Under the pieces are notes generated by a model that saw nothing but the letters and a program-made list of their open reading frames with translations, did not search any database and was not told the origin of the DNA. This document shows, in pieces, positions 1-64,000 of a stretch of DNA of 64,000 bases (position 1 is its first letter; the number at the start of each line of letters is the position of its first letter). The DNA lies in assembly GCA_002069965.1 (NCBI GenBank), contig MWCI01000009.1:1-64000 (forward strand), in the 5' to 3' direction. This DNA comes from Spirochaetes bacterium ADurb.Bin218. Lineage in GTDB: Bacteria > Spirochaetota > UBA4802 > UBA5550. A program made the position numbers and the translations under genes.

Positions 1-152
1 CCACCCTTTGTGTCAGAGTTATCTGAGCCTTCAATTTTACCATTAAAAACGTATCCACCCCATACTGCAGCATCAACAAGAGCAAAACTTGTTGCTTCCA
101 TGAAGCCAACAAGAAGCGCTGAGATTATGGTAAGTTTTAAAAATTTTTTCAC
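1..152 (-). CDS. Secreted or outer-membrane protein, N-terminal fragment
   Basis: Only the first 50 codons lie in the window; the gene continues beyond the left edge. Reading leftwards from a GTG at 152, the product starts MKKFLKLTIISALLVGF and runs into MEATSFALVDAAVWGGYVFN, a typical cleavable signal peptide with likely cleavage after SFA. A GGAGG ribosome binding site (158-162 on the complementary strand) sits six bases before the GTG and fixes the start. The short mature part (AVWGGYVFNGKIEG) has the alternating aromatic/glycine look of an outer-membrane beta-barrel strand, but too little is visible to name a family. It is divergent from feoA. Confidence 0.6.
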   Translation of the reverse strand, partial: MKKFLKLTIISALLVGFMEATSFALVDAAVWGGYVFNGKIEGSDNSDTKG

Positions 153-260
153 TTTTTTCCTCCGAAAATAGAATTTTTAAATTTTTATCTCTATATAAAT
201 GGATACACAAAGCATTGATAAAAAGCAATAGTTTTTTAATTATAACTTTTTTAAATTTTT

Positions 261-383
261 TTCAGTATTTATTCCTTAACTTCTTTTAAAAAAATGCTTT
301 ATTATCCCCACAGCCTGTTCAGCGGCGGGGATGATAGTTTCTTGATTTTATACTAAAAATTATATTTAGGAATAATTACTGAA
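261..383 (+). repeat. MITE-like interspersed palindromic repeat, copy A
   Basis: A 123-bp unit with imperfect terminal inverted repeats: left end TTCAGTATTTATTCCTTAA, right end TTAGGAATAATTACTGAA. The centre (301-335) is a degenerate GC-rich hairpin (ATTATCCCC against GGGGATGAT). A second copy lies inverted at 29577-29700; the last 32 bases (352-383) are identical between the two. Both ends are flanked by TTTTT, compatible with a 5-bp target duplication, although a T-run makes this ambiguous. There is no coding capacity, so if mobile it would be a non-autonomous element. It lies between the divergent secreted-protein gene and feoA. Confidence 0.75.
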
Positions 384-398
384 TTTTTTTATTAATAA

Positions 399-439
399 TT
401 GACATAAATTTTTAACTTTTATAAGTTAGTTATAACTAA
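399..439 (+). promoter_or_regulatory. feoAB promoter region with palindromic operator candidate
   Basis: A consensus -35 box TTGACA (399-404) is followed by TATAAG (420-425) at a short 15-base spacing. Overlapping the likely start of transcription is a perfect 14-bp palindrome TTAGTTATAACTAA (426-439). Feo operons are normally repressed by iron through Fur or DtxR-type regulators. The palindrome vaguely resembles DtxR-type TTAGGTTAG half-sites and does not resemble a Fur box, so a metal-dependent DtxR-like repressor is a guess. The palindrome itself is certain. Confidence 0.45.
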
Positions 440-469
440 TAATATTAACAAAGGCTATCGAGGGTTCCT

Positions 470-715
470 ATGAATTTTATGGCAAAAACAAATGCTTTGA
501 GGCTTACTGATATGAAGGCTGGAACTTGTGCACGTATTAATTTTATTGATGCTGGTAAAAAAGCCAGAGAAAAGCTTATATCTATGGGTCTTGTTCCTGG
601 CAAGGAAATTGAGGTTATATCTTCCAGCGGACATGGTCCTGTTGTAGTTAAAGTTGATGATACAAGAATTGCTTTGGGTCATGGACTTGCAGATAAGGTA
701 ATTATAAAAATATAA
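470..715 (+). CDS. feoA: FeoA, ferrous iron transport accessory protein
   Basis: 81-residue SH3-like cytoplasmic protein that supports the FeoB Fe(II) permease. The sequence shows the family pattern: LTDMKAGTCARI at the start, the REKLISMGLVPGKEIEV core, and the ending GHGLADKVIIKI corresponding to the usual LRxxEAxxIxV strand. GAGGG at 460-464 is five bases before this ATG and supports it over a second ATG nine bases on. It is the first gene of a plus-strand cluster and feoB follows after 15 bases. Length is normal for FeoA. No feoC is present. Confidence 0.92.
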   Translation: MNFMAKTNALRLTDMKAGTCARINFIDAGKKAREKLISMGLVPGKEIEVISSSGHGPVVVKVDDTRIALGHGLADKVIIKI

Positions 716-730
716 TTTTCTGGTTTTTAA

Positions 731-2968
731 GTGAAAACTGTAGCTATCATAGGAAATCCAAATTGTGGTAAAACTACTCTTTTTAATGCTCTTACTGGCA
801 GCAATCAAAAAATAGGCAACTGGCCAGGAGTTACTGTTGAAAAAATAGAAGGAATAATGAGGGTCAAAGGTGAGTCCTATAGAGTAGTTGATTTGCCTGG
901 GATCTATTCTCTTTCTGCTTTCTCTGAGGATGAGCTTGTTTCCCGTGAGTTTCTTCTTTCAGGTGAAGCTGATCTGGTTGTAAATATTGTTGATGCCTCC
1001 AATCTTGACAGAAATTTATATTTAACAACTCAGCTCATGGAATTAAAGGTTCCAATGATTGTTATCCTTAACAGGATGGATCTTGCAGAAAAACAGAATA
1101 AAAAAATAGACACGGATTTGCTCTCCTCTCAGCTTGATCTGCCTGTCATAGAATCTGTGGCCACAAGAAAAGGGGAAGGGGATAGATTAAAAGAAATAAT
1201 TGCAGAATATTCTGGTAAGGCAAGAGCCTCTTCCAGGATAATAGAATTCCCTGATGAAATTATAGGCTTAATTGACACATGGCATAGTGCTCTTGTAAAT
1301 CCCTCCTTAGCAAAATACAAAAATCCCTATTGGATTGCGCTGAAGCTCCTTGAAAAAGAGGATGGGATATTAAAAGATGTTATACGCTCTGGAGCTCTTT
1401 CTCAAGATGAAATTACAGCAAAGATTAGCAACATAGAAAAGCTTTTACGAGAATCCACTGATTTAATTATAGCTGACTATCGCTATGGCTTTATTCAGGG
1501 AATTACAAAGAAGTGTGTTATCGCTCAGAGCAATAGAAAAGAAGTAACTGATTTGCTTGATAGAATTTTTCTCAACAGATTTTTATCCCTCCCTCTTTTT
1601 GCCTTTGCCATGTTTATTGTCTTCTGGGTAACCCTTTTTCTTGGTGGGGCTTTTATTGATCTTTTTGAGACTTTGGCTGGTGTAATTTTTGTGGATTCAG
1701 TGAAATCCTTTTTAACCTATTTTAATGCACCTCTATGGCTTATAACAATACTTGCAGATGGTGCAGGTGCAGGCATTCAGGCTGTGGCCTCCTTTGTTCC
1801 TGTTGTTTTTGGCATGTTTTTTATGCTTTCTCTCCTTGAGGATTCTGGTTACATGGCAAGAGCAGCCTTTATAATGGATCGCTTTATGAGGTTCATAGGA
1901 TTACCTGGAAAGTCCTTTGTCCCTTTGATGATTGGCTTTGGTTGCTCTGTTCCTGCTGTTATGGCTGCCAGAACTCTTGAGACAAAGAGAGACAGGATAA
2001 TAACAGTCTTTATGACTCCTTTTATGTCCTGCGGTGCAAGGTTATCTGTATATGCCCTTTTTGTATCTGCCTTTTTCCCTGAGGCCTCGGGTTTTGTTAT
2101 TATGTCTCTTTATCTAACAGGTATAGTTCTGGCTGTTTTAACAGGTTTGCTTATTAAAAAAACCTTTTATGGAGAGGAGCCATCTTATTTTGTCATGGAG
2201 TTGCCAACATATAATCTACCAAGGGTGCGACATATAATGATTCACACCTGGACAAGATTGAAGCTTTTTATATTTAGTGCTGGAAAGATTATTGTTGTAG
2301 CTGTAATGATTCTTTCTTTTTTTAATTCCCTTGGCTTTGATGGAAGCTTTGGCAATGAAGGAACAAAAAAGTCTGTGTTAACAAATGTAGGAATAAAGAT
2401 ACTGCCTGTTTTCAAACCCTTTGGACTATCGGATGAAAACTGGCCTGCTGCTGTTGCTCTTTTTTCTGGCCCCCTTGCAAAAGAGGCAATTGTTGGCACT
2501 TTAAATAGTCTCTATACTCAGCTTGAAAAAGAAGAAAAGACAAGAGAGATGCAACCTTCAGGTATTGAAAAGGTTATAGTAGCTATTAAATCTATTCCTG
2601 ATAATATAGCAAATTCACTTTCCTTTTCATCTTCTTCTAATGCTGATGAGGATTCGCAGGGTATTCTCCAAAAACTGCAAAGATTTTTTCCTGATAAGGC
2701 TGGAGCTTATGCCTACCTTTTATTCGTTCTTCTTTATTTTCCCTGTGTTGCCACTGTGGGAGCTGTTTACAGAGAGGTTGGAGCTATTGTTGCAGTAGCT
2801 CAGGTTGTTTATATGACTCTACTTGGCTGGTCTATAGCTTCAATTTTTTATCAGCTTTCTAAGGGGCAGGATTTATTCATAGTTGGGATAGCATTTTTGA
2901 TAATTTTCATAATTATGCTTGTATTTTTTATAAGCGGTAAAATAATACGAAAAAAATATTTTGTTTAA
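731..2968 (+). CDS. feoB: FeoB, ferrous iron permease
   Basis: 745-residue inner-membrane Fe(II) transporter with an N-terminal GTPase domain. G-motifs are visible: G1 GNPNCGKT at residues 8-15, G3 DLPG near 54, G4 NRMD near 114. A helical GDI region (about 180-270) is followed by the polytopic permease with the two Gate repeats (GFGCSVPAVMAARTLE and the LFSGPLAKEAIVGTL segment) and C-terminal membrane helices. The start is GTG at 731. No good ribosome site precedes it, so it is probably translated by coupling to feoA. Length is within the usual 700-770. Iron supplied here would feed the heme genes immediately downstream. Confidence 0.97.
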   Translation: MKTVAIIGNPNCGKTTLFNALTGSNQKIGNWPGVTVEKIEGIMRVKGESYRVVDLPGIYSLSAFSEDELVSREFLLSGEADLVVNIVDASNLDRNLYLTTQLMELKVPMIVILNRMDLAEKQNKKIDTDLLSSQLDLPVIESVATRKGEGDRLKEIIAEYSGKARASSRIIEFPDEIIGLIDTWHSALVNPSLAKYKNPYWIALKLLEKEDGILKDVIRSGALSQDEITAKISNIEKLLRESTDLIIADYRYGFIQGITKKCVIAQSNRKEVTDLLDRIFLNRFLSLPLFAFAMFIVFWVTLFLGGAFIDLFETLAGVIFVDSVKSFLTYFNAPLWLITILADGAGAGIQAVASFVPVVFGMFFMLSLLEDSGYMARAAFIMDRFMRFIGLPGKSFVPLMIGFGCSVPAVMAARTLETKRDRIITVFMTPFMSCGARLSVYALFVSAFFPEASGFVIMSLYLTGIVLAVLTGLLIKKTFYGEEPSYFVMELPTYNLPRVRHIMIHTWTRLKLFIFSAGKIIVVAVMILSFFNSLGFDGSFGNEGTKKSVLTNVGIKILPVFKPFGLSDENWPAAVALFSGPLAKEAIVGTLNSLYTQLEKEEKTREMQPSGIEKVIVAIKSIPDNIANSLSFSSSSNADEDSQGILQKLQRFFPDKAGAYAYLLFVLLYFPCVATVGAVYREVGAIVAVAQVVYMTLLGWSIASIFYQLSKGQDLFIVGIAFLIIFIIMLVFFISGKIIRKKYFV

Positions 2969-2986
2969 AAACTATCCCGGGATTTT

Positions 2987-4297
2987 ATGAATACACAAAA
3001 TTGTTCTGATATTGCTATTTCTAATCTTATAGTTATTGGATTGAGTCATAAAACAGCTCCTGTTGAGACAAGAGAATTGCTTTGTCTGCCTGAGTCTCAG
3101 GTAAAGGCCTTTTATGATAGATTATCTGATGCTGGTATATGTGAATCAGTTTATGTTTCCACCTGTAATAGAGTTGAAGTTTATATGGTGGCCCATGACA
3201 GAGAGTCTGCTGTTGAAACAATTAAAAAACTCATGGAATTTTATACCCGCCTTTCTCATGAGTCTTTTATGTCTTCTGTTTATACTTTTTATGGATATGA
3301 TGCAGCAAGGCATTTGTTTTCTGTTACATCATCACTGGACTCCATGGTTATTGGAGAAAATGAAATTACAGGTCAGGTGAAGGAGTCCTATCGCAGGGCC
3401 TGTGAGTATAAATCAACAGGTGTAATATTAAATAAGCTTTTCCATAGGGCCTTTGCTGCTGCCAAGAGAGTTAAGGCTGAGACTGAAATATCAAAAAATC
3501 CTCTTTCAATGGCTTCCATTGCTGTTGATAAATCAAAAGAGATTTTTCCGGATCTATCTGCTCGCAGTGCACTGCTTATTGGTGCAGGAGAAATGGGGGA
3601 GCTTATACTTAAATATCTTGTCAAAGAGCAACTTCAGAAGATTATTATTGCAAATAGAACTATTGAGAATGCCCAGAGGATATGCAGGGAAATAAATTAT
3701 GAGGCTCTTATAATACCTCTTGTAAAAGTTGATAAGGCTCTGTCAGAGGTTGATATAGTAATTTCCTCTGTTACAGCTCCTCATCATATAATAAATGAGA
3801 GAGATACCAGAGAGCTTATGTTTGAGCGCAATAATAAGCCCCTTGTGATTATAGATATTGCAGTGCCAAGAAATGTTGAGCCTTCTGTTAAGGATATTGA
3901 TGGTGTCTATCTCTATAATGTTGATTCTTTGAGGGAGATTGCAGAGAGGAATAAAAAGCAAAGGGAGATTGAACTTGAGAAGGCAAAGAATATAGTAGAA
4001 GAGGAAATATCTTCTTTTGAACTGTGGTTTGATGAATATACCCTTGCTCCTACAATTGCTGCTTTAAAGAATAGCTTTGAGTCTATTAGACACAATGAGC
4101 TAAAGAAATTTAGAAATAAAAAAATGAAACATTTTTCCGATGAGGATTTCGCATTGGTTGTTGAGCTTACAGAGGCTATTATGAATAAGACCCTTCATAA
4201 TCCTATTATTAACCTTAAAAAAATGAAGGGTTGCAGCGATGAGAAGGGTGTTCAGGAAAATGTAAAGTTTTTGGAGGATATTTTTAATAAATGTTGA
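2987..4297 (+). CDS. hemA: Glutamyl-tRNA reductase
   Basis: 436-residue NADPH-dependent enzyme of the C5 pathway: it reduces glutamyl-tRNA(Glu) to glutamate-1-semialdehyde, the first committed step of tetrapyrrole synthesis. The catalytic cysteine is C60 in VSTCNRVEVY. The family signature HKTAPVETRE is at residues 21-30, and the Rossmann motif LLIGAGEMGEL is near 196. The C-terminal dimerisation helix is present. It starts 19 bases after feoB and its last 7 bases overlap ahbD, so it is part of the iron/heme cluster. The next general enzymes (hemL, hemB, hemC, hemD, cobA) are not in this window and must lie elsewhere. Confidence 0.97.
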   Translation: MNTQNCSDIAISNLIVIGLSHKTAPVETRELLCLPESQVKAFYDRLSDAGICESVYVSTCNRVEVYMVAHDRESAVETIKKLMEFYTRLSHESFMSSVYTFYGYDAARHLFSVTSSLDSMVIGENEITGQVKESYRRACEYKSTGVILNKLFHRAFAAAKRVKAETEISKNPLSMASIAVDKSKEIFPDLSARSALLIGAGEMGELILKYLVKEQLQKIIIANRTIENAQRICREINYEALIIPLVKVDKALSEVDIVISSVTAPHHIINERDTRELMFERNNKPLVIIDIAVPRNVEPSVKDIDGVYLYNVDSLREIAERNKKQREIELEKAKNIVEEEISSFELWFDEYTLAPTIAALKNSFESIRHNELKKFRNKKMKHFSDEDFALVVELTEAIMNKTLHNPIINLKKMKGCSDEKGVQENVKFLEDIFNKC

Positions 4298-5361
4298 ATC
4301 ATGGAAAAGCTAATGTCCCAAGGCTTATCTTCTGGGAATTGACAAAGAGATGTAATCTAAATTGCATTCATTGCAGGGCAGAGGCTGAAGATATAGATTT
4401 TTCAGGTGAGCTTGATTTAGGAACAATAAAAAAGGTTATAGATGATATAACAACTGAATACTCTCCAATTCTTGTCCTCACTGGAGGAGAGCCTCTTTAC
4501 AGAAATGATATCTTTGATATAGTTAGTTATGCAGTTTCTAAGAACTTGAAAGTTGCTCTGGCTACAAATGGCACTCTGATTGACAGAGAAGTTGCAGGGA
4601 GAATAAAAGACTCAGGCATTTCAAGGGTGAGTATATCCATTGATGGGTCTTATGCAAAATCTCATGACTCCTTCCGTGGTATTGAGGGATCCTTTGATAG
4701 AGCTCTTCAGGGTGCTGCCTTTCTTCGAGAGCAGGGGGTTGAGTTTCAGATAAATACAACTCTTACAAAACGTAATATATCAGAGCTGGAGGATTTACTA
4801 AAGCTTGCTATTTCTCACGGTGCAGTAGCTCTTCATCTCTTTATGCTTGTTCCTGTTGGTTGTGGGGTTCAAATAGCTGAGTCAGAGATGATATCCCCAG
4901 AAAAATATGAGGAGATTCTTACCTGGTTTTATAAAAAATCCAGAGAGATTGATCTTGAGTTTAAAGCAACATGCGCTCCCCATTATTATAGAATCATAAG
5001 ACAGAGGGCTGCACAGGAGGGGAGAACTATTTCCTTTGCAACTGATGGTATGGCTGCTATGACAAGGGGTTGTCTGGCTGGTACAGGTGTTTGTTTTATA
5101 TCCCATAGGGGCGATGTTCAGCCCTGTGGCTATTTACCAGTATTTGCAGGGAATGTTACTGAGACCTCTTTTTCCTCTATATGGAAAGATTCTGATTTGT
5201 TCCGTCATTTAAGGGATTTTAACTCTCTTAAGGGTAAGTGTGGACTCTGTGAATATAAAGCTCTCTGTGGAGGATGCAGAGCAAGAGCTTATTACAGTCA
5301 TGGCGATTATATGGAGGAAGAGCCCTATTGTCTTTATACTCCTGCCAGGAGTAGTAAATGA
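4291..5361 (+). CDS. ahbD: AhbD-like heme synthase (radical SAM Fe-coproporphyrin III decarboxylase)
   Basis: 356-residue radical SAM/SPASM enzyme. The SAM cluster motif is CNLNCIHC (C21, C25, C28), followed by LTGGEPL and TNGTLIDR. The C-terminus has the auxiliary cluster ligands CGLCEYKALCGGCRARAYY and a final PYCLY. In the siroheme-dependent heme pathway AhbD removes the two propionate carboxyls of iron-coproporphyrin III to give heme b. The ELTKRCNLNCIHCRAEAE opening fits AhbD better than NirJ/AhbC, and its neighbours (AhbA/B and AhbC) support this. It overlaps hemA by 7 bases. Assignment to AhbD rather than another SPASM protein rests on similarity plus context. Confidence 0.85.
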   Translation: MLNHGKANVPRLIFWELTKRCNLNCIHCRAEAEDIDFSGELDLGTIKKVIDDITTEYSPILVLTGGEPLYRNDIFDIVSYAVSKNLKVALATNGTLIDREVAGRIKDSGISRVSISIDGSYAKSHDSFRGIEGSFDRALQGAAFLREQGVEFQINTTLTKRNISELEDLLKLAISHGAVALHLFMLVPVGCGVQIAESEMISPEKYEEILTWFYKKSREIDLEFKATCAPHYYRIIRQRAAQEGRTISFATDGMAAMTRGCLAGTGVCFISHRGDVQPCGYLPVFAGNVTETSFSSIWKDSDLFRHLRDFNSLKGKCGLCEYKALCGGCRARAYYSHGDYMEEEPYCLYTPARSSK

Positions 5362-6368
5362 TAGCCTTTTCATCAGAAGAATCCCTTGTCCTTAATGCTA
5401 TTCAAAAGTCTATTCCTTGCTCAAGGAAACCCTTTGATGATCTCTCTTTTTCAATTGGTATACCTTCTACAGAGATTTTATCTATTTTGAGAGATCTCAA
5501 AGAGAAAAAAATTGTTCGCAATATATCTGGAATTTTTAGCGGAGAAAATTTAGGGTTTGTTCTCAGTCTGGTTGCTTTTAAGGTTCCTCCTCACAGGATT
5601 GACCATGCAGCATCCATAATAAGCTCTCATCCTGGTGTGAGTCACAATTACCTTCGCAATCACGATTATAATATATGGTTTACACTTGCAGAGGAAGATG
5701 AGGCTTCTTTTAAAAAAGCCGTAGAGATAATTGCTGCGAAGTCCTTTGCTGAGGATTATCTCATATTGAAGAATGAAAAGCTCCTTAAAATTGGGGTTTT
5801 TCTTGATATTGCTGATTCAGGTGAGACTTTAACTTTCGAAAATTTATCGGAAAAGCAATTTAGGAAGCTTTCGGATATAGAAAAGGAGGCCGTTCGTCTT
5901 TTGCAGATAGATATGCCTCTTACAGAATATCCCTTTGATGAGATAGTAAAAGGCAGCAATATAATAAAAAGCCCTGATGAATTGCTCTCTCATTTTTCTT
6001 CTTTTTTAGAAAAAGGAATAATGAGGCGCTATGCAGCTGTGCTAAGGCATCATAAAGCTGGGTTTTCTGCCAATGCTATGACTGCATGGAAGATAGATGA
6101 GAAATTTGATGAAGATATTTTTAAGAGTTGTCCTGATATATCTCATCTTTATTATAGAACTACTTATCCCGGTAGATGGGAATATCCTCTATTTGCAATG
6201 ATTCATGCAAGGACAAGAGAGGAATTATTTTCTGTAATAGCAGATCTTTCCCACAGAAGCGGTATAAGGGATTACCTTGTCCTTGAGTCTTTAAAAGAGT
6301 TTAAGAAATCAAGGGTTAAATATTTTTCACAGGATTTTATTAACTGGAAAAGGATTAATTATGATTGA
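5358..6368 (+). CDS. Fused siroheme decarboxylase AhbA-AhbB
   Basis: 336 residues made of two tandem Lrp/AsnC-like siroheme decarboxylase modules, each with an N-terminal winged helix and a ferredoxin-like domain. Module 1 (about 1-165) carries the AhbA-like motif GVSHNYLRNHDYNIWFTL. Module 2 (about 170-330) carries the AhbB-like motif SHLYYRTTYPGRWEYPLF and ends REYL-type KEFKKSRVKYF. Siroheme decarboxylase converts siroheme to 12,18-didecarboxysiroheme. AhbA and AhbB are usually separate proteins of about 150-170 residues forming a heterodimer; here they are one chain. An ATGA overlap couples it to ahbD, and it overlaps ahbC by 8 bases. A NirDL (heme d1) role is less likely because no other heme d1 genes are present. 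Confidence 0.88.
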   Translation: MIAFSSEESLVLNAIQKSIPCSRKPFDDLSFSIGIPSTEILSILRDLKEKKIVRNISGIFSGENLGFVLSLVAFKVPPHRIDHAASIISSHPGVSHNYLRNHDYNIWFTLAEEDEASFKKAVEIIAAKSFAEDYLILKNEKLLKIGVFLDIADSGETLTFENLSEKQFRKLSDIEKEAVRLLQIDMPLTEYPFDEIVKGSNIIKSPDELLSHFSSFLEKGIMRRYAAVLRHHKAGFSANAMTAWKIDEKFDEDIFKSCPDISHLYYRTTYPGRWEYPLFAMIHARTREELFSVIADLSHRSGIRDYLVLESLKEFKKSRVKYFSQDFINWKRINYD

Positions 6369-7632
6369 TATTGGAAAACTTTATTGTGATGGCACATCAA
6401 CAGGAGATGGCCTTAGATATGGAACAGAGTCAAAGGCAGATGCTCATGGCAATGCACCTCATAGAGTGGAAAAGGATGCCTCTCAAAGGAGACCAATTGT
6501 TGTTTGGAATACAACCAGGACATGTAATCTGAAATGTGTCCATTGCTATACAGATTCAGAGAATCGCAAATATAGCAATGAGCTTACAACAAAAGAGGCA
6601 TTAAAGCTTATAGATGAGCTTTCAGATTTTGGAATACCATCTTTGCTTTTTTCAGGTGGAGAGCCTTTTATGAGAGAAGATCTCTTTAAGCTCCTTGAGT
6701 ATGCTGCCAGAAAAAACGTTAGGCCTGTAATATCAACAAATGGGACTCTTATAGACAGAGAAACAGCTCAGAGGGTAAAGGATTCGGGAGTTGTATATGT
6801 TGGAATAAGCCTTGATGGCCTTGAAAGTATCAATGATAGATTTAGGGGGGTTGAGGGAGCTTTTACAAGGACTATGAAGGGCTTTGATAACTGCAGGGCA
6901 GTTAATCAGAGGGTTGGATTGCGCCTTACCCTTACCAAGAGAAATTATGAGGATCTCCACGGTATTTTTGATTTTATTGAAAAAGAAGGTATAAACCGCG
7001 CATGTTTTTATCACCTTGTATATTCTGGCAGAGGAAGCTCCATGTATGAGGATGATCTCTCCCATGGTGAGTCAAGACATGCCATGGACATAATTTTGCA
7101 AAGAACGGATGATTATTTTCGCCGAGGCCTTGATATAAATATTCTCACTGTTGATAATCATGCAGATGGGGTTTACCTCTATCTTAAGATGAAGGAGCAA
7201 AATAGAGAAGGAGCTGAGGATGTTTATTCTCTTTTGAAGTGGAATGGCGGTGCTGCAAATTCAAGCGGTGTGGGGATAGCCAATATAGATTTTAATGGGA
7301 ATGTCCACCCAGATCAGTTCTGGCAGGATTATACCTTTGGCAATATAAGAGAAAGAAACTTTGGCGATATATGGATGGATGAGAGAGATCCTTTAATGCA
7401 TGGACTCAAACACAAGAAGGATTTTATTAAGGGAAGATGTAAGCTATGTAGATTTAGAGATCTCTGCACAGGTTCTATGAGGGTAAGAGGATATAGGGCT
7501 TATGGCGATTTTTGGGCTCCAGATCCTCAGTGCTATTTAACTGATGCTGAGATTGGCCTTGATGAGGAAAAGCGTAGATATCTTAAAGAGATTGGGGAAG
7601 AGTTCCCAATCCCATCAGAGCTTGCCAGGTAA
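6361..7632 (+). CDS. ahbC: AhbC-like 12,18-didecarboxysiroheme deacetylase (radical SAM)
   Basis: 423-residue radical SAM/SPASM protein of the NirJ/AhbC type. The motif CNLKCVHC is at C55, C59, C62 after PIVVWNTTRT, followed by SGGEPFMREDL and the C-terminal ligands CKLCRFRDLCTGSMRVRG. AhbC removes the acetate side chains of 12,18-didecarboxysiroheme to give iron-coproporphyrin III, the substrate of AhbD. An N-terminal extension of about 45 residues precedes the core; the start at 6361 has AAGGATT upstream and overlaps the decarboxylase gene. Very similar enzymes make heme d1 (NirJ); lack of nirS, nirF or nirN nearby and the presence of AhbD favour heme b. Confidence 0.87.
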   Translation: MIDIGKLYCDGTSTGDGLRYGTESKADAHGNAPHRVEKDASQRRPIVVWNTTRTCNLKCVHCYTDSENRKYSNELTTKEALKLIDELSDFGIPSLLFSGGEPFMREDLFKLLEYAARKNVRPVISTNGTLIDRETAQRVKDSGVVYVGISLDGLESINDRFRGVEGAFTRTMKGFDNCRAVNQRVGLRLTLTKRNYEDLHGIFDFIEKEGINRACFYHLVYSGRGSSMYEDDLSHGESRHAMDIILQRTDDYFRRGLDINILTVDNHADGVYLYLKMKEQNREGAEDVYSLLKWNGGAANSSGVGIANIDFNGNVHPDQFWQDYTFGNIRERNFGDIWMDERDPLMHGLKHKKDFIKGRCKLCRFRDLCTGSMRVRGYRAYGDFWAPDPQCYLTDAEIGLDEEKRRYLKEIGEEFPIPSELAR

Positions 7633-7646
7633 GATCAGGTAAGATA

Positions 7647-8285
7647 ATGAATCTATATCCAATAATGGCAAACATAGAAGGCCGCCTTATAGTTGTAATT
7701 GGTGGCGGAGAGGTTGCTGCAAGAAAGGTGATAGATCTCTTAAATGCAGGAGCAAGAGTTAAGGTAGTCTCTCCAGAGATAAATCCCCATATAGCGGAGA
7801 TAAAATCTTCAAATCTTGAGATTGTTCAAAGGCCCTATTCCTATGGGGATTTACAGGGGGCTTTTTTAGTCTTTTCTGCAACAAACAGCAGGGAGGTAAA
7901 TGCTGCTGTTTTTAAAGAGGCCTCCCAGCTGAATATTTTTATAAATGCTGTTGATGATCCTGAGAATTGTTCCTTTTTTGTCCCTTCCTTTTTTACTAAA
8001 GGGGATCTCCTCGTAGCTGTGTCAACAGGAGGAGCCTCTCCTTCTTATGCAGCAAAAATAAGAAGACTTCTTGAAAGGAGTATCCCTGAAAATGCAGAGG
8101 CTATACTTAGATCTTTACGGCTTTCAAGGGATTTGCTAAAGTCTGATCCAAAATTTTCCCACCTTGATTCTCCTACAAGAGGAAGGATTTTAAAGAATAT
8201 AGTGGAAAAGGAAGAACTTCTCAATGAAATTGCTCTGTGTCATAATTCAGAGGAGCTTGCGGAGTTTCTTCTTAAACTTATTTAA
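7647..8285 (+). CDS. sirC: Precorrin-2 dehydrogenase / sirohydrochlorin ferrochelatase
   Basis: 212-residue homologue of Met8p and of the N-terminal domain of CysG. The NAD-binding motif VIGGGEVAARKVIDLLNAGA lies at about 17-36, followed by the SATNSREVNAAV and VNAVDDPENCSFF motifs and STGGASPSYAAKIRR. It oxidises precorrin-2 to sirohydrochlorin and may insert iron, giving siroheme, the entry substrate of the AhbA/B module. Placement at the end of the feo-hem-ahb cluster agrees with this. Whether it also chelates iron cannot be judged from sequence. It ends tail-to-tail with the SGNH hydrolase gene, overlapping by 8 bases. Confidence 0.9.
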   Translation: MNLYPIMANIEGRLIVVIGGGEVAARKVIDLLNAGARVKVVSPEINPHIAEIKSSNLEIVQRPYSYGDLQGAFLVFSATNSREVNAAVFKEASQLNIFINAVDDPENCSFFVPSFFTKGDLLVAVSTGGASPSYAAKIRRLLERSIPENAEAILRSLRLSRDLLKSDPKFSHLDSPTRGRILKNIVEKEELLNEIALCHNSEELAEFLLKLI

Positions 8286-8934
8286 CAATAGTCTTTTTTA
8301 AAAAAGCCGCAAGTTTTAAGCTTAGCTCTTTATGTCCATCTTCATCAAGATGAAAGGGATCAATTGAAGAGGTCTTAACTGTTTTTGATATGTCCAGAAA
8401 ATAAACATCCATTTCTGTGGCTATAGTTCTAAAAATTTCTGTCAGAGCTGACACCTTGTTTATTTCAAGCTCCATAAAAATAGCCTCATCTGATGTTTTG
8501 TCTATCTCTGGAGGGGAAATGATAATTATTTCAGGGGCTTTAAAGTTTTTTTCAATGTGCATTTCTGTGGATATATCTATTAGCTTTCTCATCCCCTCTG
8601 CTATTTCTTTAAGAGAGTTCTCTGTTGAGGCTGCATCGTTTATTCCAAGAAAAAATATGATGACATCAAGGGGAATAAATTCTTTAATGTCATCTCTAAG
8701 TGTTAACAGAGCACAGTGTGGATTGCTGCATGTGTTTATATTTAAAATACTGCGGCCATTTAGGCCATTTTCAATTATTACAGCATTGCTAAAAATTTTT
8801 TTTAAAATTCCAGTCCATCTCTTACTTTCATCAAAGCGACTGGAGTCCTTTGGATTATAGCCCCATGTATTTGAATCTCCGTAACAGAGTATCTTTATCA
8901 AATTTTTTGTTGATTCATTATTTACAAATCTCAT
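8278..8934 (-). CDS. SGNH/GDSL-type hydrolase
   Basis: 218-residue esterase/acylhydrolase family protein. Block I GDSNTWGY (nucleophile Ser near residue 21) is followed by the oxyanion Gly in ENGLNGRSI, the FFLGINDAA block (Asn), and a terminal DPFHLDEDGHKEL containing the catalytic Asp and His. No signal peptide is apparent, so it is probably cytoplasmic. Similar proteins act on acyl or aryl esters or remove acetyl groups from sugars; the substrate is not predictable. No clear ribosome site was found ahead of the ATG. It faces the heme cluster tail-to-tail, so it is probably a separate transcription unit. Confidence 0.85.
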   Translation of the reverse strand: MRFVNNESTKNLIKILCYGDSNTWGYNPKDSSRFDESKRWTGILKKIFSNAVIIENGLNGRSILNINTCSNPHCALLTLRDDIKEFIPLDVIIFFLGINDAASTENSLKEIAEGMRKLIDISTEMHIEKNFKAPEIIIISPPEIDKTSDEAIFMELEINKVSALTEIFRTIATEMDVYFLDISKTVKTSSIDPFHLDEDGHKELSLKLAAFLKKTIVK

Positions 8935-9185
8935 AGTTATAACTTTTCACTATAATCTTATACTTTATTACAAGCATCTACATATTTTCTCATACTTCTT
9001 GCACCTCTGTATTTATCATATTGACTTTTATATTTTCATACAAAAACTTTTCAATTTTAGTGTTTATGTCAAGCAGGTGTCAACATCTGGATCCATATTT
9101 TTATATTTTGTTATGATTTAGCATCATAGAAAGTGTATTACCCAATTAATTATTGACATATCCCTTTACAGACATAAAAGGGTAA

Positions 9186-9671
9186 ATGAATATATTTAAA
9201 CGGAGAGAAGCTGTGCCATCTGTTATTGATTATACAAACTCAAAATACATAAAAAAGCTGCAGGCTGTTGATAAGTATGAGGCTATAGAAGAGCTTGCAA
9301 TGGTTTTCAAAGATAGTGATTTTTGCGATGATATAGAAACCCTCATTTCTGCCCTTAAAGAAAGGGAACAAATTATGAGCACAGGCATAGGTTTTGGTAT
9401 AGCAATTCCTCATGCAAAGATAAATACAGTGAAGGAGATAGCCTTTGCAATAGGTATTTCTGAAAAGGGAATTGACTTTGACGCAATGGATGGTCAGCCT
9501 GTTAAACTCATAATACTTGTAATTGCAGGGGAAAAACAGCATAAGGATTATCTAAAACTGCTTTCCAACATAATGGGTATTCTTAAAAAGGAACCTGTTA
9601 AGGAGAGCATAATAAATGCCTTTTCTCCTGAAGAGATAATAGAGATATTCAAAAAGAACTCAAGCATATAA
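9186..9671 (+). CDS. PTS EIIA domain protein (fructose/PtsN type)
   Basis: 161-residue cytoplasmic protein with a PTS EIIA type-2 fold. The phosphorylatable histidine lies in GIGFGIAIPHAKIN (about residue 77), followed by the conserved region GIDFDAMDGQPVKLIILVIAGEKQHKDYLKLLSNI. There is no EIIB or EIIC in the window, so a regulatory role like that of PtsN is more likely than sugar uptake. The ATG at 9186 follows AAAGGG with short spacing. A TTGACA at 9153-9158 is a possible -35 box with a poor -10. It lies 57 bases before leuS. Confidence 0.85.
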   Translation: MNIFKRREAVPSVIDYTNSKYIKKLQAVDKYEAIEELAMVFKDSDFCDDIETLISALKEREQIMSTGIGFGIAIPHAKINTVKEIAFAIGISEKGIDFDAMDGQPVKLIILVIAGEKQHKDYLKLLSNIMGILKKEPVKESIINAFSPEEIIEIFKKNSSI

Positions 9672-9728
9672 TCTTTAATTGTTAAATTAACATTTTCATT
9701 AGCCTATGGCATAAAGGAGATTTCATCT

Positions 9729-12197
9729 ATGAGCGAAGTTGATTATAATTTTTCTGAAATTGAGCTTAAATGGCAAAAAATATGGGAAGAAAAAGGGAGC
9801 TTTCTTAACAGAGTAGATAGGACAAAGCAAAAGTATTATGTTCTTGAGATGTTCCCTTATCCCTCTGGTAGAATTCACATGGGGCATGTTAGAAATTATA
9901 CAATAGGAGATATAGTTGCAAGATTTAAAAAGATGAAAGGCTTTAATGTTTTCCATCCCATGGGATGGGATTCCTTTGGTCTTCCTGCAGAAAATGCAGC
10001 TATAAAAAATAATACACCACCTTTCAAATGGACAACTGAGAATATAGCAAATATGAAGGCTCAGCTAAAAAGGCTTGGTTTTTCCTATGATTGGACAAGG
10101 GAGGTAGGAACATATAAGCCTGAGTATTATAAATGGAATCAGTGGATTTTTCTTAAAATGCTTGAGAAGGGACTTGCCTATAAAAAGGTTTCTTCTGTTA
10201 ACTGGTGCCCTGATTGCCAGACCGTTCTTGCAAATGAGCAAGCAGAGAATGGAGTATGTTGGAGATGTTCATCCCCTGTAACACAGAAGGAGCTTGAGCA
10301 GTGGTTTTTTAGAATCACAGATTATGCAGAGGATCTACTTAAGGGTCATGAGGAGATAAGCTCCACCTGGCCAGAGCAGGTTATAACTATGCAGAAGAAC
10401 TGGATAGGTAAATCCACAGGTTTAAAGGTAAACTTTAAACTTGAGAGCGGTGAGGATTTCCCTATTTTTACAACAAGGCCTGATACGATTTTTGGGGTAA
10501 CCTTCATGGTTATAGCGCCAGAACATCCTCTTCTTGATAGAGTAACAGATCCCGAGGTAAGGCAATTTATTCAAAAGACCAGAAGCCAGTCACTCATTGA
10601 CAGAACATCTGAGGATAAAGAAAAAGAAGGAATTGATACAGGCCTTAAGGTTATAAATCCTTTTAATGGTGAGAAGGTGCCTCTTTACGTGGGCAATTTT
10701 GTTTTAATGGAGTATGGCACAGGGGCGATTATGGCTGTCCCGGCTCATGATGTGAGAGACTTTGCCTTTGCTAAAAAATATGGTCTGCCTATAAAGATTG
10801 TAATAGATAGACCAGACTCACCTTTAAGGCTTGAGGAAATGACAGATGCCTATACAGACGAAGGTATTTGTGTAAATTCAGGACAATTCAGCGGACTGAA
10901 GAATAAAGAAGCAATTGAAAAGATTGCTGAATTTGCAGAAAAAAATGGAATAGGAGAAAGAACTGTAAATTACAGACTCAGAGATTGGGGAATTTCCAGA
11001 CAGAGATATTGGGGCTGTCCTATACCAATAATTTATTGTGAAAAATGCGGAGCTGTTCCTGTGCCAGAAAAAGATCTCCCGGTTGTTTTGCCAACAGAGG
11101 TTGATTTTAAAGGAGATGCACAGTCTCCTCTTACAAAGATGCCTGAATTTTATGAGGTAAAGTGCCCCTCCTGCGGTGGAAAGGCAAGAAGGGAAACAGA
11201 TACAATGGATACCTTTGTTGATTCATCATGGTATTATGCCCGTTATTGTTCTCCATGGAGCAATGAAATATTTGATAAAGAGGAAGTTGATTACTGGATG
11301 CCTGTTGATCAATATATAGGCGGAATTGAACATGCAGTAATGCATTTGCTCTATGCAAGATTTTTCTCTATGGTTTTAAATGACCTTGGACTTTTAAAGG
11401 AAAGAGAGCCTTTTAAGAAACTCCTTACTCAGGGGATGGTAATTAAAGATGGCTCAAAAATGAGTAAGTCTAAGGGTAATGTTGTAGATCCAGATGATAT
11501 AATTAAGAAATATGGTGCAGATACTGTTAGACTCTTCATGCTTTTTGCAGCTCCTCCTCAAAAAGATCTTGATTGGTCAGATAAAGGGGTTGAGGGAAGT
11601 TTTAGATTTTTAAACAGGGTTTGGAGATTCATGCAGAAAAACAAGGGGCTTTATATAGATGGGGCTGTTGTTGATAATTCAAATCTTTCCACTGAACTCA
11701 AAAAGCTTCGCATAGAGCTTCACAGGACTATAAAGCTTGTTACACATGATATTGAAGAGAGAATGCAATACAACACGGCTATTGCAAGGATGATGGAGCT
11801 TACAAATGCAATGTATGCTGTGGCTGATTCTGAACTGTCAAGCACTGAAGGTAAAAAGGTCTTCTCTGAGATTGTTGATAAGTTTTTACCTATTTTGAAT
11901 CCCTTTGTGCCTCATTTTGCAGAGGAGCTATGGTCTATCTTTGGCAAAAAAACACTCCTTGCTGATGAAAAGTGGCCTGAATATATTGAGGAGCTCACAA
12001 TACGGGATGAGATTGAGATAGTTTTTCAGATAAATGGTAAGATAAAAAGTAAGGCAAATGTTTCTTCTGATATCACTGAAGAAGAGATGAAGAAACTTGC
12101 TCATTTGGATGCAAAAATGGCAGAGATACTCTCCTGTAAGCAGATTATTAAACAGATAGTTGTGCCAGGAAAGCTTGTTAATATTGTTGTAAAATAA
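9729..12197 (+). CDS. leuS: Leucyl-tRNA synthetase
   Basis: 822-residue class I aminoacyl-tRNA synthetase charging tRNA(Leu). The HIGH-type motif HMGH is at residues 50-53 (in [14 protein letters not shown]) and KMSKS is near residue 577 ([12 protein letters not shown]). The CP1 editing domain between them is present ([24 protein letters not shown]), as are zinc-type cysteine pairs (CPDC...CWRC; CEKC...CPSC) and the C-terminal anticodon-binding domain. Length is normal for the bacterial form. AAAGGAG upstream supports this ATG. rpiB follows after 8 bases. Confidence 0.98.
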
Positions 12198-12205
12198 GGG
12201 TTTTT

Positions 12206-12643
12206 ATGAAAATCGCAATTGGAGCGGATCACGCTGGGTTTAGACTTAAAAATTTGATTAAAGATCATTTTAAGGAGCACAGCTTTGTAGATGTGGGGAC
12301 TCACAGTGAGGACTCCTGTGATTATCCGGATTTTGCACAGCTTGTGGGGGAAGAGGTCGCAGCAGGTAGAGCTGATGCAGGTATTGTTATATGCGGCACA
12401 GGAATTGGGATTTCTATTTCTGCAAATAAGGTTAAGGGGATCCGCGCTGCTCTTTGCACAAATGAGTTTATGGCAGAGATGTCAAGGAGGCATAACAATG
12501 CCAATGTCCTTGCCCTTGGAGCAAGGGTCATAGGAGATGACCTTGCTTTGAGAATTGTCAAGGTGTGGCTAAACACTGGTTTTGATGGCGGAAGGCATGA
12601 AAGGAGAGTAGAAAAAATAACAAAGATTGAATTATCACACTAA
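12206..12643 (+). CDS. rpiB: Ribose-5-phosphate isomerase B
   Basis: 145-residue RpiB/LacAB family enzyme interconverting ribose-5-phosphate and ribulose-5-phosphate in the pentose phosphate pathway. The signature GADHAGFRLK is at the N-terminus; the catalytic-cysteine region GIVICGTGIGISISANK, the substrate-binding RRHNNANVLALGAR and the phosphate-binding GGRHERRVEKI at the end are all present. Length is typical. It starts 8 bases after leuS and its 3' end abuts the LamG protein gene, so these are probably cotranscribed. Confidence 0.97.
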   Translation: MKIAIGADHAGFRLKNLIKDHFKEHSFVDVGTHSEDSCDYPDFAQLVGEEVAAGRADAGIVICGTGIGISISANKVKGIRAALCTNEFMAEMSRRHNNANVLALGARVIGDDLALRIVKVWLNTGFDGGRHERRVEKITKIELSH

Positions 12644-12662
12644 ATCTGCCGATATTTTTGAC

Positions 12663-14342
12663 ATGAAATCAAGATTTAGATATATCCTGCTAATTGTTCC
12701 TTTAGTTTTACTTTCTCTCACCAGGGTTGAAGAAAATACCCTGGTGATAAGAGACTTCTCTGAAAAGGCGCTAAGAAACGTTGTAAAGAAAAAATTGCCA
12801 GAGGGTAGCTGGGGGTTCTCCCTTGAGGATCTTGGCTATCACAAAACCTCAGATGTTTTTTCTACAGATATATATCTTTCCTTTGATAAGGAACCTTTGA
12901 AGTATGGAAAAGATGATTCAGGGAAATACAATATTTATTCCTCAGATTATAATTTTGTATCTGATGCAAAGGCCATAGGAAAGGGGTGCGCTTCCTTTTT
13001 TAAGAGAGATCATGGTGTCTATATAAATTCTTCAGAGGGACTATTTCTTGGTTCAAATGATGCCCTTGGTTCTTTTAATATAGAATTTAGATTTAAGGCA
13101 TTACAGACAAATCGTGGGATACTTTTTTCCAGGGTTGGATATTTAAATGGGGCTAAAAAGGGCATTGAGATCTCTCTTGAAAATGGTAAGATTATTGCCA
13201 GAATGCACAATATGTTTATTTCTCCTGATAGTAAAAGTCATAGTCTGATCCTGTCAAGGGGCGGCTTTGTCTCCAGACAACAGTGGCATCACTTTAGCTT
13301 GAGTTTTGATCAATTAACAGGAAAGGTTTCTAAAATAATTGATGGAGAGGAAGAGGATGTTATTTTTATGACTTCTGATAACTCTTCTCAGGGAGTTCCT
13401 TTCACAGCTTTTTTTGGAAAATTTGATTCCTATGATATGACTTTTAAAGGAAGGGATCTCCCCCTTGCTGTAATAGGTAAGGACTATATAGGTCTCATTG
13501 ATGAGTTTCGAATATCTTATATGGACTTTCACTCTCTTTCTGAAAATAAGGATATTGCTTTAAAAAAGTATAAAGGTTCTTCTTATGCTGGAAGGATTCC
13601 TTATAATAGAGAAGGAGTTATAACAGGAGAGGTTATTTCTTTTCCTACAACAGGCACTGAAGTAACAGATATATCCTGGGATGATGAACTCCCCTTGGGA
13701 ACCTTTATCTGGATGGAGGCAAGAACCTCAGACAGGCTGTTTGATAGAGATGAGAGAAATTTAAAATGGTATAAGGTATTAAAGAATCAGAAGGGTTTTT
13801 ATAGAGTTAGAGATGATAAGGGGGATGCCCTTTCTGGGAAATTTTTTCAGATAAGAGCTCATCTTGTTGCTGATTCTGAAGGAGAAAATTCCCCACTATT
13901 AAAAAAGATAATAATAAAATATAGACCAGATATAGCTCCTGATAAGCCTATGTTGCTTCAGGTTGAAAGCTCTGGTGATAGATATGTTGTCCTTAAATGG
14001 AAAAAAAATGTGGAGCATGATCTCAAGGGCTATAAAATTTACTATGGGACAAAGAAAGGGCTTTATGATGGAATAATTTATATTGTCAATGGCAGCAGAA
14101 TTGACAACAGCCTTTCTAAGGATAACTTTATTCGCATCAAGATAGATAACACTCTCATTGAGGAAAACAGAAGGTTGGATAATAGGAATGTCTTGATTTA
14201 TCCTCTTCTTGAAAACACAGTGCTTTATTATTTTGCTGTTACAGCCTATGATTCTTACAAGGTTGATACACCATATAATCATGAGTCAGAGCTATCGGAT
14301 TATGTCTCTGCACGGCCATTTTTTTCTCCAGATATAAAATAA
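12663..14342 (+). CDS. Secreted LamG/fibronectin III-domain protein
   Basis: Start placed at the ATG at 12663, giving a 559-residue product with a membrane signal MKSRFRYILLIVPLVLLSL; an upstream in-frame ATG at 12627 lies inside rpiB and would mask this signal. A LamG-like jelly-roll domain (about residues 120-290: FNIEFRFKALQTNRGILFSR, WHHFSLSFD) is followed by a middle beta-rich part and a fibronectin type III domain (about 430-545: YVVLKWKKNVEHDLKGYKIYYG). Such domains bind carbohydrate or protein ligands at the cell surface or periplasm. No catalytic motif is visible, so function is unknown. No clear ribosome site was seen. Confidence 0.7.
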   Translation: MKSRFRYILLIVPLVLLSLTRVEENTLVIRDFSEKALRNVVKKKLPEGSWGFSLEDLGYHKTSDVFSTDIYLSFDKEPLKYGKDDSGKYNIYSSDYNFVSDAKAIGKGCASFFKRDHGVYINSSEGLFLGSNDALGSFNIEFRFKALQTNRGILFSRVGYLNGAKKGIEISLENGKIIARMHNMFISPDSKSHSLILSRGGFVSRQQWHHFSLSFDQLTGKVSKIIDGEEEDVIFMTSDNSSQGVPFTAFFGKFDSYDMTFKGRDLPLAVIGKDYIGLIDEFRISYMDFHSLSENKDIALKKYKGSSYAGRIPYNREGVITGEVISFPTTGTEVTDISWDDELPLGTFIWMEARTSDRLFDRDERNLKWYKVLKNQKGFYRVRDDKGDALSGKFFQIRAHLVADSEGENSPLLKKIIIKYRPDIAPDKPMLLQVESSGDRYVVLKWKKNVEHDLKGYKIYYGTKKGLYDGIIYIVNGSRIDNSLSKDNFIRIKIDNTLIEENRRLDNRNVLIYPLLENTVLYYFAVTAYDSYKVDTPYNHESELSDYVSARPFFSPDIK

Positions 14343-14507
14343 GCTTAAACAAAGAGTAGCTTTTAGTTCCTTAAATTGTCATATTTAAGCTATATATTAT
14401 TTTTTAATAACTTATTGACTCATAAAGAGCTCTATTTATTTTGGTCAATGTATAATTTTTATCTTAAATAAATTGTCTTTGTTATATAAAAGGAAACAGA
14501 AAGTAAA

Positions 14508-15911
14508 ATGTCCATAGTTACAAAAAATATTATAATCCCTGAAAGATTACAAAAGCCCCTTTATGATTTTATAAACATTTTTCATAAAAAAGGCTATGAG
14601 TGTTATCTGATTGGAGGATGTGTCAGGGATTTTTTGCTTGGGAATGAAACCTATGATTATGATTTTGCCACAAATGCAAGACCTGAAGAGGTAATGAACA
14701 TTTTTCGAAAAGTTGTGCCAACAGGTATAAAACATGGAACAGTTACTGTTTTGTATGGTGGGATGGAATTTGAGGTTACTACCTATAGGGCAGATGGTAA
14801 ATATCTTGATGGCAGAAGACCTGAGTCTGTTTCTTTCTCTGACTCCCTTGAGGAGGATGTAAAGAGGAGAGATTTTACCATAAATGGCCTTGCCTATGAT
14901 CTGCTGAGTAATGAGATAATAGATCTGGTTGGAGGTATAGAGGATCTTGACAAAAAGATTGTGAGGACAATTGGCAATCCCATTGATAGATTCAGTGAAG
15001 ACGGACTTAGAACCTATAGGGCCTGCAGATTTGCTGCAAAGCTTGATTTTATAATTGAAGAAGAAACCTTCAGAGCTATAGAAAAAACTCTTCATGTAGC
15101 AGAAAAGATTTCTTCAGAGAGGATTAGAGATGAGCTCTTTAAGATGTTGACTGCTGATAAGCCATCTAAGGGCTTTGAGTATATGAGGTTATCTGGTTTG
15201 TTGAAGCTTGCAATGCCAGAGCTTGATCAGTGTTATAGTGTTGAGCAGAATAAATTCCATGCCTATGATGTTTATTATCATAGCATATACTCCTGCGATG
15301 CTGCTCCAAAGGAAAAGCCTCTGGTTCGTCTCGCAGCTTTACTCCATGATATTGGTAAGGTTCAGACAAGGAAGATGAGCGATGAGGGAGACTATAGCTT
15401 TTATAATCACGAGGTTATAGGAGCAAAGATTGCAAAGAGAATGATGCGCAGGTTAAAGTTCTCAAATTCAGACATCGAGGTGGTATGCAATCTTATCTTA
15501 AATCACATGTTCCATTATACAGATGATTGGAGTGATGGAGCAGTGAGAAGATTTATGAGAAAGGTTGGTGTTGAAAATATACCAGATCTTTTTGATCTAA
15601 GAGAGGCAGATAGAATAGGTAATGGCACAAGAATGGGGCTTCCTGAGCCTATAAAAAAGCTGCAGGATAGAATTGATGCCATTATAGAAGCAGAGAATGC
15701 AATAACAGTTCGAGATCTAAAAATTAATGGGCATATTATTATGGATCGCTTTGGTTTAAAACCAGGGCCTGTTATTGGCAGAATACTTCATGATCTCCTT
15801 GAAATGGTTCTTGATAACCCTGAGATGAATGAGGAAGAGATCCTGATACAAAAAGCAGAGGAGATATATCAATCCTTAAAAGATGAAGCCGAGGGAAAAT
15901 TCAGTAGTTAA
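14508..15911 (+). CDS. cca: CCA tRNA nucleotidyltransferase (class II, with HD domain)
   Basis: 467-residue nucleotidyltransferase. The catalytic motif is GGCVRDFLLGNETYDYDFAT (DxD carboxylates); the flexible-loop and motif region RRDFTINGLAYD and the neck motif DGLRTYRACRFAAKLDF follow. The C-terminal half has an HD domain (LLHDIGKVQTRK near residue 283). It adds or repairs the CCA end of tRNA; a PcnB-type poly(A) polymerase role cannot be fully excluded, but the combination with HD fits CCA enzymes. A perfect TATAAT at about 14450 suggests its own promoter. Its 3' end overlaps the convergent barrel gene by 36 bases. Confidence 0.9.
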   Translation: MSIVTKNIIIPERLQKPLYDFINIFHKKGYECYLIGGCVRDFLLGNETYDYDFATNARPEEVMNIFRKVVPTGIKHGTVTVLYGGMEFEVTTYRADGKYLDGRRPESVSFSDSLEEDVKRRDFTINGLAYDLLSNEIIDLVGGIEDLDKKIVRTIGNPIDRFSEDGLRTYRACRFAAKLDFIIEEETFRAIEKTLHVAEKISSERIRDELFKMLTADKPSKGFEYMRLSGLLKLAMPELDQCYSVEQNKFHAYDVYYHSIYSCDAAPKEKPLVRLAALLHDIGKVQTRKMSDEGDYSFYNHEVIGAKIAKRMMRRLKFSNSDIEVVCNLILNHMFHYTDDWSDGAVRRFMRKVGVENIPDLFDLREADRIGNGTRMGLPEPIKKLQDRIDAIIEAENAITVRDLKINGHIIMDRFGLKPGPVIGRILHDLLEMVLDNPEMNEEEILIQKAEEIYQSLKDEAEGKFSS

Positions 15912-17462
15912 TTCCTTGCCAGAGGAAAATTTTAGATATTCACATCTGATATGGAAGGACATGTCTTCTTTTCTATATTTTAGCTTTGTGGCATAGGCCC
16001 TGGCAGATTCCTTGAAAAGATTGCATGACATTTCAGCCTCAGATGTGGGCGGAACTGTTGAGTATATATAATTTTCGTTATTGATATTTATAAAACCAGC
16101 ACCTGCCATAAAAGAGAAATTCTGCAAAAATAAGAGCTTAATCTCACAGAAGCCACTAAAGGATTTGACCTTATCCATTTCCTGAATGTCTCCTCTTAAT
16201 TTAAAAAAGAAATTTTGCCAGGGAGAAATAGTTGTGGATCCTGAAATTTTGTTTTTCTTCTCCCTGAGATCATCTCTGTAGCTTCCAGAACTTGCAGCTT
16301 TTCCGCTAAAAGAGATTATTTTAAAGGGATTGAGATTAAAAAAGATCTCTTCCTTCCTTATGCCTGAGATATAATCCCTTTGATATGAAGGGTTGAGATT
16401 TTTTTCATTATATACAGATGCTCCAAACTCATATTTATCACAGAGCATAAATCCTGATGTTATTTCAAAGATATTCGAAGGGTTTATGGAGGAGTTTGAA
16501 TGTTCAGCAAAAAAATTTTCGTCACAATTTTTACCTTTTATAGAAAGATATGCTATCCTGTTTCTTACAGTGATCCCCCATACAAGCCCATGGCCTTTTA
16601 AATTATTATCAAATTCTCTTATTGATATAGCAGGTTCAATAAATAGGGAAATATTTTCATCTGTGTATTCTATGAATAAACCTGTAACAGAATATTTTTT
16701 TATGCCACTTTGTAAGCTTTTATTGAATTCCCATTTTATTTCATTCATGTTTGGATCTTTTATTTCTGTCTGGCTATAGTATAACTGAATCTTCAGGAGA
16801 TCATAAATGTTGCAATAGCTCATAAGGCCAGAGGTAAGGATATCAACAGGAGCATTATAAGATCCATCTTTTTCTGTTTTATAGGTAAGGGTCTGTAGTG
16901 TTGAGGTGATATAGCCTTGAGATATCTCCTCTTCTTTAATATATCTTCGCTGTATTGAAAAAAATGGAACTATCCCTGTTTTTATGTTTTCTTCATTGAA
17001 ATATATGTCAGAGGCGATTCCAAAGAGACTACCTGCTGGATTTGTCCCTGTTGATGTAATGATTTTTTTATCCTTTGAAAGAGAAAAGGATTTATCAAAG
17101 CTATTCCCAGAAAAAAGTGTTCTCTTACCAAAAATAATACCTGACCCAAATCTGAGATTGTAGTTTCCAAGGATAAAATCAAAGGAATTGTTTACCTCAG
17201 AAATTTTTATGTTCCATGTAAAATCGGTTTTATCTTTTTTAAAGTCCCTTATTAAAAATAAATTAAAAAAATATTTCTCTTCTATGGATTCACAAAGGGA
17301 TGTGCGCAAAAAAAGTCTTTTTTCTTCGTCCTCATAGTTTATCATATCTCTTAACATTTCTGCATCAATGGAGGAGATTATATTGTTTCCATGGCTTTGC
17401 GATTTAAGAACTACCATAAATGCCAATAGCAGCAAGAGTGAGGTTATGGCTCTCTTTTTCAT
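15876..17462 (-). CDS. Outer-membrane beta-barrel protein, third gene of LTD/HHH operon
   Basis: About 528 residues. The start is taken as the ATG at 17462 (MKKRAITSLLLLLAF), because it overlaps the upstream stop as ATGA, a typical coupling; an ATG three codons earlier also exists. After the signal peptide come many alternating strands (FDFILGNYNLRFGSGIIFGK, repeated short amphipathic runs), and the chain ends EFSLGFIF, with the terminal phenylalanine expected of a BAM-inserted barrel. No enzymatic motif is seen. It is not recognised as a named family. Its tail overlaps the convergent CCA enzyme gene by 36 bases. Confidence 0.7.
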   Translation of the reverse strand: MKKRAITSLLLLLAFMVVLKSQSHGNNIISSIDAEMLRDMINYEDEEKRLFLRTSLCESIEEKYFFNLFLIRDFKKDKTDFTWNIKISEVNNSFDFILGNYNLRFGSGIIFGKRTLFSGNSFDKSFSLSKDKKIITSTGTNPAGSLFGIASDIYFNEENIKTGIVPFFSIQRRYIKEEEISQGYITSTLQTLTYKTEKDGSYNAPVDILTSGLMSYCNIYDLLKIQLYYSQTEIKDPNMNEIKWEFNKSLQSGIKKYSVTGLFIEYTDENISLFIEPAISIREFDNNLKGHGLVWGITVRNRIAYLSIKGKNCDENFFAEHSNSSINPSNIFEITSGFMLCDKYEFGASVYNEKNLNPSYQRDYISGIRKEEIFFNLNPFKIISFSGKAASSGSYRDDLREKKNKISGSTTISPWQNFFFKLRGDIQEMDKVKSFSGFCEIKLLFLQNFSFMAGAGFININNENYIYSTVPPTSEAEMSCNLFKESARAYATKLKYRKEDMSFHIRCEYLKFSSGKELTTEFSLGFIF

Positions 17463-18781
17463 TTGAGGCATATATTTCTTATAGTTTCTTTTTGTTCTTC
17501 AGATAAGCTTTTATCTGAGTTAAGTGCTGTCTCAAAATTGATATGGCCTTTGCTAAGTGAAAGCTCGCTGTATTTTATGGCACTTGTTGCAGGAATTCCT
17601 GCTTCAATTAGCAGTCTAAATTTTTCTTTTATTATCTCTTTTGATGAAATATGGTTTTTCTTTGGAGCTGTCTTTTTTTTATTTTCTTTTGATTGAGATG
17701 ATTCAGGGAGGCTCTCCTGGCCGTGGTTTTGATCCCTTTCAAATCCATAGCAATATTTTTTAATTGAATTTATTTCCTCTCTGCTCAGTCCTATTTGAAT
17801 AAGTGATTTTTCTGTGAGAGGTCCAATTTTTTCTCTGTAGCTTATAATTCTTTTGCATGAGGTTGTGCTTACCTCCGGTATTTTTTGTAGTTCCTCGAAG
17901 GTGGCTTTGTTTATGTTAATGTCTTTATTGATAGATGATTCTGGAGGGGATCTAAACTCAATGTAGTTTTTGTTTTCATAGTTAAATGGCACAAAGGTTA
18001 TGCCAAAGTTATGGGAGTATCCTAAGTATGGATGAAAACCCAGCAAATAGCTTATAGTAAAGTTTTTTATGCCTATTGATATGGATGCGGCAATTCTTGA
18101 GTCCTCAGGTGTATATCCTGCTTTTATTACTATATTACCCAGAGGGATTATGCTGGCTGTAAATGAATTTATGTATCCTGCAGAGGTATCTGTTATATTC
18201 CATGTTAGGGCAAAGCCTTTGGCTGGAGTTAAAATTATGCCTCCGCTTTTTTCCGGGAAGATTTCTTTTTTATTTTTTGAATTGAACTCTGTGAGAAGTG
18301 AATTTTGTGTAAAGGCAAGAGTAAAAAAATTGCAAGGCATAAGAGCAATAGCGAAATCTATATCTCTGAAATTTTTATTCAGGGATATGTCATCTGTTTG
18401 TATAGAAATTTGATATATATTATAAGAAAGCCCTGTGTTTATAATATTGATAAATTTATATGCTGTTGATATAGAGTAGGAATTTTCTTTATAAAAATAA
18501 GAGCCAAAGGAGCTATAGTGTATCTGGAAACCATAATTTTCTGATGAGTATTTTGCTCCTGCAAAATATGTTGATAGGTTTTCATCACTATAGGGCCTGC
18601 CTGTATTAAAAGTTAATCCAAATCCTTCATAGCTGTTTATAGAGAGAATATTCTGAGATAAAACAGGGCTTCCATTAAAATTAGCTGCACAGCTGAAAGG
18701 GAAAAGTGACTCAGGATTTGTATTTTTATATTCAAAGGCAGAGATTATTGACATTGATATGAAAAAAAATGCTGATATCAT
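17459..18781 (-). CDS. Barrel-like envelope protein with C-terminal helix-hairpin-helix domain
   Basis: 440 residues. A signal peptide (MISAFFFISMSIISAFE) is followed by about 250 residues of barrel-like beta structure (aromatic/glycine-rich strands such as GYSHNFGITFVPF). At about 286-345 is a ComEA-type helix-hairpin-helix: INKATFEELQKIPEVSTTSC KRIISYREKIGP region with the second hairpin SREEINSIKKY. Then a lysine-rich linker (about 365-385) and a helical end (KEIIKEKFRLLIEAGIP). HHH domains of this kind bind double-stranded DNA without sequence preference. It directly follows the lamin-tail gene (TAAATG junction) and overlaps the next barrel gene by ATGA. Function is inferred only. Confidence 0.75.
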   Translation of the reverse strand: MISAFFFISMSIISAFEYKNTNPESLFPFSCAANFNGSPVLSQNILSINSYEGFGLTFNTGRPYSDENLSTYFAGAKYSSENYGFQIHYSSFGSYFYKENSYSISTAYKFINIINTGLSYNIYQISIQTDDISLNKNFRDIDFAIALMPCNFFTLAFTQNSLLTEFNSKNKKEIFPEKSGGIILTPAKGFALTWNITDTSAGYINSFTASIIPLGNIVIKAGYTPEDSRIAASISIGIKNFTISYLLGFHPYLGYSHNFGITFVPFNYENKNYIEFRSPPESSINKDININKATFEELQKIPEVSTTSCKRIISYREKIGPLTEKSLIQIGLSREEINSIKKYCYGFERDQNHGQESLPESSQSKENKKKTAPKKNHISSKEIIKEKFRLLIEAGIPATSAIKYSELSLSKGHINFETALNSDKSLSEEQKETIRNICLK

Positions 18782-19774
18782 TTATCTCTGAACCATAATA
18801 AGATAGATTGTTGCATTGTCAGAGTTTTTCCCTGATATGGCCTCGACTTTTACCAGATACAGACCTGTAAGCAATTTACCTCTAAGCATGGAGGTATTTA
18901 TTGAAGGATTAAAATATCCAGGGACAGCATTTGTAATAATAGTTGATGAAAATATTGCACTGCCAGCTGAATTAAATATTCTTATTTTGATTGAGCAGTC
19001 TCTGTATACAAATAGAGGTAAAGTTATATTCTGATTATTATTAGTTAAGATTGTAGTTATTTTGTTTTTTACCGGAGATATTAGCTTATTGGCGGAAACT
19101 TTCAGATTCACTATATTTTCTCTGCCAGGTGTGGAATAGGGAGTAAGTATAAAGTCAGAGGGAGAATTGGTATCATTGCTATTAATCCTCGAAAGCGAGG
19201 GATAGCTCATTGAAGAGTAATCACCAGTCCAGATCATGCACTCCTGAGGATTACCAGTATAATTGGTCCATTGATTGTATAAAATGGCATAATCAAGGTA
19301 GCTTTTAATTGTGCTATTAGGGCTTCCATCGCGATTAGAAAAGGCCATGAAGTCAATGATCCCATTATTTGCAGGGTCATCGTCTGTGTCTATTGCTACA
19401 ACACAGTCAGTGCTCCATAGCCCATAATTATTGCAGTATAGATCTCTTATGCCATTTTTGTTTAGGTCACCAGCAAGATCAGTTTCATCTTGCAGATTTT
19501 CCGATGTGAAATGGATTACTGCAAATCTATCATCAAAGGGTGTTTGAGGATCATCAGTTCCTTTTAAACTTGTTGCTGACTGTGCAATTGACTCATTTGT
19601 CCCGTAATACATTGTAACAAAAAGAGCGGCTATATCAAAGTTATCAGAAGGATTAGTAGCTTTAAGTTCTATCCAGTCAGAGTTTGTATTGAAAGAAACC
19701 TCATTTATTATTATTGCAGAATATGCCATTGCTGTGGACAAAAAAATCGTGAAAAACGAGCAAAGGTATTGCAT
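18782..19774 (-). CDS. Secreted lamin-tail-domain (LTD) protein
   Basis: 330 residues with signal peptide MQYLCSFFTIFLSTAMAYS. The mature start AIIINEVSFNTNSDWIELKA is the opening of a lamin-tail immunoglobulin-like domain (about 20-190, including YGLWSTDCVVAIDTDDDP and GSPNSTI...YP SLSRI). The C-terminal part (about 235-330) resembles a beta-sandwich attachment domain (IKIRIFNSAGSAIFSST, TGLYLVKVEA), like secretion/anchor domains of surface proteins. LTDs occur in secreted bacterial proteins, often with nucleases, and may bind DNA or protein. AAGGAGG five bases before the ATG confirms the start. It is the first gene of a three-gene coupled operon. Confidence 0.78.
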   Translation of the reverse strand: MQYLCSFFTIFLSTAMAYSAIIINEVSFNTNSDWIELKATNPSDNFDIAALFVTMYYGTNESIAQSATSLKGTDDPQTPFDDRFAVIHFTSENLQDETDLAGDLNKNGIRDLYCNNYGLWSTDCVVAIDTDDDPANNGIIDFMAFSNRDGSPNSTIKSYLDYAILYNQWTNYTGNPQECMIWTGDYSSMSYPSLSRINSNDTNSPSDFILTPYSTPGRENIVNLKVSANKLISPVKNKITTILTNNNQNITLPLFVYRDCSIKIRIFNSAGSAIFSSTIITNAVPGYFNPSINTSMLRGKLLTGLYLVKVEAISGKNSDNATIYLIMVQR

Positions 19775-19951
19775 TTTTCCTCCTTTGAAAGGGAACGGAA
19801 AAATTTTTGTGATGAAGAAATTTTTTTGACTTTTTCCTTTTTTTTTTTGATTGATTTATAATATATTATAACTGAATTTCTTGTTCCTTAAACAAGGCTC
19901 TTATGTGTTGGCTCTGCCAATACTTATATTTAAAATAAATGGAGGAGTTTA

Positions 19952-20236
19952 ATGAAAAAATTTTTGGTAATTTCTTTAAGCTTTTTTGTTGCATTTTCAG
20001 TTATCTCTTGCAGTAGTGCAAAGATTGACAAGTCATCTGCAACATCTATAGCTGCTGACACAGCTGCAAAAGAAGCAACAGCTAAAGCTGAAAAAGAAAA
20101 GGCAAAAGCTGCATGTAAAGCTGATTGTGACAAGGCTAATGACGACTGCGTTAAGAAAGCTGGGAAAACAAAGGCTAAGCTCGATGCTTGTGCAAAGGCA
20201 AAAACAAAATGCTATGCAGATTGTGATAGCAAGTAA
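19952..20236 (+). CDS. Small cysteine-rich lipoprotein
   Basis: 94 residues. The signal ends in the lipobox VISC with Cys20 as lipidation site; GGAGGAG precedes the ATG. The mature part is alanine/lysine-rich and helical, with six further cysteines at 55, 59, 66, 80, 87, 91, i.e. C-x3-C-x6-C-x13-C-x6-C-x3-C, an exact mirror arrangement. This suggests a disulfide-bonded helical hairpin in the envelope. No family is recognised. A perfect TATAAT lies at 19857-19862 without a clear -35 box. A strong terminator follows, so it is probably a single-gene, possibly abundant, transcript. Confidence 0.8.
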   Translation: MKKFLVISLSFFVAFSVISCSSAKIDKSSATSIAADTAAKEATAKAEKEKAKAACKADCDKANDDCVKKAGKTKAKLDACAKAKTKCYADCDSK

Positions 20237-20264
20237 TCATTAGAATTATCGTTTAGCTTTTATA

Positions 20265-20300
20265 GGCTCCGTTCTAAGGGCGGAGTCTTTCTTTTATCTT
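20265..20300 (+). terminator. Rho-independent terminator after the cysteine-rich lipoprotein
   Basis: Stem GGCTCCG (20265-20271) pairs with CGGAGTC (20281-20287, one G-U) around a 9-base loop, followed by a T-rich tract TTTCTTTTATCTT. It lies 28 bases after the stop of the lipoprotein gene. Confidence 0.85.
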
Positions 20301-20399
20301 CAAAAGGATTACTTCAGCAAAAAATTTATTGACTCAAATCTTACTCTCTGTGAATCTCTTACAAGTATTGGATATATTTAGATTTTAATGGAGTCTCTT

Positions 20400-22475
20400 A
20401 TGATTAAGGATGCTAACTTTCTCTGCGAAATAGGAACTGAGGAAATCCCTGCAGGTTATATTCCTCCAGCAATAAATGGAATAGAATCTCTTTTTAAGGA
20501 AAAGCTTGTTGCTGCCCGCATAGATTTTGATGAAATTGAGGTTTATGCTACTCCCCGCAGATTTACAATAATGATAAGTGGACTAAAAGAGACTCAGAGG
20601 TCTGAAACAGTAGAGTTAAAAGGACCATCAAAGCAGGCTGCCTTTGATAAGGATGGTAATCCTACAAAGGCTCTTGAGGGATTTTTAAAAGCCAATGGAG
20701 TGTCTCTTGCTGATGTTGAACTTTTAGAAACAGAGAAAGGAAGTTATGTATTTGCCAAGCGAACTCTTGCTTCTGGTAAAACAGAAGATATAATTCCACA
20801 GATAATAGAAAGCCTTGTGTATAATCTGCCATTTCCTAAGAGGATGCGCTGGGCAGATAAAACGGTTACATTCCCAAGGCCTATTTCTTATTTTCTTGTC
20901 CTTTTTAATGATAAGGTTGTTCCCTTTGAAATTGAGGGTATAAAATCTGGCAATTTAACAAGGGGGCATTTTGTTCAGTTTAACCGAATGATTGAAATAA
21001 ATAAAATATCTGAATATGTTAATAAGCTGAGAGAAAATTGGGTAATAATAGATCATAGAGAAAGGAAAGAAATAATCAGGCAGGAATTGTTAAAAGCAGC
21101 AGAAGCGGCCGGGGGATTTTTGCTTGAGGATGAGGATCTACTCAATACAGTTACATTCCTTGTGGAAAAGCCTCACATAATAGTTTGTGAGTTTGATCAA
21201 AAATTTCTTGAGGTGCCAGATATAGTTCTCATTGCAGAGATGAAGGAGCATCAAAAATACTTTGCAGTGATAGATAAAGAGGGCAGACTTATAAATAAAT
21301 TTCTTGTTACTGCCAATAATCCTGAAACCCCAAATATCATTAAAGGAAATGTAAAGGTTATATCTGCAAGATTTAACGATGCAGAGTTTTTTTACAGAGA
21401 AGATGCAAAGGTTAAATTGGAAGATAGGCTTGAGTCTCTTAAAAGAGTTCTATTTCACAAAGAGCTCGGTTCAATTTATGATAAGGTGATGAGGGTCAAG
21501 TCTATTTCTGAGGCTTTAGTTTCCCTTCTTTCAATTGATAATGAGACTGCCAGGAAGATTATGCGGGCAGTTATGCTTTCAAAGACAGATCTTGATACTG
21601 CAATGGTTTATGAGTTTGCTTCATTGCAGGGCTATATAGGCAGGATTTATGCCCTCAACGAGGGAGAGGATAAAGAGGTGGCAGAGGCTATAAATGATCA
21701 ATATAAGCCAAGATTTAGCGGAGATTCAATACCTACAGCTATGGTTTCTATCGTAGTGTCTCTTTCAGAAAAGATAGATAATATCTTTGGATCTTTTTCT
21801 GTGGGCAATATACCAAAGGGTTCACAAGATCCCTATGCTCTTAGGAGACAGGCTAATGCCATTGTTGACATAATAATAAGAAATGGTCTTAAGTTTCAAC
21901 TCGTAGATGTGCTCAAGGCAGTATCTTCAAATTATAGAGATGGCTTTAGCCTAATTGGCAAACTAATAGATTTTGTCAATGGCAGGGCAAGGACTATTTT
22001 TACAGAGGCTGGCTTTAGATATGATGAGATAGATGCCTGTATGCTTGAGGGCAACAGTGACTATCTTGAATTGTATAAGAGAGCTGAAAGCCTTAACGTC
22101 TACAGAAAAAATGAAAAATTCGGCCAGTTGCTTCTTGGTTTTAAGAGGATGAACAATATTCTTTCTGCTTTTAGAAAGGAGAATAAGGATTATAAGCTTA
22201 GCTTTAGTGAGAGTCTTCTTGAGGAAAAGGAAGAGAGGGATCTTTATTTTTTCTTTGCAGAGAGAAGAAAGCAGATGGAAGACTTTATCTCTCATAGTAA
22301 GTACATAGAGCTCTTTGAGCTTATGACAGAGGCTAAGCCTCTTATTGATTCATTTTTTGATAAGGTTCTTGTGATGGACAAGAGAATAGAAATAAGAGAC
22401 AACAGACTTTTTATACTTGAATCAGTTTTGAATATATTTAATAATCTCATAGATTTTTCTAAAATATCAGAGTAA
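20400..22475 (+). CDS. glyS: Glycyl-tRNA synthetase, beta subunit
   Basis: About 692 residues. The opening FLCEIGTEEIPAGYIPPAI is diagnostic of GlyS, followed by YATPRRF and the KGPSKQAAFD region, an internal HD-like region (FNDAEFFYREDAKVKLEDRL), and QDPYALRRQANAIVDII near the C-terminal tRNA-binding domain. It forms the alpha2-beta2 enzyme with GlyQ and binds tRNA(Gly). Start set at the ATG at 20400 because GGAG (20390-20393) is six bases ahead; an ATG at 20388 lacks a ribosome site. glyQ is not in the window, so the two subunits are encoded apart or glyQ is outside this stretch. Confidence 0.97.
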   Translation: MIKDANFLCEIGTEEIPAGYIPPAINGIESLFKEKLVAARIDFDEIEVYATPRRFTIMISGLKETQRSETVELKGPSKQAAFDKDGNPTKALEGFLKANGVSLADVELLETEKGSYVFAKRTLASGKTEDIIPQIIESLVYNLPFPKRMRWADKTVTFPRPISYFLVLFNDKVVPFEIEGIKSGNLTRGHFVQFNRMIEINKISEYVNKLRENWVIIDHRERKEIIRQELLKAAEAAGGFLLEDEDLLNTVTFLVEKPHIIVCEFDQKFLEVPDIVLIAEMKEHQKYFAVIDKEGRLINKFLVTANNPETPNIIKGNVKVISARFNDAEFFYREDAKVKLEDRLESLKRVLFHKELGSIYDKVMRVKSISEALVSLLSIDNETARKIMRAVMLSKTDLDTAMVYEFASLQGYIGRIYALNEGEDKEVAEAINDQYKPRFSGDSIPTAMVSIVVSLSEKIDNIFGSFSVGNIPKGSQDPYALRRQANAIVDIIIRNGLKFQLVDVLKAVSSNYRDGFSLIGKLIDFVNGRARTIFTEAGFRYDEIDACMLEGNSDYLELYKRAESLNVYRKNEKFGQLLLGFKRMNNILSAFRKENKDYKLSFSESLLEEKEERDLYFFFAERRKQMEDFISHSKYIELFELMTEAKPLIDSFFDKVLVMDKRIEIRDNRLFILESVLNIFNNLIDFSKISE

Positions 22476-22484
22476 CCTCTCTTT

Positions 22485-22522
22485 GCTCACTGGCTGCTGC
22501 AGATTTCTGGCAACCAGTGAGC
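22485..22522 (+). other. Stem-loop after glyS
   Basis: GCTCACTGG (22485-22493) is fully complementary to CCAGTGAGC (22514-22522) around a 20-base loop, starting ten bases after the glyS stop. There is no T-run after it, so it is not a standard intrinsic terminator; it may stabilise the glyS mRNA end or be part of a small RNA. The rest of the interval up to 22740 shows nothing else I can name. Confidence 0.45.
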
Positions 22523-22739
22523 CTGTGCAGACCTTGTGGTTGTTTTCAATGAGTTTAATTATTTTCGATATCTCTATAATTTTTATATCAATACCACCTC
22601 TTACTTAGCCATTATGCCATAGGTGGCTTTTATAACTTAATTACCTGAATTTTAATATAAACATCAAGCATCCCCTGTATTTTTTTTATAAAAGGGCTAA
22701 AATTTCTTGACTGTAACGTTTTCTTTTTTTATTGTTGTA

Positions 22740-22762
22740 ATTGGTTGAACCATTGCACCAAT
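22740..22762 (+). promoter_or_regulatory. Candidate GntR/FadR-family operator (autoregulatory)
   Basis: TGGTTGAACCA at 22742-22752 is a perfect palindrome around a central G and fits the FadR-subfamily operator pattern TNGTNNNACNA. An outer inverted repeat ATTGGT/ACCAAT (22740-22745, 22757-22762) surrounds it. It lies directly ahead of the ribosome site of the FadR-type regulator gene, and a TTGACT at about 22709 may be the promoter. This suggests the regulator controls its own operon including glpD. Confidence 0.6.
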
Positions 22763-22771
22763 GAGGGGTTT

Positions 22772-23467
22772 ATGTTTACAAGCGTCAATAGAAAAAATCT
22801 AAATGAAGAGATTAGCGATCAAATTATCACAAAGATTGTGACAGGGGCATTACCCTGTGGGAGCAAGCTCCCGCCAGAGAGGGATTTAGCTTTGCAGCTT
22901 AATGTAAATAGGCATACACTCCGTGAGGCTTTGCGAAAGCTTGATGCCCTTGATCTTGTCTCTATTCGACAGGGAGATGGAATTTATGTTAGGGATTTCA
23001 GGGAAAGTGGAAACCTTGAACTTCTAAAGTATCTACTTTTTTCCCGTAAGGATATTACTTCTGATATTTTGAAAAATATACTGGAGATAAGAAGGTTTAT
23101 ATCCCCAGAGATGGCATATAAGGCAGCCTTAAATAGAAGCGACGAGGAGGCTAAAATTCTTAGCTCTCTTCTTTTAAGTGATCTTACCATAGAGGAGAGA
23201 GATCTTGCAATACATCAATCTATTGCCCGTGGCAGTGGTAATATTTTGTATATTTTTCTTCTTAATTTTTTTAATGATATCTTCCGTGAGTTTGGTGGAC
23301 TTTATTTTTCTTTTAAAGAAAACGTAGCAGCATCGGACAGATTTCATAGATCAATAGTAAAGGCCATTTGCAATAGAGATGGCAATGCAGCCAGAAAGAT
23401 CATGAATGATATTTTAGTTTATGCAGAAAACAAAGTTTCAAAATATATGGAGTCAAATTATGAATAG
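22772..23467 (+). CDS. GntR-family transcriptional regulator (FadR/FCD type)
   Basis: About 231 residues. The N-terminal winged helix shows the GntR signature (NEEISDQIITKIVTGALPCG, SKLPPERDLALQLNVNRHTLREALRKL), and the C-terminal all-helical FCD ligand domain includes AIHQSIARGSGN and DRFHRSIVKAICNRDG with a likely metal-binding His. The start is placed at the ATG at 22772 because GAGGGG lies just before it; an earlier TTG overlaps the operator. It overlaps glpD by 8 bases, so it probably regulates glycerol-3-phosphate or related metabolism. The effector is unknown. Confidence 0.9.
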   Translation: MFTSVNRKNLNEEISDQIITKIVTGALPCGSKLPPERDLALQLNVNRHTLREALRKLDALDLVSIRQGDGIYVRDFRESGNLELLKYLLFSRKDITSDILKNILEIRRFISPEMAYKAALNRSDEEAKILSSLLLSDLTIEERDLAIHQSIARGSGNILYIFLLNFFNDIFREFGGLYFSFKENVAASDRFHRSIVKAICNRDGNAARKIMNDILVYAENKVSKYMESNYE

Positions 23468-25088
23468 ATCCAATTTTTCAAAGCAAAGGTATGATTTTGT
23501 TGTCATTGGAGGTGGAATCTCTGGGGCAGCTGTTGCTTACGATGCGGCTTTACGGGGATTTTCTGTAGCTTTAATCGAGAGAGAGGATTTTGGTTCAAAA
23601 ACCTCTGCTGCTACATCAAAGCTCATTCATGGAGGCTTGCGCTATCTTGCAAATTTTGAGCTTTCCCTTGTTCGGGAGTCTTTAAGGGAGCGCCGTATTC
23701 TGGAAAATATTGCACCAAACTTTGTATATCCCATTGCAAATATGGTGATCACAGACAGAAAATCTTTTTCAACAATGAAGTCAACTCTCAAGATTGGAAT
23801 GATACTTTATGATATACTTTCCTTTGACAAAAAGTGGACATGGGATAAGAGTAAAAAGATTCCATGCCATAGCTCTCTGTCAAGAGAAGAGACCTTGAGG
23901 AGGGAGCCCTCTGTTGAAAAGGAGGATCTCACTGGCTCTGTTGTTTATTATGACTGTGCAAGCATATTCCCTGAGAGGCTTACTCTTGCATTTATTAAAT
24001 CTGCAGTTGCCCATGGCGCTGATGTGGCTAATTATATGGAAGCCAGAGGATTTCTGTTCTCAGGAGACAGGATCTCAGGAGTCAAAGTCTATGACAGAGT
24101 TAATAACAGAGAAATTGAACTTTATGGAGATCTTGTTATAAATTGTGCTGGTCCGTGGGCAGATAGGGTTTTATCTCTTACAGGAAAAAATCCTACAAAA
24201 GAAGAGTTGCGTAGATCAGAAGGAATTCATATTATAACAAAAAAGCTTACAGAAAAACATCTTGTTACAGCAGTTACACCCTCTGGCAGGCATATATTCA
24301 TAATTCCATGGAGAGGATACTCTCTTATAGGAACAACAGACAAGGAATACTTTGGTAGCCCTGATGACTGGAGGGTTACTCATGAAAGTATTCTTGAGCT
24401 TATAGAGGAGATAAATCACTCCTTTAGCGATAAAATCCGCATTTCCTATGATGATGTTGTTTTTTATTATGGAGGATTGCGCCCCCTTGTGGAGACAGAG
24501 AGCAAGGAGGATGTTTATAACTCTTCAAGAAAGTATGAGATCTTTGATAATAAAGAAGAAGGTGTAGATGGGCTCATTACTGTTGAGGGTGGGAAATATA
24601 CAACAAGCAGAAATCTTGCACAGAAGGTTATAGATTTTGCTATTAAAAAGACTGGCAAAAAATTTTCTAAAAGCCTTACTGCAAAGAAATATCTTACAGG
24701 CTCAGAGATCAAAGATATAGAAAATTTTGTCCTTAAATGTAAAGATAGGTATAGAGAATTCAATGGCGCTCATATTGATTATCTTGCAAGGATTTATGGC
24801 ACAGAGTTGGATTCTGTTATGAATGTGGCATTGTCCTCAAAGAATCTTTCTCAGGCATTAAACAATGATGGGGAGATGCTGGCTCAGGTTATATATGCCA
24901 TAAAAGAAGAGATGGCTGTTACATTAAGTGATATATTACTGCGCAGGACAGGAATAGGAACCCTCGGTCATCCAGGTAAAGAGGTTCTTCAAAAGGTGGC
25001 TGACATTGCTGCTGAACTTTTAAAGTGGAATGACCAACAAAAAGAAGAAGAAATAAAGAAAGTTGAGAATATTTTTAAAATACCATAA
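23460..25088 (+). CDS. glpD: FAD-dependent glycerol-3-phosphate dehydrogenase
   Basis: About 542 residues. The FAD-binding motif VVIGGGISGAAVAYDAALRGF is at the N-terminus, followed by the family blocks SSATSKLIHGGLRYL-type (TSAATSKLIHGGLRYLANFE), GPWADRV, IPWRGYSLIGTTD and VEGGKYTTSR. It oxidises glycerol-3-phosphate to dihydroxyacetone phosphate at the membrane, passing electrons to quinone. Start at the ATG at 23460, preceded by GGAG and overlapping the regulator stop. The next gene, 12 bases on, is an alkyl-DHAP-synthase-like flavoprotein, so DHAP produced here could serve ether-lipid synthesis as well as glycolysis. Confidence 0.95.
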   Translation: MNRSNFSKQRYDFVVIGGGISGAAVAYDAALRGFSVALIEREDFGSKTSAATSKLIHGGLRYLANFELSLVRESLRERRILENIAPNFVYPIANMVITDRKSFSTMKSTLKIGMILYDILSFDKKWTWDKSKKIPCHSSLSREETLRREPSVEKEDLTGSVVYYDCASIFPERLTLAFIKSAVAHGADVANYMEARGFLFSGDRISGVKVYDRVNNREIELYGDLVINCAGPWADRVLSLTGKNPTKEELRRSEGIHIITKKLTEKHLVTAVTPSGRHIFIIPWRGYSLIGTTDKEYFGSPDDWRVTHESILELIEEINHSFSDKIRISYDDVVFYYGGLRPLVETESKEDVYNSSRKYEIFDNKEEGVDGLITVEGGKYTTSRNLAQKVIDFAIKKTGKKFSKSLTAKKYLTGSEIKDIENFVLKCKDRYREFNGAHIDYLARIYGTELDSVMNVALSSKNLSQALNNDGEMLAQVIYAIKEEMAVTLSDILLRRTGIGTLGHPGKEVLQKVADIAAELLKWNDQQKEEEIKKVENIFKIP

Positions 25089-25100
25089 TGGAGATAGAAT

Positions 25101-26816
25101 ATGGCCAAGAAACAATTTGAACCAAATTGGAGAGAAACTCCACCTGCACCAAGAAGTTTTAGATCTATTTTTAAGTGGGGTGATCCACAGGCATACAAGC
25201 ATCCAAACAAAAAGCTTTTTAAGGAAATTAAAGAGCAGTTTCATTTAACTGACGAAGATTTCAAAGAGGCCAAGAGTTACGGTGATGAGATAGTTTCTTT
25301 TAAAAAGAGTCCAAAACTATCAAAAAAGGATATTGATTTTTTTACAAGGCTCTGTGGTAGCGAGAATGTCTCTGTCGATGAGTATTTCAGAACAAAATTT
25401 TCTTCAGGGAAAACTATTGAGGAGGCTATAAGTCTTAGAGATAGCAAAGTAGGCCCCCTTTGTGATCTGGTTGTGCATCCAAGAAACAAGGATGAGATAG
25501 TCAATATTGTTAAATATTGCAATAAGAATAAAATACCAATTTATGTATATGGCGGAGGATCCTCTGTAAACTTTGGCCTGAGACCATCAAAAGGTGGGAT
25601 CTCCCTTGTTATGAGCACTCACATAAATAAGATTCTTGAGGTAAATCCAATAAATCAAACTGTTACAGTTGAGGCTGGCATAATGGGGCCAGATCTTGAA
25701 ACGGCTCTTAACAATGCAAAGGAGCTTTACAAAACCCCTTATAATTATACATGCGGTCATTTTCCTCAGTCCTTTGAGTTTTCCTCTGCTGGCGGATGGA
25801 TCTCTGCCCTTGGCTCAGGTCAGGCCTCATCTTATTATGGCGATGCCTATGATTTAGTTATAAGTCAGGAATATATTACTCCTGCTGGAGTTATTAAGAC
25901 TCTTGATTATCCTGCAACAGCCACTGGTCCAAAGGTAAATGATATATTTAAAGGCAGCGAGGGATGCTTTGGAGTTTTAACAGAGATTACATTTAAAATT
26001 TTTAGATACATGCCAGAGAACCGTAGATACTTTGGCTTTATATTCCCAAGTTTTCAAGATGCTATAAATGCTGGCAGAGAGATTTCTCAAGGAGAGTTTG
26101 GAATGCCAGCGGTCTTTAGAATATCTGACGAGGAAGAGACCCATATAGGCCTTAAGCTATATGGTATTGATGGAACAATTCTTGATAAGCTTATGCAGCT
26201 TAGGGGATATAAGCCCATGAAGAGATGCCTTTTCCTTGGGACAACTGAAGGGGAAAAGAATTTTACCAGAAATGTAAAAAGGCAGGTAAAAAAGATCTGT
26301 AAAAAACATGGCGGTATGTATATAACAGGATTACCATCTAAGATGTGGGAGCCTGGTAGATATAAGGATCCATACCTTAGAGAGGATCTGCAGGATTATG
26401 GCATACTTATCGATACCCTTGAAACAGCAGTTAAATGGGATAATCTCCATAAGGTTCATCAGGAGGTGAGAGAATTTGTAAAATCACGACCAGAGACTAT
26501 ATGTATGACCCATAGTTCACATTTTTATCCTCAGGGGACGAATCTCTACTTTATATATATAATGAAGGACAATGGTCTGCAGGAGTATATTGATTTCCAG
26601 AGTGGAATTATTGAAAGAATTAACTCAAGTGGAGGCTCTTTGAGTCATCACCATGGAGTTGGCAAGATGATAGCACCATGGATGGAAAAGCACCTTGGCA
26701 AGGAGCAGATGGAGGTCCTTAGAGCCCTTAAGAGGCATTTTGATCCAAATAATATCATGAATCCAGGTGGCCAGATGGGCCTTGATCTAAAAGGTGACTG
26801 GCGTAAAATTAAGTAA
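25101..26816 (+). CDS. FAD-binding oxidase, alkyl-DHAP synthase-like
   Basis: 571-residue VAO/FAD_binding_4 flavoprotein. The FAD domain has VVHPRNKDEIVNIVKYCNKN, PIYVYGGGSSVNFGLRP and the SSAGGWISALGSGQASSYYGD block. The C-terminal domain ends with SHHHGVGKMIAPW and FDPNNIMNPGG. The triple histidine and the GSSV/GSGQ blocks closely follow alkyl-dihydroxyacetonephosphate synthase, which swaps the acyl chain of acyl-DHAP for a fatty alcohol in ether-lipid synthesis; D-lactate or glycolate dehydrogenase relatives lack this exact combination. The glpD neighbour fits DHAP-linked chemistry. A terminator follows directly. Specificity remains an inference. Confidence 0.8.
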   Translation: MAKKQFEPNWRETPPAPRSFRSIFKWGDPQAYKHPNKKLFKEIKEQFHLTDEDFKEAKSYGDEIVSFKKSPKLSKKDIDFFTRLCGSENVSVDEYFRTKFSSGKTIEEAISLRDSKVGPLCDLVVHPRNKDEIVNIVKYCNKNKIPIYVYGGGSSVNFGLRPSKGGISLVMSTHINKILEVNPINQTVTVEAGIMGPDLETALNNAKELYKTPYNYTCGHFPQSFEFSSAGGWISALGSGQASSYYGDAYDLVISQEYITPAGVIKTLDYPATATGPKVNDIFKGSEGCFGVLTEITFKIFRYMPENRRYFGFIFPSFQDAINAGREISQGEFGMPAVFRISDEEETHIGLKLYGIDGTILDKLMQLRGYKPMKRCLFLGTTEGEKNFTRNVKRQVKKICKKHGGMYITGLPSKMWEPGRYKDPYLREDLQDYGILIDTLETAVKWDNLHKVHQEVREFVKSRPETICMTHSSHFYPQGTNLYFIYIMKDNGLQEYIDFQSGIIERINSSGGSLSHHHGVGKMIAPWMEKHLGKEQMEVLRALKRHFDPNNIMNPGGQMGLDLKGDWRKIK

Positions 26817-26824
26817 TATTATTA

Positions 26825-26856
26825 AAAAAGAGGGTCTTGTAAAACCCTCTTTTTTT
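26825..26856. terminator. Bidirectional terminator between convergent operons
   Basis: AAAAAAGAGGGT (26825 on) pairs with ACCCTCTTTTTT around a short loop; A-runs and T-runs on both sides make it work for both strands. It serves the glpD operon on plus and the VWA/MoxR operon on minus, whose stop codon touches its edge. Confidence 0.9.
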
Positions 26857-28046
26857 TATCTATTGTAAAGTTCACATTTTCCTGTCATTAAGTATTTTAC
26901 TCCCTCATCAAGGCCATCAAGAGTTAATTCAAACATAGGGAATACGTCTCTGATCATTCTGATTGAGTGAACATAATCCCATGTTCTCTTTGGCAGAGGG
27001 TTTAGCCAGATGGTATCCTTAAATTTTTCTTTGAATCTTTGCATCCAGACAATTCCAGGGGTATCGTTGTGATACCAATAGTCAATAGCTCCATTGACCC
27101 ATGTAAGCTCAGATGGAGCCATTTCAGCATCGCCTACTATTATTACTTTGTAATCAGAATCCTCAGATTTTATTACCTCCATGGTTGATACAGATTGATT
27201 TCTTTCCATATCTGTCCAGAGATCCTGGTAAAAGCAATTGTGAAAGTAGTAATGCTTAAATCTGCTTATCTGACCTGCTGCAGCGGAAAAGAGTCTTTCC
27301 ACCAGTTCAGAAAAAGGAGTCATAGAGCCACCAACATCCATAAGAAGCATAACCTTTGCACTCTTCTTCTCTTTAGTTTCCCAGACTAACTCTATTTCCC
27401 CTGCATTTTTGCATGTCCTGTCAATTGTCTGTTTTAGATCAAGTTTTTCACCCTGCCCCATTGGCAAAAGGGATCTTAGATGCGATAGAGCTACCCTCAT
27501 CTGTCTTGTATCAAGGGTGACGTCGCTTGAGTAATTTCTGAAGGTTCGTTTTTCTGCAATCTGAACAGCTCTTCTATGCCTTGACTCACCCTGACCAATT
27601 CTTATACCTGCAGGATTATAACCCCAGGCCCCTTGAGTCGAGCGGCCTCCTGTGCCTATGGCCTTATTCCCACCAACGTGATTTTTGTAATGGCCCTGCT
27701 TTAGCTGTTCCTCAAAGTTCCTCAAGACCTCGTCGAGGTTCAGCTGTTCAATCTGTCTTTTTTCTTCTTCTGTAAGTTTTAGCTCTTTTACTTTTTTTAA
27801 TCCAGCAAGTATTTCCTCAAGCATCTCATCTGTTGTTTCTATGCCGCCGAAGGTGTCCAGAAAGGCTATATCATATCTGTCGTAAAAGATTTCATTTTTT
27901 ACAAGGATAGAACGGGCCATATGGTAAAAATTTGTAAGGCTGCAGTCGTTCAGGTTTAATGCCAGTGCATGGTGGAGAGTTATCCACTCATGTAAAGAGA
28001 CTGGCACTCCCCTTGCCTTCAGATTGAAGAAAAAATTAATAAACAT
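26856..28046 (-). CDS. VWA (CoxE-like) domain protein
   Basis: 396 residues. The N-terminal part (FFFNLKARGVPVSLHEWITL) is typical of CoxE-like proteins; the C-terminal von Willebrand A domain has the MIDAS-like motif LLMDVGGSMTPF (DxGxS, first Ser replaced by Gly) at about 233-244 and IVGDAEMAPSEL. A central basic/glycine stretch (NHVGGNKAIGTGGRSTQGAWG) is probably unstructured. VWA proteins work with MoxR ATPases in metal cofactor insertion or complex assembly. It overlaps the upstream MoxR gene by 11 bases. No CO dehydrogenase or other client gene is nearby, so the target is unknown. Confidence 0.85.
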   Translation of the reverse strand: MFINFFFNLKARGVPVSLHEWITLHHALALNLNDCSLTNFYHMARSILVKNEIFYDRYDIAFLDTFGGIETTDEMLEEILAGLKKVKELKLTEEEKRQIEQLNLDEVLRNFEEQLKQGHYKNHVGGNKAIGTGGRSTQGAWGYNPAGIRIGQGESRHRRAVQIAEKRTFRNYSSDVTLDTRQMRVALSHLRSLLPMGQGEKLDLKQTIDRTCKNAGEIELVWETKEKKSAKVMLLMDVGGSMTPFSELVERLFSAAAGQISRFKHYYFHNCFYQDLWTDMERNQSVSTMEVIKSEDSDYKVIIVGDAEMAPSELTWVNGAIDYWYHNDTPGIVWMQRFKEKFKDTIWLNPLPKRTWDYVHSIRMIRDVFPMFELTLDGLDEGVKYLMTGKCELYNR

Positions 28047-28890
28047 CCCTTGTCCTCATGCTTGTGTTGTAAGCATAGTGGGATTTCCCGGATTTTTCTA
28101 CAATGTCTATATCCTCTTTTTTCTTGAGAAGAGTTCCAAGGAAAGGAATCTCTTTTTCAATGTCTTTTGCAGAAATCCCGCTTATTATTAAGGCCTGCAG
28201 CCAATCTATTAGTTCACTTGTAGAGGGCTTTTTTCTGAGCATGTCAAATTCTCTGATCCAGTAAAATTTTTTCAAAGCCTCTCTTAAAAGCTTTTTTTCT
28301 ATATCTGGAAAGTGAACATGGACAATTTCCTCCATGAGTTCCTGAGTTGGAAATTCAATATAATGGAAGATACATCTTCGCAGAAAAGGATCAGGCAGTT
28401 CCTTTTCGCTATTTGATGTTATGATTACAATGGGCCTTGTTTTAGCTTTAATTGTTTCCTTTGTCTCTGGAATATAAAAGCTCATCTCATCAAGCTCATT
28501 GAGAAGGTCATTGGGGAATTCTATGTCAGCCTTGTCTATCTCATCAATAAGAAGAACAACCTGCTCATCAGAGGCAAAGGCCTCTCCAAGTTTTCCAAGC
28601 TTGATATATCTTTTTATATCAGAAACATCGTTATCTCCAAAACGAGCATCATTAAGTCTCTGGACTGTATCATATACATAAAGACCTTCTTGAGCTTTAG
28701 TTGTGGATTTTATATTCCATACAATAAATTTTTTACCAAGACCTTTGGCAATGGAATGAGCCAGAAGAGTTTTCCCTGTCCCTGGTTCACCTTTTACAAT
28801 TAAAGGTCTGCCAAGAGCTATTGAGACATTGACATTGTCCCTGAGTTCCTTAGAAAGAACGTAATCATCTGTTCCCTTAAAATAGTTCAT
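28036..28890 (-). CDS. MoxR-family AAA+ ATPase
   Basis: 284 residues. Walker A GEPGTGKT (about 36-43), Walker B LLIDEIDKAD (about 112-121), sensor 1 ITSNSEKELPDPFLRRC with the arginine finger region. Domain order matches CoxD/MoxR ATPases, which remodel protein complexes together with a VWA partner, here the overlapping downstream gene. The pair is the classic MoxR-VWA module. Client protein unknown. The 175 bases upstream to the thioesterase gene hold no other recognisable feature. Confidence 0.92.
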   Translation of the reverse strand: MNYFKGTDDYVLSKELRDNVNVSIALGRPLIVKGEPGTGKTLLAHSIAKGLGKKFIVWNIKSTTKAQEGLYVYDTVQRLNDARFGDNDVSDIKRYIKLGKLGEAFASDEQVVLLIDEIDKADIEFPNDLLNELDEMSFYIPETKETIKAKTRPIVIITSNSEKELPDPFLRRCIFHYIEFPTQELMEEIVHVHFPDIEKKLLREALKKFYWIREFDMLRKKPSTSELIDWLQALIISGISAKDIEKEIPFLGTLLKKKEDIDIVEKSGKSHYAYNTSMRTRDVY

Positions 28891-29065
28891 CTTACCTACC
28901 CGTTTATTTTATATACTTTTAAGTTAAACCTTAATAATGATTGTAAATCATTATCCATAAATTTTAACTATAGCTTTTTTGCAGAAACAAGCTTTAAACC
29001 ATGGCACTATTAATGTCAATATTGGCAAGTATTTTTTTTGAGATAAAGCTTACCCCTTTAAAGAG

Positions 29066-29500
29066 TCATGAGTTGTATTGGCTCAATTTTTGCAAAAAAA
29101 TTTCTGGTATCTTTGCAATTTTTCTTTGAGAGTAATCAAAGGCAACAAAACCTGTTTCTGCCACAGCAGCTGTTTTGCCATTTTTTGATATTCTATGACA
29201 GAAACGTATGCTATTTTCTTCAATTTCTGCTATGTCAGACTCAATGAGGATTTTATCATCATAAAAGATCTCGCTTTTAAAATTTATGACCAGATCCCCC
29301 ATTATAATCCCTGTCTTGCCGTCGCCAAGATTGAGTTCATTTAAGCCAAGGCTTTTAAGTAAGGTGATGCGTCCATCGTGGATGAGATCAGCCATCTGAG
29401 CATTACCAACATGGCCCGCCTGATTCAGATTGGAGATTTTTACAATATGCTCATGCTTAAATCTGTAGGTTTCCTTTTCTGTAAGTTTTATTCTCGGCAT
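29066..29500 (-). CDS. Hotdog-fold acyl-CoA thioesterase
   Basis: 144 residues of the 4HBT/YbgC type. HIVKISNLNQAGHVGNAQMADLIHDGRI is the usual helix with the substrate-facing residues, followed by GIIMGDLVINFKSEIFYDDKILIESDI, the hotdog beta-sheet. Such enzymes hydrolyse acyl-CoA or acyl-ACP esters. In place of the usual catalytic Asp/Glu position I see the AGHVGN context, so the active site is of the AGHVGN/FadM-like kind rather than DxxGHVNN. Substrate not predictable. It is a single gene on minus, divergent from the amino acid transporter across a 491-base gap holding repeats and a leader. Confidence 0.8.
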   Translation of the reverse strand: MPRIKLTEKETYRFKHEHIVKISNLNQAGHVGNAQMADLIHDGRITLLKSLGLNELNLGDGKTGIIMGDLVINFKSEIFYDDKILIESDIAEIEENSIRFCHRISKNGKTAAVAETGFVAFDYSQRKIAKIPEIFLQKLSQYNS

Positions 29501-29576
29501 AAAGCCCCCTCTTTTAGGATGTAAGATTTTTTATAATTTAAAAAGAGTGATAAAAAAATTTTTAAAAGCAATTTAT

Positions 29577-29700
29577 TTCAGTAATTATTCCTAAATATAA
29601 TTTTTAGTGTAAAATTAAGAAAATATTATCCCAGCCGCCTTCGGCGGCTGGGATAATAGAGTATTTTTATTTTACAAGAACTTAAGGAATAAATACTGAA
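29577..29700 (-). repeat. MITE-like interspersed palindromic repeat, copy B (inverted)
   Basis: A 124-bp unit homologous, on the opposite strand, to 261-383, with ends TTCAGTAATTATTCC and GGAATAAATACTGAA on the plus strand. Its core is a strong hairpin of 15 base pairs: ATTATCCCAGCCGCC (from about 29625) with loop TTC and the complementary arm. It is flanked by TTTAT on both sides, a plausible 5-bp target duplication. In copy A the same core has decayed, so copy B looks younger. It lies in the divergent gap between the thioesterase and the ABC transporter, not at a gene end, so a terminator role is unlikely. Confidence 0.8.
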
Positions 29701-29727
29701 TTTATTTATATGTTATTTAAAAAAAAT

Positions 29728-29845
29728 TTCAGCAATAATTTTTTTTAATATAAAGCATTTTTTCCCCTTAAAAGGCGGGGAATAGATATTCTTGAGAATT
29801 TACTTTTGCTAAAAGCTTTTATTTTAAGTCTAAATTTTAATTGAA
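29728..29845 (+). repeat. Possible degenerate third copy of the repeat
   Basis: Begins TTCAG, has an AAAGCATTTTTTCCCC block and then GGCGGGGAATAGATATTCTTGA, matching in order the blocks of copy A (AAATGCTTTATTATCCCC and GGCGGGGATGATAGTTTCTTGA), and ends near TTGAA at about the same overall length. The similarity is patchy and in AT-rich sequence, so this is tentative. TTCCCC/GGGGAA still forms a short hairpin. Confidence 0.4.
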
Positions 29846-29868
29846 TTATAAGTTAATACATTTATAGC
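29841..29868 (+). promoter_or_regulatory. Promoter candidate for the amino acid ABC transporter
   Basis: TTGAAT (29841-29846), 16-base spacer, TATAGC (29863-29868). Transcription would begin at about 29875, immediately ahead of the structured leader. Match to consensus is moderate. Confidence 0.4.
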
Positions 29869-29876
29869 TTGTAAGA

Positions 29877-29991
29877 AAGCAGTGAAATCTGACTATTTTA
29901 TATTAGCTTTTTCTGTCGGGAGAGACAGTATATAAAAATAAAATTAAGTTTCAGATTTACGCTGCAAAACTTAAACTAAAGGAGAGTTTTA
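29877..29991 (+). ncRNA. Structured 5' leader, possible riboswitch
   Basis: AAATCTGA (29885-29892) pairs perfectly with TCAGATTT (29951-29958), extended across a small internal loop by GCAG (29879-29882) with CTGC (29962-29965). Inside is a hairpin CTGTC/GACAG (29913-29928) with loop GGGAGA. This closing-stem plus internal hairpin arrangement, beginning at the predicted transcription start and ending 19 bases before the ribosome site AAAGGAGAG, looks like a regulatory RNA. I do not match it to a known riboswitch class. Ligand, if any, might be the amino acid transported. Confidence 0.45.
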
Positions 29992-30795
29992 ATGAAAAGG
30001 AGTATTGTGACATTAGTTTCGCTTTTAATTTCTGCTCTTTTTATCGTAAGCTGCACCAAGGATTCTGCAAAGGACAAATCACTTGAGCAGATTAAGGCTA
30101 AGGGCTATTTTGTTGTAGGCCTTGATGATCAGTTTCCACCTATGGGATTTAGAGGAACTGATAACAACGAGATTATAGGTTTTGACATTGACCTTGCAAA
30201 GGAAGCTGCAAAAAGGCTTGGGGTGAGAGTTGAGTTTAAGCCTGTTGCATGGGACGGAATTATCTTTTCTCTCAATAAGGGGGATATAGATGTTGTATGG
30301 AATGGTATGACTATTACAGAGGAGAGAAAGCAAAAGATTGAATTCTCTAAACCATACCTCAACAATAGACAGATCATAATGGTTGCAGCAGACAGCAATA
30401 TAACAAGTAAGGATATGCTCAAAGGAAAGATTGTTGGTCTGCAATTGGGTAGCAGCAGCGAAAACGCTCTTAATGAAGCAGCTGATTTAAAGAAAAGTCT
30501 TAAGGATGTTAAAAAATACGAAAACAATACCCTTGCCTTAATGGATCTTGCAGCAAAAAGAGTTGATGCTGTTATTATTGATGAAATCGTTGGCAGATGG
30601 AATATGGCTAAAAAACCAGGAGCTTTTAAGGTGCTAAGAGAAGATCTTGGGACAGAGCTTTATGGTGTTGGTATCAGAAAAAATGATATAACATTTAAAG
30701 AAGCACTGGACAAAGTTCTTGATGAAATAAAAAATGACAAAGTTGGCGAAGAAATTTCAAAGAAATGGTTTGGAGAGAATATTCTCCTGAAGTAA
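29992..30795 (+). CDS. Amino acid ABC transporter substrate-binding lipoprotein
   Basis: 267 residues. The signal ends with lipobox IVSC (Cys near 21), then a family 3 solute-binding domain: GYFVVGLDDQFPPMGFRGTDN, EIIGFDIDLAKEAAKRLGV, FKPVAWDGIIFSLNKGDIDVVWNGMTITEERK and the end GEEISKKWFGENILL. This type binds polar amino acids such as glutamine, cystine or arginine. GGAGAG precedes the ATG. It is the first of three genes for a complete HisJ/GlnH-type importer. The exact amino acid cannot be told from sequence. Confidence 0.95.
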   Translation: MKRSIVTLVSLLISALFIVSCTKDSAKDKSLEQIKAKGYFVVGLDDQFPPMGFRGTDNNEIIGFDIDLAKEAAKRLGVRVEFKPVAWDGIIFSLNKGDIDVVWNGMTITEERKQKIEFSKPYLNNRQIIMVAADSNITSKDMLKGKIVGLQLGSSSENALNEAADLKKSLKDVKKYENNTLALMDLAAKRVDAVIIDEIVGRWNMAKKPGAFKVLREDLGTELYGVGIRKNDITFKEALDKVLDEIKNDKVGEEISKKWFGENILLK

Positions 30796-30798
30796 AAA

Positions 30799-31452
30799 AT
30801 GGAAAGCTATATAAAATATTTACTTGATTCAACAATTTTTATCCTTGAGGGTAGTGTTTTAACTGTTAAGCTATATGCAGTTACTATAATTTTTGCAATA
30901 CCCTTTGGGATAATACTTGCCTTGATGAAGATATCCCGTTTTAAGACTCTGAGATATCTCATAAGCTTTTATACCTGGGTGTTCCGCGGAACACCCTTGC
31001 TTCTGCAATTATTTTTTACATATTACGGGCTATCAATAATAGGTATTACCCTACAGCCCTTTACAGCTGCAGCCTTGACTTTTGTGGTGAACTATTCAGC
31101 TTATCTTACAGAGATATACAGAGCTGGCATTGAGTCCATAGACAAGGGTCAGTACGAGGCAGCAAGAGCTCTGAATATGGACTATTTCCAAACGATGAGA
31201 AGAATTATTCTGCCCCAGGTTGTTCGTAGAACAATCCCTCCCACCTGTAATGAGGCTATAACTCTTGTGAAGGATACTGCTTTAGTTGTAGTTCTTGGAA
31301 TGGGGGATCTTCTAAGATCTGCCAAGGAGCTTTTTTCAAGGGATTTTGCTATAACCCCCTTTGCAATAGCTGCAGTTTTATATTTGCTTATGACTACAGT
31401 TATTGTTTATTTTTTCAGAAAGATTGAAGATAAATATTCGGTTTATGAATAA
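30799..31452 (+). CDS. Amino acid ABC transporter permease
   Basis: 217 residues, HisMQ/GlnP family, with about five membrane helices. The conserved N-terminal region [20 protein letters not shown] and the EAA loop [21 protein letters not shown] contact the ATPase. It starts 3 bases after the binding protein and ends 2 bases before the ATPase gene. Only one permease is present, so it most likely forms a homodimer. Confidence 0.95.
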
Positions 31453-31454
31453 CT

Positions 31455-32219
31455 ATGAAAATGATAGAAGCCATAAATGTATGCAAATCCTTCGGAGCTC
31501 ACAGAGTTCTTGATAATATAAATCTGGTTGTTAACAAGGGAGAGGTTGTTGCTGTTATAGGACCTTCTGGTTCTGGCAAAAGCACATTGCTCCGATGTTT
31601 CAATGGACTTGAGGAAATAGATACTGGAGAGATAATAATCGAAGGAGATGTTTTTTCAAAGAAACTCAGCAAGCATAGCAGGGATCAAATTACCAATAAA
31701 AGGAAAAGAGAGATCTCCATGAAGCTTGGCATGGTTTTTCAGCATTTTAATCTATTTCCTCATAGAACTGTTATTGAAAATATTATAGAGGCTCCTGTAA
31801 CAGTCCTTGGCATGGATAAAGATGAGGCAATAAAACGTGCTGAGGAATTGCTTAAAAAGGTTGGTCTTCTGGACAAGAGAGATTCTTATCCTTCAAAGAT
31901 CTCTGGAGGGCAAAAACAGAGGGTGGCAATAGCCCGTGCTCTCGGGATGAATCCTGATATAATGCTTTTTGATGAGCCTACATCAGCCCTTGATCCAGAG
32001 CTGGTTGGAGAGGTTCAGAGGGTAATAAGTGATCTTGCAAAGGAAAGGATGACAATGTTGATTGTTACTCATGAGATGGGCTTTGCAAGCAAGGTTGCAA
32101 ATAGGGTGATATTTATGGATGATGGAAAAATAATTGAGGATTGTACTCCAGAAAAAATATTTTCCAATCCAGATCATCCCCGCATAAAGACCTTTATAGA
32201 GAAGATTGCAAAAAGGTGA
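31455..32219 (+). CDS. Amino acid ABC transporter ATP-binding protein
   Basis: 254 residues of the GlnQ/HisP type. Walker [10 protein letters not shown] (about 36-44), Q-loop [12 protein letters not shown], signature [15 protein letters not shown], Walker [14 protein letters not shown] and H-loop VTHEMGF are all present. It powers the importer formed with the two preceding genes. It could start at MKM or the second Met; the first is two bases after the permease stop. The operon may end at the terminator-like hairpin near 32359. Confidence 0.96.
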
Positions 32220-32305
32220 TAATTTTTAAAATTGGCTCTATAGCCATAAATAAGAAATATTCTTACATTTTATTAATATAAGCCCCGATTGATCAGGAGA
32301 GGATT

Positions 32306-32791
32306 ATGATGTATAAAAAATTACCATTTAAGTTGTATCATATTCATGATTTTCTCTCAGCCCCCATCGCTACAGCAAGGGGGTTTTTTTTTAATTTTTT
32401 AATAAAAGTTATCCCTGTGGTTTTATTCAGTATCTCCTGCTCTTCTCATCAAAAGATTAATCTCCAGAGTGAAGGATTTTATGGCAATACTTTGAGAATA
32501 GTTGTTTATGATTTTATAATTCCTGAGGGAGAGGCGGAAATAAACTCTGACAATGAGCAGATAAAAGAAAAGGTTTATTCAAGAGCCACCCTTTTAATTG
32601 CAAGCTATCTATCAATTAAAATCCCAAAGGAAAAAATTTCTCCTGCAACAGATAAGCTGTTTAATAATGCCATTGAAAAGACCTTAGGGAGTTGCAGGAT
32701 TATGTCCCTTAGTGCAGAAGAGAATAGCTATTATTATATAGTGGCTGACTTTGATATTTCCCCAATCAATGATGCTCTTGCCAGCCTTTAG
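32306..32791 (+). CDS. Putative lipoprotein with long leader
   Basis: 161 residues if read from the ATG at 32306, which has an excellent ribosome site AGGAGAGG. The signal is unusually long: about 30 residues precede the hydrophobic stretch FFFNFLIKVIPVVLFSIS and the lipobox SISC (Cys near 45). The mature part (about 116 residues: LRIVVYDFIIPEGEAEIN, KVYSRATLLIASYLSIKIP) has no recognised family. A terminator-like hairpin lies inside the leader codons. No good start exists between hairpin and lipobox, so either this start is real or the gene is disrupted. It overlaps the convergent rhomboid gene by 4 bases. Confidence 0.6.
   Translation: MMYKKLPFKLYHIHDFLSAPIATARGFFFNFLIKVIPVVLFSISCSSHQKINLQSEGFYGNTLRIVVYDFIIPEGEAEINSDNEQIKEKVYSRATLLIASYLSIKIPKEKISPATDKLFNNAIEKTLGSCRIMSLSAEENSYYYIVADFDISPINDALASL
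32359..32392 (+). terminator. Terminator-like hairpin inside a coding region
   Basis: CCCCC (32361-32365) pairs with GGGGG (32379-32383) across a 13-base loop and is followed directly by nine T (32384-32392), an intrinsic terminator layout. It lies 140 bases after the ABC transporter operon but within the leader codons of the lipoprotein gene. It may end the transporter transcript or act as an attenuator for the lipoprotein. Confidence 0.65.
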
Positions 32792-33651
32792 TGTATTGTC
32801 TCATTGCCAGATCTGTAGTAGTTGCGCCTTGCCCATTCGAGTCTTTTTTTCTCTTCTTCGCTTAGAGAGGCCATGCCATGTTTTGCAATTTTATCAAGGG
32901 TTTCATCTATAATTTGTTTAGCCTCTATGCGGACTTCTATTTCCTTTTTCTTTTTTTCGATTCTTCTTTTTTTCATGAACTTCTCAAAGAAGGATGCCCC
33001 TGATGATTTAAAGGATTTCTTTTGAAAAAATTTATATAATAGAAAGCCTGCCAATAAACCTCCCAGATGACCTATGTGACTTATGTTCCCACCAGAACCA
33101 CCTGCCGTTGACAATGTCCCAAAAAATTCCATTAAACCAAAGGCTATAAGAAGGTATTTTATCTTTATGGGAAACAAAAAGTATAGCAACACCTCTCTAT
33201 TTGGCCATGTGAGCCCATAGGCAAGTAAAAGGCTATATATAGCACCTGAAGCTCCTATGGTTACAGAAAACTCACCTCTGCTTAAGGCAACATAGTAATT
33301 CATAAGAGCTATAAATAATCCAGCACCAATACCGGAGAATATATAATATTGCAAAAATTTTCTTTTTCCCCATATGCTTTCAAGATCTCCTCCAAACATC
33401 CACAAAGCAAGGAGATTGAAAAATATATGAAACCAGCCACCATGAAGAAACATATAGGTAAAGGGCTGCCATAACATTAGATTTGAAACAAAGCCATTAT
33501 GGCTTATGCCAAGAAAAACCTCCAACATGTTTGGTTCAAAAAGACCTGCTATCTGCTGAATAATAAATACAGAAAAATTAATTATCATTAAGAGTTTAAC
33601 CCCTTGTGTGAGAGGTCCTCCAAAACGTATACTTATATTCCTCTGATACAT
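32788..33651 (-). CDS. Rhomboid-family intramembrane serine protease
   Basis: About 287 residues with six membrane helices. Catalytic serine in GASGA (Ser139 counted from the alternative ATG at 33663) and catalytic His in HIGHLGG (His199) form the rhomboid dyad; WQPFTYMFLHGGWFHIFFNLLALWMFG is the L1/TM2 signature. A charged C-terminal tail of about 70 residues follows (KKRRIEKKKKEIEVRIEA). I place the start at 33651, where GGAG precedes the ATG. Rhomboids cleave membrane proteins within the bilayer; the substrate is unknown. Its gene follows the HD-GYP regulator on the same strand. Confidence 0.93.
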   Translation of the reverse strand: MYQRNISIRFGGPLTQGVKLLMIINFSVFIIQQIAGLFEPNMLEVFLGISHNGFVSNLMLWQPFTYMFLHGGWFHIFFNLLALWMFGGDLESIWGKRKFLQYYIFSGIGAGLFIALMNYYVALSRGEFSVTIGASGAIYSLLLAYGLTWPNREVLLYFLFPIKIKYLLIAFGLMEFFGTLSTAGGSGGNISHIGHLGGLLAGFLLYKFFQKKSFKSSGASFFEKFMKKRRIEKKKKEIEVRIEAKQIIDETLDKIAKHGMASLSEEEKKRLEWARRNYYRSGNETIH

Positions 33652-33680
33652 TGCTTGCTCCATTAATCCATTGGGATGAT

Positions 33681-35297
33681 CTATTCTGAAAACTTCATTC
33701 GGATTTTGTTAAATTCATCGGCGTTTTTTAGGAATAAATTAAAGAGAGTGGGATCAAACTTCCCAGCCTCGTTTTTCATTATTTCTATAGACTCCTCATG
33801 AGAAAAGGCTTCTTTGTATGGCCTTTTCGATGTGAGAGCATCATATACATCAGCAATTGTAACAATGCGCGCAGCAAGAGGTATCTCTTCCCCACTAAGC
33901 CCTGTTGGGTATCCCTTTCCGTCCCACCTCTCGTGGTGATAGAGTATAATATCCATAGCCATATTTAAAAAGTAGTCTGCACCCTGCCCTTCTGATGCTT
34001 TTTTTAATGCCTCATATCCAATTAAAGTATGTTTTTTCATTATTTCAAATTCCTCTTCAGTGAGATGACCCCGTTTTAGTAGAATGCTATCTGGTATTCC
34101 AACTTTTCCTATATCGTGCAGAATTGAGGAATCATATATGTCTCTTATGAATCTGGAATTTATTTCAGGATGATCTCCTTCGTATCTATATAGCTGGAGT
34201 AATAGCACAGAATAATTTCTTATTCTTTCAAGATGAGCCCCTGTCTCTGAATCGCGGGCATCTGCAAGGCTGCTAAGGGCAAATATTGTTGTCCTCTGTG
34301 TCTTTATAACCTGCTCTGTTCTTTCAAAAACCAGCTGTTCAAGATTTTTTGAATGATTCTCTATTTCTTTCATAAGTTCTGCCCTCTGAACTCCAAGGGC
34401 AATCTGACCTGCTATGGATTTTACAAAGGTTATGTGGAAATTCTTAAAAGCTGCTTTTTGAGTGGATACAAAAAATATAATACCCCTTATTTGTTCTTTA
34501 ATCTTTAAGGAAACTGCAAGTATAGAATTAATCCCATTGCGATAAAATTCCTTAAATATCTCGTGTGCGTCATATTTCTGTATGTGAAGACCCAGATCTG
34601 TAATATTACTAAGATCCCTTTCATCTGTTATATACTGATTAAGAGAAAACTGTGATACCAGAAATCTGTCCCCTTTTTGGACTATGCTGTTTAGTATTAC
34701 ATTGGAAAATGCTGCATTTTCTACAGTCAAAAATGTATTTGTTTCATTAAGCAAAGTGAGGATCATGCCATTAAAGGGGATGATCCTTTTCAAAGACATA
34801 TTGAGCATGGCAAAGATCTCATCAGTATTCTTGCCGCTATTGAGCATTGATATTATCTCATTTATTTTTTCCAGCTCTGCAAGGTGTCTGTCCTTTTCCT
34901 CCCTTAGCTTTTTGCTCTCCACAGCTCGTTTTATGGAGTATTCAATAATATCAAAGTCATCAATGGGTTTATATAGAAAGTCATAGGCTCCAGACTTAAG
35001 AGCAGCTATTATATCTTCATTTGTGCCATGGCCAGTTAGGACTATTTTGGGTATGTTCGGGAAATCCTTTGACATAGCTGCAAGGAGTTCTCTACCTCCA
35101 AGGCGGGGCATCTGTAAATCTGTCATGACAAGATCGTAAGAGAATGTATTGAGCATCTCAAGTGCTGTTTTACCATCTTCAGCTGTATCCACATAAAAGC
35201 CGAGGCTTGTTATGTATTTTTTTAATACATTCCTGACCAGCAGATCATCATCTACAACAAGGATACTGTAGTTGTTTGTGTTAATATCCTGATCCAT
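33681..35297 (-). CDS. Response regulator with GAF-like and HD-GYP domains
   Basis: 538 residues. A CheY-like receiver domain (about 10-125; phospho-acceptor D60 in DLVMTDLQMP, acidic pair D16/D17, Lys in FLYKPID) is followed by a GAF-like sensor (about 150-300), a short coiled coil, and an HD-GYP domain (about 335-530) with HDIGKVGIP, HH in YHHERWDGKGYPTG, and IADVYDALTSKRPY. HD-GYP proteins hydrolyse cyclic di-GMP, often controlling motility and biofilm formation. No histidine kinase is adjacent. It is transcribed with the rhomboid gene 18 bases or so downstream. Confidence 0.95.
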   Translation of the reverse strand: MDQDINTNNYSILVVDDDLLVRNVLKKYITSLGFYVDTAEDGKTALEMLNTFSYDLVMTDLQMPRLGGRELLAAMSKDFPNIPKIVLTGHGTNEDIIAALKSGAYDFLYKPIDDFDIIEYSIKRAVESKKLREEKDRHLAELEKINEIISMLNSGKNTDEIFAMLNMSLKRIIPFNGMILTLLNETNTFLTVENAAFSNVILNSIVQKGDRFLVSQFSLNQYITDERDLSNITDLGLHIQKYDAHEIFKEFYRNGINSILAVSLKIKEQIRGIIFFVSTQKAAFKNFHITFVKSIAGQIALGVQRAELMKEIENHSKNLEQLVFERTEQVIKTQRTTIFALSSLADARDSETGAHLERIRNYSVLLLQLYRYEGDHPEINSRFIRDIYDSSILHDIGKVGIPDSILLKRGHLTEEEFEIMKKHTLIGYEALKKASEGQGADYFLNMAMDIILYHHERWDGKGYPTGLSGEEIPLAARIVTIADVYDALTSKRPYKEAFSHEESIEIMKNEAGKFDPTLFNLFLKNADEFNKIRMKFSE

Positions 35298-35569
35298 TAT
35301 ATTGTAACCATCTGATTTTATAAGCCTTTAGTTTAGCTATCCTATTATTTTTTAATATAATAAAAATTCAACAAAATCTCAAATCTTCTTAGAGATTATT
35401 TTAAAAAATGATTAGATTTTTTATTTTTTTTAATTTGATAATAATACAAAAAGCTAATCAATAATTTGTCTTCTATTTTTAATTCAATATTTTTTTATTG
35501 CACTGTAATCTTGTTTTTTTAGATTTTCACCGAAAAGATTAAATATCAGGTATTAACAGGATAATTGAG
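35298..35569. other. AT-rich intergenic region upstream of mnmG
   Basis: 272 bases between the divergent HD-GYP gene and mnmG, with long A/T runs. In many bacteria the replication origin lies beside mnmG-rsmG, and two parS sites occur 2 kb downstream. I looked for DnaA boxes (TTWTNCACA) and found none convincing, so an origin here is only a possibility. No RNA gene or hairpin of note was seen. Confidence 0.3.
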
Positions 35570-37435
35570 ATGAGTTCACAATACGACATAATCGTTATAG
35601 GCGCGGGACATGCAGGATGCGAGGCTGCTCTTGCCTCTGCAAGGATTGGCCTTAAAACACTTCTTCTTACAGGTAACCTTGACACTATTGCTCAGATGAG
35701 TTGCAATCCAGCAATAGGTGGTATTGCAAAGGGAAATTTAGTTAGAGAGATCGATGCCTTAGGTGGGGAAATGGCTATTAATATAGATCTTACAGGGATT
35801 CATTACAAAATGCTCAATAGAAGCAAAGGGCCTGCTGTCTGGGCTTTGCGTGCTCAGGCAGATAAAAAGGCATATCAGTTCAGGATGAAACAGGTTCTTG
35901 AAAACCAGAAAAATTTATATATCATTCAGGATATAGCTGATGAAATTCTTGCAGATTCAGGCCGTGTTGCAGGAGTAAAAACAGCAAGGGGCAATGAGCA
36001 TTTTGCAAAGGCGGTGATAATATGCACTGGTACTTTTTTAAAGGGGCTTATTCATATAGGAGAATATCAGGAGCGATGTGGACGCCTTGCTGATTTCTCA
36101 GCAGAAAAGCTCTCTGACTCTCTAAGGCGTCTTGGGCTTTCTGTGCAGAGACTTAAGACAGGGACGCCCCCAAGGGTCAACAAAGACACAATTGATTTTT
36201 CCAAATGTGAGCCTCAGTATCCAGATATCCCCCCTATACCTTTTTCTTATACAACTGAGAAGATAGACCGAGAACAGCTGCCTTGTTGGATTACATATAC
36301 TGGTGAGGCCACTCATAATATTATAAGGGCTAATTTAAGCAGATCTCCTTTATATGGCGGTAAGATAAAAGGCATTGGCCCAAGATATTGCCCTTCCATA
36401 GAAGATAAGGTTGTTCGATTTGCAGATAAAGAGAGGCATCAGCTTTTTCTTGAGCCAGAGGGGATGAATACAAATGAGTATTATATAAATGGTTTTTCGA
36501 GTTCTCTGCCAGAGGAAGTTCAGTTGCAGATGATAAAGACTATACCAGGTCTTGAGAATGTCCATGTTATGAGACCAGCTTATGCTGTTGAATATGATTT
36601 TGTTCCTCCTGAAGAGATTAAGGCTACATTGGAAACAAAGAAGATAAAAGGCTTATATCATGCAGGTCAGATAAACGGAACATCTGGATATGAAGAGGCT
36701 GCAGCTCAGGGATTGATGGCAGCCATAAATGCAGCAGCAGAGATTATAGGACATCCTCCTGTTGTCTTTACAAGATCTGAGGCCTACATTGGGGTTTTAA
36801 TAGATGATCTTATTACAAAACCTATCACAGAGCCATACAGGATGTTTACCTCAAGAGCAGAGCATAGACTGTTGCTTCGCCAGGATAATGCAGACAGAAG
36901 GCTTATGAGGTATGGTAAAAGCATAGGCCTTGTTTCTGAGGATAGATATAGAGCTATGATGGAGAAATATCAGGAGATTGATCAAACTGTAAGCAGGTTT
37001 AAGAATCATTATTTAACAATAGATGATAAGATTTTGAATATACTTAAAAAAAGCGATCCAGACATAAATATAAAAGGAAAAATTTCTCTGGATAAACTTC
37101 TGAAAAGACCAAAAATAAAAATTGAAGATATTTTTGAGGTATCAGATTTGAGGTGCGATGAAAATCTATCTTCTATTGTTGAGATGGAGATTAAATATGA
37201 GGGCTATATACTGCGAGAGATGGAGCGGATACAAAAAATTGAAAAAATGGAAGAAAAGAAAATCCCGGATGATATAGATTATAGCCTCATAAATGGTTTA
37301 AAAAGAGAAGCCAGAGAGAAGTTGACAAAATTCAGACCTCAAACAATAGGACAGGCCTCAAGAATATCAGGCGTTGACCCGTCAGATATATCAATCTTTG
37401 TAGTTTATCTTGAATCTCAAAATAGAGACAGGTGA
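35570..37435 (+). CDS. mnmG: tRNA uridine-5-carboxymethylaminomethyl modification enzyme MnmG (GidA)
   Basis: 621-residue FAD/NADH enzyme which with MnmE adds the (carboxymethyl)aminomethyl group at U34 of certain tRNAs. FAD motif [19 protein letters not shown] at residues 8-26; family signatures [41 protein letters not shown], and [20 protein letters not shown]-terminal helical domain ends [20 protein letters not shown]. It overlaps rsmG by a GTGA junction. A MnmC-like methyltransferase acting later in the same U34 pathway is encoded at 44808. Confidence 0.98.
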
Positions 37436-38163
37436 GGTTCCACGTGGAACATCTTTTTGATAAATTGAAAAAAAAGGGTTTTTTGGAACAGAAACAAGTT
37501 GAGCTCATGAAAAAATATTCAAGTTTGGTCTTTGAAGAAAATCAAAAGTTCAATCTGACTGGTTTTAAAACCATGGAAGAGATTGTCACAGAGCTTGTGA
37601 TAAGTTCTGTGGATTGTGTTGATTTTTCGAATGTTCCACGTGGAACATCTATTGCTGATATAGGAACTGGTTCGGGAGTGCCTGGTATCCCTCTGGCTAT
37701 AGCTTATCCAGATCTTGAGTTTTCTCTTGTGGATTCCAATCAAAAAAAGGTTTCTTTTTTAAACATGGTTAAAGATTATCTCAATCTTGTGAATGTAAAA
37801 ATATACAGAGGCAGAGTTGAAGAGCTTGCAAGGAGTCCTGAGTTTAGAGAGGTTTTTGGGGGTGTTGTCTCAAGGGCTATGGCTGATATTTTTATCTCAA
37901 CAGAGCTATGTTCTTCCTTTGCTGCTGCTGAGGGTTTTGTGTATCTCTATATAAGTGATGCTCAAAGGGAAAGATTGTTCTCTATGGGTGAGCATCTTGA
38001 TGAGCTCTCGCTTGAGATTATGTCTCCAGGGGATTCTGGTTGTTTAATTGACTATCAGTCAGGGATCTTGATGAGAAAAAATGGAAGGCTCTCTGATGTC
38101 TTTCCTCGAAAAATATCTACCCTTAAAAGGCTGTCTCTTAAATATGAGAAGAGTTGTAATTAG
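37432..38163 (+). CDS. rsmG: 16S rRNA (guanine527-N7)-methyltransferase RsmG (GidB)
   Basis: 243 residues, SAM-dependent Rossmann methyltransferase. [21 protein letters not shown], then motif [17 protein letters not shown], acidic turn [14 protein letters not shown], and VSRAMADI are all characteristic. It methylates G527 of 16S rRNA. The start is GTG at 37432 overlapping the mnmG stop. Two parS-like palindromes lie inside the gene, the first over codons 2-7 (FHVEH) and the second over NVPRGT, so the coding and centromere functions share sequence. A slightly longer C-terminus than average (about 210-240 typical). Confidence 0.95.
37436..37451. promoter_or_regulatory. parS site 1 (ParB-binding centromere sequence)
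   Basis: GTTCCACGTGGAAC (37437-37450) is a perfect 14-bp palindrome matching the conserved parS consensus TGTTNCACGTGNAACA except at the first base (G instead of T). It overlaps the translation start region of rsmG. Confidence 0.85.
37631..37648. promoter_or_regulatory. parS site 2, perfect consensus
   Basis: ATGTTCCACGTGGAACAT is a perfect 18-bp palindrome containing the full parS consensus TGTTNCACGTGNAACA. It lies 195 bases after site 1, inside rsmG. Two such exact 14-16 bp matches so close together are very unlikely by chance and mark a ParB loading zone, usually within the origin-proximal domain. Confidence 0.93.
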
Positions 38164-38644
38164 TCTATTTCTTGTACTGTTTACTGGCTGCTCTGGAAGC
38201 AGGTCTTTATTTTTGAAAGACAGAAGTCTTATTGTCCCTGGCAAAAGTGCTGAGGGTTTTTTTCTGGGAGATAAGCTGTTGCCTGTTTCTTCTGTGCTGA
38301 AGCCTGCAGATGTCATTGGGGAGGAATTAAGGAAGGTTATAAAGGATATTATAAATTCTGATTTTGACCACATTTATTATATTAAGGATTACTCGATTAT
38401 TTTTTTAAAAGAAGATAGAATAGTTGCTATAGGTGGTCTCCATACAGAGGATAGGGTGACAATTGATGCACAAAAGCTTGCTGATGGGGCTCTGGCCTTT
38501 GTTATCGCTTATGGGAATAGGTATTTAAAGATTATCAGAGATAATGAAAATAAAATCTATCTCTATGAGAAGTATGGCATTGCTGTTTTTGATGATCTCT
38601 CTGACGATTCAATAGATATGTATATTGTATTCTTTCCAAGGTAA
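38144..38644 (+). CDS. Putative lipoprotein
   Basis: 166 residues from the ATG at 38144: [20 protein letters not shown], with lipobox LFTGC (Cys16). An in-frame ATG at 38081 would bury the signal inside rsmG, so the later start is preferred; it overlaps rsmG by 20 bases. The mature part (GKSAEGFFLGDKL, DFDHIYYIKDYSIIFLKEDRIVAIGGL) has no family I recognise. Probably cotranscribed with rsmG. Confidence 0.75.
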   Translation: MRRVVISLFLVLFTGCSGSRSLFLKDRSLIVPGKSAEGFFLGDKLLPVSSVLKPADVIGEELRKVIKDIINSDFDHIYYIKDYSIIFLKEDRIVAIGGLHTEDRVTIDAQKLADGALAFVIAYGNRYLKIIRDNENKIYLYEKYGIAVFDDLSDDSIDMYIVFFPR

Positions 38645-38675
38645 TATTTCCTCATTATTTTCTTGCCTTTATAGG

Positions 38676-38710
38676 TCGATAAGTATATAAACTACTTATA
38701 AACTTATCGA
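38676..38710 (+). promoter_or_regulatory. Inverted repeat upstream of hisI
   Basis: TCGATAAGT (38676-38684) is exactly complementary to ACTTATCGA (38702-38710); a further ACTTAT sits in the spacer. It lies 19 bases before the hisI start and could be an operator or a hairpin in the mRNA leader. The regulator is unknown. Confidence 0.5.
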
Positions 38711-38728
38711 TTGATTTAAGGATGTGCT

Positions 38729-39112
38729 ATGGCTGATTTAGGTCTTGATTTTGCCAAAAGTGGCGGTATCATTCCTGTTGTGATTCAGGATTATTTTTCT
38801 AAGGATGTTTTGATGCTTGGCTATATGAACAGTGAGGCTTTTTATCTTACCCTTGAAACAGGTTTTGTCCATTATTTCAGTAGAAGCAAAAACAGAATAT
38901 GGAAAAAGGGAGAAACCTCATCTCATGTCCAGGAGGTAAAGGAGATAAGGCTTGATTGTGATAATGATACACTATTGATTAAGGTGATTCAACGGGGCGA
39001 TGCTGCCTGTCATGAAGGCTATAGGAGCTGTTTTTTTAGGAAGCTTGAGAAAGATGATTGGGTTGTGGATTCTGAGAGAATCTTTAATCCAGAGGATGTT
39101 TATAAGGAATAA
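38729..39112 (+). CDS. hisI: Phosphoribosyl-AMP cyclohydrolase
   Basis: 127 residues catalysing the third step of histidine synthesis, opening the adenine ring of PR-AMP. Conserved motifs: VIQDYFSKDVLMLGYMN, HYFSRSKNRIWKKGETSSHVQEV, metal-binding LDCDNDTLLIKV, and AACHEGYRSCFFR with Zn-binding cysteines. No HisE (PR-ATP pyrophosphohydrolase) domain is attached. No other his gene is in the window. The MBL gene follows after 4 bases. Confidence 0.96.
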   Translation: MADLGLDFAKSGGIIPVVIQDYFSKDVLMLGYMNSEAFYLTLETGFVHYFSRSKNRIWKKGETSSHVQEVKEIRLDCDNDTLLIKVIQRGDAACHEGYRSCFFRKLEKDDWVVDSERIFNPEDVYKE

Positions 39113-39116
39113 AAGT

Positions 39117-41270
39117 ATGTCTGATCCCTGCATAAAAAACTGTATGGAATTACCAAGAGGCGGATACCTTGTTAAAACTCCTGCGGGATATGTTCAATTT
39201 GGTTCACCTCCAGAGACTATCAAAGATACTATGATCGCAGTTTCAGCTGTTCCTGAGATTTTTGTTCTTCCAGAAAAACTTTTTAACTGGGAAAAGGGCA
39301 TAAGCATAGCCGAGGTGGAGTTTCCTCTCTATTATAATTATTTTATACAGGGGAAAAGAACAGTAATAATATGCAGAGAGAATCAATTTAAAAATATAAA
39401 GGCGGTTATTGAGGAGTCAGTTTTTGGTCCAGAATTTTTTGATATATCAACAGACTATAATAATCATGGAGTAAGCTTTGTCCCTGATATAAAGGCAGAG
39501 ATGAATTTTTTTAGAAAAGGAAATAAGCTTTTCAATATGTTGCGTTTTGGGATCTTTAAAGATGGCCACTTTAAATACAAGGGCATAAAGATCTCAATTG
39601 CAGACTCTGGTGATTATCAGGTATTTTTTAATGATGAATTACTGGCCAGTGTCCCAGGGGAGATTGACTGTAAGATAACCTATAAAATTGGTCAGAGATT
39701 AAAAGAACCCTTTACCCCTCCCCTTTTTGGGGTTACCTGTCTTGGCCCAAGTCATGGTTTTGATCCACAGGAAAACACCAGTGGTTTTATTATATGGCTT
39801 AATCATCAGGGAATTATGGTAGATCCCCCTGTTAACTCAACAGAATGGCTTGAGGCCTCTAATGTAAGTGCAAAGTTCATAGATAGCATAATACTCACTC
39901 ATTGCCATGCAGATCACGACGCAGGAACCTTTCAGAAGATTCTTGAGGAGGGTAAAATTACTGTTTATACTACAGAAACTGTTATGAATAGTTTTTTAAG
40001 AAAATATTCACTTCTAAGCGGTGTTGCCATTGATTATCTTAAAAAGCTATTCTATTTCCATCCAGTAAAAATCGGCAGCCCTGTATATATAAATGGTGCA
40101 AGATTTGATATGTTTTATACACTACATTCAATCCCTACAATTGGATTTAAAATGGAGTTCCAAAACAAGACCTTTGTCTATTCCTCTGATCATAACAATT
40201 CACCTCAACTGCATGAGGAGTTGTTTTCAAGTGGGGTTATTTCCAGAGAAAGATATGATGAGTTACGAAATTTTCCATGGCATGCAGATGTGATATATCA
40301 TGAATCTGGAGTCCCTCCCCTTCACACTCCCATATCTTATCTAAACTCTTTGCCAGAGGAGCTTCAAGATAGAATAGTCATATATCACATAGCAAAGAAG
40401 GATTTCCCTGAGAAGACAAATCTTACTCTCGCAAAATTTGGAATGGAGAATACTCTCTATTTTGATACACTCTCTCCAAAATATGAAGAGCCATATCAGA
40501 TATTGAGCGTCTTCAGTCGAATAGATTTTCTTGAGGATCTCCCTGTAAGAAAGGCTCAGGAGTTTTTAGATATTGTTGAGGTTAAGAAATTTTCAAAGTC
40601 GCAAAAGATAATCTCAAAAGGGAGCTATGGGGATGAGTTTCATATAATCTACTCTGGAAATATTATGGTGGATAGTGAAGGTCTTAAAAGTGATAAGATA
40701 TATGGTCCCTATGATTATTTTGGAGAGGTTGCTATTGTCACTGACAGTATGAGAGCTGCTGATGTTTATGCTGCCACAGATGTTGTGCTCTTTTCTATTA
40801 AACGGGATAAGTTCTTAAATTTTATTGCAAATACAGAATTTGAGAAAATTCTTAAAAAGCTTGCTGTTATAAGAAGCCCTGAGACATGGAATTTGTTTTT
40901 ATCAAATCCTTCTTTTAGAAGCTGCACATCTGGTCAAAAGACATGGCTTGAATCGATCTTCAGGGATTATGGGGAAATTGACTGTGGAACTATAATAGAA
41001 CAGGGCTCCCCTATTCAATCAATTTATATTATTCGCAGTGGAGAGGTGGATCTGCAAGAGGATGGTAAGGTTATTCATACTCTTACAAAGGGTTGCTTTG
41101 TTGGGGAGATAGAAAAGCTATATGAAGATAATATCTCCTCTTTTTCTTATACAGTGAAAAATCCCACTGAGCTTTTTGAAATAAAGGCTGATGATATGAA
41201 ATATTTTCTTGATAAAAATCCTGGGCTTATCATGAAATTAAAATATAATTTCATGAGACAGAGACCTTAG
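39117..41270 (+). CDS. Metallo-beta-lactamase-fold protein with two cyclic-nucleotide-binding domains
   Basis: 717 residues from the ATG at 39117 (an in-frame upstream start lies inside hisI). After an N-terminal beta domain (about 1-215), an MBL-fold hydrolase domain carries HxHxDH in LTHCHADHDAG (about 260-270) and further ligands in YSSDHNN and HESGVPPLHTP. Two cNMP-binding domains follow (about 480-600: GDEFHIIYSGNIMV, GPYDYFGEVAIVTDSMRAADVYA; and about 605-715: SIYIIRSGEVDLQEDG, FVGEIEKLY). The likeliest role is a cAMP/cGMP phosphodiesterase or hydrolase regulated by cyclic nucleotides, as in related spirochaete proteins. Downstream nadK starts immediately at its stop. Confidence 0.75.
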   Translation: MSDPCIKNCMELPRGGYLVKTPAGYVQFGSPPETIKDTMIAVSAVPEIFVLPEKLFNWEKGISIAEVEFPLYYNYFIQGKRTVIICRENQFKNIKAVIEESVFGPEFFDISTDYNNHGVSFVPDIKAEMNFFRKGNKLFNMLRFGIFKDGHFKYKGIKISIADSGDYQVFFNDELLASVPGEIDCKITYKIGQRLKEPFTPPLFGVTCLGPSHGFDPQENTSGFIIWLNHQGIMVDPPVNSTEWLEASNVSAKFIDSIILTHCHADHDAGTFQKILEEGKITVYTTETVMNSFLRKYSLLSGVAIDYLKKLFYFHPVKIGSPVYINGARFDMFYTLHSIPTIGFKMEFQNKTFVYSSDHNNSPQLHEELFSSGVISRERYDELRNFPWHADVIYHESGVPPLHTPISYLNSLPEELQDRIVIYHIAKKDFPEKTNLTLAKFGMENTLYFDTLSPKYEEPYQILSVFSRIDFLEDLPVRKAQEFLDIVEVKKFSKSQKIISKGSYGDEFHIIYSGNIMVDSEGLKSDKIYGPYDYFGEVAIVTDSMRAADVYAATDVVLFSIKRDKFLNFIANTEFEKILKKLAVIRSPETWNLFLSNPSFRSCTSGQKTWLESIFRDYGEIDCGTIIEQGSPIQSIYIIRSGEVDLQEDGKVIHTLTKGCFVGEIEKLYEDNISSFSYTVKNPTELFEIKADDMKYFLDKNPGLIMKLKYNFMRQRP

Positions 41271-42119
41271 ATGATAAGTAAAATTTCTATAAACTTTAGG
41301 CCGGATGATGTAGATGCTATCCCTGTTATTGAGAAGATAATTAGCCATTGTCAGAGATATCCCATAGATGTTTTTTTGCCTGATTATAAAATTTTAAAGG
41401 AAAGAGGATATTCTTCTTTTATAGATGAGGATTCTTTTTTTTCTCCTGATCTTGCAATTGCCATTGGAGGGGATGGGACCTTTTTAAAAGCAGCAAGACT
41501 CTTTTCAAATAAAGGTTGCCCCATAGTTGGGATAAACAGGGGCAAACTGGGATTTCTCACTGAGTTTAATCCAGATGAATTTGAACTATATTTTCAAGAT
41601 ATTATTATGGGCAATTATCTGATCTCAGAGAGAACGGTCATGGAGGCAATTCATAAAAATAATTCCTGTGACTCCCTTATTTTTTTTAATGATGCTGTTA
41701 TAACTAAAGGCGCTTTTTCACGAGCTGTTGAAATTGAGATTTCTGTTGATGATCTCTTTTTGACAAAGTATAGTGGAGATGGGCTTATAATAGCAACAGC
41801 AACAGGCTCAACTGCTTATTCCCTTTCTGCAGGTGGCCCTGTTGTTGCGCCCTTTGATAATGAGGTAATTGTTTTGAATCCAGTTTGTCCTCATTCCCTT
41901 TCTCTCAGGCCTCTTATACTTCCTGCAAAATCCCTTATTAAGGCAAGGGTGATTTCCAATATCACAAATTTATTATTGACAATTGATGGCCAGGAGGCTA
42001 TCAGATTTTCAGGTGGGGATGAAATTCTCTTCAGGCTTTCTGATAAAAAGATGAAAATAATTCTTCATCCAAAGAAAAATTACTATGCAATCCTCAGAGA
42101 AAAGCTCAATTGGGGGTAA
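41271..42119 (+). CDS. nadK: NAD kinase
   Basis: 282 residues phosphorylating NAD to NADP. The catalytic GGDG is in AIAIGGDGTFLKAARLF (about 62-78), followed by GINRGKLGFLTEF and TATGSTAYSLSAGGPVV plus the NxxCPHSLSLRPLI block. The ATG directly follows the stop of the MBL gene. No oddities. Confidence 0.97.
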   Translation: MISKISINFRPDDVDAIPVIEKIISHCQRYPIDVFLPDYKILKERGYSSFIDEDSFFSPDLAIAIGGDGTFLKAARLFSNKGCPIVGINRGKLGFLTEFNPDEFELYFQDIIMGNYLISERTVMEAIHKNNSCDSLIFFNDAVITKGAFSRAVEIEISVDDLFLTKYSGDGLIIATATGSTAYSLSAGGPVVAPFDNEVIVLNPVCPHSLSLRPLILPAKSLIKARVISNITNLLLTIDGQEAIRFSGGDEILFRLSDKKMKIILHPKKNYYAILREKLNWG

Positions 42120-42127
42120 TAGAGGTT

Positions 42128-42153
42128 GCTTTAAGATTTTAAAGCCTTTTCTT
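42128..42153 (+). terminator. Weak terminator or attenuator between nadK and recN
   Basis: GCTTTAA (42128-42134) pairs with TTAAAGC (42139-42145), loop GATT, followed by CTTTTCTT. The stem is short and AT-rich, so termination is probably partial. Confidence 0.45.
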
Positions 42154-42167
42154 AAATAGGTAGAAAT

Positions 42168-43874
42168 ATGCTGCTTGAACTGAGAATAAAAAATTTTGTT
42201 ATAATTGACTCCCTTAATATAAGCTTCACAAAAGGGCTTAACATCCTCTCTGGTGAAACTGGGGCTGGTAAGTCTATTCTTATTGATGCTCTCTCTGGAG
42301 TTCTGGGTGAGAAGCTTTCCACTGATATGATACGGACTGGATTTGATAAGGCTGCCCTTGAGGCTGTTTTTGATATATCAAGCCTTGGACCTGTTCAGAG
42401 TATTCTCCAGGATTCAGGAATAGATATTGAGGATGATCAATTAATTCTCAGAAGAGAAATTTTTGCAAATGGCAAGGGAAGATGCTTTGCAAATTCTGTC
42501 CAGATAACAGTTGCTAAGCTCAAAGAGATTGCTGATTCTCTGGTGGATATTCATGGGCAAAATGAGCACCAGACTATTATAAACATTGCAAGACACAGAG
42601 AACTCTTAGATAGCTTTGGCAATCTTCAAAATGATGTAGCAAAGGTCAAAGATGTTTATGATAGGCTTTATAATATACGAAATAAATTAAACTCCTTTGA
42701 GATTGATGAAAGAGAAAAGGCAAGACGAATTGAATTCAACTCCTTTGCAATAAAAGAGATAGAAAGTGCCTCCCTTAAACCCGGGGAAGAGGAAGAGCTT
42801 AAAAATGAATCCAATCTCCTTGCAAATGCTGAAAAGATTTTTAAAGAGGTAAATGAGGCATCACAATGGCTTTCTGGAGAAGGAGGAGCAATTCAATCTC
42901 TCAAAAAAGCTGAAATCTCTTTGTCTAAGATAGCAGATATTGATCCTAATGTCTCATCTCTTCTTGATAAAATCAGGGAAGCACTTTACTCCCTTGAGGA
43001 TTCTTCCAGTGAAATTAAGTCCTATAAGAGAAATATTGATTTTTCTCCAGAGAGGATAAATGAGGTTGAATCAAGACTCAATCTTATACAGGGACTTAAA
43101 AAGAAATATGGCAACACAATTGAAGAGATTTTGCAATATGCAGAGAAGGCCAAAAGTGAAATTGAGGCTATAAACTCAAGCGATGAAGAAATAGAAAGCT
43201 TAAAAGTTGCCGAAAAGAAAACAGTAAAGGAAGCAAAGGAACTGGCACTGGCTTTATCAGAAAAGCGTAAGGCTGCAGCTGCCAGATTGGAAGAGCTGGT
43301 GATGAATGAGCTCAAGGATTTAGGGATGGCTGGTGCTGTTTTTAAGATTTCTATTAAAAGGGAAGTCTCACCAGATGGGGACATAGAAAATGAGAATAAT
43401 AGGTATGTATTGTATCCCCATGGAATGGATAGGGTTGAGTTTATGCTCTCTGCCAATGAAGGCGAGGATTTGCGTCAACTGAGAAAAGTTGCATCAGGTG
43501 GTGAGATGTCCCGAATAATGCTGGCAATAAAGAATGTTATACAGGCAGCAGATATAGTGGACACTTTAATCTTCGACGAGGTTGATGCTGGCATAAGCGG
43601 TAAGACTGCAGAGATCGTTGGTAGGAAGCTGAAAAATCTCTCAAAGAACAGACAGGTCTTGCTCATCACTCACCTTCCCCAGATTGCAGCAATGTCTGAT
43701 ACTCATTTTCTTGTTCAGAAAGGCAAAGCAGATGGCAGAGTTACCACTGTTGTTAAGCAATTGCCTCCTAAGGATAAAATAAGAGAGGTGGCAAGGATGC
43801 TTGCTGGAGAAGAAATAACAGAGCTGTCCATAAAACATGCAGAAGAAATGATTGAAAAGGCTTTGCACTATTGA
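42168..43874 (+). CDS. recN: DNA repair protein RecN
   Basis: 568-residue SMC-like ATPase acting at double-strand breaks. Walker A GETGAGKSI (about 30-38) and the DIHGQNEHQTI motif are N-terminal; coiled-coil arms occupy about 160-390; the C-terminal head has LRKVASGGEMSRIMLAIK (signature) and LIFDEVDAGISGKTAE (Walker B). Length is typical. It is coupled (TGATG) to a downstream metallopeptidase gene. Confidence 0.97.
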   Translation: MLLELRIKNFVIIDSLNISFTKGLNILSGETGAGKSILIDALSGVLGEKLSTDMIRTGFDKAALEAVFDISSLGPVQSILQDSGIDIEDDQLILRREIFANGKGRCFANSVQITVAKLKEIADSLVDIHGQNEHQTIINIARHRELLDSFGNLQNDVAKVKDVYDRLYNIRNKLNSFEIDEREKARRIEFNSFAIKEIESASLKPGEEEELKNESNLLANAEKIFKEVNEASQWLSGEGGAIQSLKKAEISLSKIADIDPNVSSLLDKIREALYSLEDSSSEIKSYKRNIDFSPERINEVESRLNLIQGLKKKYGNTIEEILQYAEKAKSEIEAINSSDEEIESLKVAEKKTVKEAKELALALSEKRKAAAARLEELVMNELKDLGMAGAVFKISIKREVSPDGDIENENNRYVLYPHGMDRVEFMLSANEGEDLRQLRKVASGGEMSRIMLAIKNVIQAADIVDTLIFDEVDAGISGKTAEIVGRKLKNLSKNRQVLLITHLPQIAAMSDTHFLVQKGKADGRVTTVVKQLPPKDKIREVARMLAGEEITELSIKHAEEMIEKALHY

Positions 43875-44449
43875 TGAAAAAAGACATAATCAACCTGACA
43901 GAAATACTCTCTCTGATAACAGAGGAAATAATAAAATCAACTGATGAATTTAAAGGCTATGACTGCAATCAGATCTTGATAAGTGCTGCATCAAATAGAG
44001 CAGGTAGTAGAGGTGTGACATACGGCAAGCTACAGCCGTTAAAATTTGAAAACGGGAATTCATTAATAAAGCATAAAGGAAGGCTTTATGCAATGCCAAA
44101 GCTAATATATAATAACCATGAGATAAAATATATTATTTACTATTACTTCCCTAAATTTTTTGATCTTCCAGCAAAAGAAAAGATAAATGTAATGTTTCAT
44201 GAGTTATATCATATTAGCCCTGATTTCAATGGAGACATAAGGCGGATGGGTAAATTCAAAAAAGCCCATGGTCATTCAAAGAAATTTTTTGAAGATCAGT
44301 ATATATATATGGCAGATAGCTTTTATCAAAAGTTTCAAAGCAGCATATATAACAATTTTCTTGAGATGACATCAGAGGACTTGCTGAAGGTTTATAAAAA
44401 AGTTACCTATACAAAAATAAGAACCATAAAACCTATCTTAGTCAAATAG
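43874..44449 (+). CDS. Putative zinc metallopeptidase (HELYH)
   Basis: 191 residues from the ATG at 43874, whose first base is the last base of the recN stop; a TTG one codon earlier is possible. The central motif VMFHELYHISP is an HExxH zincin signature, followed by a downstream histidine in AHGHSKKFFEDQ as possible third ligand. The N-terminal half (LISAASNRAGSRGVTYGKLQPL) and size fit the putative metallopeptidase family seen in phages and SprT-like contexts. Cotranscription with recN suggests a DNA-damage role, but this is inference; no signal peptide, so cytoplasmic. Confidence 0.72.
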   Translation: MKKDIINLTEILSLITEEIIKSTDEFKGYDCNQILISAASNRAGSRGVTYGKLQPLKFENGNSLIKHKGRLYAMPKLIYNNHEIKYIIYYYFPKFFDLPAKEKINVMFHELYHISPDFNGDIRRMGKFKKAHGHSKKFFEDQYIYMADSFYQKFQSSIYNNFLEMTSEDLLKVYKKVTYTKIRTIKPILVK

Positions 44450-44450
44450 A

Positions 44451-44744
44451 TCAAAATACATAATCACCTGTTATTTTGCCATCATAGTCATTTACCTCAA
44501 AGTCTGTGATTTTTCCATAAAACATTATTCCCTTTGGGTTTTGAATTAGGGCGCTGATATAGGCTGATATTATCTTGTCATCGTCACAATCAATGAGAAG
44601 GCGCACTGTCCCATTGTTTAAATTTGTAGCAGATCCCTTAAGGCCAAAGATCCTTGCGTATCTGGCAGTATAACCTCTGCACCCTACCCCTTGCACTATT
44701 CCTTTGAGAATTATTTTTTTTGCCATAAACCTTTGCCTTGACAT
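44451..44744 (-). CDS. acyP: Acylphosphatase
   Basis: 97 residues (or 91 from the second Met at 44726, which has AAAGG just ahead). The pattern KGIVQGVGCRGYTARYAR contains the phosphate-binding Arg, and GSATNLNNGTV the catalytic Asn, as in acylphosphatases that hydrolyse carboxyl-phosphate bonds. The usual GVGFRYF has a Cys and Gly-Tyr variation. Small, single gene, convergent with the metallopeptidase gene. Confidence 0.9.
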   Translation of the reverse strand: MSRQRFMAKKIILKGIVQGVGCRGYTARYARIFGLKGSATNLNNGTVRLLIDCDDDKIISAYISALIQNPKGIMFYGKITDFEVNDYDGKITGDYVF

Positions 44745-44807
44745 AAATAGTAATGTATATTGCTTTGAATTAAATATTTTTTAACTTCTTGATTTTATTA
44801 TATATCT

Positions 44808-45623
44808 ATGACTGATAATAAAAAATTTTTTATAAAAACTGCTGATGGATCTTCAACTCTTTTTTCTCAAGAGTATGGTGAAGCCATGCATTCTGACTCT
44901 GGTGCCTATGAAGAAGCCCTGCTAAAGCATATATATCCATCAAAAATTTTGGAAAGCAGCCATGACTCTCTCAATGTTCTTGATATAGGATTTGGCCTTG
45001 GATATAATATACTGGCACTGGTCAGTGAGGCAAAAAATCGAAATTTAAAAAAAAATATAAATATCATATCCCTTGAAAAAGAAAGGGAACTGCTTCCATT
45101 TATGGAAGAAATTTTCTTTAATGATTACAGAGATGAAATTTATTTTTTTATAAAACAAGCATATTCCCAGGGTTTTATAAAAGAGGATGGCTTCTCTATA
45201 AAAATACTCTTTGGAGATGGCAGAGAATCTCTTGATAAAATAAAAGGCATAAGCTTTGATGCTATTTTTCAAGATCCCTATTCTCCATCGAAAAATCCTG
45301 AGATGTGGAGCCTTCATTACTTTAAGAGGCTATTTACTCTTCTTGATGATACTGGGATTCTTACAACTTATTCCAGTGCACTGCATGTTAGGCGCGCCAT
45401 GCTTGAGGCTGGTTTTATTATAGGAAAAGGGCCTTCTGTTGGGAAAAAGAGAGAAGGAACTCTGGCTGGGAAGAATCCTCTTTTTGAGCCTCTCTCACAG
45501 GTTGAAATTGAAGAGATTTTTTCTTCATCAAAATCAGAGGTTTATCTTGATCCTGATTTTACCTTCTCCAGGGAAAGTATTTTAGAAGATAGAAGAGAAA
45601 GAGTAAGACTTAGAAGGATTTAG
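44808..45623 (+). CDS. MnmC-type SAM-dependent methyltransferase (tRNA U34)
   Basis: 271 residues. N-terminal KTADGSSTLFSQEYGEAMHSDSGAYEEA matches the MnmC methyltransferase domain entry, motif I VLDIGFGLGYNILAL, and FDAIFQDPYSPSKNPEMWS, equivalent to the family DAFSPxxNPxMW, then TYSSALHVRRAMLEAGF. It would methylate the nm5 group at tRNA U34 to mnm5, downstream of MnmE/MnmG. No FAD-dependent MnmC oxidase domain is attached, so it is the stand-alone (MnmD/MnmC2-like) form. It ends tail-to-tail with the next gene, overlapping by 4 bases. Confidence 0.82.
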   Translation: MTDNKKFFIKTADGSSTLFSQEYGEAMHSDSGAYEEALLKHIYPSKILESSHDSLNVLDIGFGLGYNILALVSEAKNRNLKKNINIISLEKERELLPFMEEIFFNDYRDEIYFFIKQAYSQGFIKEDGFSIKILFGDGRESLDKIKGISFDAIFQDPYSPSKNPEMWSLHYFKRLFTLLDDTGILTTYSSALHVRRAMLEAGFIIGKGPSVGKKREGTLAGKNPLFEPLSQVEIEEIFSSSKSEVYLDPDFTFSRESILEDRRERVRLRRI

Positions 45624-47380
45624 ATTATATCATCCAGTTCCTTAAGTATTGATTCGTTTTCTGGGGATTTTTTTTCTTCAGCAGACTTTTCTTCTAAAAA
45701 TTCACCTGAGCCTGTTAAATCTCCTCCCGGGCTTAATCTGTAAGAGAGAGCCATGGCATATTTGTATGCAATCTGTATTGCTTCATAGATTTTTTTGTTT
45801 TTTAGCTTTTTATCGCCTTCAATCTGTTCATATATCTCAATTATGTCTTGAGGATTATTTATAAATCTTTGATTTGTATTCATGTCCTCAACAAGCTCAG
45901 ATAGAACAGATTGGACGTTTTCCATAAAGCTTTGAATTACATTTCTACACATAAGTCCAAGTTCATTTTTTCTCTTTGTTACTTCATCAACTCGTTTGGT
46001 ATAAGTTATATATTGTTCGTTGCTTATGGGCCTGCTGCTTTTTATTTTAATATAACTTCCATAGGCATCATAATAAGTCATAAAGGCCTCATGGCACTTC
46101 CTCATGCGTTCAAAAAGGTTCTGTAGTTTTTCTTTATAATTGGATTTTCCATGAGAGTCAAAGTCTATGTTGAATTTTATCTGATTTGTTGTGAGGATTA
46201 TTGAGTATTCACTTTCAAACTCAAGGAACAAGAGATAGGTCAGTAGAGTTTTATCGTTTTCCTGTATAAGCTCAAATCTATTTTTCTTATCATAAAGGCT
46301 ACGGAGGGTATTAAAATCAAGCTTATACATTAATTTTAGTCCCTCTTTGAGATTCTTATCCTCTTCGCTCTCCTGAGAGCTTTCTTGAGTTATTTCTTCT
46401 TTGCTGTATATATCCTCCATGGAGGTAGAAAGTGAAGACCTTTCATAATTGCTGCTGTATCCTTTTTTTCTGGCATCTGGCTTTTCTGCAGGTATTATTT
46501 CAAGAAGCTCCTCAATCTTTCTATCGTTTTCCAGAAATAACACACCATGGTAATGGCAGAATAAGGTATGCAATTTTGGGAAGAGATCGTCAAATATTAT
46601 AAAGAGGGAGTTGCGGAGATCTTTTTTCTTAATAGTCTTAAGCTCTCTGGTATTAGCTATCTCGCCATAGTAATCTATAGATTTTTCAAAGGCATTTAAA
46701 AGTGTGTTCTCATAGGGTTTGAGTATAAATAGTGACCTGAATAGCCTCGTAAGCGGCTCTCGGATTTCACTCACTCCATGGGGCGACTCAGGTGAGATTA
46801 TGAAATTCTCTGTAATTTCGTCAAAGAGCATTGGATCAAAAATATCACCAGCAATATCGATTAAAGCATAATATAGTGGCGATATTTTATCAAGCCTTCC
46901 TATAATCCTATTTCCCAGTGATGGATCTTTTTTAAATAGAGCCAGATAGGCCATCTGCAATTCCATTAGTGATGTTTTATAAGGGCCGCTGAGTTTTTTC
47001 AAAAAACTTTTATGGAAGAAGAGAGTGTTAAATCCAGTTACTCTCATTAGTCTGAGTTTCATGCGGATAATGAATTTATTGAAAGGGGGATCTTCTTGCA
47101 ATCTCGGAGCAGTCTTTTTAATTGGACTTAAATTTGCTTTTTTCTCATTAAGTTCTGTAGCCCCTTTGGGTTGACTTTTTGCTTTATGATGCTCATCCAG
47201 TCTTCTCTGGTGTTCCTTTTGTTTTTCTCTGTCAATCATGAGGCTGCGTCTTTTTTCTCTTTCAGAGATTACCTTGCCACCTGCATCTGTAAACTTTTTA
47301 AAAAGCTCTTTGCGTTGCGCCTCATCAATCTCATTTAATCTAAGCTTGGCTTTTATCTTGTCAATATCGTTCTCTTTCAT
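45620..47380 (-). CDS. Large uncharacterised cytoplasmic protein
   Basis: 586 residues, no signal peptide. The N-terminal 80 residues are strongly charged and helical (ELFKKFTDAGGKVISEREKRR, REKQKEHQRRLDEHHKA), then a mostly helical domain (about 105-460) and a low-complexity acidic segment (SQESEEDKNLKEG). It resembles spirochaete-specific hypothetical proteins (possibly the DUF5312 family) but I cannot assign a function. It is a single minus-strand gene, divergent from the hydroxybutyryl-CoA dehydrogenase. Confidence 0.75.
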   Translation of the reverse strand: MKENDIDKIKAKLRLNEIDEAQRKELFKKFTDAGGKVISEREKRRSLMIDREKQKEHQRRLDEHHKAKSQPKGATELNEKKANLSPIKKTAPRLQEDPPFNKFIIRMKLRLMRVTGFNTLFFHKSFLKKLSGPYKTSLMELQMAYLALFKKDPSLGNRIIGRLDKISPLYYALIDIAGDIFDPMLFDEITENFIISPESPHGVSEIREPLTRLFRSLFILKPYENTLLNAFEKSIDYYGEIANTRELKTIKKKDLRNSLFIIFDDLFPKLHTLFCHYHGVLFLENDRKIEELLEIIPAEKPDARKKGYSSNYERSSLSTSMEDIYSKEEITQESSQESEEDKNLKEGLKLMYKLDFNTLRSLYDKKNRFELIQENDKTLLTYLLFLEFESEYSIILTTNQIKFNIDFDSHGKSNYKEKLQNLFERMRKCHEAFMTYYDAYGSYIKIKSSRPISNEQYITYTKRVDEVTKRKNELGLMCRNVIQSFMENVQSVLSELVEDMNTNQRFINNPQDIIEIYEQIEGDKKLKNKKIYEAIQIAYKYAMALSYRLSPGGDLTGSGEFLEEKSAEEKKSPENESILKELDDII

Positions 47381-47441
47381 AGCAACCTGCTTTTAAATAA
47401 ACTATCTGGGCAAATAAAATAAATTATTAAGGAATAGAAAA

Positions 47442-47476
47442 AATAATAGCATAAATTAAAAATGTTAGCTATTATT
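47442..47476. other. Inverted repeat in a divergent promoter region
   Basis: AATAATAGC (47442-47450) is complementary to GCTATTATT (47468-47476) with a 17-base spacer. It lies between the divergent starts at 47380 and 47590 and may be an operator for either gene. Sequence is AT-rich, so chance is possible. Confidence 0.35.
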
Positions 47477-47589
47477 AAATATGAATAAATTATAAAATGA
47501 GTCAATTATTTTATTGTTGCTAAAATCGGTATAAGTTATTTAATTATTCTACAATAGATATATTGATTCTTTAGAGGTCTAACAAATAT

Positions 47590-48432
47590 ATGAATAAAAT
47601 TGGTATAATTGGTGCAGGTATAATGGGTACAGATCTTGCCCATATTACAGCAGAGGCAGGCTTTTCTGTAAAGCTCTATGACATTAAAACAGAAAAGTCT
47701 GTAGCAGCAAAGGAATTTATAGCTACAAGATTAGATGGCTATATAGCAAAAAATCGTAGAACACACTCTGATAAAGAAAAAATTTTAAATAATATAAAGG
47801 TTGTAGATAATTTTGAGGATCTCGCAGATAGCGATATTTTTTTGGAAGCTGTTTTTGAGGATCTCTCTCTTAAACAGGAGATTTTTCAGAGGTTAGATAG
47901 GATTTCCTCGGCAGGAACTGTTCTTGCTTCTATAACCTCATCAATTTCTATCACAGAAATTGCATCTGCCACTTCAAAGCCAGAATCTGTTATTGGACTT
48001 CATTTTTTAAATCCAGCGAGGGTTATGGGGCTTGTGGAAATAGTCCCTGGTTTTTGCACAACAGTAGAAACTATTGAGATGGCTAAGGCTTTTGTAAAAA
48101 AATTAAAAAAGGATTTTATTGAGGCAAAGGATTATCCTGGATTTTATCTTAACAGAATTTTGTATCCTATGATAAATGAAGCTGCATTCTTGCTTTATGA
48201 GGGAGGTGCAAAGCCTGAGGTAATTGACAAGGCCATGAAAAAGGGTTTAAATATTCCAATGGGACCTCTTGAAATAGCAGATATGGTTGGCCTTGATGTT
48301 ATATTGAAAATAGGTGAGGAGATGTTTAGAGGGTATGCTGATTTTAAATATAGGCCATGCCCTTTATTGAGAAAGTATGTGGCCTCTGGCTATCTGGGGA
48401 GAAAAGCAGGTCGTGGATTTTATATTTACTAA
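47590..48432 (+). CDS. 3-hydroxybutyryl-CoA dehydrogenase
   Basis: 280 residues, NAD(P)-dependent. Rossmann motif IGIIGAGIMGTDLAHITAEAGF at the N-terminus, catalytic region VIGLHFLNPARVMGLVEIV (His), PGFYLNRILYPMINEAAFL, and the C-terminal helical domain ending GYLGRKAGRGFYIY. It reduces acetoacetyl-CoA or oxidises 3-hydroxybutyryl-CoA in fatty acid oxidation or butyrate/polyhydroxyalkanoate metabolism. No other genes of such a pathway are adjacent, so direction is unknown. The outer-membrane gene downstream overlaps its end. Confidence 0.94.
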   Translation: MNKIGIIGAGIMGTDLAHITAEAGFSVKLYDIKTEKSVAAKEFIATRLDGYIAKNRRTHSDKEKILNNIKVVDNFEDLADSDIFLEAVFEDLSLKQEIFQRLDRISSAGTVLASITSSISITEIASATSKPESVIGLHFLNPARVMGLVEIVPGFCTTVETIEMAKAFVKKLKKDFIEAKDYPGFYLNRILYPMINEAAFLLYEGGAKPEVIDKAMKKGLNIPMGPLEIADMVGLDVILKIGEEMFRGYADFKYRPCPLLRKYVASGYLGRKAGRGFYIY

Positions 48433-49210
48433 AACTAAGCTAAAAATTTTTAGCTTCTTCATATTTTTATTTCTGAGCTCTGTGATTTTTGCCTCTCAGT
48501 TTGAGGAATTGGATAAGCCTCCTGAGGGAGCCTATAAGGGACAGATGATACTGGGCGGCTTTTTCTCCTTTGGATACCCCTATGGCGATGCTATAGATGC
48601 TGAGAATGATTTTGTAAAAGAAAATACTTATACCTTCACTGATATACAGATAACAAAGGAACTACTCCTGACTCACCTGTATTATGATTTTGGTATATTT
48701 TTTGAATATATGCCCTTTGATTATGTAGGTGTTAAAAGCAAGTTAAGGAGAAGCGTTTTTGTTCAAAGAAGTGCCTTTGGCTCAAATTATCAAAACTGGA
48801 ATGGCGATCTTTATAGCAATTATTCTCTTTCTATGGGGCCATCTTTTCATTTTACAAATAGAAAGCAGTGGGACGTAATATTTACACCAGCCATAGGTTA
48901 TGGAATTGGGAAGTATGAGGCTATGCCTGTGGCTTCTCAATTGGATATTGCATACACAGGGGGTAGTAGAAAGAGAAATGTCAATAGTCTCTTTTATGAG
49001 CTTGAACTGGCACTGGCTGTTTATTTTAGTGGCGGATTTTATATGTCGATGGGAGCGCAGTGGAGTTACTTTACCATGGGGTTTTCTCCAACATTTGATA
49101 TAAGCCAGACGGTAAATGGTAATTCTTATGAGTATATGGAAGGTAAAAGCTCATCCTCTCTTCAGAGTATAAGCGTCACAATATCTGCGGGATATGCCTT
49201 CCTCAATTAG
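48413..49210 (+). CDS. Outer-membrane beta-barrel protein
   Basis: About 265 residues from a GTG at 48413, which gives a signal peptide (KLKIFSFFIFLFLSSVIFAS); an ATG at 48377 is also in frame but lies 56 bases inside the dehydrogenase gene. The mature chain is rich in Gly, Tyr, Phe with alternating strands (GQMILGGFFSFGYPYGDA, YYDFGIFFEYMPF, GGFYMSMGAQWSYF) and ends TISAGYAFLN, consistent with a small 8- to 10-strand barrel. Function unknown. The exact start is uncertain. Confidence 0.65.
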   Translation: MDFIFTKTKLKIFSFFIFLFLSSVIFASQFEELDKPPEGAYKGQMILGGFFSFGYPYGDAIDAENDFVKENTYTFTDIQITKELLLTHLYYDFGIFFEYMPFDYVGVKSKLRRSVFVQRSAFGSNYQNWNGDLYSNYSLSMGPSFHFTNRKQWDVIFTPAIGYGIGKYEAMPVASQLDIAYTGGSRKRNVNSLFYELELALAVYFSGGFYMSMGAQWSYFTMGFSPTFDISQTVNGNSYEYMEGKSSSSLQSISVTISAGYAFLN

Positions 49211-49213
49211 CTC

Positions 49214-49909
49214 CTATTGTATTATCCCCTCTCTAACAAAGAGCTGTGCAATGAGGTAATCACTCATGGATGTTATCTTTAAATTGAAAGTAGACCCGGG
49301 AACTTCTTTTACCTTTAAGCCATTTAAAAGCACAAGGGATACGTCATCAGTAACAATCTGCCTATCTTTGAGAAGTCTATATGAGTCATGAGCCTCTTTT
49401 ATTATTTTGTAAAAAAAAGCCTGAGGGGTCTGTGCGCATCTGAATTTATCCCTCGGAGGGACTTCTGTTATAAAACCGTTGTTCCATAGAGCAATAGTAT
49501 CTGATGGAGGGGTATACAAAGCAGCAGAACCATAGTCACAAACTGCTTTTATTAGCTCTTTGATTTTTTCCTTCGTCACAAAAGGCCTTGCAGCATCATG
49601 TATCAAAACTATATCATCATCTGAAAATTTTTGTGATGTGAGCCCATTGAAAACTGAATCATACCTTTCTTTTCCCCCTTCGATAAAAGAAGATATTTTT
49701 GGGAATAGTTTATATGGTAGAGCCTCTTTGATTTGAGCCATTGAGTTTTTTTCAGAGACAATTATTATGTTATCTATTTCTTCCATGGAGTGAAATCTCT
49801 CCACAGACCATCTTATTATAGGCTTATCCCCAAGGGGCAATAGCTGCTTTGGTATATCTGCTCCAAGTCTTGTTCCTTTGCCTCCGGCCAGAATAATGCT
49901 ATGGATCAT
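49214..49909 (-). CDS. ispD: 2-C-methyl-D-erythritol 4-phosphate cytidylyltransferase
   Basis: 231 residues, MEP isoprenoid pathway. CTP-binding SIILAGGKGTRLGADIPKQLLPL at the N-terminus, then VLIHDAARPFV, FRCAQTPQAF, and VTDDVSLVLLNGLKVKEVPGSTFNLKIT, all diagnostic. It transfers CMP to MEP. No ispF is attached or adjacent. It ends 3 bases from the convergent barrel gene. Confidence 0.97.
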   Translation of the reverse strand: MIHSIILAGGKGTRLGADIPKQLLPLGDKPIIRWSVERFHSMEEIDNIIIVSEKNSMAQIKEALPYKLFPKISSFIEGGKERYDSVFNGLTSQKFSDDDIVLIHDAARPFVTKEKIKELIKAVCDYGSAALYTPPSDTIALWNNGFITEVPPRDKFRCAQTPQAFFYKIIKEAHDSYRLLKDRQIVTDDVSLVLLNGLKVKEVPGSTFNLKITSMSDYLIAQLFVREGIIQ

Positions 49910-50002
49910 AGGTCTCCCTTGTTCCTTGATTTTATTGATAACAGTATGGGAGAGATGTTTTTCTGTAAATAAAAATAAGCCTTGATTTTTAATAATATTT
50001 TC

Positions 50003-50031
50003 TTGAAAAAATAAAGTCTCTGTGCTTAATA
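50003..50031 (+). promoter_or_regulatory. Promoter candidate for the CDGSH-ccm operon
   Basis: TTGAAA (50003-50008), 17-base spacer, TTAATA (50026-50031), about 28 bases before the CDGSH gene, whose ATG follows AGAGGGG. Confidence 0.4.
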
Positions 50032-50059
50032 ATGCCTAAAAAATTTTTTAGAGGGGACA

Positions 50060-50695
50060 ATGTCAGAAAGAAAAAAGCCATTGATCGTTTTTACAAAGTA
50101 TAGCCCTTATTTTGTTGTGGATATGGAAAAACTGGAGGATAGCAAGGGCAATGAGCTGCCTCTTAAGCCTGTAACAGCTCTTTGCAGATGTGGGCATTCA
50201 ATGGGTAAGCCTTACTGCGATGGAACTCATTCAAGATATGGTATAGATGGCTCAAAGAGCGAGGAAAGAGTTCCATACAAATGGAAGGATTATTGGGGAG
50301 AAAAAATAACTGTTCATTATAATGCAGGTGTCTGTTCCCACGATGGGAGTTGTGTTAAAGGTCTGTCTTCTGTCTTTAATATAAATAAAAGACCCTGGAT
50401 TAATCCTGACAAGGCTTCGCCTGAAGAGATCATTGAAGTTATAAAAAGGTGTCCATCTGGAGCTTTAGCTTATTCAATAGATGGGGTTAGATATAGTGAT
50501 TTTTATAATGGAGAGCCAAAGATAAAAATGGCAAGAAAAGGTCCTCTGGAAATTTATGGGGGAGTTATTTTGAAGGATGATGAAGGCTCTGTGCCAGAAA
50601 CTTTAGATCATTATACTCTCTGTAGATGTGGCCATTCAAAAAATAAGCCCTTTTGTGATGGAAATCATCTGAGGAATAAATTCATAGATGCATGA
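50060..50695 (+). CDS. Iron-sulfur protein with two CDGSH motifs and a central ferredoxin-like domain
   Basis: 211 residues. CDGSH-type [2Fe-2S] motifs at about 46-65 (LCRCGHSMGKPYCDGTHSR) and about 188-206 (LCRCGHSKNKPFCDGNHLR), each with C-x-C-x9-C-x3-H ligands, flank a divergent 4Fe-4S mono-cluster domain (about 85-145: HYNAGVCSHDGSCVKGL, IEVIKRCPSGALAY). This composite is known in bacteria and archaea but with unclear role, probably electron transfer or cluster donation. Its last 8 bases overlap ccmA, so it may help supply reducing power or be co-regulated with cytochrome c maturation. Confidence 0.88.
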   Translation: MSERKKPLIVFTKYSPYFVVDMEKLEDSKGNELPLKPVTALCRCGHSMGKPYCDGTHSRYGIDGSKSEERVPYKWKDYWGEKITVHYNAGVCSHDGSCVKGLSSVFNINKRPWINPDKASPEEIIEVIKRCPSGALAYSIDGVRYSDFYNGEPKIKMARKGPLEIYGGVILKDDEGSVPETLDHYTLCRCGHSKNKPFCDGNHLRNKFIDA

Positions 50696-51308
50696 GAGAT
50701 ATTTAATAGAAGCAAGTAATCTTTCCAGAAGATTTGGGAAATCTCGAATCTTTCGAGGTATTTCTTTTTCTGTGGAAAGTGGGGAGTGTTTTTTTATAAC
50801 AGGACCAAATGGATCAGGGAAATCCACTCTTGTTCAGATTATTGCAGGCCTGCAAAAGCCTTCAGAGGGAAAGCTTGCAATAAAATTAAATGGTAAAGAG
50901 ATTTTAGAATCCCTTTGGAGACATATTGGCTTTGCAAGCCCTGCTATGAATTTATATGAAAGGTTAACTGTTTATGAAAATGCATCCTTTGCTTTTAGAG
51001 GAAAGGATAAGTCTTTGATAAATCATTATATATCTCTTTTTGGTCTTGGCAAGCATAAAGACAAAGAAGCCAGAATTCTTTCCTCCGGGCTAAGGCAAAG
51101 GTTAAGGCTTATAACTGCAATGATTAATTCTCCTGGAATAGTTCTCCTTGATGAACCTGGTTCAAATCTCGATGTAGAAGGGAAAGATGTTCTTTTTAGG
51201 GAAATCGAAAAAATAAAAAAAGAGAGCCTTGTTATAATTGCCTCAAATGATCCGGAGGAGCTTAAACTTTGTCATAAGGGGATTGATCTTGCAAAACAGA
51301 ATAGTTAA
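50688..51308 (+). CDS. ccmA: CcmA, heme exporter ATP-binding protein
   Basis: 206-residue ABC ATPase. Walker A GPNGSGKST (about 39-47), signature LSSGLRQRLRLITAM, Walker B IVLLDEPGSNLD. With CcmB and CcmC it drives release of heme-loaded CcmE in System I cytochrome c biogenesis. It overlaps the CDGSH gene at 5' and ccmB at 3'. Identification depends strongly on the ccmB-F genes that follow. Confidence 0.9.
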   Translation: MHERYLIEASNLSRRFGKSRIFRGISFSVESGECFFITGPNGSGKSTLVQIIAGLQKPSEGKLAIKLNGKEILESLWRHIGFASPAMNLYERLTVYENASFAFRGKDKSLINHYISLFGLGKHKDKEARILSSGLRQRLRLITAMINSPGIVLLDEPGSNLDVEGKDVLFREIEKIKKESLVIIASNDPEELKLCHKGIDLAKQNS

Positions 51309-51948
51309 ACTACTGAAAAAAGATTTTTATATAGAATTCAGAAGCAGAGCATCCATAAATATAAGCCTTGCATTTGCAGGAATAACAACTCTTTCTGTAA
51401 GCCTCACCTCTGCTACTATGAATCTCCCCTTTAGGGTGCACTCAATTTTGATTTGGGTAATTATTTTTTTTAGTGCAATGAATAGCCTATCTCATATATT
51501 CATAAGAGAGGAGGAAGAGGGGACTTCTATTTTTTTATCAATTCATTCTGAAGCGGAAGAAATATATATTGCAAAATTGCTTTTTAATTTTATACTTTTT
51601 ATAGTTATCACAGTTGTAGTTACTCCACTCTATCTCTTCTTTATGCAGATATGGCCAGAGAATTTTATATTTTTTGCTTCCTCTGTTTTTTGTGGATCAA
51701 CAGCCCTATCTTCTATAACCACAACTCTCGGAGCCATTGTTGCAAAAACTTCAATGAGATCATCTCTTTTTACAGTTATTTCTTTCCCTTTGACTATCCC
51801 TGTTTTATGGATCTCAATAAATCTTACGGCATCTTCTCTTGAAGGTGGATCAGTTGATTTATTGAATCTGCTTTTTTTACTTGCTTTCTCAGGGGTGATT
51901 GTGTCATTCTCTTATCTCTTGTTTAAATTTATATGGATGGAGCAGTAG
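51289..51948 (+). CDS. ccmB: CcmB, heme exporter membrane subunit
   Basis: About 219 residues, six membrane helices, CcmB family (RSRASINISLAFAGITTLSVSL, IREEEEGTSIFLSIHS). The start is uncertain: TTG at 51289 has AGGGG upstream and gives the normal length, while an ATG at 51247 adds 14 residues. The chosen start lies inside ccmA by 20 bases. It partners CcmA. Confidence 0.85.
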   Translation: MQNRIVKLLKKDFYIEFRSRASINISLAFAGITTLSVSLTSATMNLPFRVHSILIWVIIFFSAMNSLSHIFIREEEEGTSIFLSIHSEAEEIYIAKLLFNFILFIVITVVVTPLYLFFMQIWPENFIFFASSVFCGSTALSSITTTLGAIVAKTSMRSSLFTVISFPLTIPVLWISINLTASSLEGGSVDLLNLLFLLAFSGVIVSFSYLLFKFIWMEQ

Positions 51949-51949
51949 C

Positions 51950-52612
51950 ATGTTTTTATATAGGCTAGTGTATGTTTTAATGCCTATAGGCATATTTCTT
52001 TCACTTTTATGGGTTCCTCCTGCAAATATCTTGGGCGATGCAAGCAGAATTCTTTATTTCCATGTTCCTGTGGCATGGGTTTCCTTTCTTGCTTTTCTTG
52101 TAGCTGGTTTACACTCCATAGCTCTTTTGATAAAAAAAAGTGAAATTTTGTATCGAGAGGCAATGGCCTATAACTCTGCAGCAATAGGGATGGTTTTTAC
52201 AGTTCTTACTGTCATTACAGGATCAATTTGGGCAAAGGTCAGTTGGGGTCACTTTTGGAATTGGGATCCACGGGAGACCTCTATAGTTATACTTATGCTT
52301 ATATATATTGCATATTTTAGCTTGTTTTCTGCTTTAAAGTCAAATCCAAATAGGTGGGGCATAAGCTCTGTTTATCTTATTATATCGATGATAATAGCTC
52401 CCTTTTTGATATTCATTGTCCCTCGAGTCTACCCTTCCCTTCATCCTGATACTATAATAAATCAGGATAAGAAAATTCATCTTGAGGCCTCAATGAGGAT
52501 AACTTTATTTTTTTTAGTTGTAACTTTTACACTTCTTTATGGCTATATATATAAAATAACCAATAAGTTGAGCCTTATAATAATAAAATTGCGGAGTTCC
52601 CATGATATCTAA
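51950..52612 (+). CDS. ccmC: CcmC, heme-handling membrane protein
   Basis: 220 residues, six helices. The tryptophan-rich WWD motif WGHFWNWDPRETS lies at about 102-114, with conserved external histidines (YFHVPVAW near 46 and YPSLHPDT) that bind heme. CcmC attaches heme to CcmE in the periplasm. GGAGCAG precedes the ATG at 51950, which is one base after the ccmB stop. Confidence 0.93.
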   Translation: MFLYRLVYVLMPIGIFLSLLWVPPANILGDASRILYFHVPVAWVSFLAFLVAGLHSIALLIKKSEILYREAMAYNSAAIGMVFTVLTVITGSIWAKVSWGHFWNWDPRETSIVILMLIYIAYFSLFSALKSNPNRWGISSVYLIISMIIAPFLIFIVPRVYPSLHPDTIINQDKKIHLEASMRITLFFLVVTFTLLYGYIYKITNKLSLIIIKLRSSHDI

Positions 52613-52739
52613 TCCCCTGTTTTTTGTTTTTATTGTTGTCCTCATTATATGGATTGGTATAGCGCTTCTGCTGTTTCGTATTGATAGAAAGATCTCCCTT
52701 GTAGAAAAAGAGGTATCAGAGGCTTTAGATGAAAAGTAA
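52602..52739 (+). CDS. ccmD: CcmD-like small membrane protein
   Basis: 45 residues, MISNPLFFVFIVVLIIWIGI then ALLLFRIDRKISLVEKEVSE and a short end. One membrane helix plus a charged tail, in the exact ccmC-ccmD-ccmE position, overlapping both neighbours by 11 bases, with GGAG (52593-52596) before the ATG. CcmD helps release holo-CcmE from CcmABC. Assigned by size, topology and place; CcmD sequences are poorly conserved. Confidence 0.8.
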   Translation: MISNPLFFVFIVVLIIWIGIALLLFRIDRKISLVEKEVSEALDEK

Positions 52740-53106
52740 AAGAATTATTGTATTTGTAGTTGCTGTTATTCTTCTTGTTTTATCTGTAGTCTTACTCAGT
52801 GATGATTTGTTTTCACCTTATGTCTCTTTTGCCTATGCTCAGGCCAATCCAGATAAATATGTCCAGGTAATGGGCAATCTTGATAAAACACAAATTTCTC
52901 ATCAGGAGAAAGGCTTTTCTTTTATAATAAAAGATGAAGCTGGAGCTTATCTTAAGGTTTTTTATGAAGGGGCTAAGCCTCTAAATTTTGAACACTCTGA
53001 ACAGGTGGTTGTCCTTGGAAAATTTTCAAAAGATAATAGTATCTTTCTTGCAGATAAATTGCTGGTAAAGTGCCCTTCAAAATATACTAAGGAGAAAGTT
53101 AAATGA
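52729..53106 (+). CDS. ccmE: CcmE heme chaperone, cysteine (CxxxY) variant
   Basis: 125 residues: N-terminal anchor helix, then an OB-fold (YVQVMGNLDKTQISHQEKGFSF, VVVLGKFSKDNSIFLADKLL). The heme-attachment site, normally HxxxY, is C115-P-S-K-Y119 (in LLVKCPSKYTK). This CxxxY form is known from Desulfovibrio-type and archaeal System I* proteins, where cysteine binds heme covalently. It overlaps ccmD by 11 and ccmF by 4 bases. Confidence 0.93.
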   Translation: MKSKRIIVFVVAVILLVLSVVLLSDDLFSPYVSFAYAQANPDKYVQVMGNLDKTQISHQEKGFSFIIKDEAGAYLKVFYEGAKPLNFEHSEQVVVLGKFSKDNSIFLADKLLVKCPSKYTKEKVK

Positions 53107-55301
53107 GCCAATTTTTGCTTAATGGAGGCAATATTCTTCTTGCAACAGCTTTTATGCTTTCTGTTGCTGCATCAATATTTTTATTTAGAGGCAAAGATGG
53201 AAATTCTCTTCAGTTAAATGCAGCTAAAAAAATTTATTATATTTCTGCAATTTTTATCTTAATTGCCCTTGTGCATCTCCTTATAGCTATTCTCTCTGAT
53301 GATTTCAGATTTTTATATGTATATAGCAACAGTGAAAGAGCTATGCCTTTATTATATAAAATAGCAGCCCTATGGGCAGGTAATGAAGGGAGCTTTTTAG
53401 TCTGGCTTGCCATGATGAGTTTCTTTGGTATTTTCATAGCCAGAGAAAAAGATGATTTTGACTATGTTGTATTTTTTACCATCCTCATAGCTCAGATTTT
53501 TATACTCCTTGTTTTATTTTTTAAAAATCCATTTACCTATATATGGAATGCCTTCCCTGGCGAGATAGGAATTGGTCAGGCTCCTCCCGATGGTTCTGGC
53601 ATGAATCCACTATTGATGGATCCATGGATGGTTGCCCATCCCCCTGTTCTATTTGTAGGTTATGCCTCTTCTGTTGTTATATGTGGGTATGCTCTTTCTG
53701 CACTTGTGAAAGGAGAGTATGATTTATGGATTAAGAAATCATACACATGGCTAATTGTAAGTTCTCTTTTTCTTGGGGCAGGTATTTTTATGGGAGGATA
53801 TTGGGCCTATAAGGTTCTTGGATGGGGTGGTTACTGGGGATGGGATCCGGTGGAGAATTCGTCCCTTGTCCCATGGCTTATATCCATAGCATTGATTCAT
53901 GGTTTTATTCTTCAGAGAAAGAGAGGCATGCTGAAAAAAGCAAATCTTGTTTTAGCCGTATCTTACTTTATATTGGTAATATATAGTACATTTTTAACCA
54001 GAAGTGGGATCTTATCTGATTTCTCTGTCCACTCCTTTGGGAAAACAGATCTGCCCTACTATCTTGATTCTGCTTTTTATATTCTGGCAGGTATAGCTAT
54101 ACTTATTGTTGTGTCTTCATATTTATTTATAAAGAGGTTTAAGGAAATAAAGAGCACGCAAGGATCAGAAAAGATTATAAGCTATGACACAATTCTTGCC
54201 TATGCTGTTATGACTCTTGTGCTATTTGCTGCAATTGTTCTTGTAGGCACATCTATGCCTATTCTCTCTGGTATATTGTCCCAGAAAATTGCTGTAACAG
54301 AAAAGTTTTACAATAGAATTTCTGTTCCCCTGGGCTTAATGATAGCCATTCTTATTGCAATCTCTGTAATTATAAAAAAATCTCTAAGCTACATTGAAAT
54401 TGCAATTTTTGGCATCATATCAATTATATTAGCGGTGATAATAAATCTCATTTATCATTTTGATATTCAGGCTTTTATTTTTACATCCTTTCCTGTTTTC
54501 ATACTCCTGTGTGCAGCAAGGGATCTTCAAAGGAGAGTAAAAGCATCTTCAGTAGCTTTCTTCTTGATCCATGGAGGAATTGCTGTTTTTCTTGTAGGAG
54601 TTGCTCTCTCATCATCTTTTTCTTATAGTGAGACAAAGAAAATTCAGATAAATGAAAAGGCTGAGGTTGAAGCATTTACAATTACTCTAAGGGGATTTAC
54701 AGATTCCATCAAGTCCACTGTAGATATCCTTGTGGGAGCCAATGGCAAAGAAAGGCCAGCGTCTCTGTATTATTATATTGATCATAAAACTGAATCTCTT
54801 TATAGAGAGCCTCTGATTATCTCTAAATTTACAGGGGACATCTACATTGTCCCAGAGCAGTATAATTTTGAGACTGAAAGGTATACAACAGCAATATTGA
54901 AAGCTGGTGATTCTCAGATTATAGGAGGCTTGCCAGTTAAATTCAATGGGTTCATTACAAACAATATGGGGACACAGGGGATGGTTCTTCGAGCTGACTT
55001 ACTTATTGCAGGGATGAAGTACTTTCCTGGAATAAGATTTAAGGGAGAAGAAAGAGAATATATCACGCAAAATATAAAAGGAGATAGAATTGTGAGGCTT
55101 GAGGCAATTGATGCATCCTCATCCTCTGTAAAGATATACATATCTCCAGAGAAAAATGCAGTTATCCCTCCTGATTCGGCAATTTTTGAAATATCATTCA
55201 AAAAATTTATCTGGATAGTATGGCTTGGGACTTTGATGATTATTGCAGGATTTATATTGTCTTTCCCTCTGTTGCAAAAGGTTACATGGAGTAGAAACTA
55301 A
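53103..55301 (+). CDS. ccmF: CcmF, cytochrome c heme lyase subunit
   Basis: 732 residues with many membrane helices. The WWD heme-binding motif WGGYWGWDPVENSSLVPW lies at about 240-257; the C-terminal large periplasmic domain is followed by a last helix (WIVWLGTLMIIAGFILSF). Ligates heme from CcmE to the CxxCH motif of apocytochromes. No ccmG or ccmH follows; the next gene is on the other strand. In System I* genomes ccmH is absent too. Confidence 0.96.
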   Translation: MSQFLLNGGNILLATAFMLSVAASIFLFRGKDGNSLQLNAAKKIYYISAIFILIALVHLLIAILSDDFRFLYVYSNSERAMPLLYKIAALWAGNEGSFLVWLAMMSFFGIFIAREKDDFDYVVFFTILIAQIFILLVLFFKNPFTYIWNAFPGEIGIGQAPPDGSGMNPLLMDPWMVAHPPVLFVGYASSVVICGYALSALVKGEYDLWIKKSYTWLIVSSLFLGAGIFMGGYWAYKVLGWGGYWGWDPVENSSLVPWLISIALIHGFILQRKRGMLKKANLVLAVSYFILVIYSTFLTRSGILSDFSVHSFGKTDLPYYLDSAFYILAGIAILIVVSSYLFIKRFKEIKSTQGSEKIISYDTILAYAVMTLVLFAAIVLVGTSMPILSGILSQKIAVTEKFYNRISVPLGLMIAILIAISVIIKKSLSYIEIAIFGIISIILAVIINLIYHFDIQAFIFTSFPVFILLCAARDLQRRVKASSVAFFLIHGGIAVFLVGVALSSSFSYSETKKIQINEKAEVEAFTITLRGFTDSIKSTVDILVGANGKERPASLYYYIDHKTESLYREPLIISKFTGDIYIVPEQYNFETERYTTAILKAGDSQIIGGLPVKFNGFITNNMGTQGMVLRADLLIAGMKYFPGIRFKGEEREYITQNIKGDRIVRLEAIDASSSSVKIYISPEKNAVIPPDSAIFEISFKKFIWIVWLGTLMIIAGFILSFPLLQKVTWSRN

Positions 55302-55831
55302 TAATCAGACTCAAAGCTTAGCAATGATTTTTTTATATCCACTCCTCCAGTGTAATTGCCCAATGAGCCATTGCTTTTTATAACCCTATGGCAGGGGATT
55401 ATTATCGGGAATTTATTCTTTGCCATAGTGTTGCCAATAAATCTTGCAGCACCATGAAACCCACAATTTGCTGCAAGATCCCCATAGGAAATTGTTTCTC
55501 CATATTGAATTTTTAAAAGCTCAAGGTAGACTTTCAATTCCTTTTTTGTGTAAGTAGACATGTTTAGAGTAATAAGAGGTAGTGAAGGAATTCCCTGGGC
55601 AAGTAACTCCTGCTCTTTGTACTTGAAGATTATGTTGAGAGAGGGATTTTCCCCAGAAAAATATAATTTAAAATATTCATCAAGCACCTGGGCAGCAGGT
55701 GAATGTTTTTGTGTTTTTACACTTTTATGTTCATGGCAAAAATTAATACCCTCACAAAGATTATCACTGCTAAATTCTGCACAGATACTGATAGAGCCAT
55801 AATTAAAAAAATAAATATCATGAGCTTTCAT
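55298..55831 (-). CDS. ogt: Methylated-DNA-protein-cysteine methyltransferase
   Basis: 177 residues. The alkyl-acceptor cysteine is in PIIIPCHRVIKSNGSLGNYTGG; the DNA-binding helix GAARFIGNTMAKN and QYGETISYGDLA precede it. It removes O6-alkyl groups from guanine by suicidal transfer. The N-terminal domain is divergent. It starts 4 bases inside ribF end, and ends overlapping ccmF by 4 bases. Confidence 0.93.
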   Translation of the reverse strand: MKAHDIYFFNYGSISICAEFSSDNLCEGINFCHEHKSVKTQKHSPAAQVLDEYFKLYFSGENPSLNIIFKYKEQELLAQGIPSLPLITLNMSTYTKKELKVYLELLKIQYGETISYGDLAANCGFHGAARFIGNTMAKNKFPIIIPCHRVIKSNGSLGNYTGGVDIKKSLLSFESDY

Positions 55832-56781
55832 TTTTCTTTCATTTTATTTTTATTAAAGATCTCTCGAACTATTATTTCATCTTGTTTTATTCCCTCAATA
55901 AGAGCCGAGGGGCTATCAAATTTTTGTTCATCTCTGATTCTTTTAAAAAATAGAATAGTAATATCCCTACCATAGAGGTCTCCGCTAAAATCAAGGATAT
56001 GAACCTCAATTGATTTTTCAGTGGAATTGAAAGTTGGATTTTTGCCAATGTTAAGCATGGCATGTTTTAGCTCTCCGCCTGGTAGCTTGACTTGAACAGC
56101 ATAAACTCCATCTGGCGGTAATATCTTAGAGGGATTGTCTATCTTTAGATTCGCTGTGGGGAAACCAAGTAAAGCCCCTCCCCTGCCCGCACCCTTAATA
56201 ACCCTTCCGGAGATTGAGTAATTTCTGCCAAGGAGAAGTGAAACCTGTTCCATATTAGCCTTTTGAATCTCACTTCTCACTCTTGTAGAAGATATAATCT
56301 CGCCATTTATAGATTCTTCCATAACTCGAGTAATCACAACACCTGTTTGAGATGATAGATGAAGTAGATAGTCTACATTGCCCTTTCTATCTTTCCCAAA
56401 GGCATGGTCATAGCCTATGACAATCTCTTTTACTCTAAGTTTTTTTATTAAAAGTTCATTATAAAATTCATCAGCTGTAAGCTCTGAGAATTCTTTTGTA
56501 AAATTCATTAAGATCAAGTTATCAACGCCTAAATTGCTTATAGCCTCTTGCTTTTCCTCAAACGTTGTGATTAGTTCATTGATAGAGCCAGGTTTTAGAA
56601 TAGATCTTGGGTGATTTTTGAATGTAAGGACAAAGGACTCCCCTCCACGGAGTTTGCTGTTTTTCACTGCTGTTTCAATTATCTTCCTGTGACCGAGATG
56701 AACTCCGTCAAAATTACCTATGGTAATCACAGGATTCTTAAAATCGCCCTGGTTCTCAGGTATGTTATCAAATATCTTCAT
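55828..56781 (-). CDS. ribF: Bifunctional riboflavin kinase / FAD synthetase
   Basis: 317 residues. Nucleotidyltransferase domain with TIGNFDGVHLGHRKII at about 21-36 and SSTRVRSEI, followed by the riboflavin kinase domain with GRGGALLGFPTANL and PDGVYAV. Makes FMN then FAD, needed by flavoproteins such as GlpD and MnmG in this window. It is coupled to ogt (4-base overlap) and divergent from the TPR gene. Confidence 0.97.
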   Translation of the reverse strand: MKIFDNIPENQGDFKNPVITIGNFDGVHLGHRKIIETAVKNSKLRGGESFVLTFKNHPRSILKPGSINELITTFEEKQEAISNLGVDNLILMNFTKEFSELTADEFYNELLIKKLRVKEIVIGYDHAFGKDRKGNVDYLLHLSSQTGVVITRVMEESINGEIISSTRVRSEIQKANMEQVSLLLGRNYSISGRVIKGAGRGGALLGFPTANLKIDNPSKILPPDGVYAVQVKLPGGELKHAMLNIGKNPTFNSTEKSIEVHILDFSGDLYGRDITILFFKRIRDEQKFDSPSALIEGIKQDEIIVREIFNKNKMKEK

Positions 56782-56891
56782 GGCATTACTTACAAGTGTA
56801 TATCTGTTGTCATTTGAATAATGGTAGCAATCTTTTCAAGGTTTTTTTAAAACAATAAGCATCTCTATAGAAAAATCTTTAAAAATAAGTT

Positions 56892-56920
56892 TTGACATTG
56901 CTGGAGAAAACTTTTAAATA
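56892..56920 (+). promoter_or_regulatory. Promoter of the TPR protein gene
   Basis: Consensus TTGACA (56892-56897), 17-base spacer, TAAATA (56915-56920); the gene start at 56938 follows AAGGAG. Reasonable sigma70-like match. Confidence 0.6.
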
Positions 56921-56937
56921 TATTAAAGGAGCACTCC

Positions 56938-57771
56938 ATGGGAAGAATTATATCAGTAATTTTGTTTTTGGCAGTATTTGCTCATGCATTATATGGAGAA
57001 GAACCATATGTCTATAATATAACTGAAAAGGCAAAGGCCTCTATATATTCAAAAGGGGATGTTTTGCTATGCTCTGGCGGAGATATGGCAGGAGATATGA
57101 ATAACAAGGCAGCTTCTTTGATGCTTGAAGGTAAATGGGAGGAAGCATCCCTTTTGCTTGAAAGAGGACTTGAGCAGGAGCCTTTATTTTTTCCCTTCAG
57201 ATATAATCTTGGTCTGTGTTATATATATCTCAATAAACTTGATCAGGCCATGGTAAATTTTCAGAAATGTCAGTATCTTGTGCCAGAGTATTACAAGATA
57301 TACCTTCAAATTGGCTATGTCTATTTAAGAAAAAACAATGAAAATGAAGCAATACAGTATTACAGAAAGGCCTTAAAACTTCATCCACGAGATTTAAATA
57401 CCTATGTTTTAATGGGTGATATACATCTAAGGAGAAGGCAGTTGAATTTAGCAAGGAAGTATTATGAAAAGGCATTATCTCAAAATCCAAAATTTCAAAA
57501 TGGAATTCTTGGTTTGGCAAAAATCCATTTTATAAATGAAGAGTATTTAAAGGCTATAAACCTATTAAAATCAGTAGATCTAAGCGGGGATTATGATAAA
57601 TCCTTTCACTATTATTATGCAGAGTCCGCTTTTAAAATGAGAGACTACCAGACAGCAGCCAGAGAATATGAGGCTCTATTGCAATTTAAAAATGACAGGT
57701 TTTTTCTTGAGAATTCTATTTTGCTTATAAAGCACAAGCTTGAGTTATCATTGCGTTTTACTGAGAGATAG
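56938..57771 (+). CDS. Secreted TPR-repeat protein
   Basis: 277 residues. Signal peptide MGRIISVILFLAVFAHALYG, then five or more tetratricopeptide repeats (about 55-260), e.g. WEEASLLLERGLEQEPLFFP, KALKLHPRDLNTYVLMGDIH and ARKYYEKALSQNPKFQNGIL. TPR arrays mediate protein-protein contacts; this one is likely periplasmic. No catalytic domain is present. Its stop is 6 bases from the convergent HEAT protein. Confidence 0.85.
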   Translation: MGRIISVILFLAVFAHALYGEEPYVYNITEKAKASIYSKGDVLLCSGGDMAGDMNNKAASLMLEGKWEEASLLLERGLEQEPLFFPFRYNLGLCYIYLNKLDQAMVNFQKCQYLVPEYYKIYLQIGYVYLRKNNENEAIQYYRKALKLHPRDLNTYVLMGDIHLRRRQLNLARKYYEKALSQNPKFQNGILGLAKIHFINEEYLKAINLLKSVDLSGDYDKSFHYYYAESAFKMRDYQTAAREYEALLQFKNDRFFLENSILLIKHKLELSLRFTER

Positions 57772-57776
57772 CCCCT

Positions 57777-60700
57777 TTATTTAATCTGTATTTTGGAAAT
57801 TTCAATTCTAAGTGTATTGTAAAGATTTCTAAGCATTTGTCTAATATTTTTATTCAACTCCCTATCGGTTGATCTTTTGTTTATAAAGGTTTCAATTTCG
57901 TCTAATTGCTCCTTAATCTTCAATGAGATGTTTTCAAGCTCAGCAGCAATTGCCACAGATGTAGAAGATCTATTTGCAGTTTGCAGGAGTTTGAGGCGTT
58001 CTTCAAGATTCCTTTGATATTCCTTTTCTCTTTCTAATTCCTCCTCAATGGACATGAGTATTTCATCAGCTATTTCGTCAAAGTTGATTAGAGATTCAAA
58101 TTCAAAATAATTTCTATCTGTAATGTCCTGTGAGTATAGAAAATCAGGGATTTCTGAAAAGGAAAAATCCTTAGAGACAATCTCAAGGGTTTGGGAGTCT
58201 GCTACAATAGATGAATTCAAAACTTCAAGCTCTGATCTTTTAAAGCGGCCTAAATAAATATCATCAAATTCTTCACCTTTTACTAAAAATTCATCTGTGA
58301 ATAAATTTATTACTGGCTCAAGTCTATGCCTTTCAGGAACAGAACTATTGTATTTTTGGAAGTTTTCAACTATTGACAGGGAAAAATCAACAGCATCATG
58401 GGTATTGGCAAAGGAGAGTATAAAAAAATCTCTTTCTTTAAAGGACAGTGTCCCGTTTCTCCCCTCAAGGCCTTTGAGTATAAGAGAGTCTATGGTAATA
58501 TATAGATCTATGAATTGGGAATAGTTAAAATCCTGGGAAAGTTCTTTGAAGTTTGCAATGGATATCATTAAAATAGAAAGCCTCTTTTTGTCTGTGAAAA
58601 AGACATTATCTACCTGGTTACCCTGAGATTGAGGATACTCAAATTTACGAAACATGTTTACAATAAATCCTTCAATCTCCTTTATTTCCTCTGGAGGGAT
58701 GAGAGAGAGGATGTTTATCAGATCTGATGATATCCCAAATTCTTCCCGTAAGAGTGAAAGAAGAAAAAAATTAAAATCAGATACTTCAAGATCTCTGACT
58801 ATAGATAAAATTTCTCTTTGAATGCCTTTGTTTTTAATTATAAGCATTTCTCTTATGGTGCGAAAAATCTCTCTGTTGCCACTTCTAACAAGGAGCATAC
58901 AGGCCATTACCCTTATTTTTATGTTAGAGTCCTTAAGGCATTCATTTAAAAATTTTGAAAGATTCAGTTTGTTGTAGTTAGATGCAGATGCGACAATTGA
59001 GGTTATAGCCTTTATTACAGCGTATCTTATCTCTGGCTTGCTTGTTTCATGGTATAGATCTATGAGGTAATCCAGGTCATCCCCAAAGGCACAGATCCCA
59101 AGCCCCTTTATGGCAATTTCCTTTATCTTTACAGAAGGGTTTGATGATATTATATCTTTTAAAAGAGAGGTAACATTGATATTCATTTTGATCTCCTGAT
59201 GGATCAATACGAATATAGATTTTTCAATGAGAGTTGAGTCACTGAGAAGGTTTTGTTTTAAAAAATCAGATATTATTCCAATTACCCTTCGATCTGTTAA
59301 AAGAGGTAGTAACCTAACAGATAGCTCCTGCTCCTGAGGATCCCCTGTTGCCAGCATTATTTCTATTTCGCTGAGTATAAAGGAATAGTTCATCTTACAG
59401 AGGGCTTCAATCGCAGAGTTAAAAATATCTGGCTCGGGAAATTTTTTGAGGTAGTTATACATAAATACTAAAATTGTTGCGGAGGATGCTATTTTCAATT
59501 GCCCTGCAATATTACAAAGCCTTATAATTTTTGATTTAAGATATTTTTTTTCAAAGTCAATGTCTTCTATTTTTAAAAGGATTTGCTTTAATTTTTCTTC
59601 ATCCTCCATGAAAATTAGCTCTAAGAATTGCTTTAGTGAGTTTTTGTGCTCTTCTGGTATAAAGGGTATCTTGTTGGACAGAATATCCTTAATGCTCTTT
59701 TTTCTGAGACGAAGTTCTTCATTGAAAGAATTTATTAATTTTTTCAAAGTTTCAAATTCAACATAGGTTAATAGAAATTTCCTTATGGATCTTATATTAT
59801 CCGGAAGGCTATTTTCTGCTACCTCAGGAATCATAAACTCTCGTCTATATGTTTCAAAAAATTTCTCAAGGGTAGATGTTATAATGCCATATTGCTTATC
59901 TTTGAATAGTATGTCGCTCCTGGAGGTGGATCTCTTACTAAAAAAATATGTAAAAATATTAATAATTATGTCATCAAGCTCTTTGCTCTCTGTGTTCATA
60001 TACATAAGAGCTCTGAGAATTTTTTCTGGATTTTTAAGGTGGATTAAATTGGCATACAAAGAAAGTAGTATTTTCTTTATAAATTTTTGATCCTTTGATT
60101 CAAGAGCTTTCAAAACAAATATGGATGACTCTCTATGATTACATGCAAGCATGGCGCTTATAAAAGCAGTTTTTGTATCCGGAGAGAAATCGTCAAATCT
60201 GGCAGTCATCTTTCCAAGAAGCACTTTTATCTGAAGCATCAGTTCCTGTTGAGGTGTAAGCTTTTCCTGGGGTTTCCAACTGGGGGAGGATATATCCTCA
60301 TCTTCAAAATTGCTCTCTGCCACCGATAGATTGAAGTGATAAAGGCCAGAGAATATATAGCAAAGGAGATGATCGTTTCCTCTTTTGAGAAGTTCCTCAA
60401 TAAATTGAAAATTTTTTGTCCAGGTGATAAACTCTGCAGCACAGCGTAAAAGATATTCTGGAGATTTATAATCCTCAAGTATGGATTCCACCAATTGAGA
60501 TAAGTGTGTCACATTAGAGAAGTGTTTAAGGGCACAAAAGGCTTTTCTGACTATATAGGCTTTATCAGGTGAGTCTTTATATTTTTCAATGATGCTAATT
60601 AAGGGTTCAAGGAATTGTTCATTACTCGTAACAGCGGGATGCCCAAGAATTATAAGAATTTCCTCATCTGAAGGATTTGAGTTTAGAATATTAAGGAAAA

Positions 60701-60920
60701 TATCTTCAACAGCCTCTTTTTCAAAGGAAGCCAAAACTTTCAAACAGTTAAGTCTCAGCTGGCCTCCTCTTTCCAGTTCCTTTCTGAGAATTTCAAGAGC
60801 CTGAGGGGATCGGGAAAGACCAAGTATTCTATAGAAGGCCCTTCTCTCATAGAAATCCATTTTGAAGTTGCGACTTATATCTAACTTGATTGTCTGCAAA
60901 AAGTTTTTATCTTCGCTCAA
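57777..60920 (-). CDS. Large HEAT-repeat protein with degenerate nucleotide-cyclase-like domain
   Basis: 1047 residues, no signal peptide. Helical HEAT-like repeats fill about 1-750 (SPQALEILRKELERGGQLRL, CLKVLASFEKEAVEDIFLNI and many more). At about 765-930 a domain resembles class III adenylate/guanylate cyclase (KRLSILMISIANFKELSQD; RDFFILSFANTHDAVDFSLS; LEPVINLFTDEFLVKGEEF), but the metal-binding aspartates are replaced (SIA for DIx, RDF for GDG), so it is unlikely to be catalytic. A C-terminal coiled coil (about 960-1045) follows. Probably a scaffold or sensor. Function unknown. Confidence 0.7.
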   Translation of the reverse strand: MSEDKNFLQTIKLDISRNFKMDFYERRAFYRILGLSRSPQALEILRKELERGGQLRLNCLKVLASFEKEAVEDIFLNILNSNPSDEEILIILGHPAVTSNEQFLEPLISIIEKYKDSPDKAYIVRKAFCALKHFSNVTHLSQLVESILEDYKSPEYLLRCAAEFITWTKNFQFIEELLKRGNDHLLCYIFSGLYHFNLSVAESNFEDEDISSPSWKPQEKLTPQQELMLQIKVLLGKMTARFDDFSPDTKTAFISAMLACNHRESSIFVLKALESKDQKFIKKILLSLYANLIHLKNPEKILRALMYMNTESKELDDIIINIFTYFFSKRSTSRSDILFKDKQYGIITSTLEKFFETYRREFMIPEVAENSLPDNIRSIRKFLLTYVEFETLKKLINSFNEELRLRKKSIKDILSNKIPFIPEEHKNSLKQFLELIFMEDEEKLKQILLKIEDIDFEKKYLKSKIIRLCNIAGQLKIASSATILVFMYNYLKKFPEPDIFNSAIEALCKMNYSFILSEIEIMLATGDPQEQELSVRLLPLLTDRRVIGIISDFLKQNLLSDSTLIEKSIFVLIHQEIKMNINVTSLLKDIISSNPSVKIKEIAIKGLGICAFGDDLDYLIDLYHETSKPEIRYAVIKAITSIVASASNYNKLNLSKFLNECLKDSNIKIRVMACMLLVRSGNREIFRTIREMLIIKNKGIQREILSIVRDLEVSDFNFFLLSLLREEFGISSDLINILSLIPPEEIKEIEGFIVNMFRKFEYPQSQGNQVDNVFFTDKKRLSILMISIANFKELSQDFNYSQFIDLYITIDSLILKGLEGRNGTLSFKERDFFILSFANTHDAVDFSLSIVENFQKYNSSVPERHRLEPVINLFTDEFLVKGEEFDDIYLGRFKRSELEVLNSSIVADSQTLEIVSKDFSFSEIPDFLYSQDITDRNYFEFESLINFDEIADEILMSIEEELEREKEYQRNLEERLKLLQTANRSSTSVAIAAELENISLKIKEQLDEIETFINKRSTDRELNKNIRQMLRNLYNTLRIEISKIQIK

Positions 60921-61042
60921 GGGGATACTCCTTTTTTGAATGCAAAGAATTTAAGAATTATTTATAGTTAAGCAAGTGCCGTTGAATTAGTCATCTATAA
61001 ATTTTATTATTACACTATTTTGAAGTAAAAAATAAAAAAAAA

Positions 61043-61071
61043 TTGACTCTTTGATAAGAAAATATCATAAT
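61043..61071 (+). promoter_or_regulatory. Promoter of the FlgT/LPP20-like lipoprotein gene
   Basis: TTGACT (61043-61048), 17-base spacer, CATAAT (61066-61071), a strong sigma70-like match ahead of the gene starting at 61129. Confidence 0.65.
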
Positions 61072-61128
61072 TAAATACAAAAGAAACCTTTTCTTGGGTT
61101 TATTTTGGCAAATAAAAGGAGTCAGTAT

Positions 61129-62373
61129 ATGAAAAAATTTATTGTAACGCTATTATCTTTAATTTTGCTGGCATTTTTTGTTTCCTGTGGAGGAGGCAAA
61201 ACTGTAAAAGAAGATAGCGAAAAATCTTCTCAAAAGCAAACAGTGCAAAACAGAGGTCAGGAGACAGGGTATGCCACTATTTTTGATAATGACACAGCTC
61301 TTGCAAGAGACAGAGCTCTTGACGATGCAAAAGCAAAGTTGGTTAGGAAGATTCTTGGTGAGACTGTTTCTGGCACAAGCATAATGGAGGATTATGAGCT
61401 TGTTGCAAATATTGTAGAGGCTAAGTCCTATGGGCTTGTAAAGAATATTAAAATTATCAAGCAGTGGCAGGAGGGAACTGAGTATTTTGTAACAATAGAG
61501 GGGACTGTTGAGCCTTCTGTTGTAGAAGATGCCATTGAGGATGCACTCAACAGATATGGAAGGCCCAAATTCATGGTTTTGATTAAAGAGACCTTCAATG
61601 GCAAGGAGAATATGCCGGGATTTACAGAAACAGAGATGCTCATTCAGGAGATAATGGGTAATTCTGGTTTTCAATTTGTTGACGCTGCAATGACTCAGGA
61701 ACTTATGAAGAGAGAAAAGGCTAAGATGCAGAAGGCTGTAACAGGGAATGTCTCTGAGGATGTCCAGGATTTACTTCTTGATGATGCAGGTGCAGAGGTT
61801 ATTATCATAGGAACAGCCGAAACAAAGGCTCAGGGGGAAGAAACCTTAAAGAGAGCTGGTGCAACAGAGATGAAGTCCAGATCTGCCATTATAAGAATAA
61901 AAGCCATAGATGTATACACTGGCGATATACTTGCAAGCACAAGCAAACAGGCTCCTGGTCTTCATATTGAAGATGAAACAGCCTCAAAGAAAGCCATAGA
62001 GAATGCCTTGAAGCAAATATTAGGAAAAACTGATGAAAATGGCAAATTTAAGGCTGCTGATTTCATGAAAACTATAGTAAATAAGTTTGTAAAAGCTGCA
62101 AATGCCAGAGAAATTAAGGTGCTTATAGCAGGGCTTGATGCTAATGAACTTAGAAACTTCAGGGATCAGGTTTCCAATAGAATAAGAGGAGTCAGCCAGG
62201 TTATTGAAAAGGGTAGGGTTGGCAAGGCTGCAAGGCTTGAGGTTATCTTTGCAGGAAAGACAAATGACTTTGAACAAGAGCTTACTGCAAAAGCCTCAAA
62301 TATGGGCTTTGAGATTGATGTAAAATCTTCGCGTCCCAATAAACTTGAGATTGTAGCAAAGAAAATTAAGTAG
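61129..62373 (+). CDS. LPP20/FlgT-like lipoprotein
   Basis: 414 residues from the ATG at 61129 (AAAGGAG upstream): MKKFIVTLLSLILLAFFVSC, Cys20 lipobox. The N-terminal region (about 50-140: ALARDRALDDAKAKLVRKIL, GLVKNIKIIKQWQEGTEYFV) matches the LPP20/FlgT N-terminal domain; the middle (FQFVDAAMTQELMKREKAKM, GAEVIIIGTAETKAQGEE) resembles the FlgT middle domain. FlgT assembles the flagellar H-ring outside the membrane in Vibrio; homologues without flagella genes also occur. A bidirectional terminator follows. Flagellar role is not shown by neighbours. Confidence 0.75.
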   Translation: MKKFIVTLLSLILLAFFVSCGGGKTVKEDSEKSSQKQTVQNRGQETGYATIFDNDTALARDRALDDAKAKLVRKILGETVSGTSIMEDYELVANIVEAKSYGLVKNIKIIKQWQEGTEYFVTIEGTVEPSVVEDAIEDALNRYGRPKFMVLIKETFNGKENMPGFTETEMLIQEIMGNSGFQFVDAAMTQELMKREKAKMQKAVTGNVSEDVQDLLLDDAGAEVIIIGTAETKAQGEETLKRAGATEMKSRSAIIRIKAIDVYTGDILASTSKQAPGLHIEDETASKKAIENALKQILGKTDENGKFKAADFMKTIVNKFVKAANAREIKVLIAGLDANELRNFRDQVSNRIRGVSQVIEKGRVGKAARLEVIFAGKTNDFEQELTAKASNMGFEIDVKSSRPNKLEIVAKKIK

Positions 62374-62396
62374 TTAAATAAACTTTTGCAGATATC

Positions 62397-62420
62397 AAAA
62401 GGGGCTTTAAAGCCCCTTTT
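62397..62420. terminator. Bidirectional terminator
   Basis: AAAAGGGGCT TTAA AGCCCCTTTT, a perfect 10-bp stem with T-runs on both strands, between the convergent lipoprotein and radical SAM genes. Confidence 0.9.
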
Positions 62421-62423
62421 AAT

Positions 62424-63551
62424 TTATAAAGTCGATGATGAGAGATTTAATGCTGCATTTTCTACGCTTCCATAAAGGCTTATGAGTTTTTCCCTGAGAT
62501 TTATAAAATTTTGAGTCCTTTTATAATCACTTAAGAATCTTATGGAGCCAGTTCTCCTTGCAGAGATAAAGCACTCCTGATCAAGAGGTTCCATTGAAAG
62601 GAATTTATCAAAATGAGAAAGAATATATTCTCTTTCCTCTGGAAGTTTCCCATTGGCATCTTCAATGAGGTTCATTACATGGTCGCTCTGGATATATGAA
62701 GATATACCATTGAGGGAAGAGATCATCAATTTTGTTTCTTCTACCTTTTCCACCTCAGATAGTGGAATCCAGGAGCCTTCCTCCATCATTTTGTAAAGTT
62801 CTGTTCCTGGGACAGGGGTGGTTGTCCTTATGCGAATAAATGAAGGATTTATTTCATTGAGAACCCGTGCAGTTTCAATGGCATGCTCCTGACTTAAACT
62901 TTTCCCACCTAATCCAGGCATAAAGTATTCTGATAGCTCAAAGCCAGCCTCAACAATTTTTTTACCAGCCATGATATGCTCCTCAGCTTTGACGCCTTTT
63001 TTTATAAGCTTTAGAACGCTATCTGCACCTGATTCCATGCCAATGTGAATTCTATTTAAACCAGCTTCTTTTAATTCCCTGAGCTCCTCTGGTTTTTTAA
63101 CAACTAATGTTTTAGAGCGGCTATAGCATGTTATCCTTTCAATTGATGGGATTTTGGACTTTGCATATCGTATAATCTCTGCAAGATCCGAAGATCTCAT
63201 TACCATGGCATCTGCATCTTGAAGGAAAAGAGATGTCATTCCATAATGCATCCAGAATATTACCTGCTGTAGATGATATGGTGGAAGATCCTCATCGATG
63301 AGACGTGAGAATATAGATTGTGTGATTTTCCCATGGCCTGAGGAAATAACCTTTTCTGAGATAATTGCTGACAGTTCATAAATTGAATCAATATCCTTTT
63401 TTACTTCATCCACTGTTCTAAGGGAGAATTTTTCTCCTTTGTATACAGGGCAAAAGGCACATTGATTCCATGGACAGTTTCTTGTTACTCTTAATAATAT
63501 GCTATAAGCTTCACTTGGTGGTCTTATTGGGCCTGTTTCAAATTCGTACAT
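62424..63551 (-). CDS. Radical SAM protein (CX4CX2C type)
   Basis: 375 residues. The cluster motif is CPWNQCAFCPVYKG near residues 30-43, with spacing CX4CX2C rather than the common CX3CX2C. It follows GPIRPPSEAYSILLRVTRN, a recurrent opening of an uncharacterised radical SAM family. Barrel motifs GLNRIHIGMESGADSVLKLIKKG and TTPVPGTELYKM follow, as in COG1032-type enzymes. No auxiliary cluster or cobalamin-binding domain is evident. Substrate unknown. It stands alone, divergent from the TupA-like gene. Confidence 0.85.
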   Translation of the reverse strand: MYEFETGPIRPPSEAYSILLRVTRNCPWNQCAFCPVYKGEKFSLRTVDEVKKDIDSIYELSAIISEKVISSGHGKITQSIFSRLIDEDLPPYHLQQVIFWMHYGMTSLFLQDADAMVMRSSDLAEIIRYAKSKIPSIERITCYSRSKTLVVKKPEELRELKEAGLNRIHIGMESGADSVLKLIKKGVKAEEHIMAGKKIVEAGFELSEYFMPGLGGKSLSQEHAIETARVLNEINPSFIRIRTTTPVPGTELYKMMEEGSWIPLSEVEKVEETKLMISSLNGISSYIQSDHVMNLIEDANGKLPEEREYILSHFDKFLSMEPLDQECFISARRTGSIRFLSDYKRTQNFINLREKLISLYGSVENAALNLSSSTL

Positions 63552-63850
63552 ATTACCTCAACTGCAAATTTGATTTTCTTAAATAGGAAAGCCTACAGGG
63601 ACCTATTGTTACAAAATAACTTATTCTGCTTTTTCACTTTCAAAAAATTCAGTAAAAATTTCAGTAATCTTCATTATTTCCTTCTTTTAAAGAAGGCTGA
63701 TGTAGATCAGTTAAGAGTAAATTTTTATTACAAGAGGAATTTTTACTCCTTTAATTTTATTCTCTATAAACTAACTATGAATCTGAAAAGGGCTTTACAG
63801 GTATCATTGAACTAATTTATAATTTGGAAATAAAAAAACAATTGACTTTT
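63552..63850. other. AT-rich intergenic region
   Basis: About 300 bases between the divergent radical SAM and TupA-like genes. I see small inverted repeats (CCTTCTTT/AAAGAAGG near 63680) but no RNA gene or convincing ORF. TTGACT at 63843-63848 may be a -35 box for the TupA-like gene. Confidence 0.3.
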
Positions 63851-63884
63851 TATTTTATTATATCAATATTGACATAATAAAATA
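63851..63884. promoter_or_regulatory. 34-bp near-perfect palindrome, operator candidate for TupA-like gene
   Basis: TATTTTATTAT (63851-63861) and ATAATAAAATA (63874-63884) are exact complements, and the central TCAATATTGA (63863-63872) is itself a perfect palindrome on the same axis, leaving one mismatched pair in 34 bases. It sits 19 bases before the ATG, so a bound protein would block initiation. Confidence 0.75.
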
Positions 63885-63902
63885 GAAAAATTGAGGTTGT
63901 TT

Positions 63903-64000
63903 ATGAGATCAAAAGTAGTTATGACCATTGTTTTTGTTTTATCCCTCACATTACTTGCCACGGGGAAGGATAGCAATGTGCTTATGCTTGCAACAACTAC
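63903..64000 (+). CDS. TupA-like tungstate ABC transporter substrate-binding protein, N-terminal fragment
   Basis: Only 32 codons are present; the gene runs off the right edge. MRSKVVMTIVFVLSLTLLAT is a signal peptide and the mature start SNVLMLATTT matches the LxLATTTSTxDSG opening of TupA/PstS-like anion-binding proteins, where the ATTTS stretch binds tungstate or molybdate. A weak ribosome site TTGAGG precedes the ATG. The motif is short, so the assignment is moderate. Tungstate enzymes would fit an anaerobic lifestyle. Confidence 0.6.
   Translation, partial: MRSKVVMTIVFVLSLTLLATGKDSNVLMLATT

Follow-up and report, generated by a model that had tools for sequence, protein, structure and literature searches.

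A three-gene operon in the window, the 64,000-nucleotide stretch of DNA from an uncultured spirochaete lineage that was analysed, encodes a secreted protein resembling lamin-tail domain proteins (LTD), a predicted PorV-like barrel with periplasmic helix-hairpin-helix (HhH) domains (HHHB) and a predicted giant outer-membrane barrel (BAR). The pairing of a PorV-like protein with an usher-sized pore, which is common to Spirochaetota and gut Bacteroidota, looks like an old, undescribed outer-membrane machine. The reading that we tentatively prefer is that the operon encodes a two-barrel outer-membrane translocon of the PorV family with LTD as its dedicated surface subunit, the HhH domains serving mainly for docking; our confidence in it falls somewhat short of even.

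The preliminary description of three tightly coupled genes for secreted and outer-membrane proteins was verified in its coordinates (Table 1), junctions and signal peptides. The LTD stop and the HHHB start are joined in the sequence TAAATG (18784-18779), and the HHHB stop shares ATGA with an ATG at 17462, which is more likely to be the start of BAR (MKKRAITSLLLLLAF...) than the mechanically assigned start at 17471. Each of the three products has a recognisable hydrophobic signal peptide at its N terminus. At its 3' end the BAR gene overlaps the convergent gene for the CCA-adding enzyme (14508-15911, plus strand) by 36 bases. Conservation of the gene order, proposed earlier as a check, was found across a whole order and beyond: the arrangement LTD-HHHB-BAR is kept in 30/30 uncut named Spirochaetota loci. 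Since, in addition, the dN/dS values of the three genes, compared between two congeners, are 0.14-0.24, reflecting purifying selection, the operon is not a chance arrangement. The module is single-copy and conserved across the window's order, and its conserved neighbourhood contains no metabolic genes. Searches of several near-complete genomes belonging to this order and phylum (G021, G030, G049 and G051) did not detect it, and the LTD clusters of G021 and G030 gave no match to the three profiles.

Table 1. Features of the operon, listed in the direction of transcription.
Feature	Position	Strand	Basis
LTD-like secreted protein, gene 1, 330 aa	18782..19774	-	ORF, homology to LTD proteins
D-x-N-x-N-G-x-x-D loop, residues 103-111	19442..19468	-	conserved; calcium-loop-like by sequence pattern
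C-terminal beta-sandwich of LTD, residues about 227-330, FlgD_ig / CHU_C / Por_Secre_tail-like	18785..19096	-	weak Pfam CHU_C match, 0.018
HHHB, PorV-like barrel with periplasmic HhH domains, gene 2, 440 aa	17459..18781	-	ORF, Pfam, predicted structure
14-strand barrel of HHHB, residues 53-263	17993..18625	-	AlphaFold2, Foldseek
First (HhH)2 domain of HHHB, ComEA-type, hairpin glycines lost, residues 286-346	17744..17926	-	HHH_3, comE, ComEA structures
Second helical HhH-like domain of HHHB, residues 380-440	17462..17644	-	predicted structure, alignment
BAR, 24-strand outer-membrane barrel, gene 3, 531 aa	15876..17471, likely start 17462	-	AlphaFold2, Foldseek

The LTD protein is 51-37% identical to 29 homologues from the order, with 37 invariant columns in the alignment. 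Its earlier designation as a lamin-tail protein holds by homology but not by direct match: Pfam returned nothing for lamin tail in the window protein at E≤1, and only 1/30 of its relatives matched PF00932, at 0.023, whereas proteins at the same gene position in loci L038, L040 and L109 scored above the PF00932 cutoff, with L116 reaching 30.5 of 34.3 bits. From these homologues we infer that the window protein has an LTD-like core. Moreover, a profile built solely from the LTD proteins of the order matches the L038 protein (E 2.4e-9), mostly in the C-terminal domain, and the homologous C-terminal segment of the L038 protein itself matches FlgD_ig at 7.5e-10. Judged from such matches, the C-terminal sandwich is related to FlgD and type IX sorting domains. 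In 25 genomes, the copy in this operon is essentially the only one. In the L111 outgroup, the gene upstream has no detectable LTD but retains a C-terminus like FlgD_ig, as expected if the C-terminal domain is the docking part. In the conserved loop, D103, N105 and N107 are invariant and G108 and D111 nearly so (alignment A1), a pattern that makes it a candidate calcium site.

The AlphaFold2 model of HHHB (pLDDT 84 for the whole protein and about 90 within the barrel) is a 14-strand FadL-like barrel, in agreement with the barrel previously claimed for the middle protein. Among the Foldseek matches listed, the highest query-normalised TM-score (TMq 0.45) belonged to 6h3i_F, the PorV of the type IX translocon. 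In profile searches with the PorV/PorQ family model (NCBIfam NF033709, PorV_fam), which has a curated cutoff of 90 bits, an outgroup HHHB matched at 7e-14, the best whole-protein score of an outgroup, 52.1 bits in L038, stayed below that cutoff, and the window HHHB family gave no match at E≤0.05. Residues 286-323 match Pfam HHH_3 at 1.2e-8, which bears out the ComEA-type HHH domain described earlier; this region also matches comE (3.3e-6) and, by profile, the ComEA crystal structures 8dss and 8dfk, and reaches 27.1 of the 152.35 bits set as the ComEA cutoff in TIGR01259. What had been called a lysine-rich tail is really a disordered linker (residues 352-376) followed by a second HhH-like domain of four helices, with pLDDT mostly above 85, that lines up with an additional HhH copy in outgroup homologues. 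Both barrel termini and the HhH are predicted to lie in the periplasm and not to reach the chromosome, so the suggested tether between envelope and chromosome was rejected.

For BAR, the AlphaFold2 model (pLDDT 89, pTM 0.82) contains 24 counted strands, which bears out the claim of a second barrel, and the protein ends in SLGFIF. Its best Foldseek matches are the FimD/PapC usher pores, followed by a second group of TonB-dependent receptors. No Pfam family, usher domain or plug domain was detected in a Pfam search, and a BAR profile run against PDB sequences matched only designed repeats and antibodies, at a level that looks like chance.

In other Spirochaetota families, the locus takes the form of LTD, a PorV-like protein with HhH, and a giant barrel that itself carries HhH. 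In Parabacteroides distasonis, a PorV-like gene (WP_121956132) lies directly upstream of an HhH-barrel gene (WP_121956131). The order-only barrel profile matches the upstream gene (E 9e-15), which was also the only match in 72,556 plasmid records when an outgroup PorV barrel was used in tblastn. The barrel pair therefore spans two phyla. No LTD gene adjoins the barrel genes at the P. distasonis and B. finegoldii loci, and the annotation of the pair goes no further than 'hypothetical' and 'helix-hairpin-helix' proteins. Literature searches on LTD with HHH and outer membrane, and on PorV with ComEA or HHH, returned no described system with this combination, consistent with the earlier remark that none was known with this exact set.

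In the translocon that we favour, BAR would be the large pore and HHHB the PorV-like partner barrel beside it. The periplasmic HhH of HHHB would dock this barrel onto the periplasmic face of BAR, taking over from the HhH found at BAR's own N terminus in other families. LTD would be the dedicated client, crossing the outer membrane through BAR and being held at the cell surface by its FlgD/type IX-like C-terminal domain on the PorV-like barrel, where it may act as a pore cap or as the receptor of the complex. The TM-score ranking of PorV, the presence of the barrel pair in two phyla, the usher size of BAR and the single occurrence of the LTD C-terminal domain speak for a translocon; the sub-cutoff PorV_fam scores, the lack of an LTD gene beside the barrel genes at the two Bacteroidota loci and the stronger conservation of LTD than of either barrel, which is unusual in a surface protein, speak against it. 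If protein is moved, the complex would be a compact system of the same general kind as the type IX translocon. General type IX-like secretion was rejected, since the C-terminal domain is essentially limited to one copy in each of the 25 genomes.

A less probable but serious alternative is that the operon serves to import DNA across the outer membrane, for competence or scavenging, in diderms that have no type IV pili. LTD would bind DNA at the surface, BAR would form the pore, and the HhH of HHHB would pull DNA in as ComEA does, before its passage to ComEC. The preliminary description had likewise suggested DNA binding or uptake. The HhH of HHHB is closest to ComEA, no other ComEA-type HHH protein was detected in the window genome, and ComEC is present there, although ComEC is near-universal in the phylum and its co-occurrence is therefore uninformative. 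The details of the HhH point both ways, and they leave the link to DNA weaker than suggested earlier. The G-h-G hairpin is the DNA-contacting part of the HhH, and such domains are also present in envelope proteins that do not act on DNA (GspK, PsbU). Near-canonical hairpins such as RIG/GIG are seen in 4/5 of the outgroup HHHBs compared, and the first HhH has a mean net charge of +6.6 in outgroups vs 0.0 in the window's order, where G-h-G is absent from all 38 members (0/38 with G-x-G in hairpin 1). Refutation of the idea had been tied beforehand to an HHH that cannot bind DNA, and the loss of hairpin and charge indicates this in part, by sequence. Under DNA import, function would be reduced in this order or the HhH would bind DNA differently. 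In the BAR homologues, the HhH is without G-h-G in 10/10 proteins compared and neutral or acidic in six, features that suit docking to protein better than DNA binding. In addition, genome G056 has a standalone ComEA-like protein (L113) beside the module, and HHHB as a simple ComEA substitute was rejected on this basis.

None of the 59 genomes yielded a PilT above cutoff. In the window genome, the one PilT-family match and the only secretin are about 1 kb apart, an arrangement like that of a type II system, and canonical type IV pilus competence was rejected accordingly. Since these genomes are without PilT and a pilus-type secretin, DNA import stays a live rival. It also draws support from secreted DNases, to which both LTD and duplicate HhH domains occur fused (PMC4486849), and from Porphyromonas gingivalis, which needs ComEA and ComEC and in which the outer-membrane import step is stated to be open (PMC11532111). 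In its widest form, which we consider unlikely, the barrel pair is the missing outer-membrane DNA conduit of diderm transformers that do not use type IV pili, with LTD as receptor, a 24-strand pore and a PorV-linked ComEA-like ratchet, widespread in Spirochaetota and Bacteroidota and degenerated or re-tuned in the window's order. If DNA is indeed moved, the pair would explain pilus-free DNA entry across the outer membrane, as in P. gingivalis.

It is improbable that the pair is a biogenesis factor for other outer-membrane proteins or lipoproteins, aiding their assembly or stability. In Bacteroidota, FadL/PorV-like barrels also occur among the subunits associated with BAM (BamG), and the barrel immediately downstream of the L038 module matches BamG at 7.6e-11; the single-copy, conserved and selectively constrained nature of the module would fit as well. 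However, that match belongs to a third barrel and not to HHHB, and a core assembly factor would not be expected to be missing from the four near-complete genomes mentioned above. Least probable is an uptake pore for solutes or siderophore-like compounds, with a capture protein at the surface and the HhH as a periplasmic docking remnant, which would suit the TonB-dependent receptors among the BAR fold matches and the role of FadL-like proteins as importers of hydrophobic compounds, but BAR has 24 strands rather than 22 and no Pfam plug domain, and metabolic genes are absent from the conserved neighbourhood.

Among known systems, the FimD/PapC ushers resemble BAR in their 24-strand size and fold, but BAR has neither detectable sequence similarity to them nor a Pfam usher domain, and no chaperone or pilin gene lies nearby. 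ComEA shares with HHHB a periplasmic (HhH)2 domain, which in HHHB is fused to a barrel and duplicated and has, in the order, lost its hairpin glycines and positive charge. The DNA-uptake machine of type IV pili differs in requiring PilT and a pilus-type PilQ secretin. Transformation in Riemerella anatipestifer, a diderm without the usual machinery, offers a parallel by description, in that it depends on one protein at the surface, one barrel in the outer membrane and a periplasmic protein with HHH (PMC8459023); there, however, the barrel has a carboxypeptidase regulatory-like domain of the sort usual in TonB-dependent receptors, and a periplasmic location is predicted for the HHH protein. The P. 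distasonis giant-barrel homologue has an N-terminal HhH and a PorV-like neighbour, but the HhH is on the giant barrel instead of the PorV-like protein and LTD is not a neighbour. The type IX translocon (SprA-PorV-CTD cargo; PDB 6h3i, 8gl6) likewise sets a PorV-like 14-strand barrel beside a giant one, and its cargo, like LTD, has a FlgD/CTD-like C-terminal sandwich. A search of the 59 genomes gave no SprA_N match, although its positive control was also silent. The type IX translocon differs in serving many cargo proteins with a shared sorting domain, whereas the present module would have one dedicated client, a periplasmic HhH and a giant barrel of 24 predicted strands whose closest folds are ushers.

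Three minus-strand open reading frames are present at 15876-19774, where the preliminary description had placed an operon. They encode LTD, a lamin-tail-like secreted protein, HHHB, a PorV-like barrel with periplasmic helix-hairpin-helix (HhH), and BAR, a giant barrel. As it had stated, LTD and HHHB meet at a TAAATG junction and all three proteins carry a hydrophobic N-terminus as signal peptide; the ATGA overlap of HHHB and BAR holds if BAR starts at 17462 (MKKRAITSLLLLLAF), which we prefer as the better start, but not with a start at 17471. BAR and the convergent CCA-adding enzyme gene share 36 bases; the latter lies outside the unit, since its downstream position is common to close relatives only. 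The sole clear Pfam match across the three proteins is HHH_3 in HHHB (1.2e-8), and the LTD C-terminus faintly matches a type IX-like domain (CHU_C, 0.018). The divergent lipoprotein-like frame is Ala/Lys/Cys-rich and adjoins the operon in a congener too (54% identity, L021). Between the ribose-5-phosphate isomerase-like and CCA-adding genes lies a gene for a secreted protein that weakly matches laminin-G and fn3; it is kept in the genus and some family members.

Operon genes and neighbouring reading frames in the window
Feature	Coordinates	Strand	Length
LTD-like protein	18782-19774	-	330 aa
HHHB	17459-18781	-	440 aa
BAR	15876-17471	-	531 aa
Small lipoprotein-like ORF	19952-20236	+	94 aa
Secreted protein	12627-14342	+	

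The module is real, and its conservation is wider than one window could show. HHHB is single copy in 44 of 59 sampled relatives, spread across the window's whole order. The LTD alignment, scanned against named genomes, gave 32 loci, 31 titled as Spirochaetota metagenome-assembled genomes and one an unassigned bacterium bin (sources include UBA5763, UBA5550, RBG_16_49_21, HGW-Spirochaetae-5 and ADurb.BinA120). The gene order LTD-HHHB-BAR and the strand were kept in all 30 loci long enough to show it; two were left out of this count, their sequence stopping within the LTD gene. Between two congeners, dN/dS was 0.14, 0.19 and 0.24 for the three genes. G021 and G030, genomes of the same order that gave no hit to the module, have clusters (L129, L130) of LTD and other secreted proteins, none matching any of the three module profiles, and a single 2.5 Mb spirochaete genome (G052) has 17 LTD-domain matches.

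Other Spirochaetota families were searched with profiles from window-order members only. The HHHB profile (barrel alone) matched loci L038 (1.8e-25), L111, L040, L112 and L109 (6e-8), the BAR profile L110 (4.5e-9), L111, L115, L112 and L040, and the LTD profile L038 (2.4e-9). Outgroup HHHBs end in at least two HhH copies, and the next gene encodes a 657-861 aa protein with an N-terminal HhH and a BAR-type barrel. Profile-profile comparison of BAR with these proteins gave 99.9% probability across 472 columns, although the order-only searches are the cleaner homology test because that BAR profile contained L038 and L040 members. The HhH of BAR is lost in the window's order. LTD proteins above the PF00932 cutoff lie upstream of the barrel pair in L038, L040 and L109; in L116 the preceding protein reaches 30.5 of 34.3 bits. 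Directly after the module in G056 is a further FadL-like barrel (L038:6831-8012, +; BamG/PorV-like, 7.6e-11), and barrel-sized genes likewise follow it in L111 and L115.

The barrel pair also extends beyond the window's order into a second phylum. When 72,556 plasmid-collection records were searched by tblastn, the L038 HhH-barrel matched proteins of Bacteroides, Parabacteroides and Phocaeicola; the alignments take in 81% of its length at E 2e-17 to 6e-21, and the annotation, where there is any, reads 'helix-hairpin-helix domain-containing'. In Parabacteroides distasonis, 13 bases upstream of the HhH-barrel gene, lies that for WP_121956132 ('hypothetical', 269 aa), a PorV-like barrel matched by the order-only HHHB profile (9e-15) and the only match to the L038 PorV barrel in the whole collection; these independent searches thus converge on the same adjacent genes. 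Two of the Bacteroidota 'plasmid' records (L133, L134) are probably misfiled chromosome pieces, since they carry the housekeeping genes leuS and nadA.

In the AlphaFold2 model of HHHB (31-sequence input, pLDDT 84), residues 53-263 form 14 strands, and two four-helix domains follow, at about 295-343 and at 380-440, with a disordered linker (352-376) between them; among the Foldseek matches listed, the highest query-normalised TM-score (0.45) was to PorV of the type IX translocon. The BAR model (pLDDT 89, pTM 0.82) has 24 strands by our count and best resembles FimD/PapC usher pores, then TonB-dependent receptors. Termini of outer-membrane barrels point to the periplasm, so the HhH domains are taken as periplasmic. 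We favour, tentatively, a PorV-family two-barrel translocon as the best-supported reading: BAR would be the pore, HHHB its partner barrel, tied to it via the periplasmic HhH domains, and LTD a dedicated client, which its own C-terminal domain would anchor at the surface. That domain occurs essentially once per genome and is therefore not a general export signal. SprA had no match in the 59 genomes, in a search run without a positive control.

DNA import, in line with the uptake proposed in the preliminary description, is the strongest rival, and we consider it less likely than the translocon; the DNA reading is possible but weaker than was stated there. ComEA is the family nearest to the HHHB HhH, yet the first hairpin lacks G-x-G in all 38 window-order sequences (the window protein reads EVS), one glycine is left in the second, and the first domain averages a net charge of 0.0, whereas in seven outgroup HHHBs the average is +6.6 (the window protein itself has +3). 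The DNA-contacting G-h-G motif is also absent from the giant-barrel HhH in all 10 proteins compared, including both Bacteroidota ones. Loss of one hairpin alone is not decisive, since the first is missing as well from L113, a ComEA-like protein that stands alone. Near-canonical hairpins are kept in the L038, L110, L111 and L040 HHHBs (RVG, NVG, RIG and KIG; GIG or RIG). On balance, judged from motifs and charge, the HhH of the module looks mainly like a docking domain, and DNA binding in some outgroups is possible. In another Spirochaetota family, a 408 aa protein (L114:5621-6847, -) contains what appears by sequence to be a ComEC-like metallo-hydrolase domain and, fused to it at the C-terminus, an HhH whose first hairpin has G-h-G.

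ComEC is found in 56 of 59 genomes and so does not discriminate. In the window genome, no ComEA-type HHH protein other than HHHB was detected, the remaining weaker matches sitting within larger proteins. No PilT reaches its cutoff in the 59 genomes, and the window genome has one secretin about 1 kb from one related ATPase, a type II-like arrangement; a pilus-type machine for taking up DNA is thus not apparent. Import draws its appeal from this lack of DNA-uptake pili, and from P. gingivalis, for which the way imported DNA crosses the outer membrane is stated to be an open question (PMC11532111). Like the preliminary description, we found no described system with this exact set. Transformation of Riemerella anatipestifer depends on three components, namely an outer-membrane barrel, a protein at the cell surface and an HHH protein of the periplasm (PMC8459023), which as described are similar in kind to the parts of the module.
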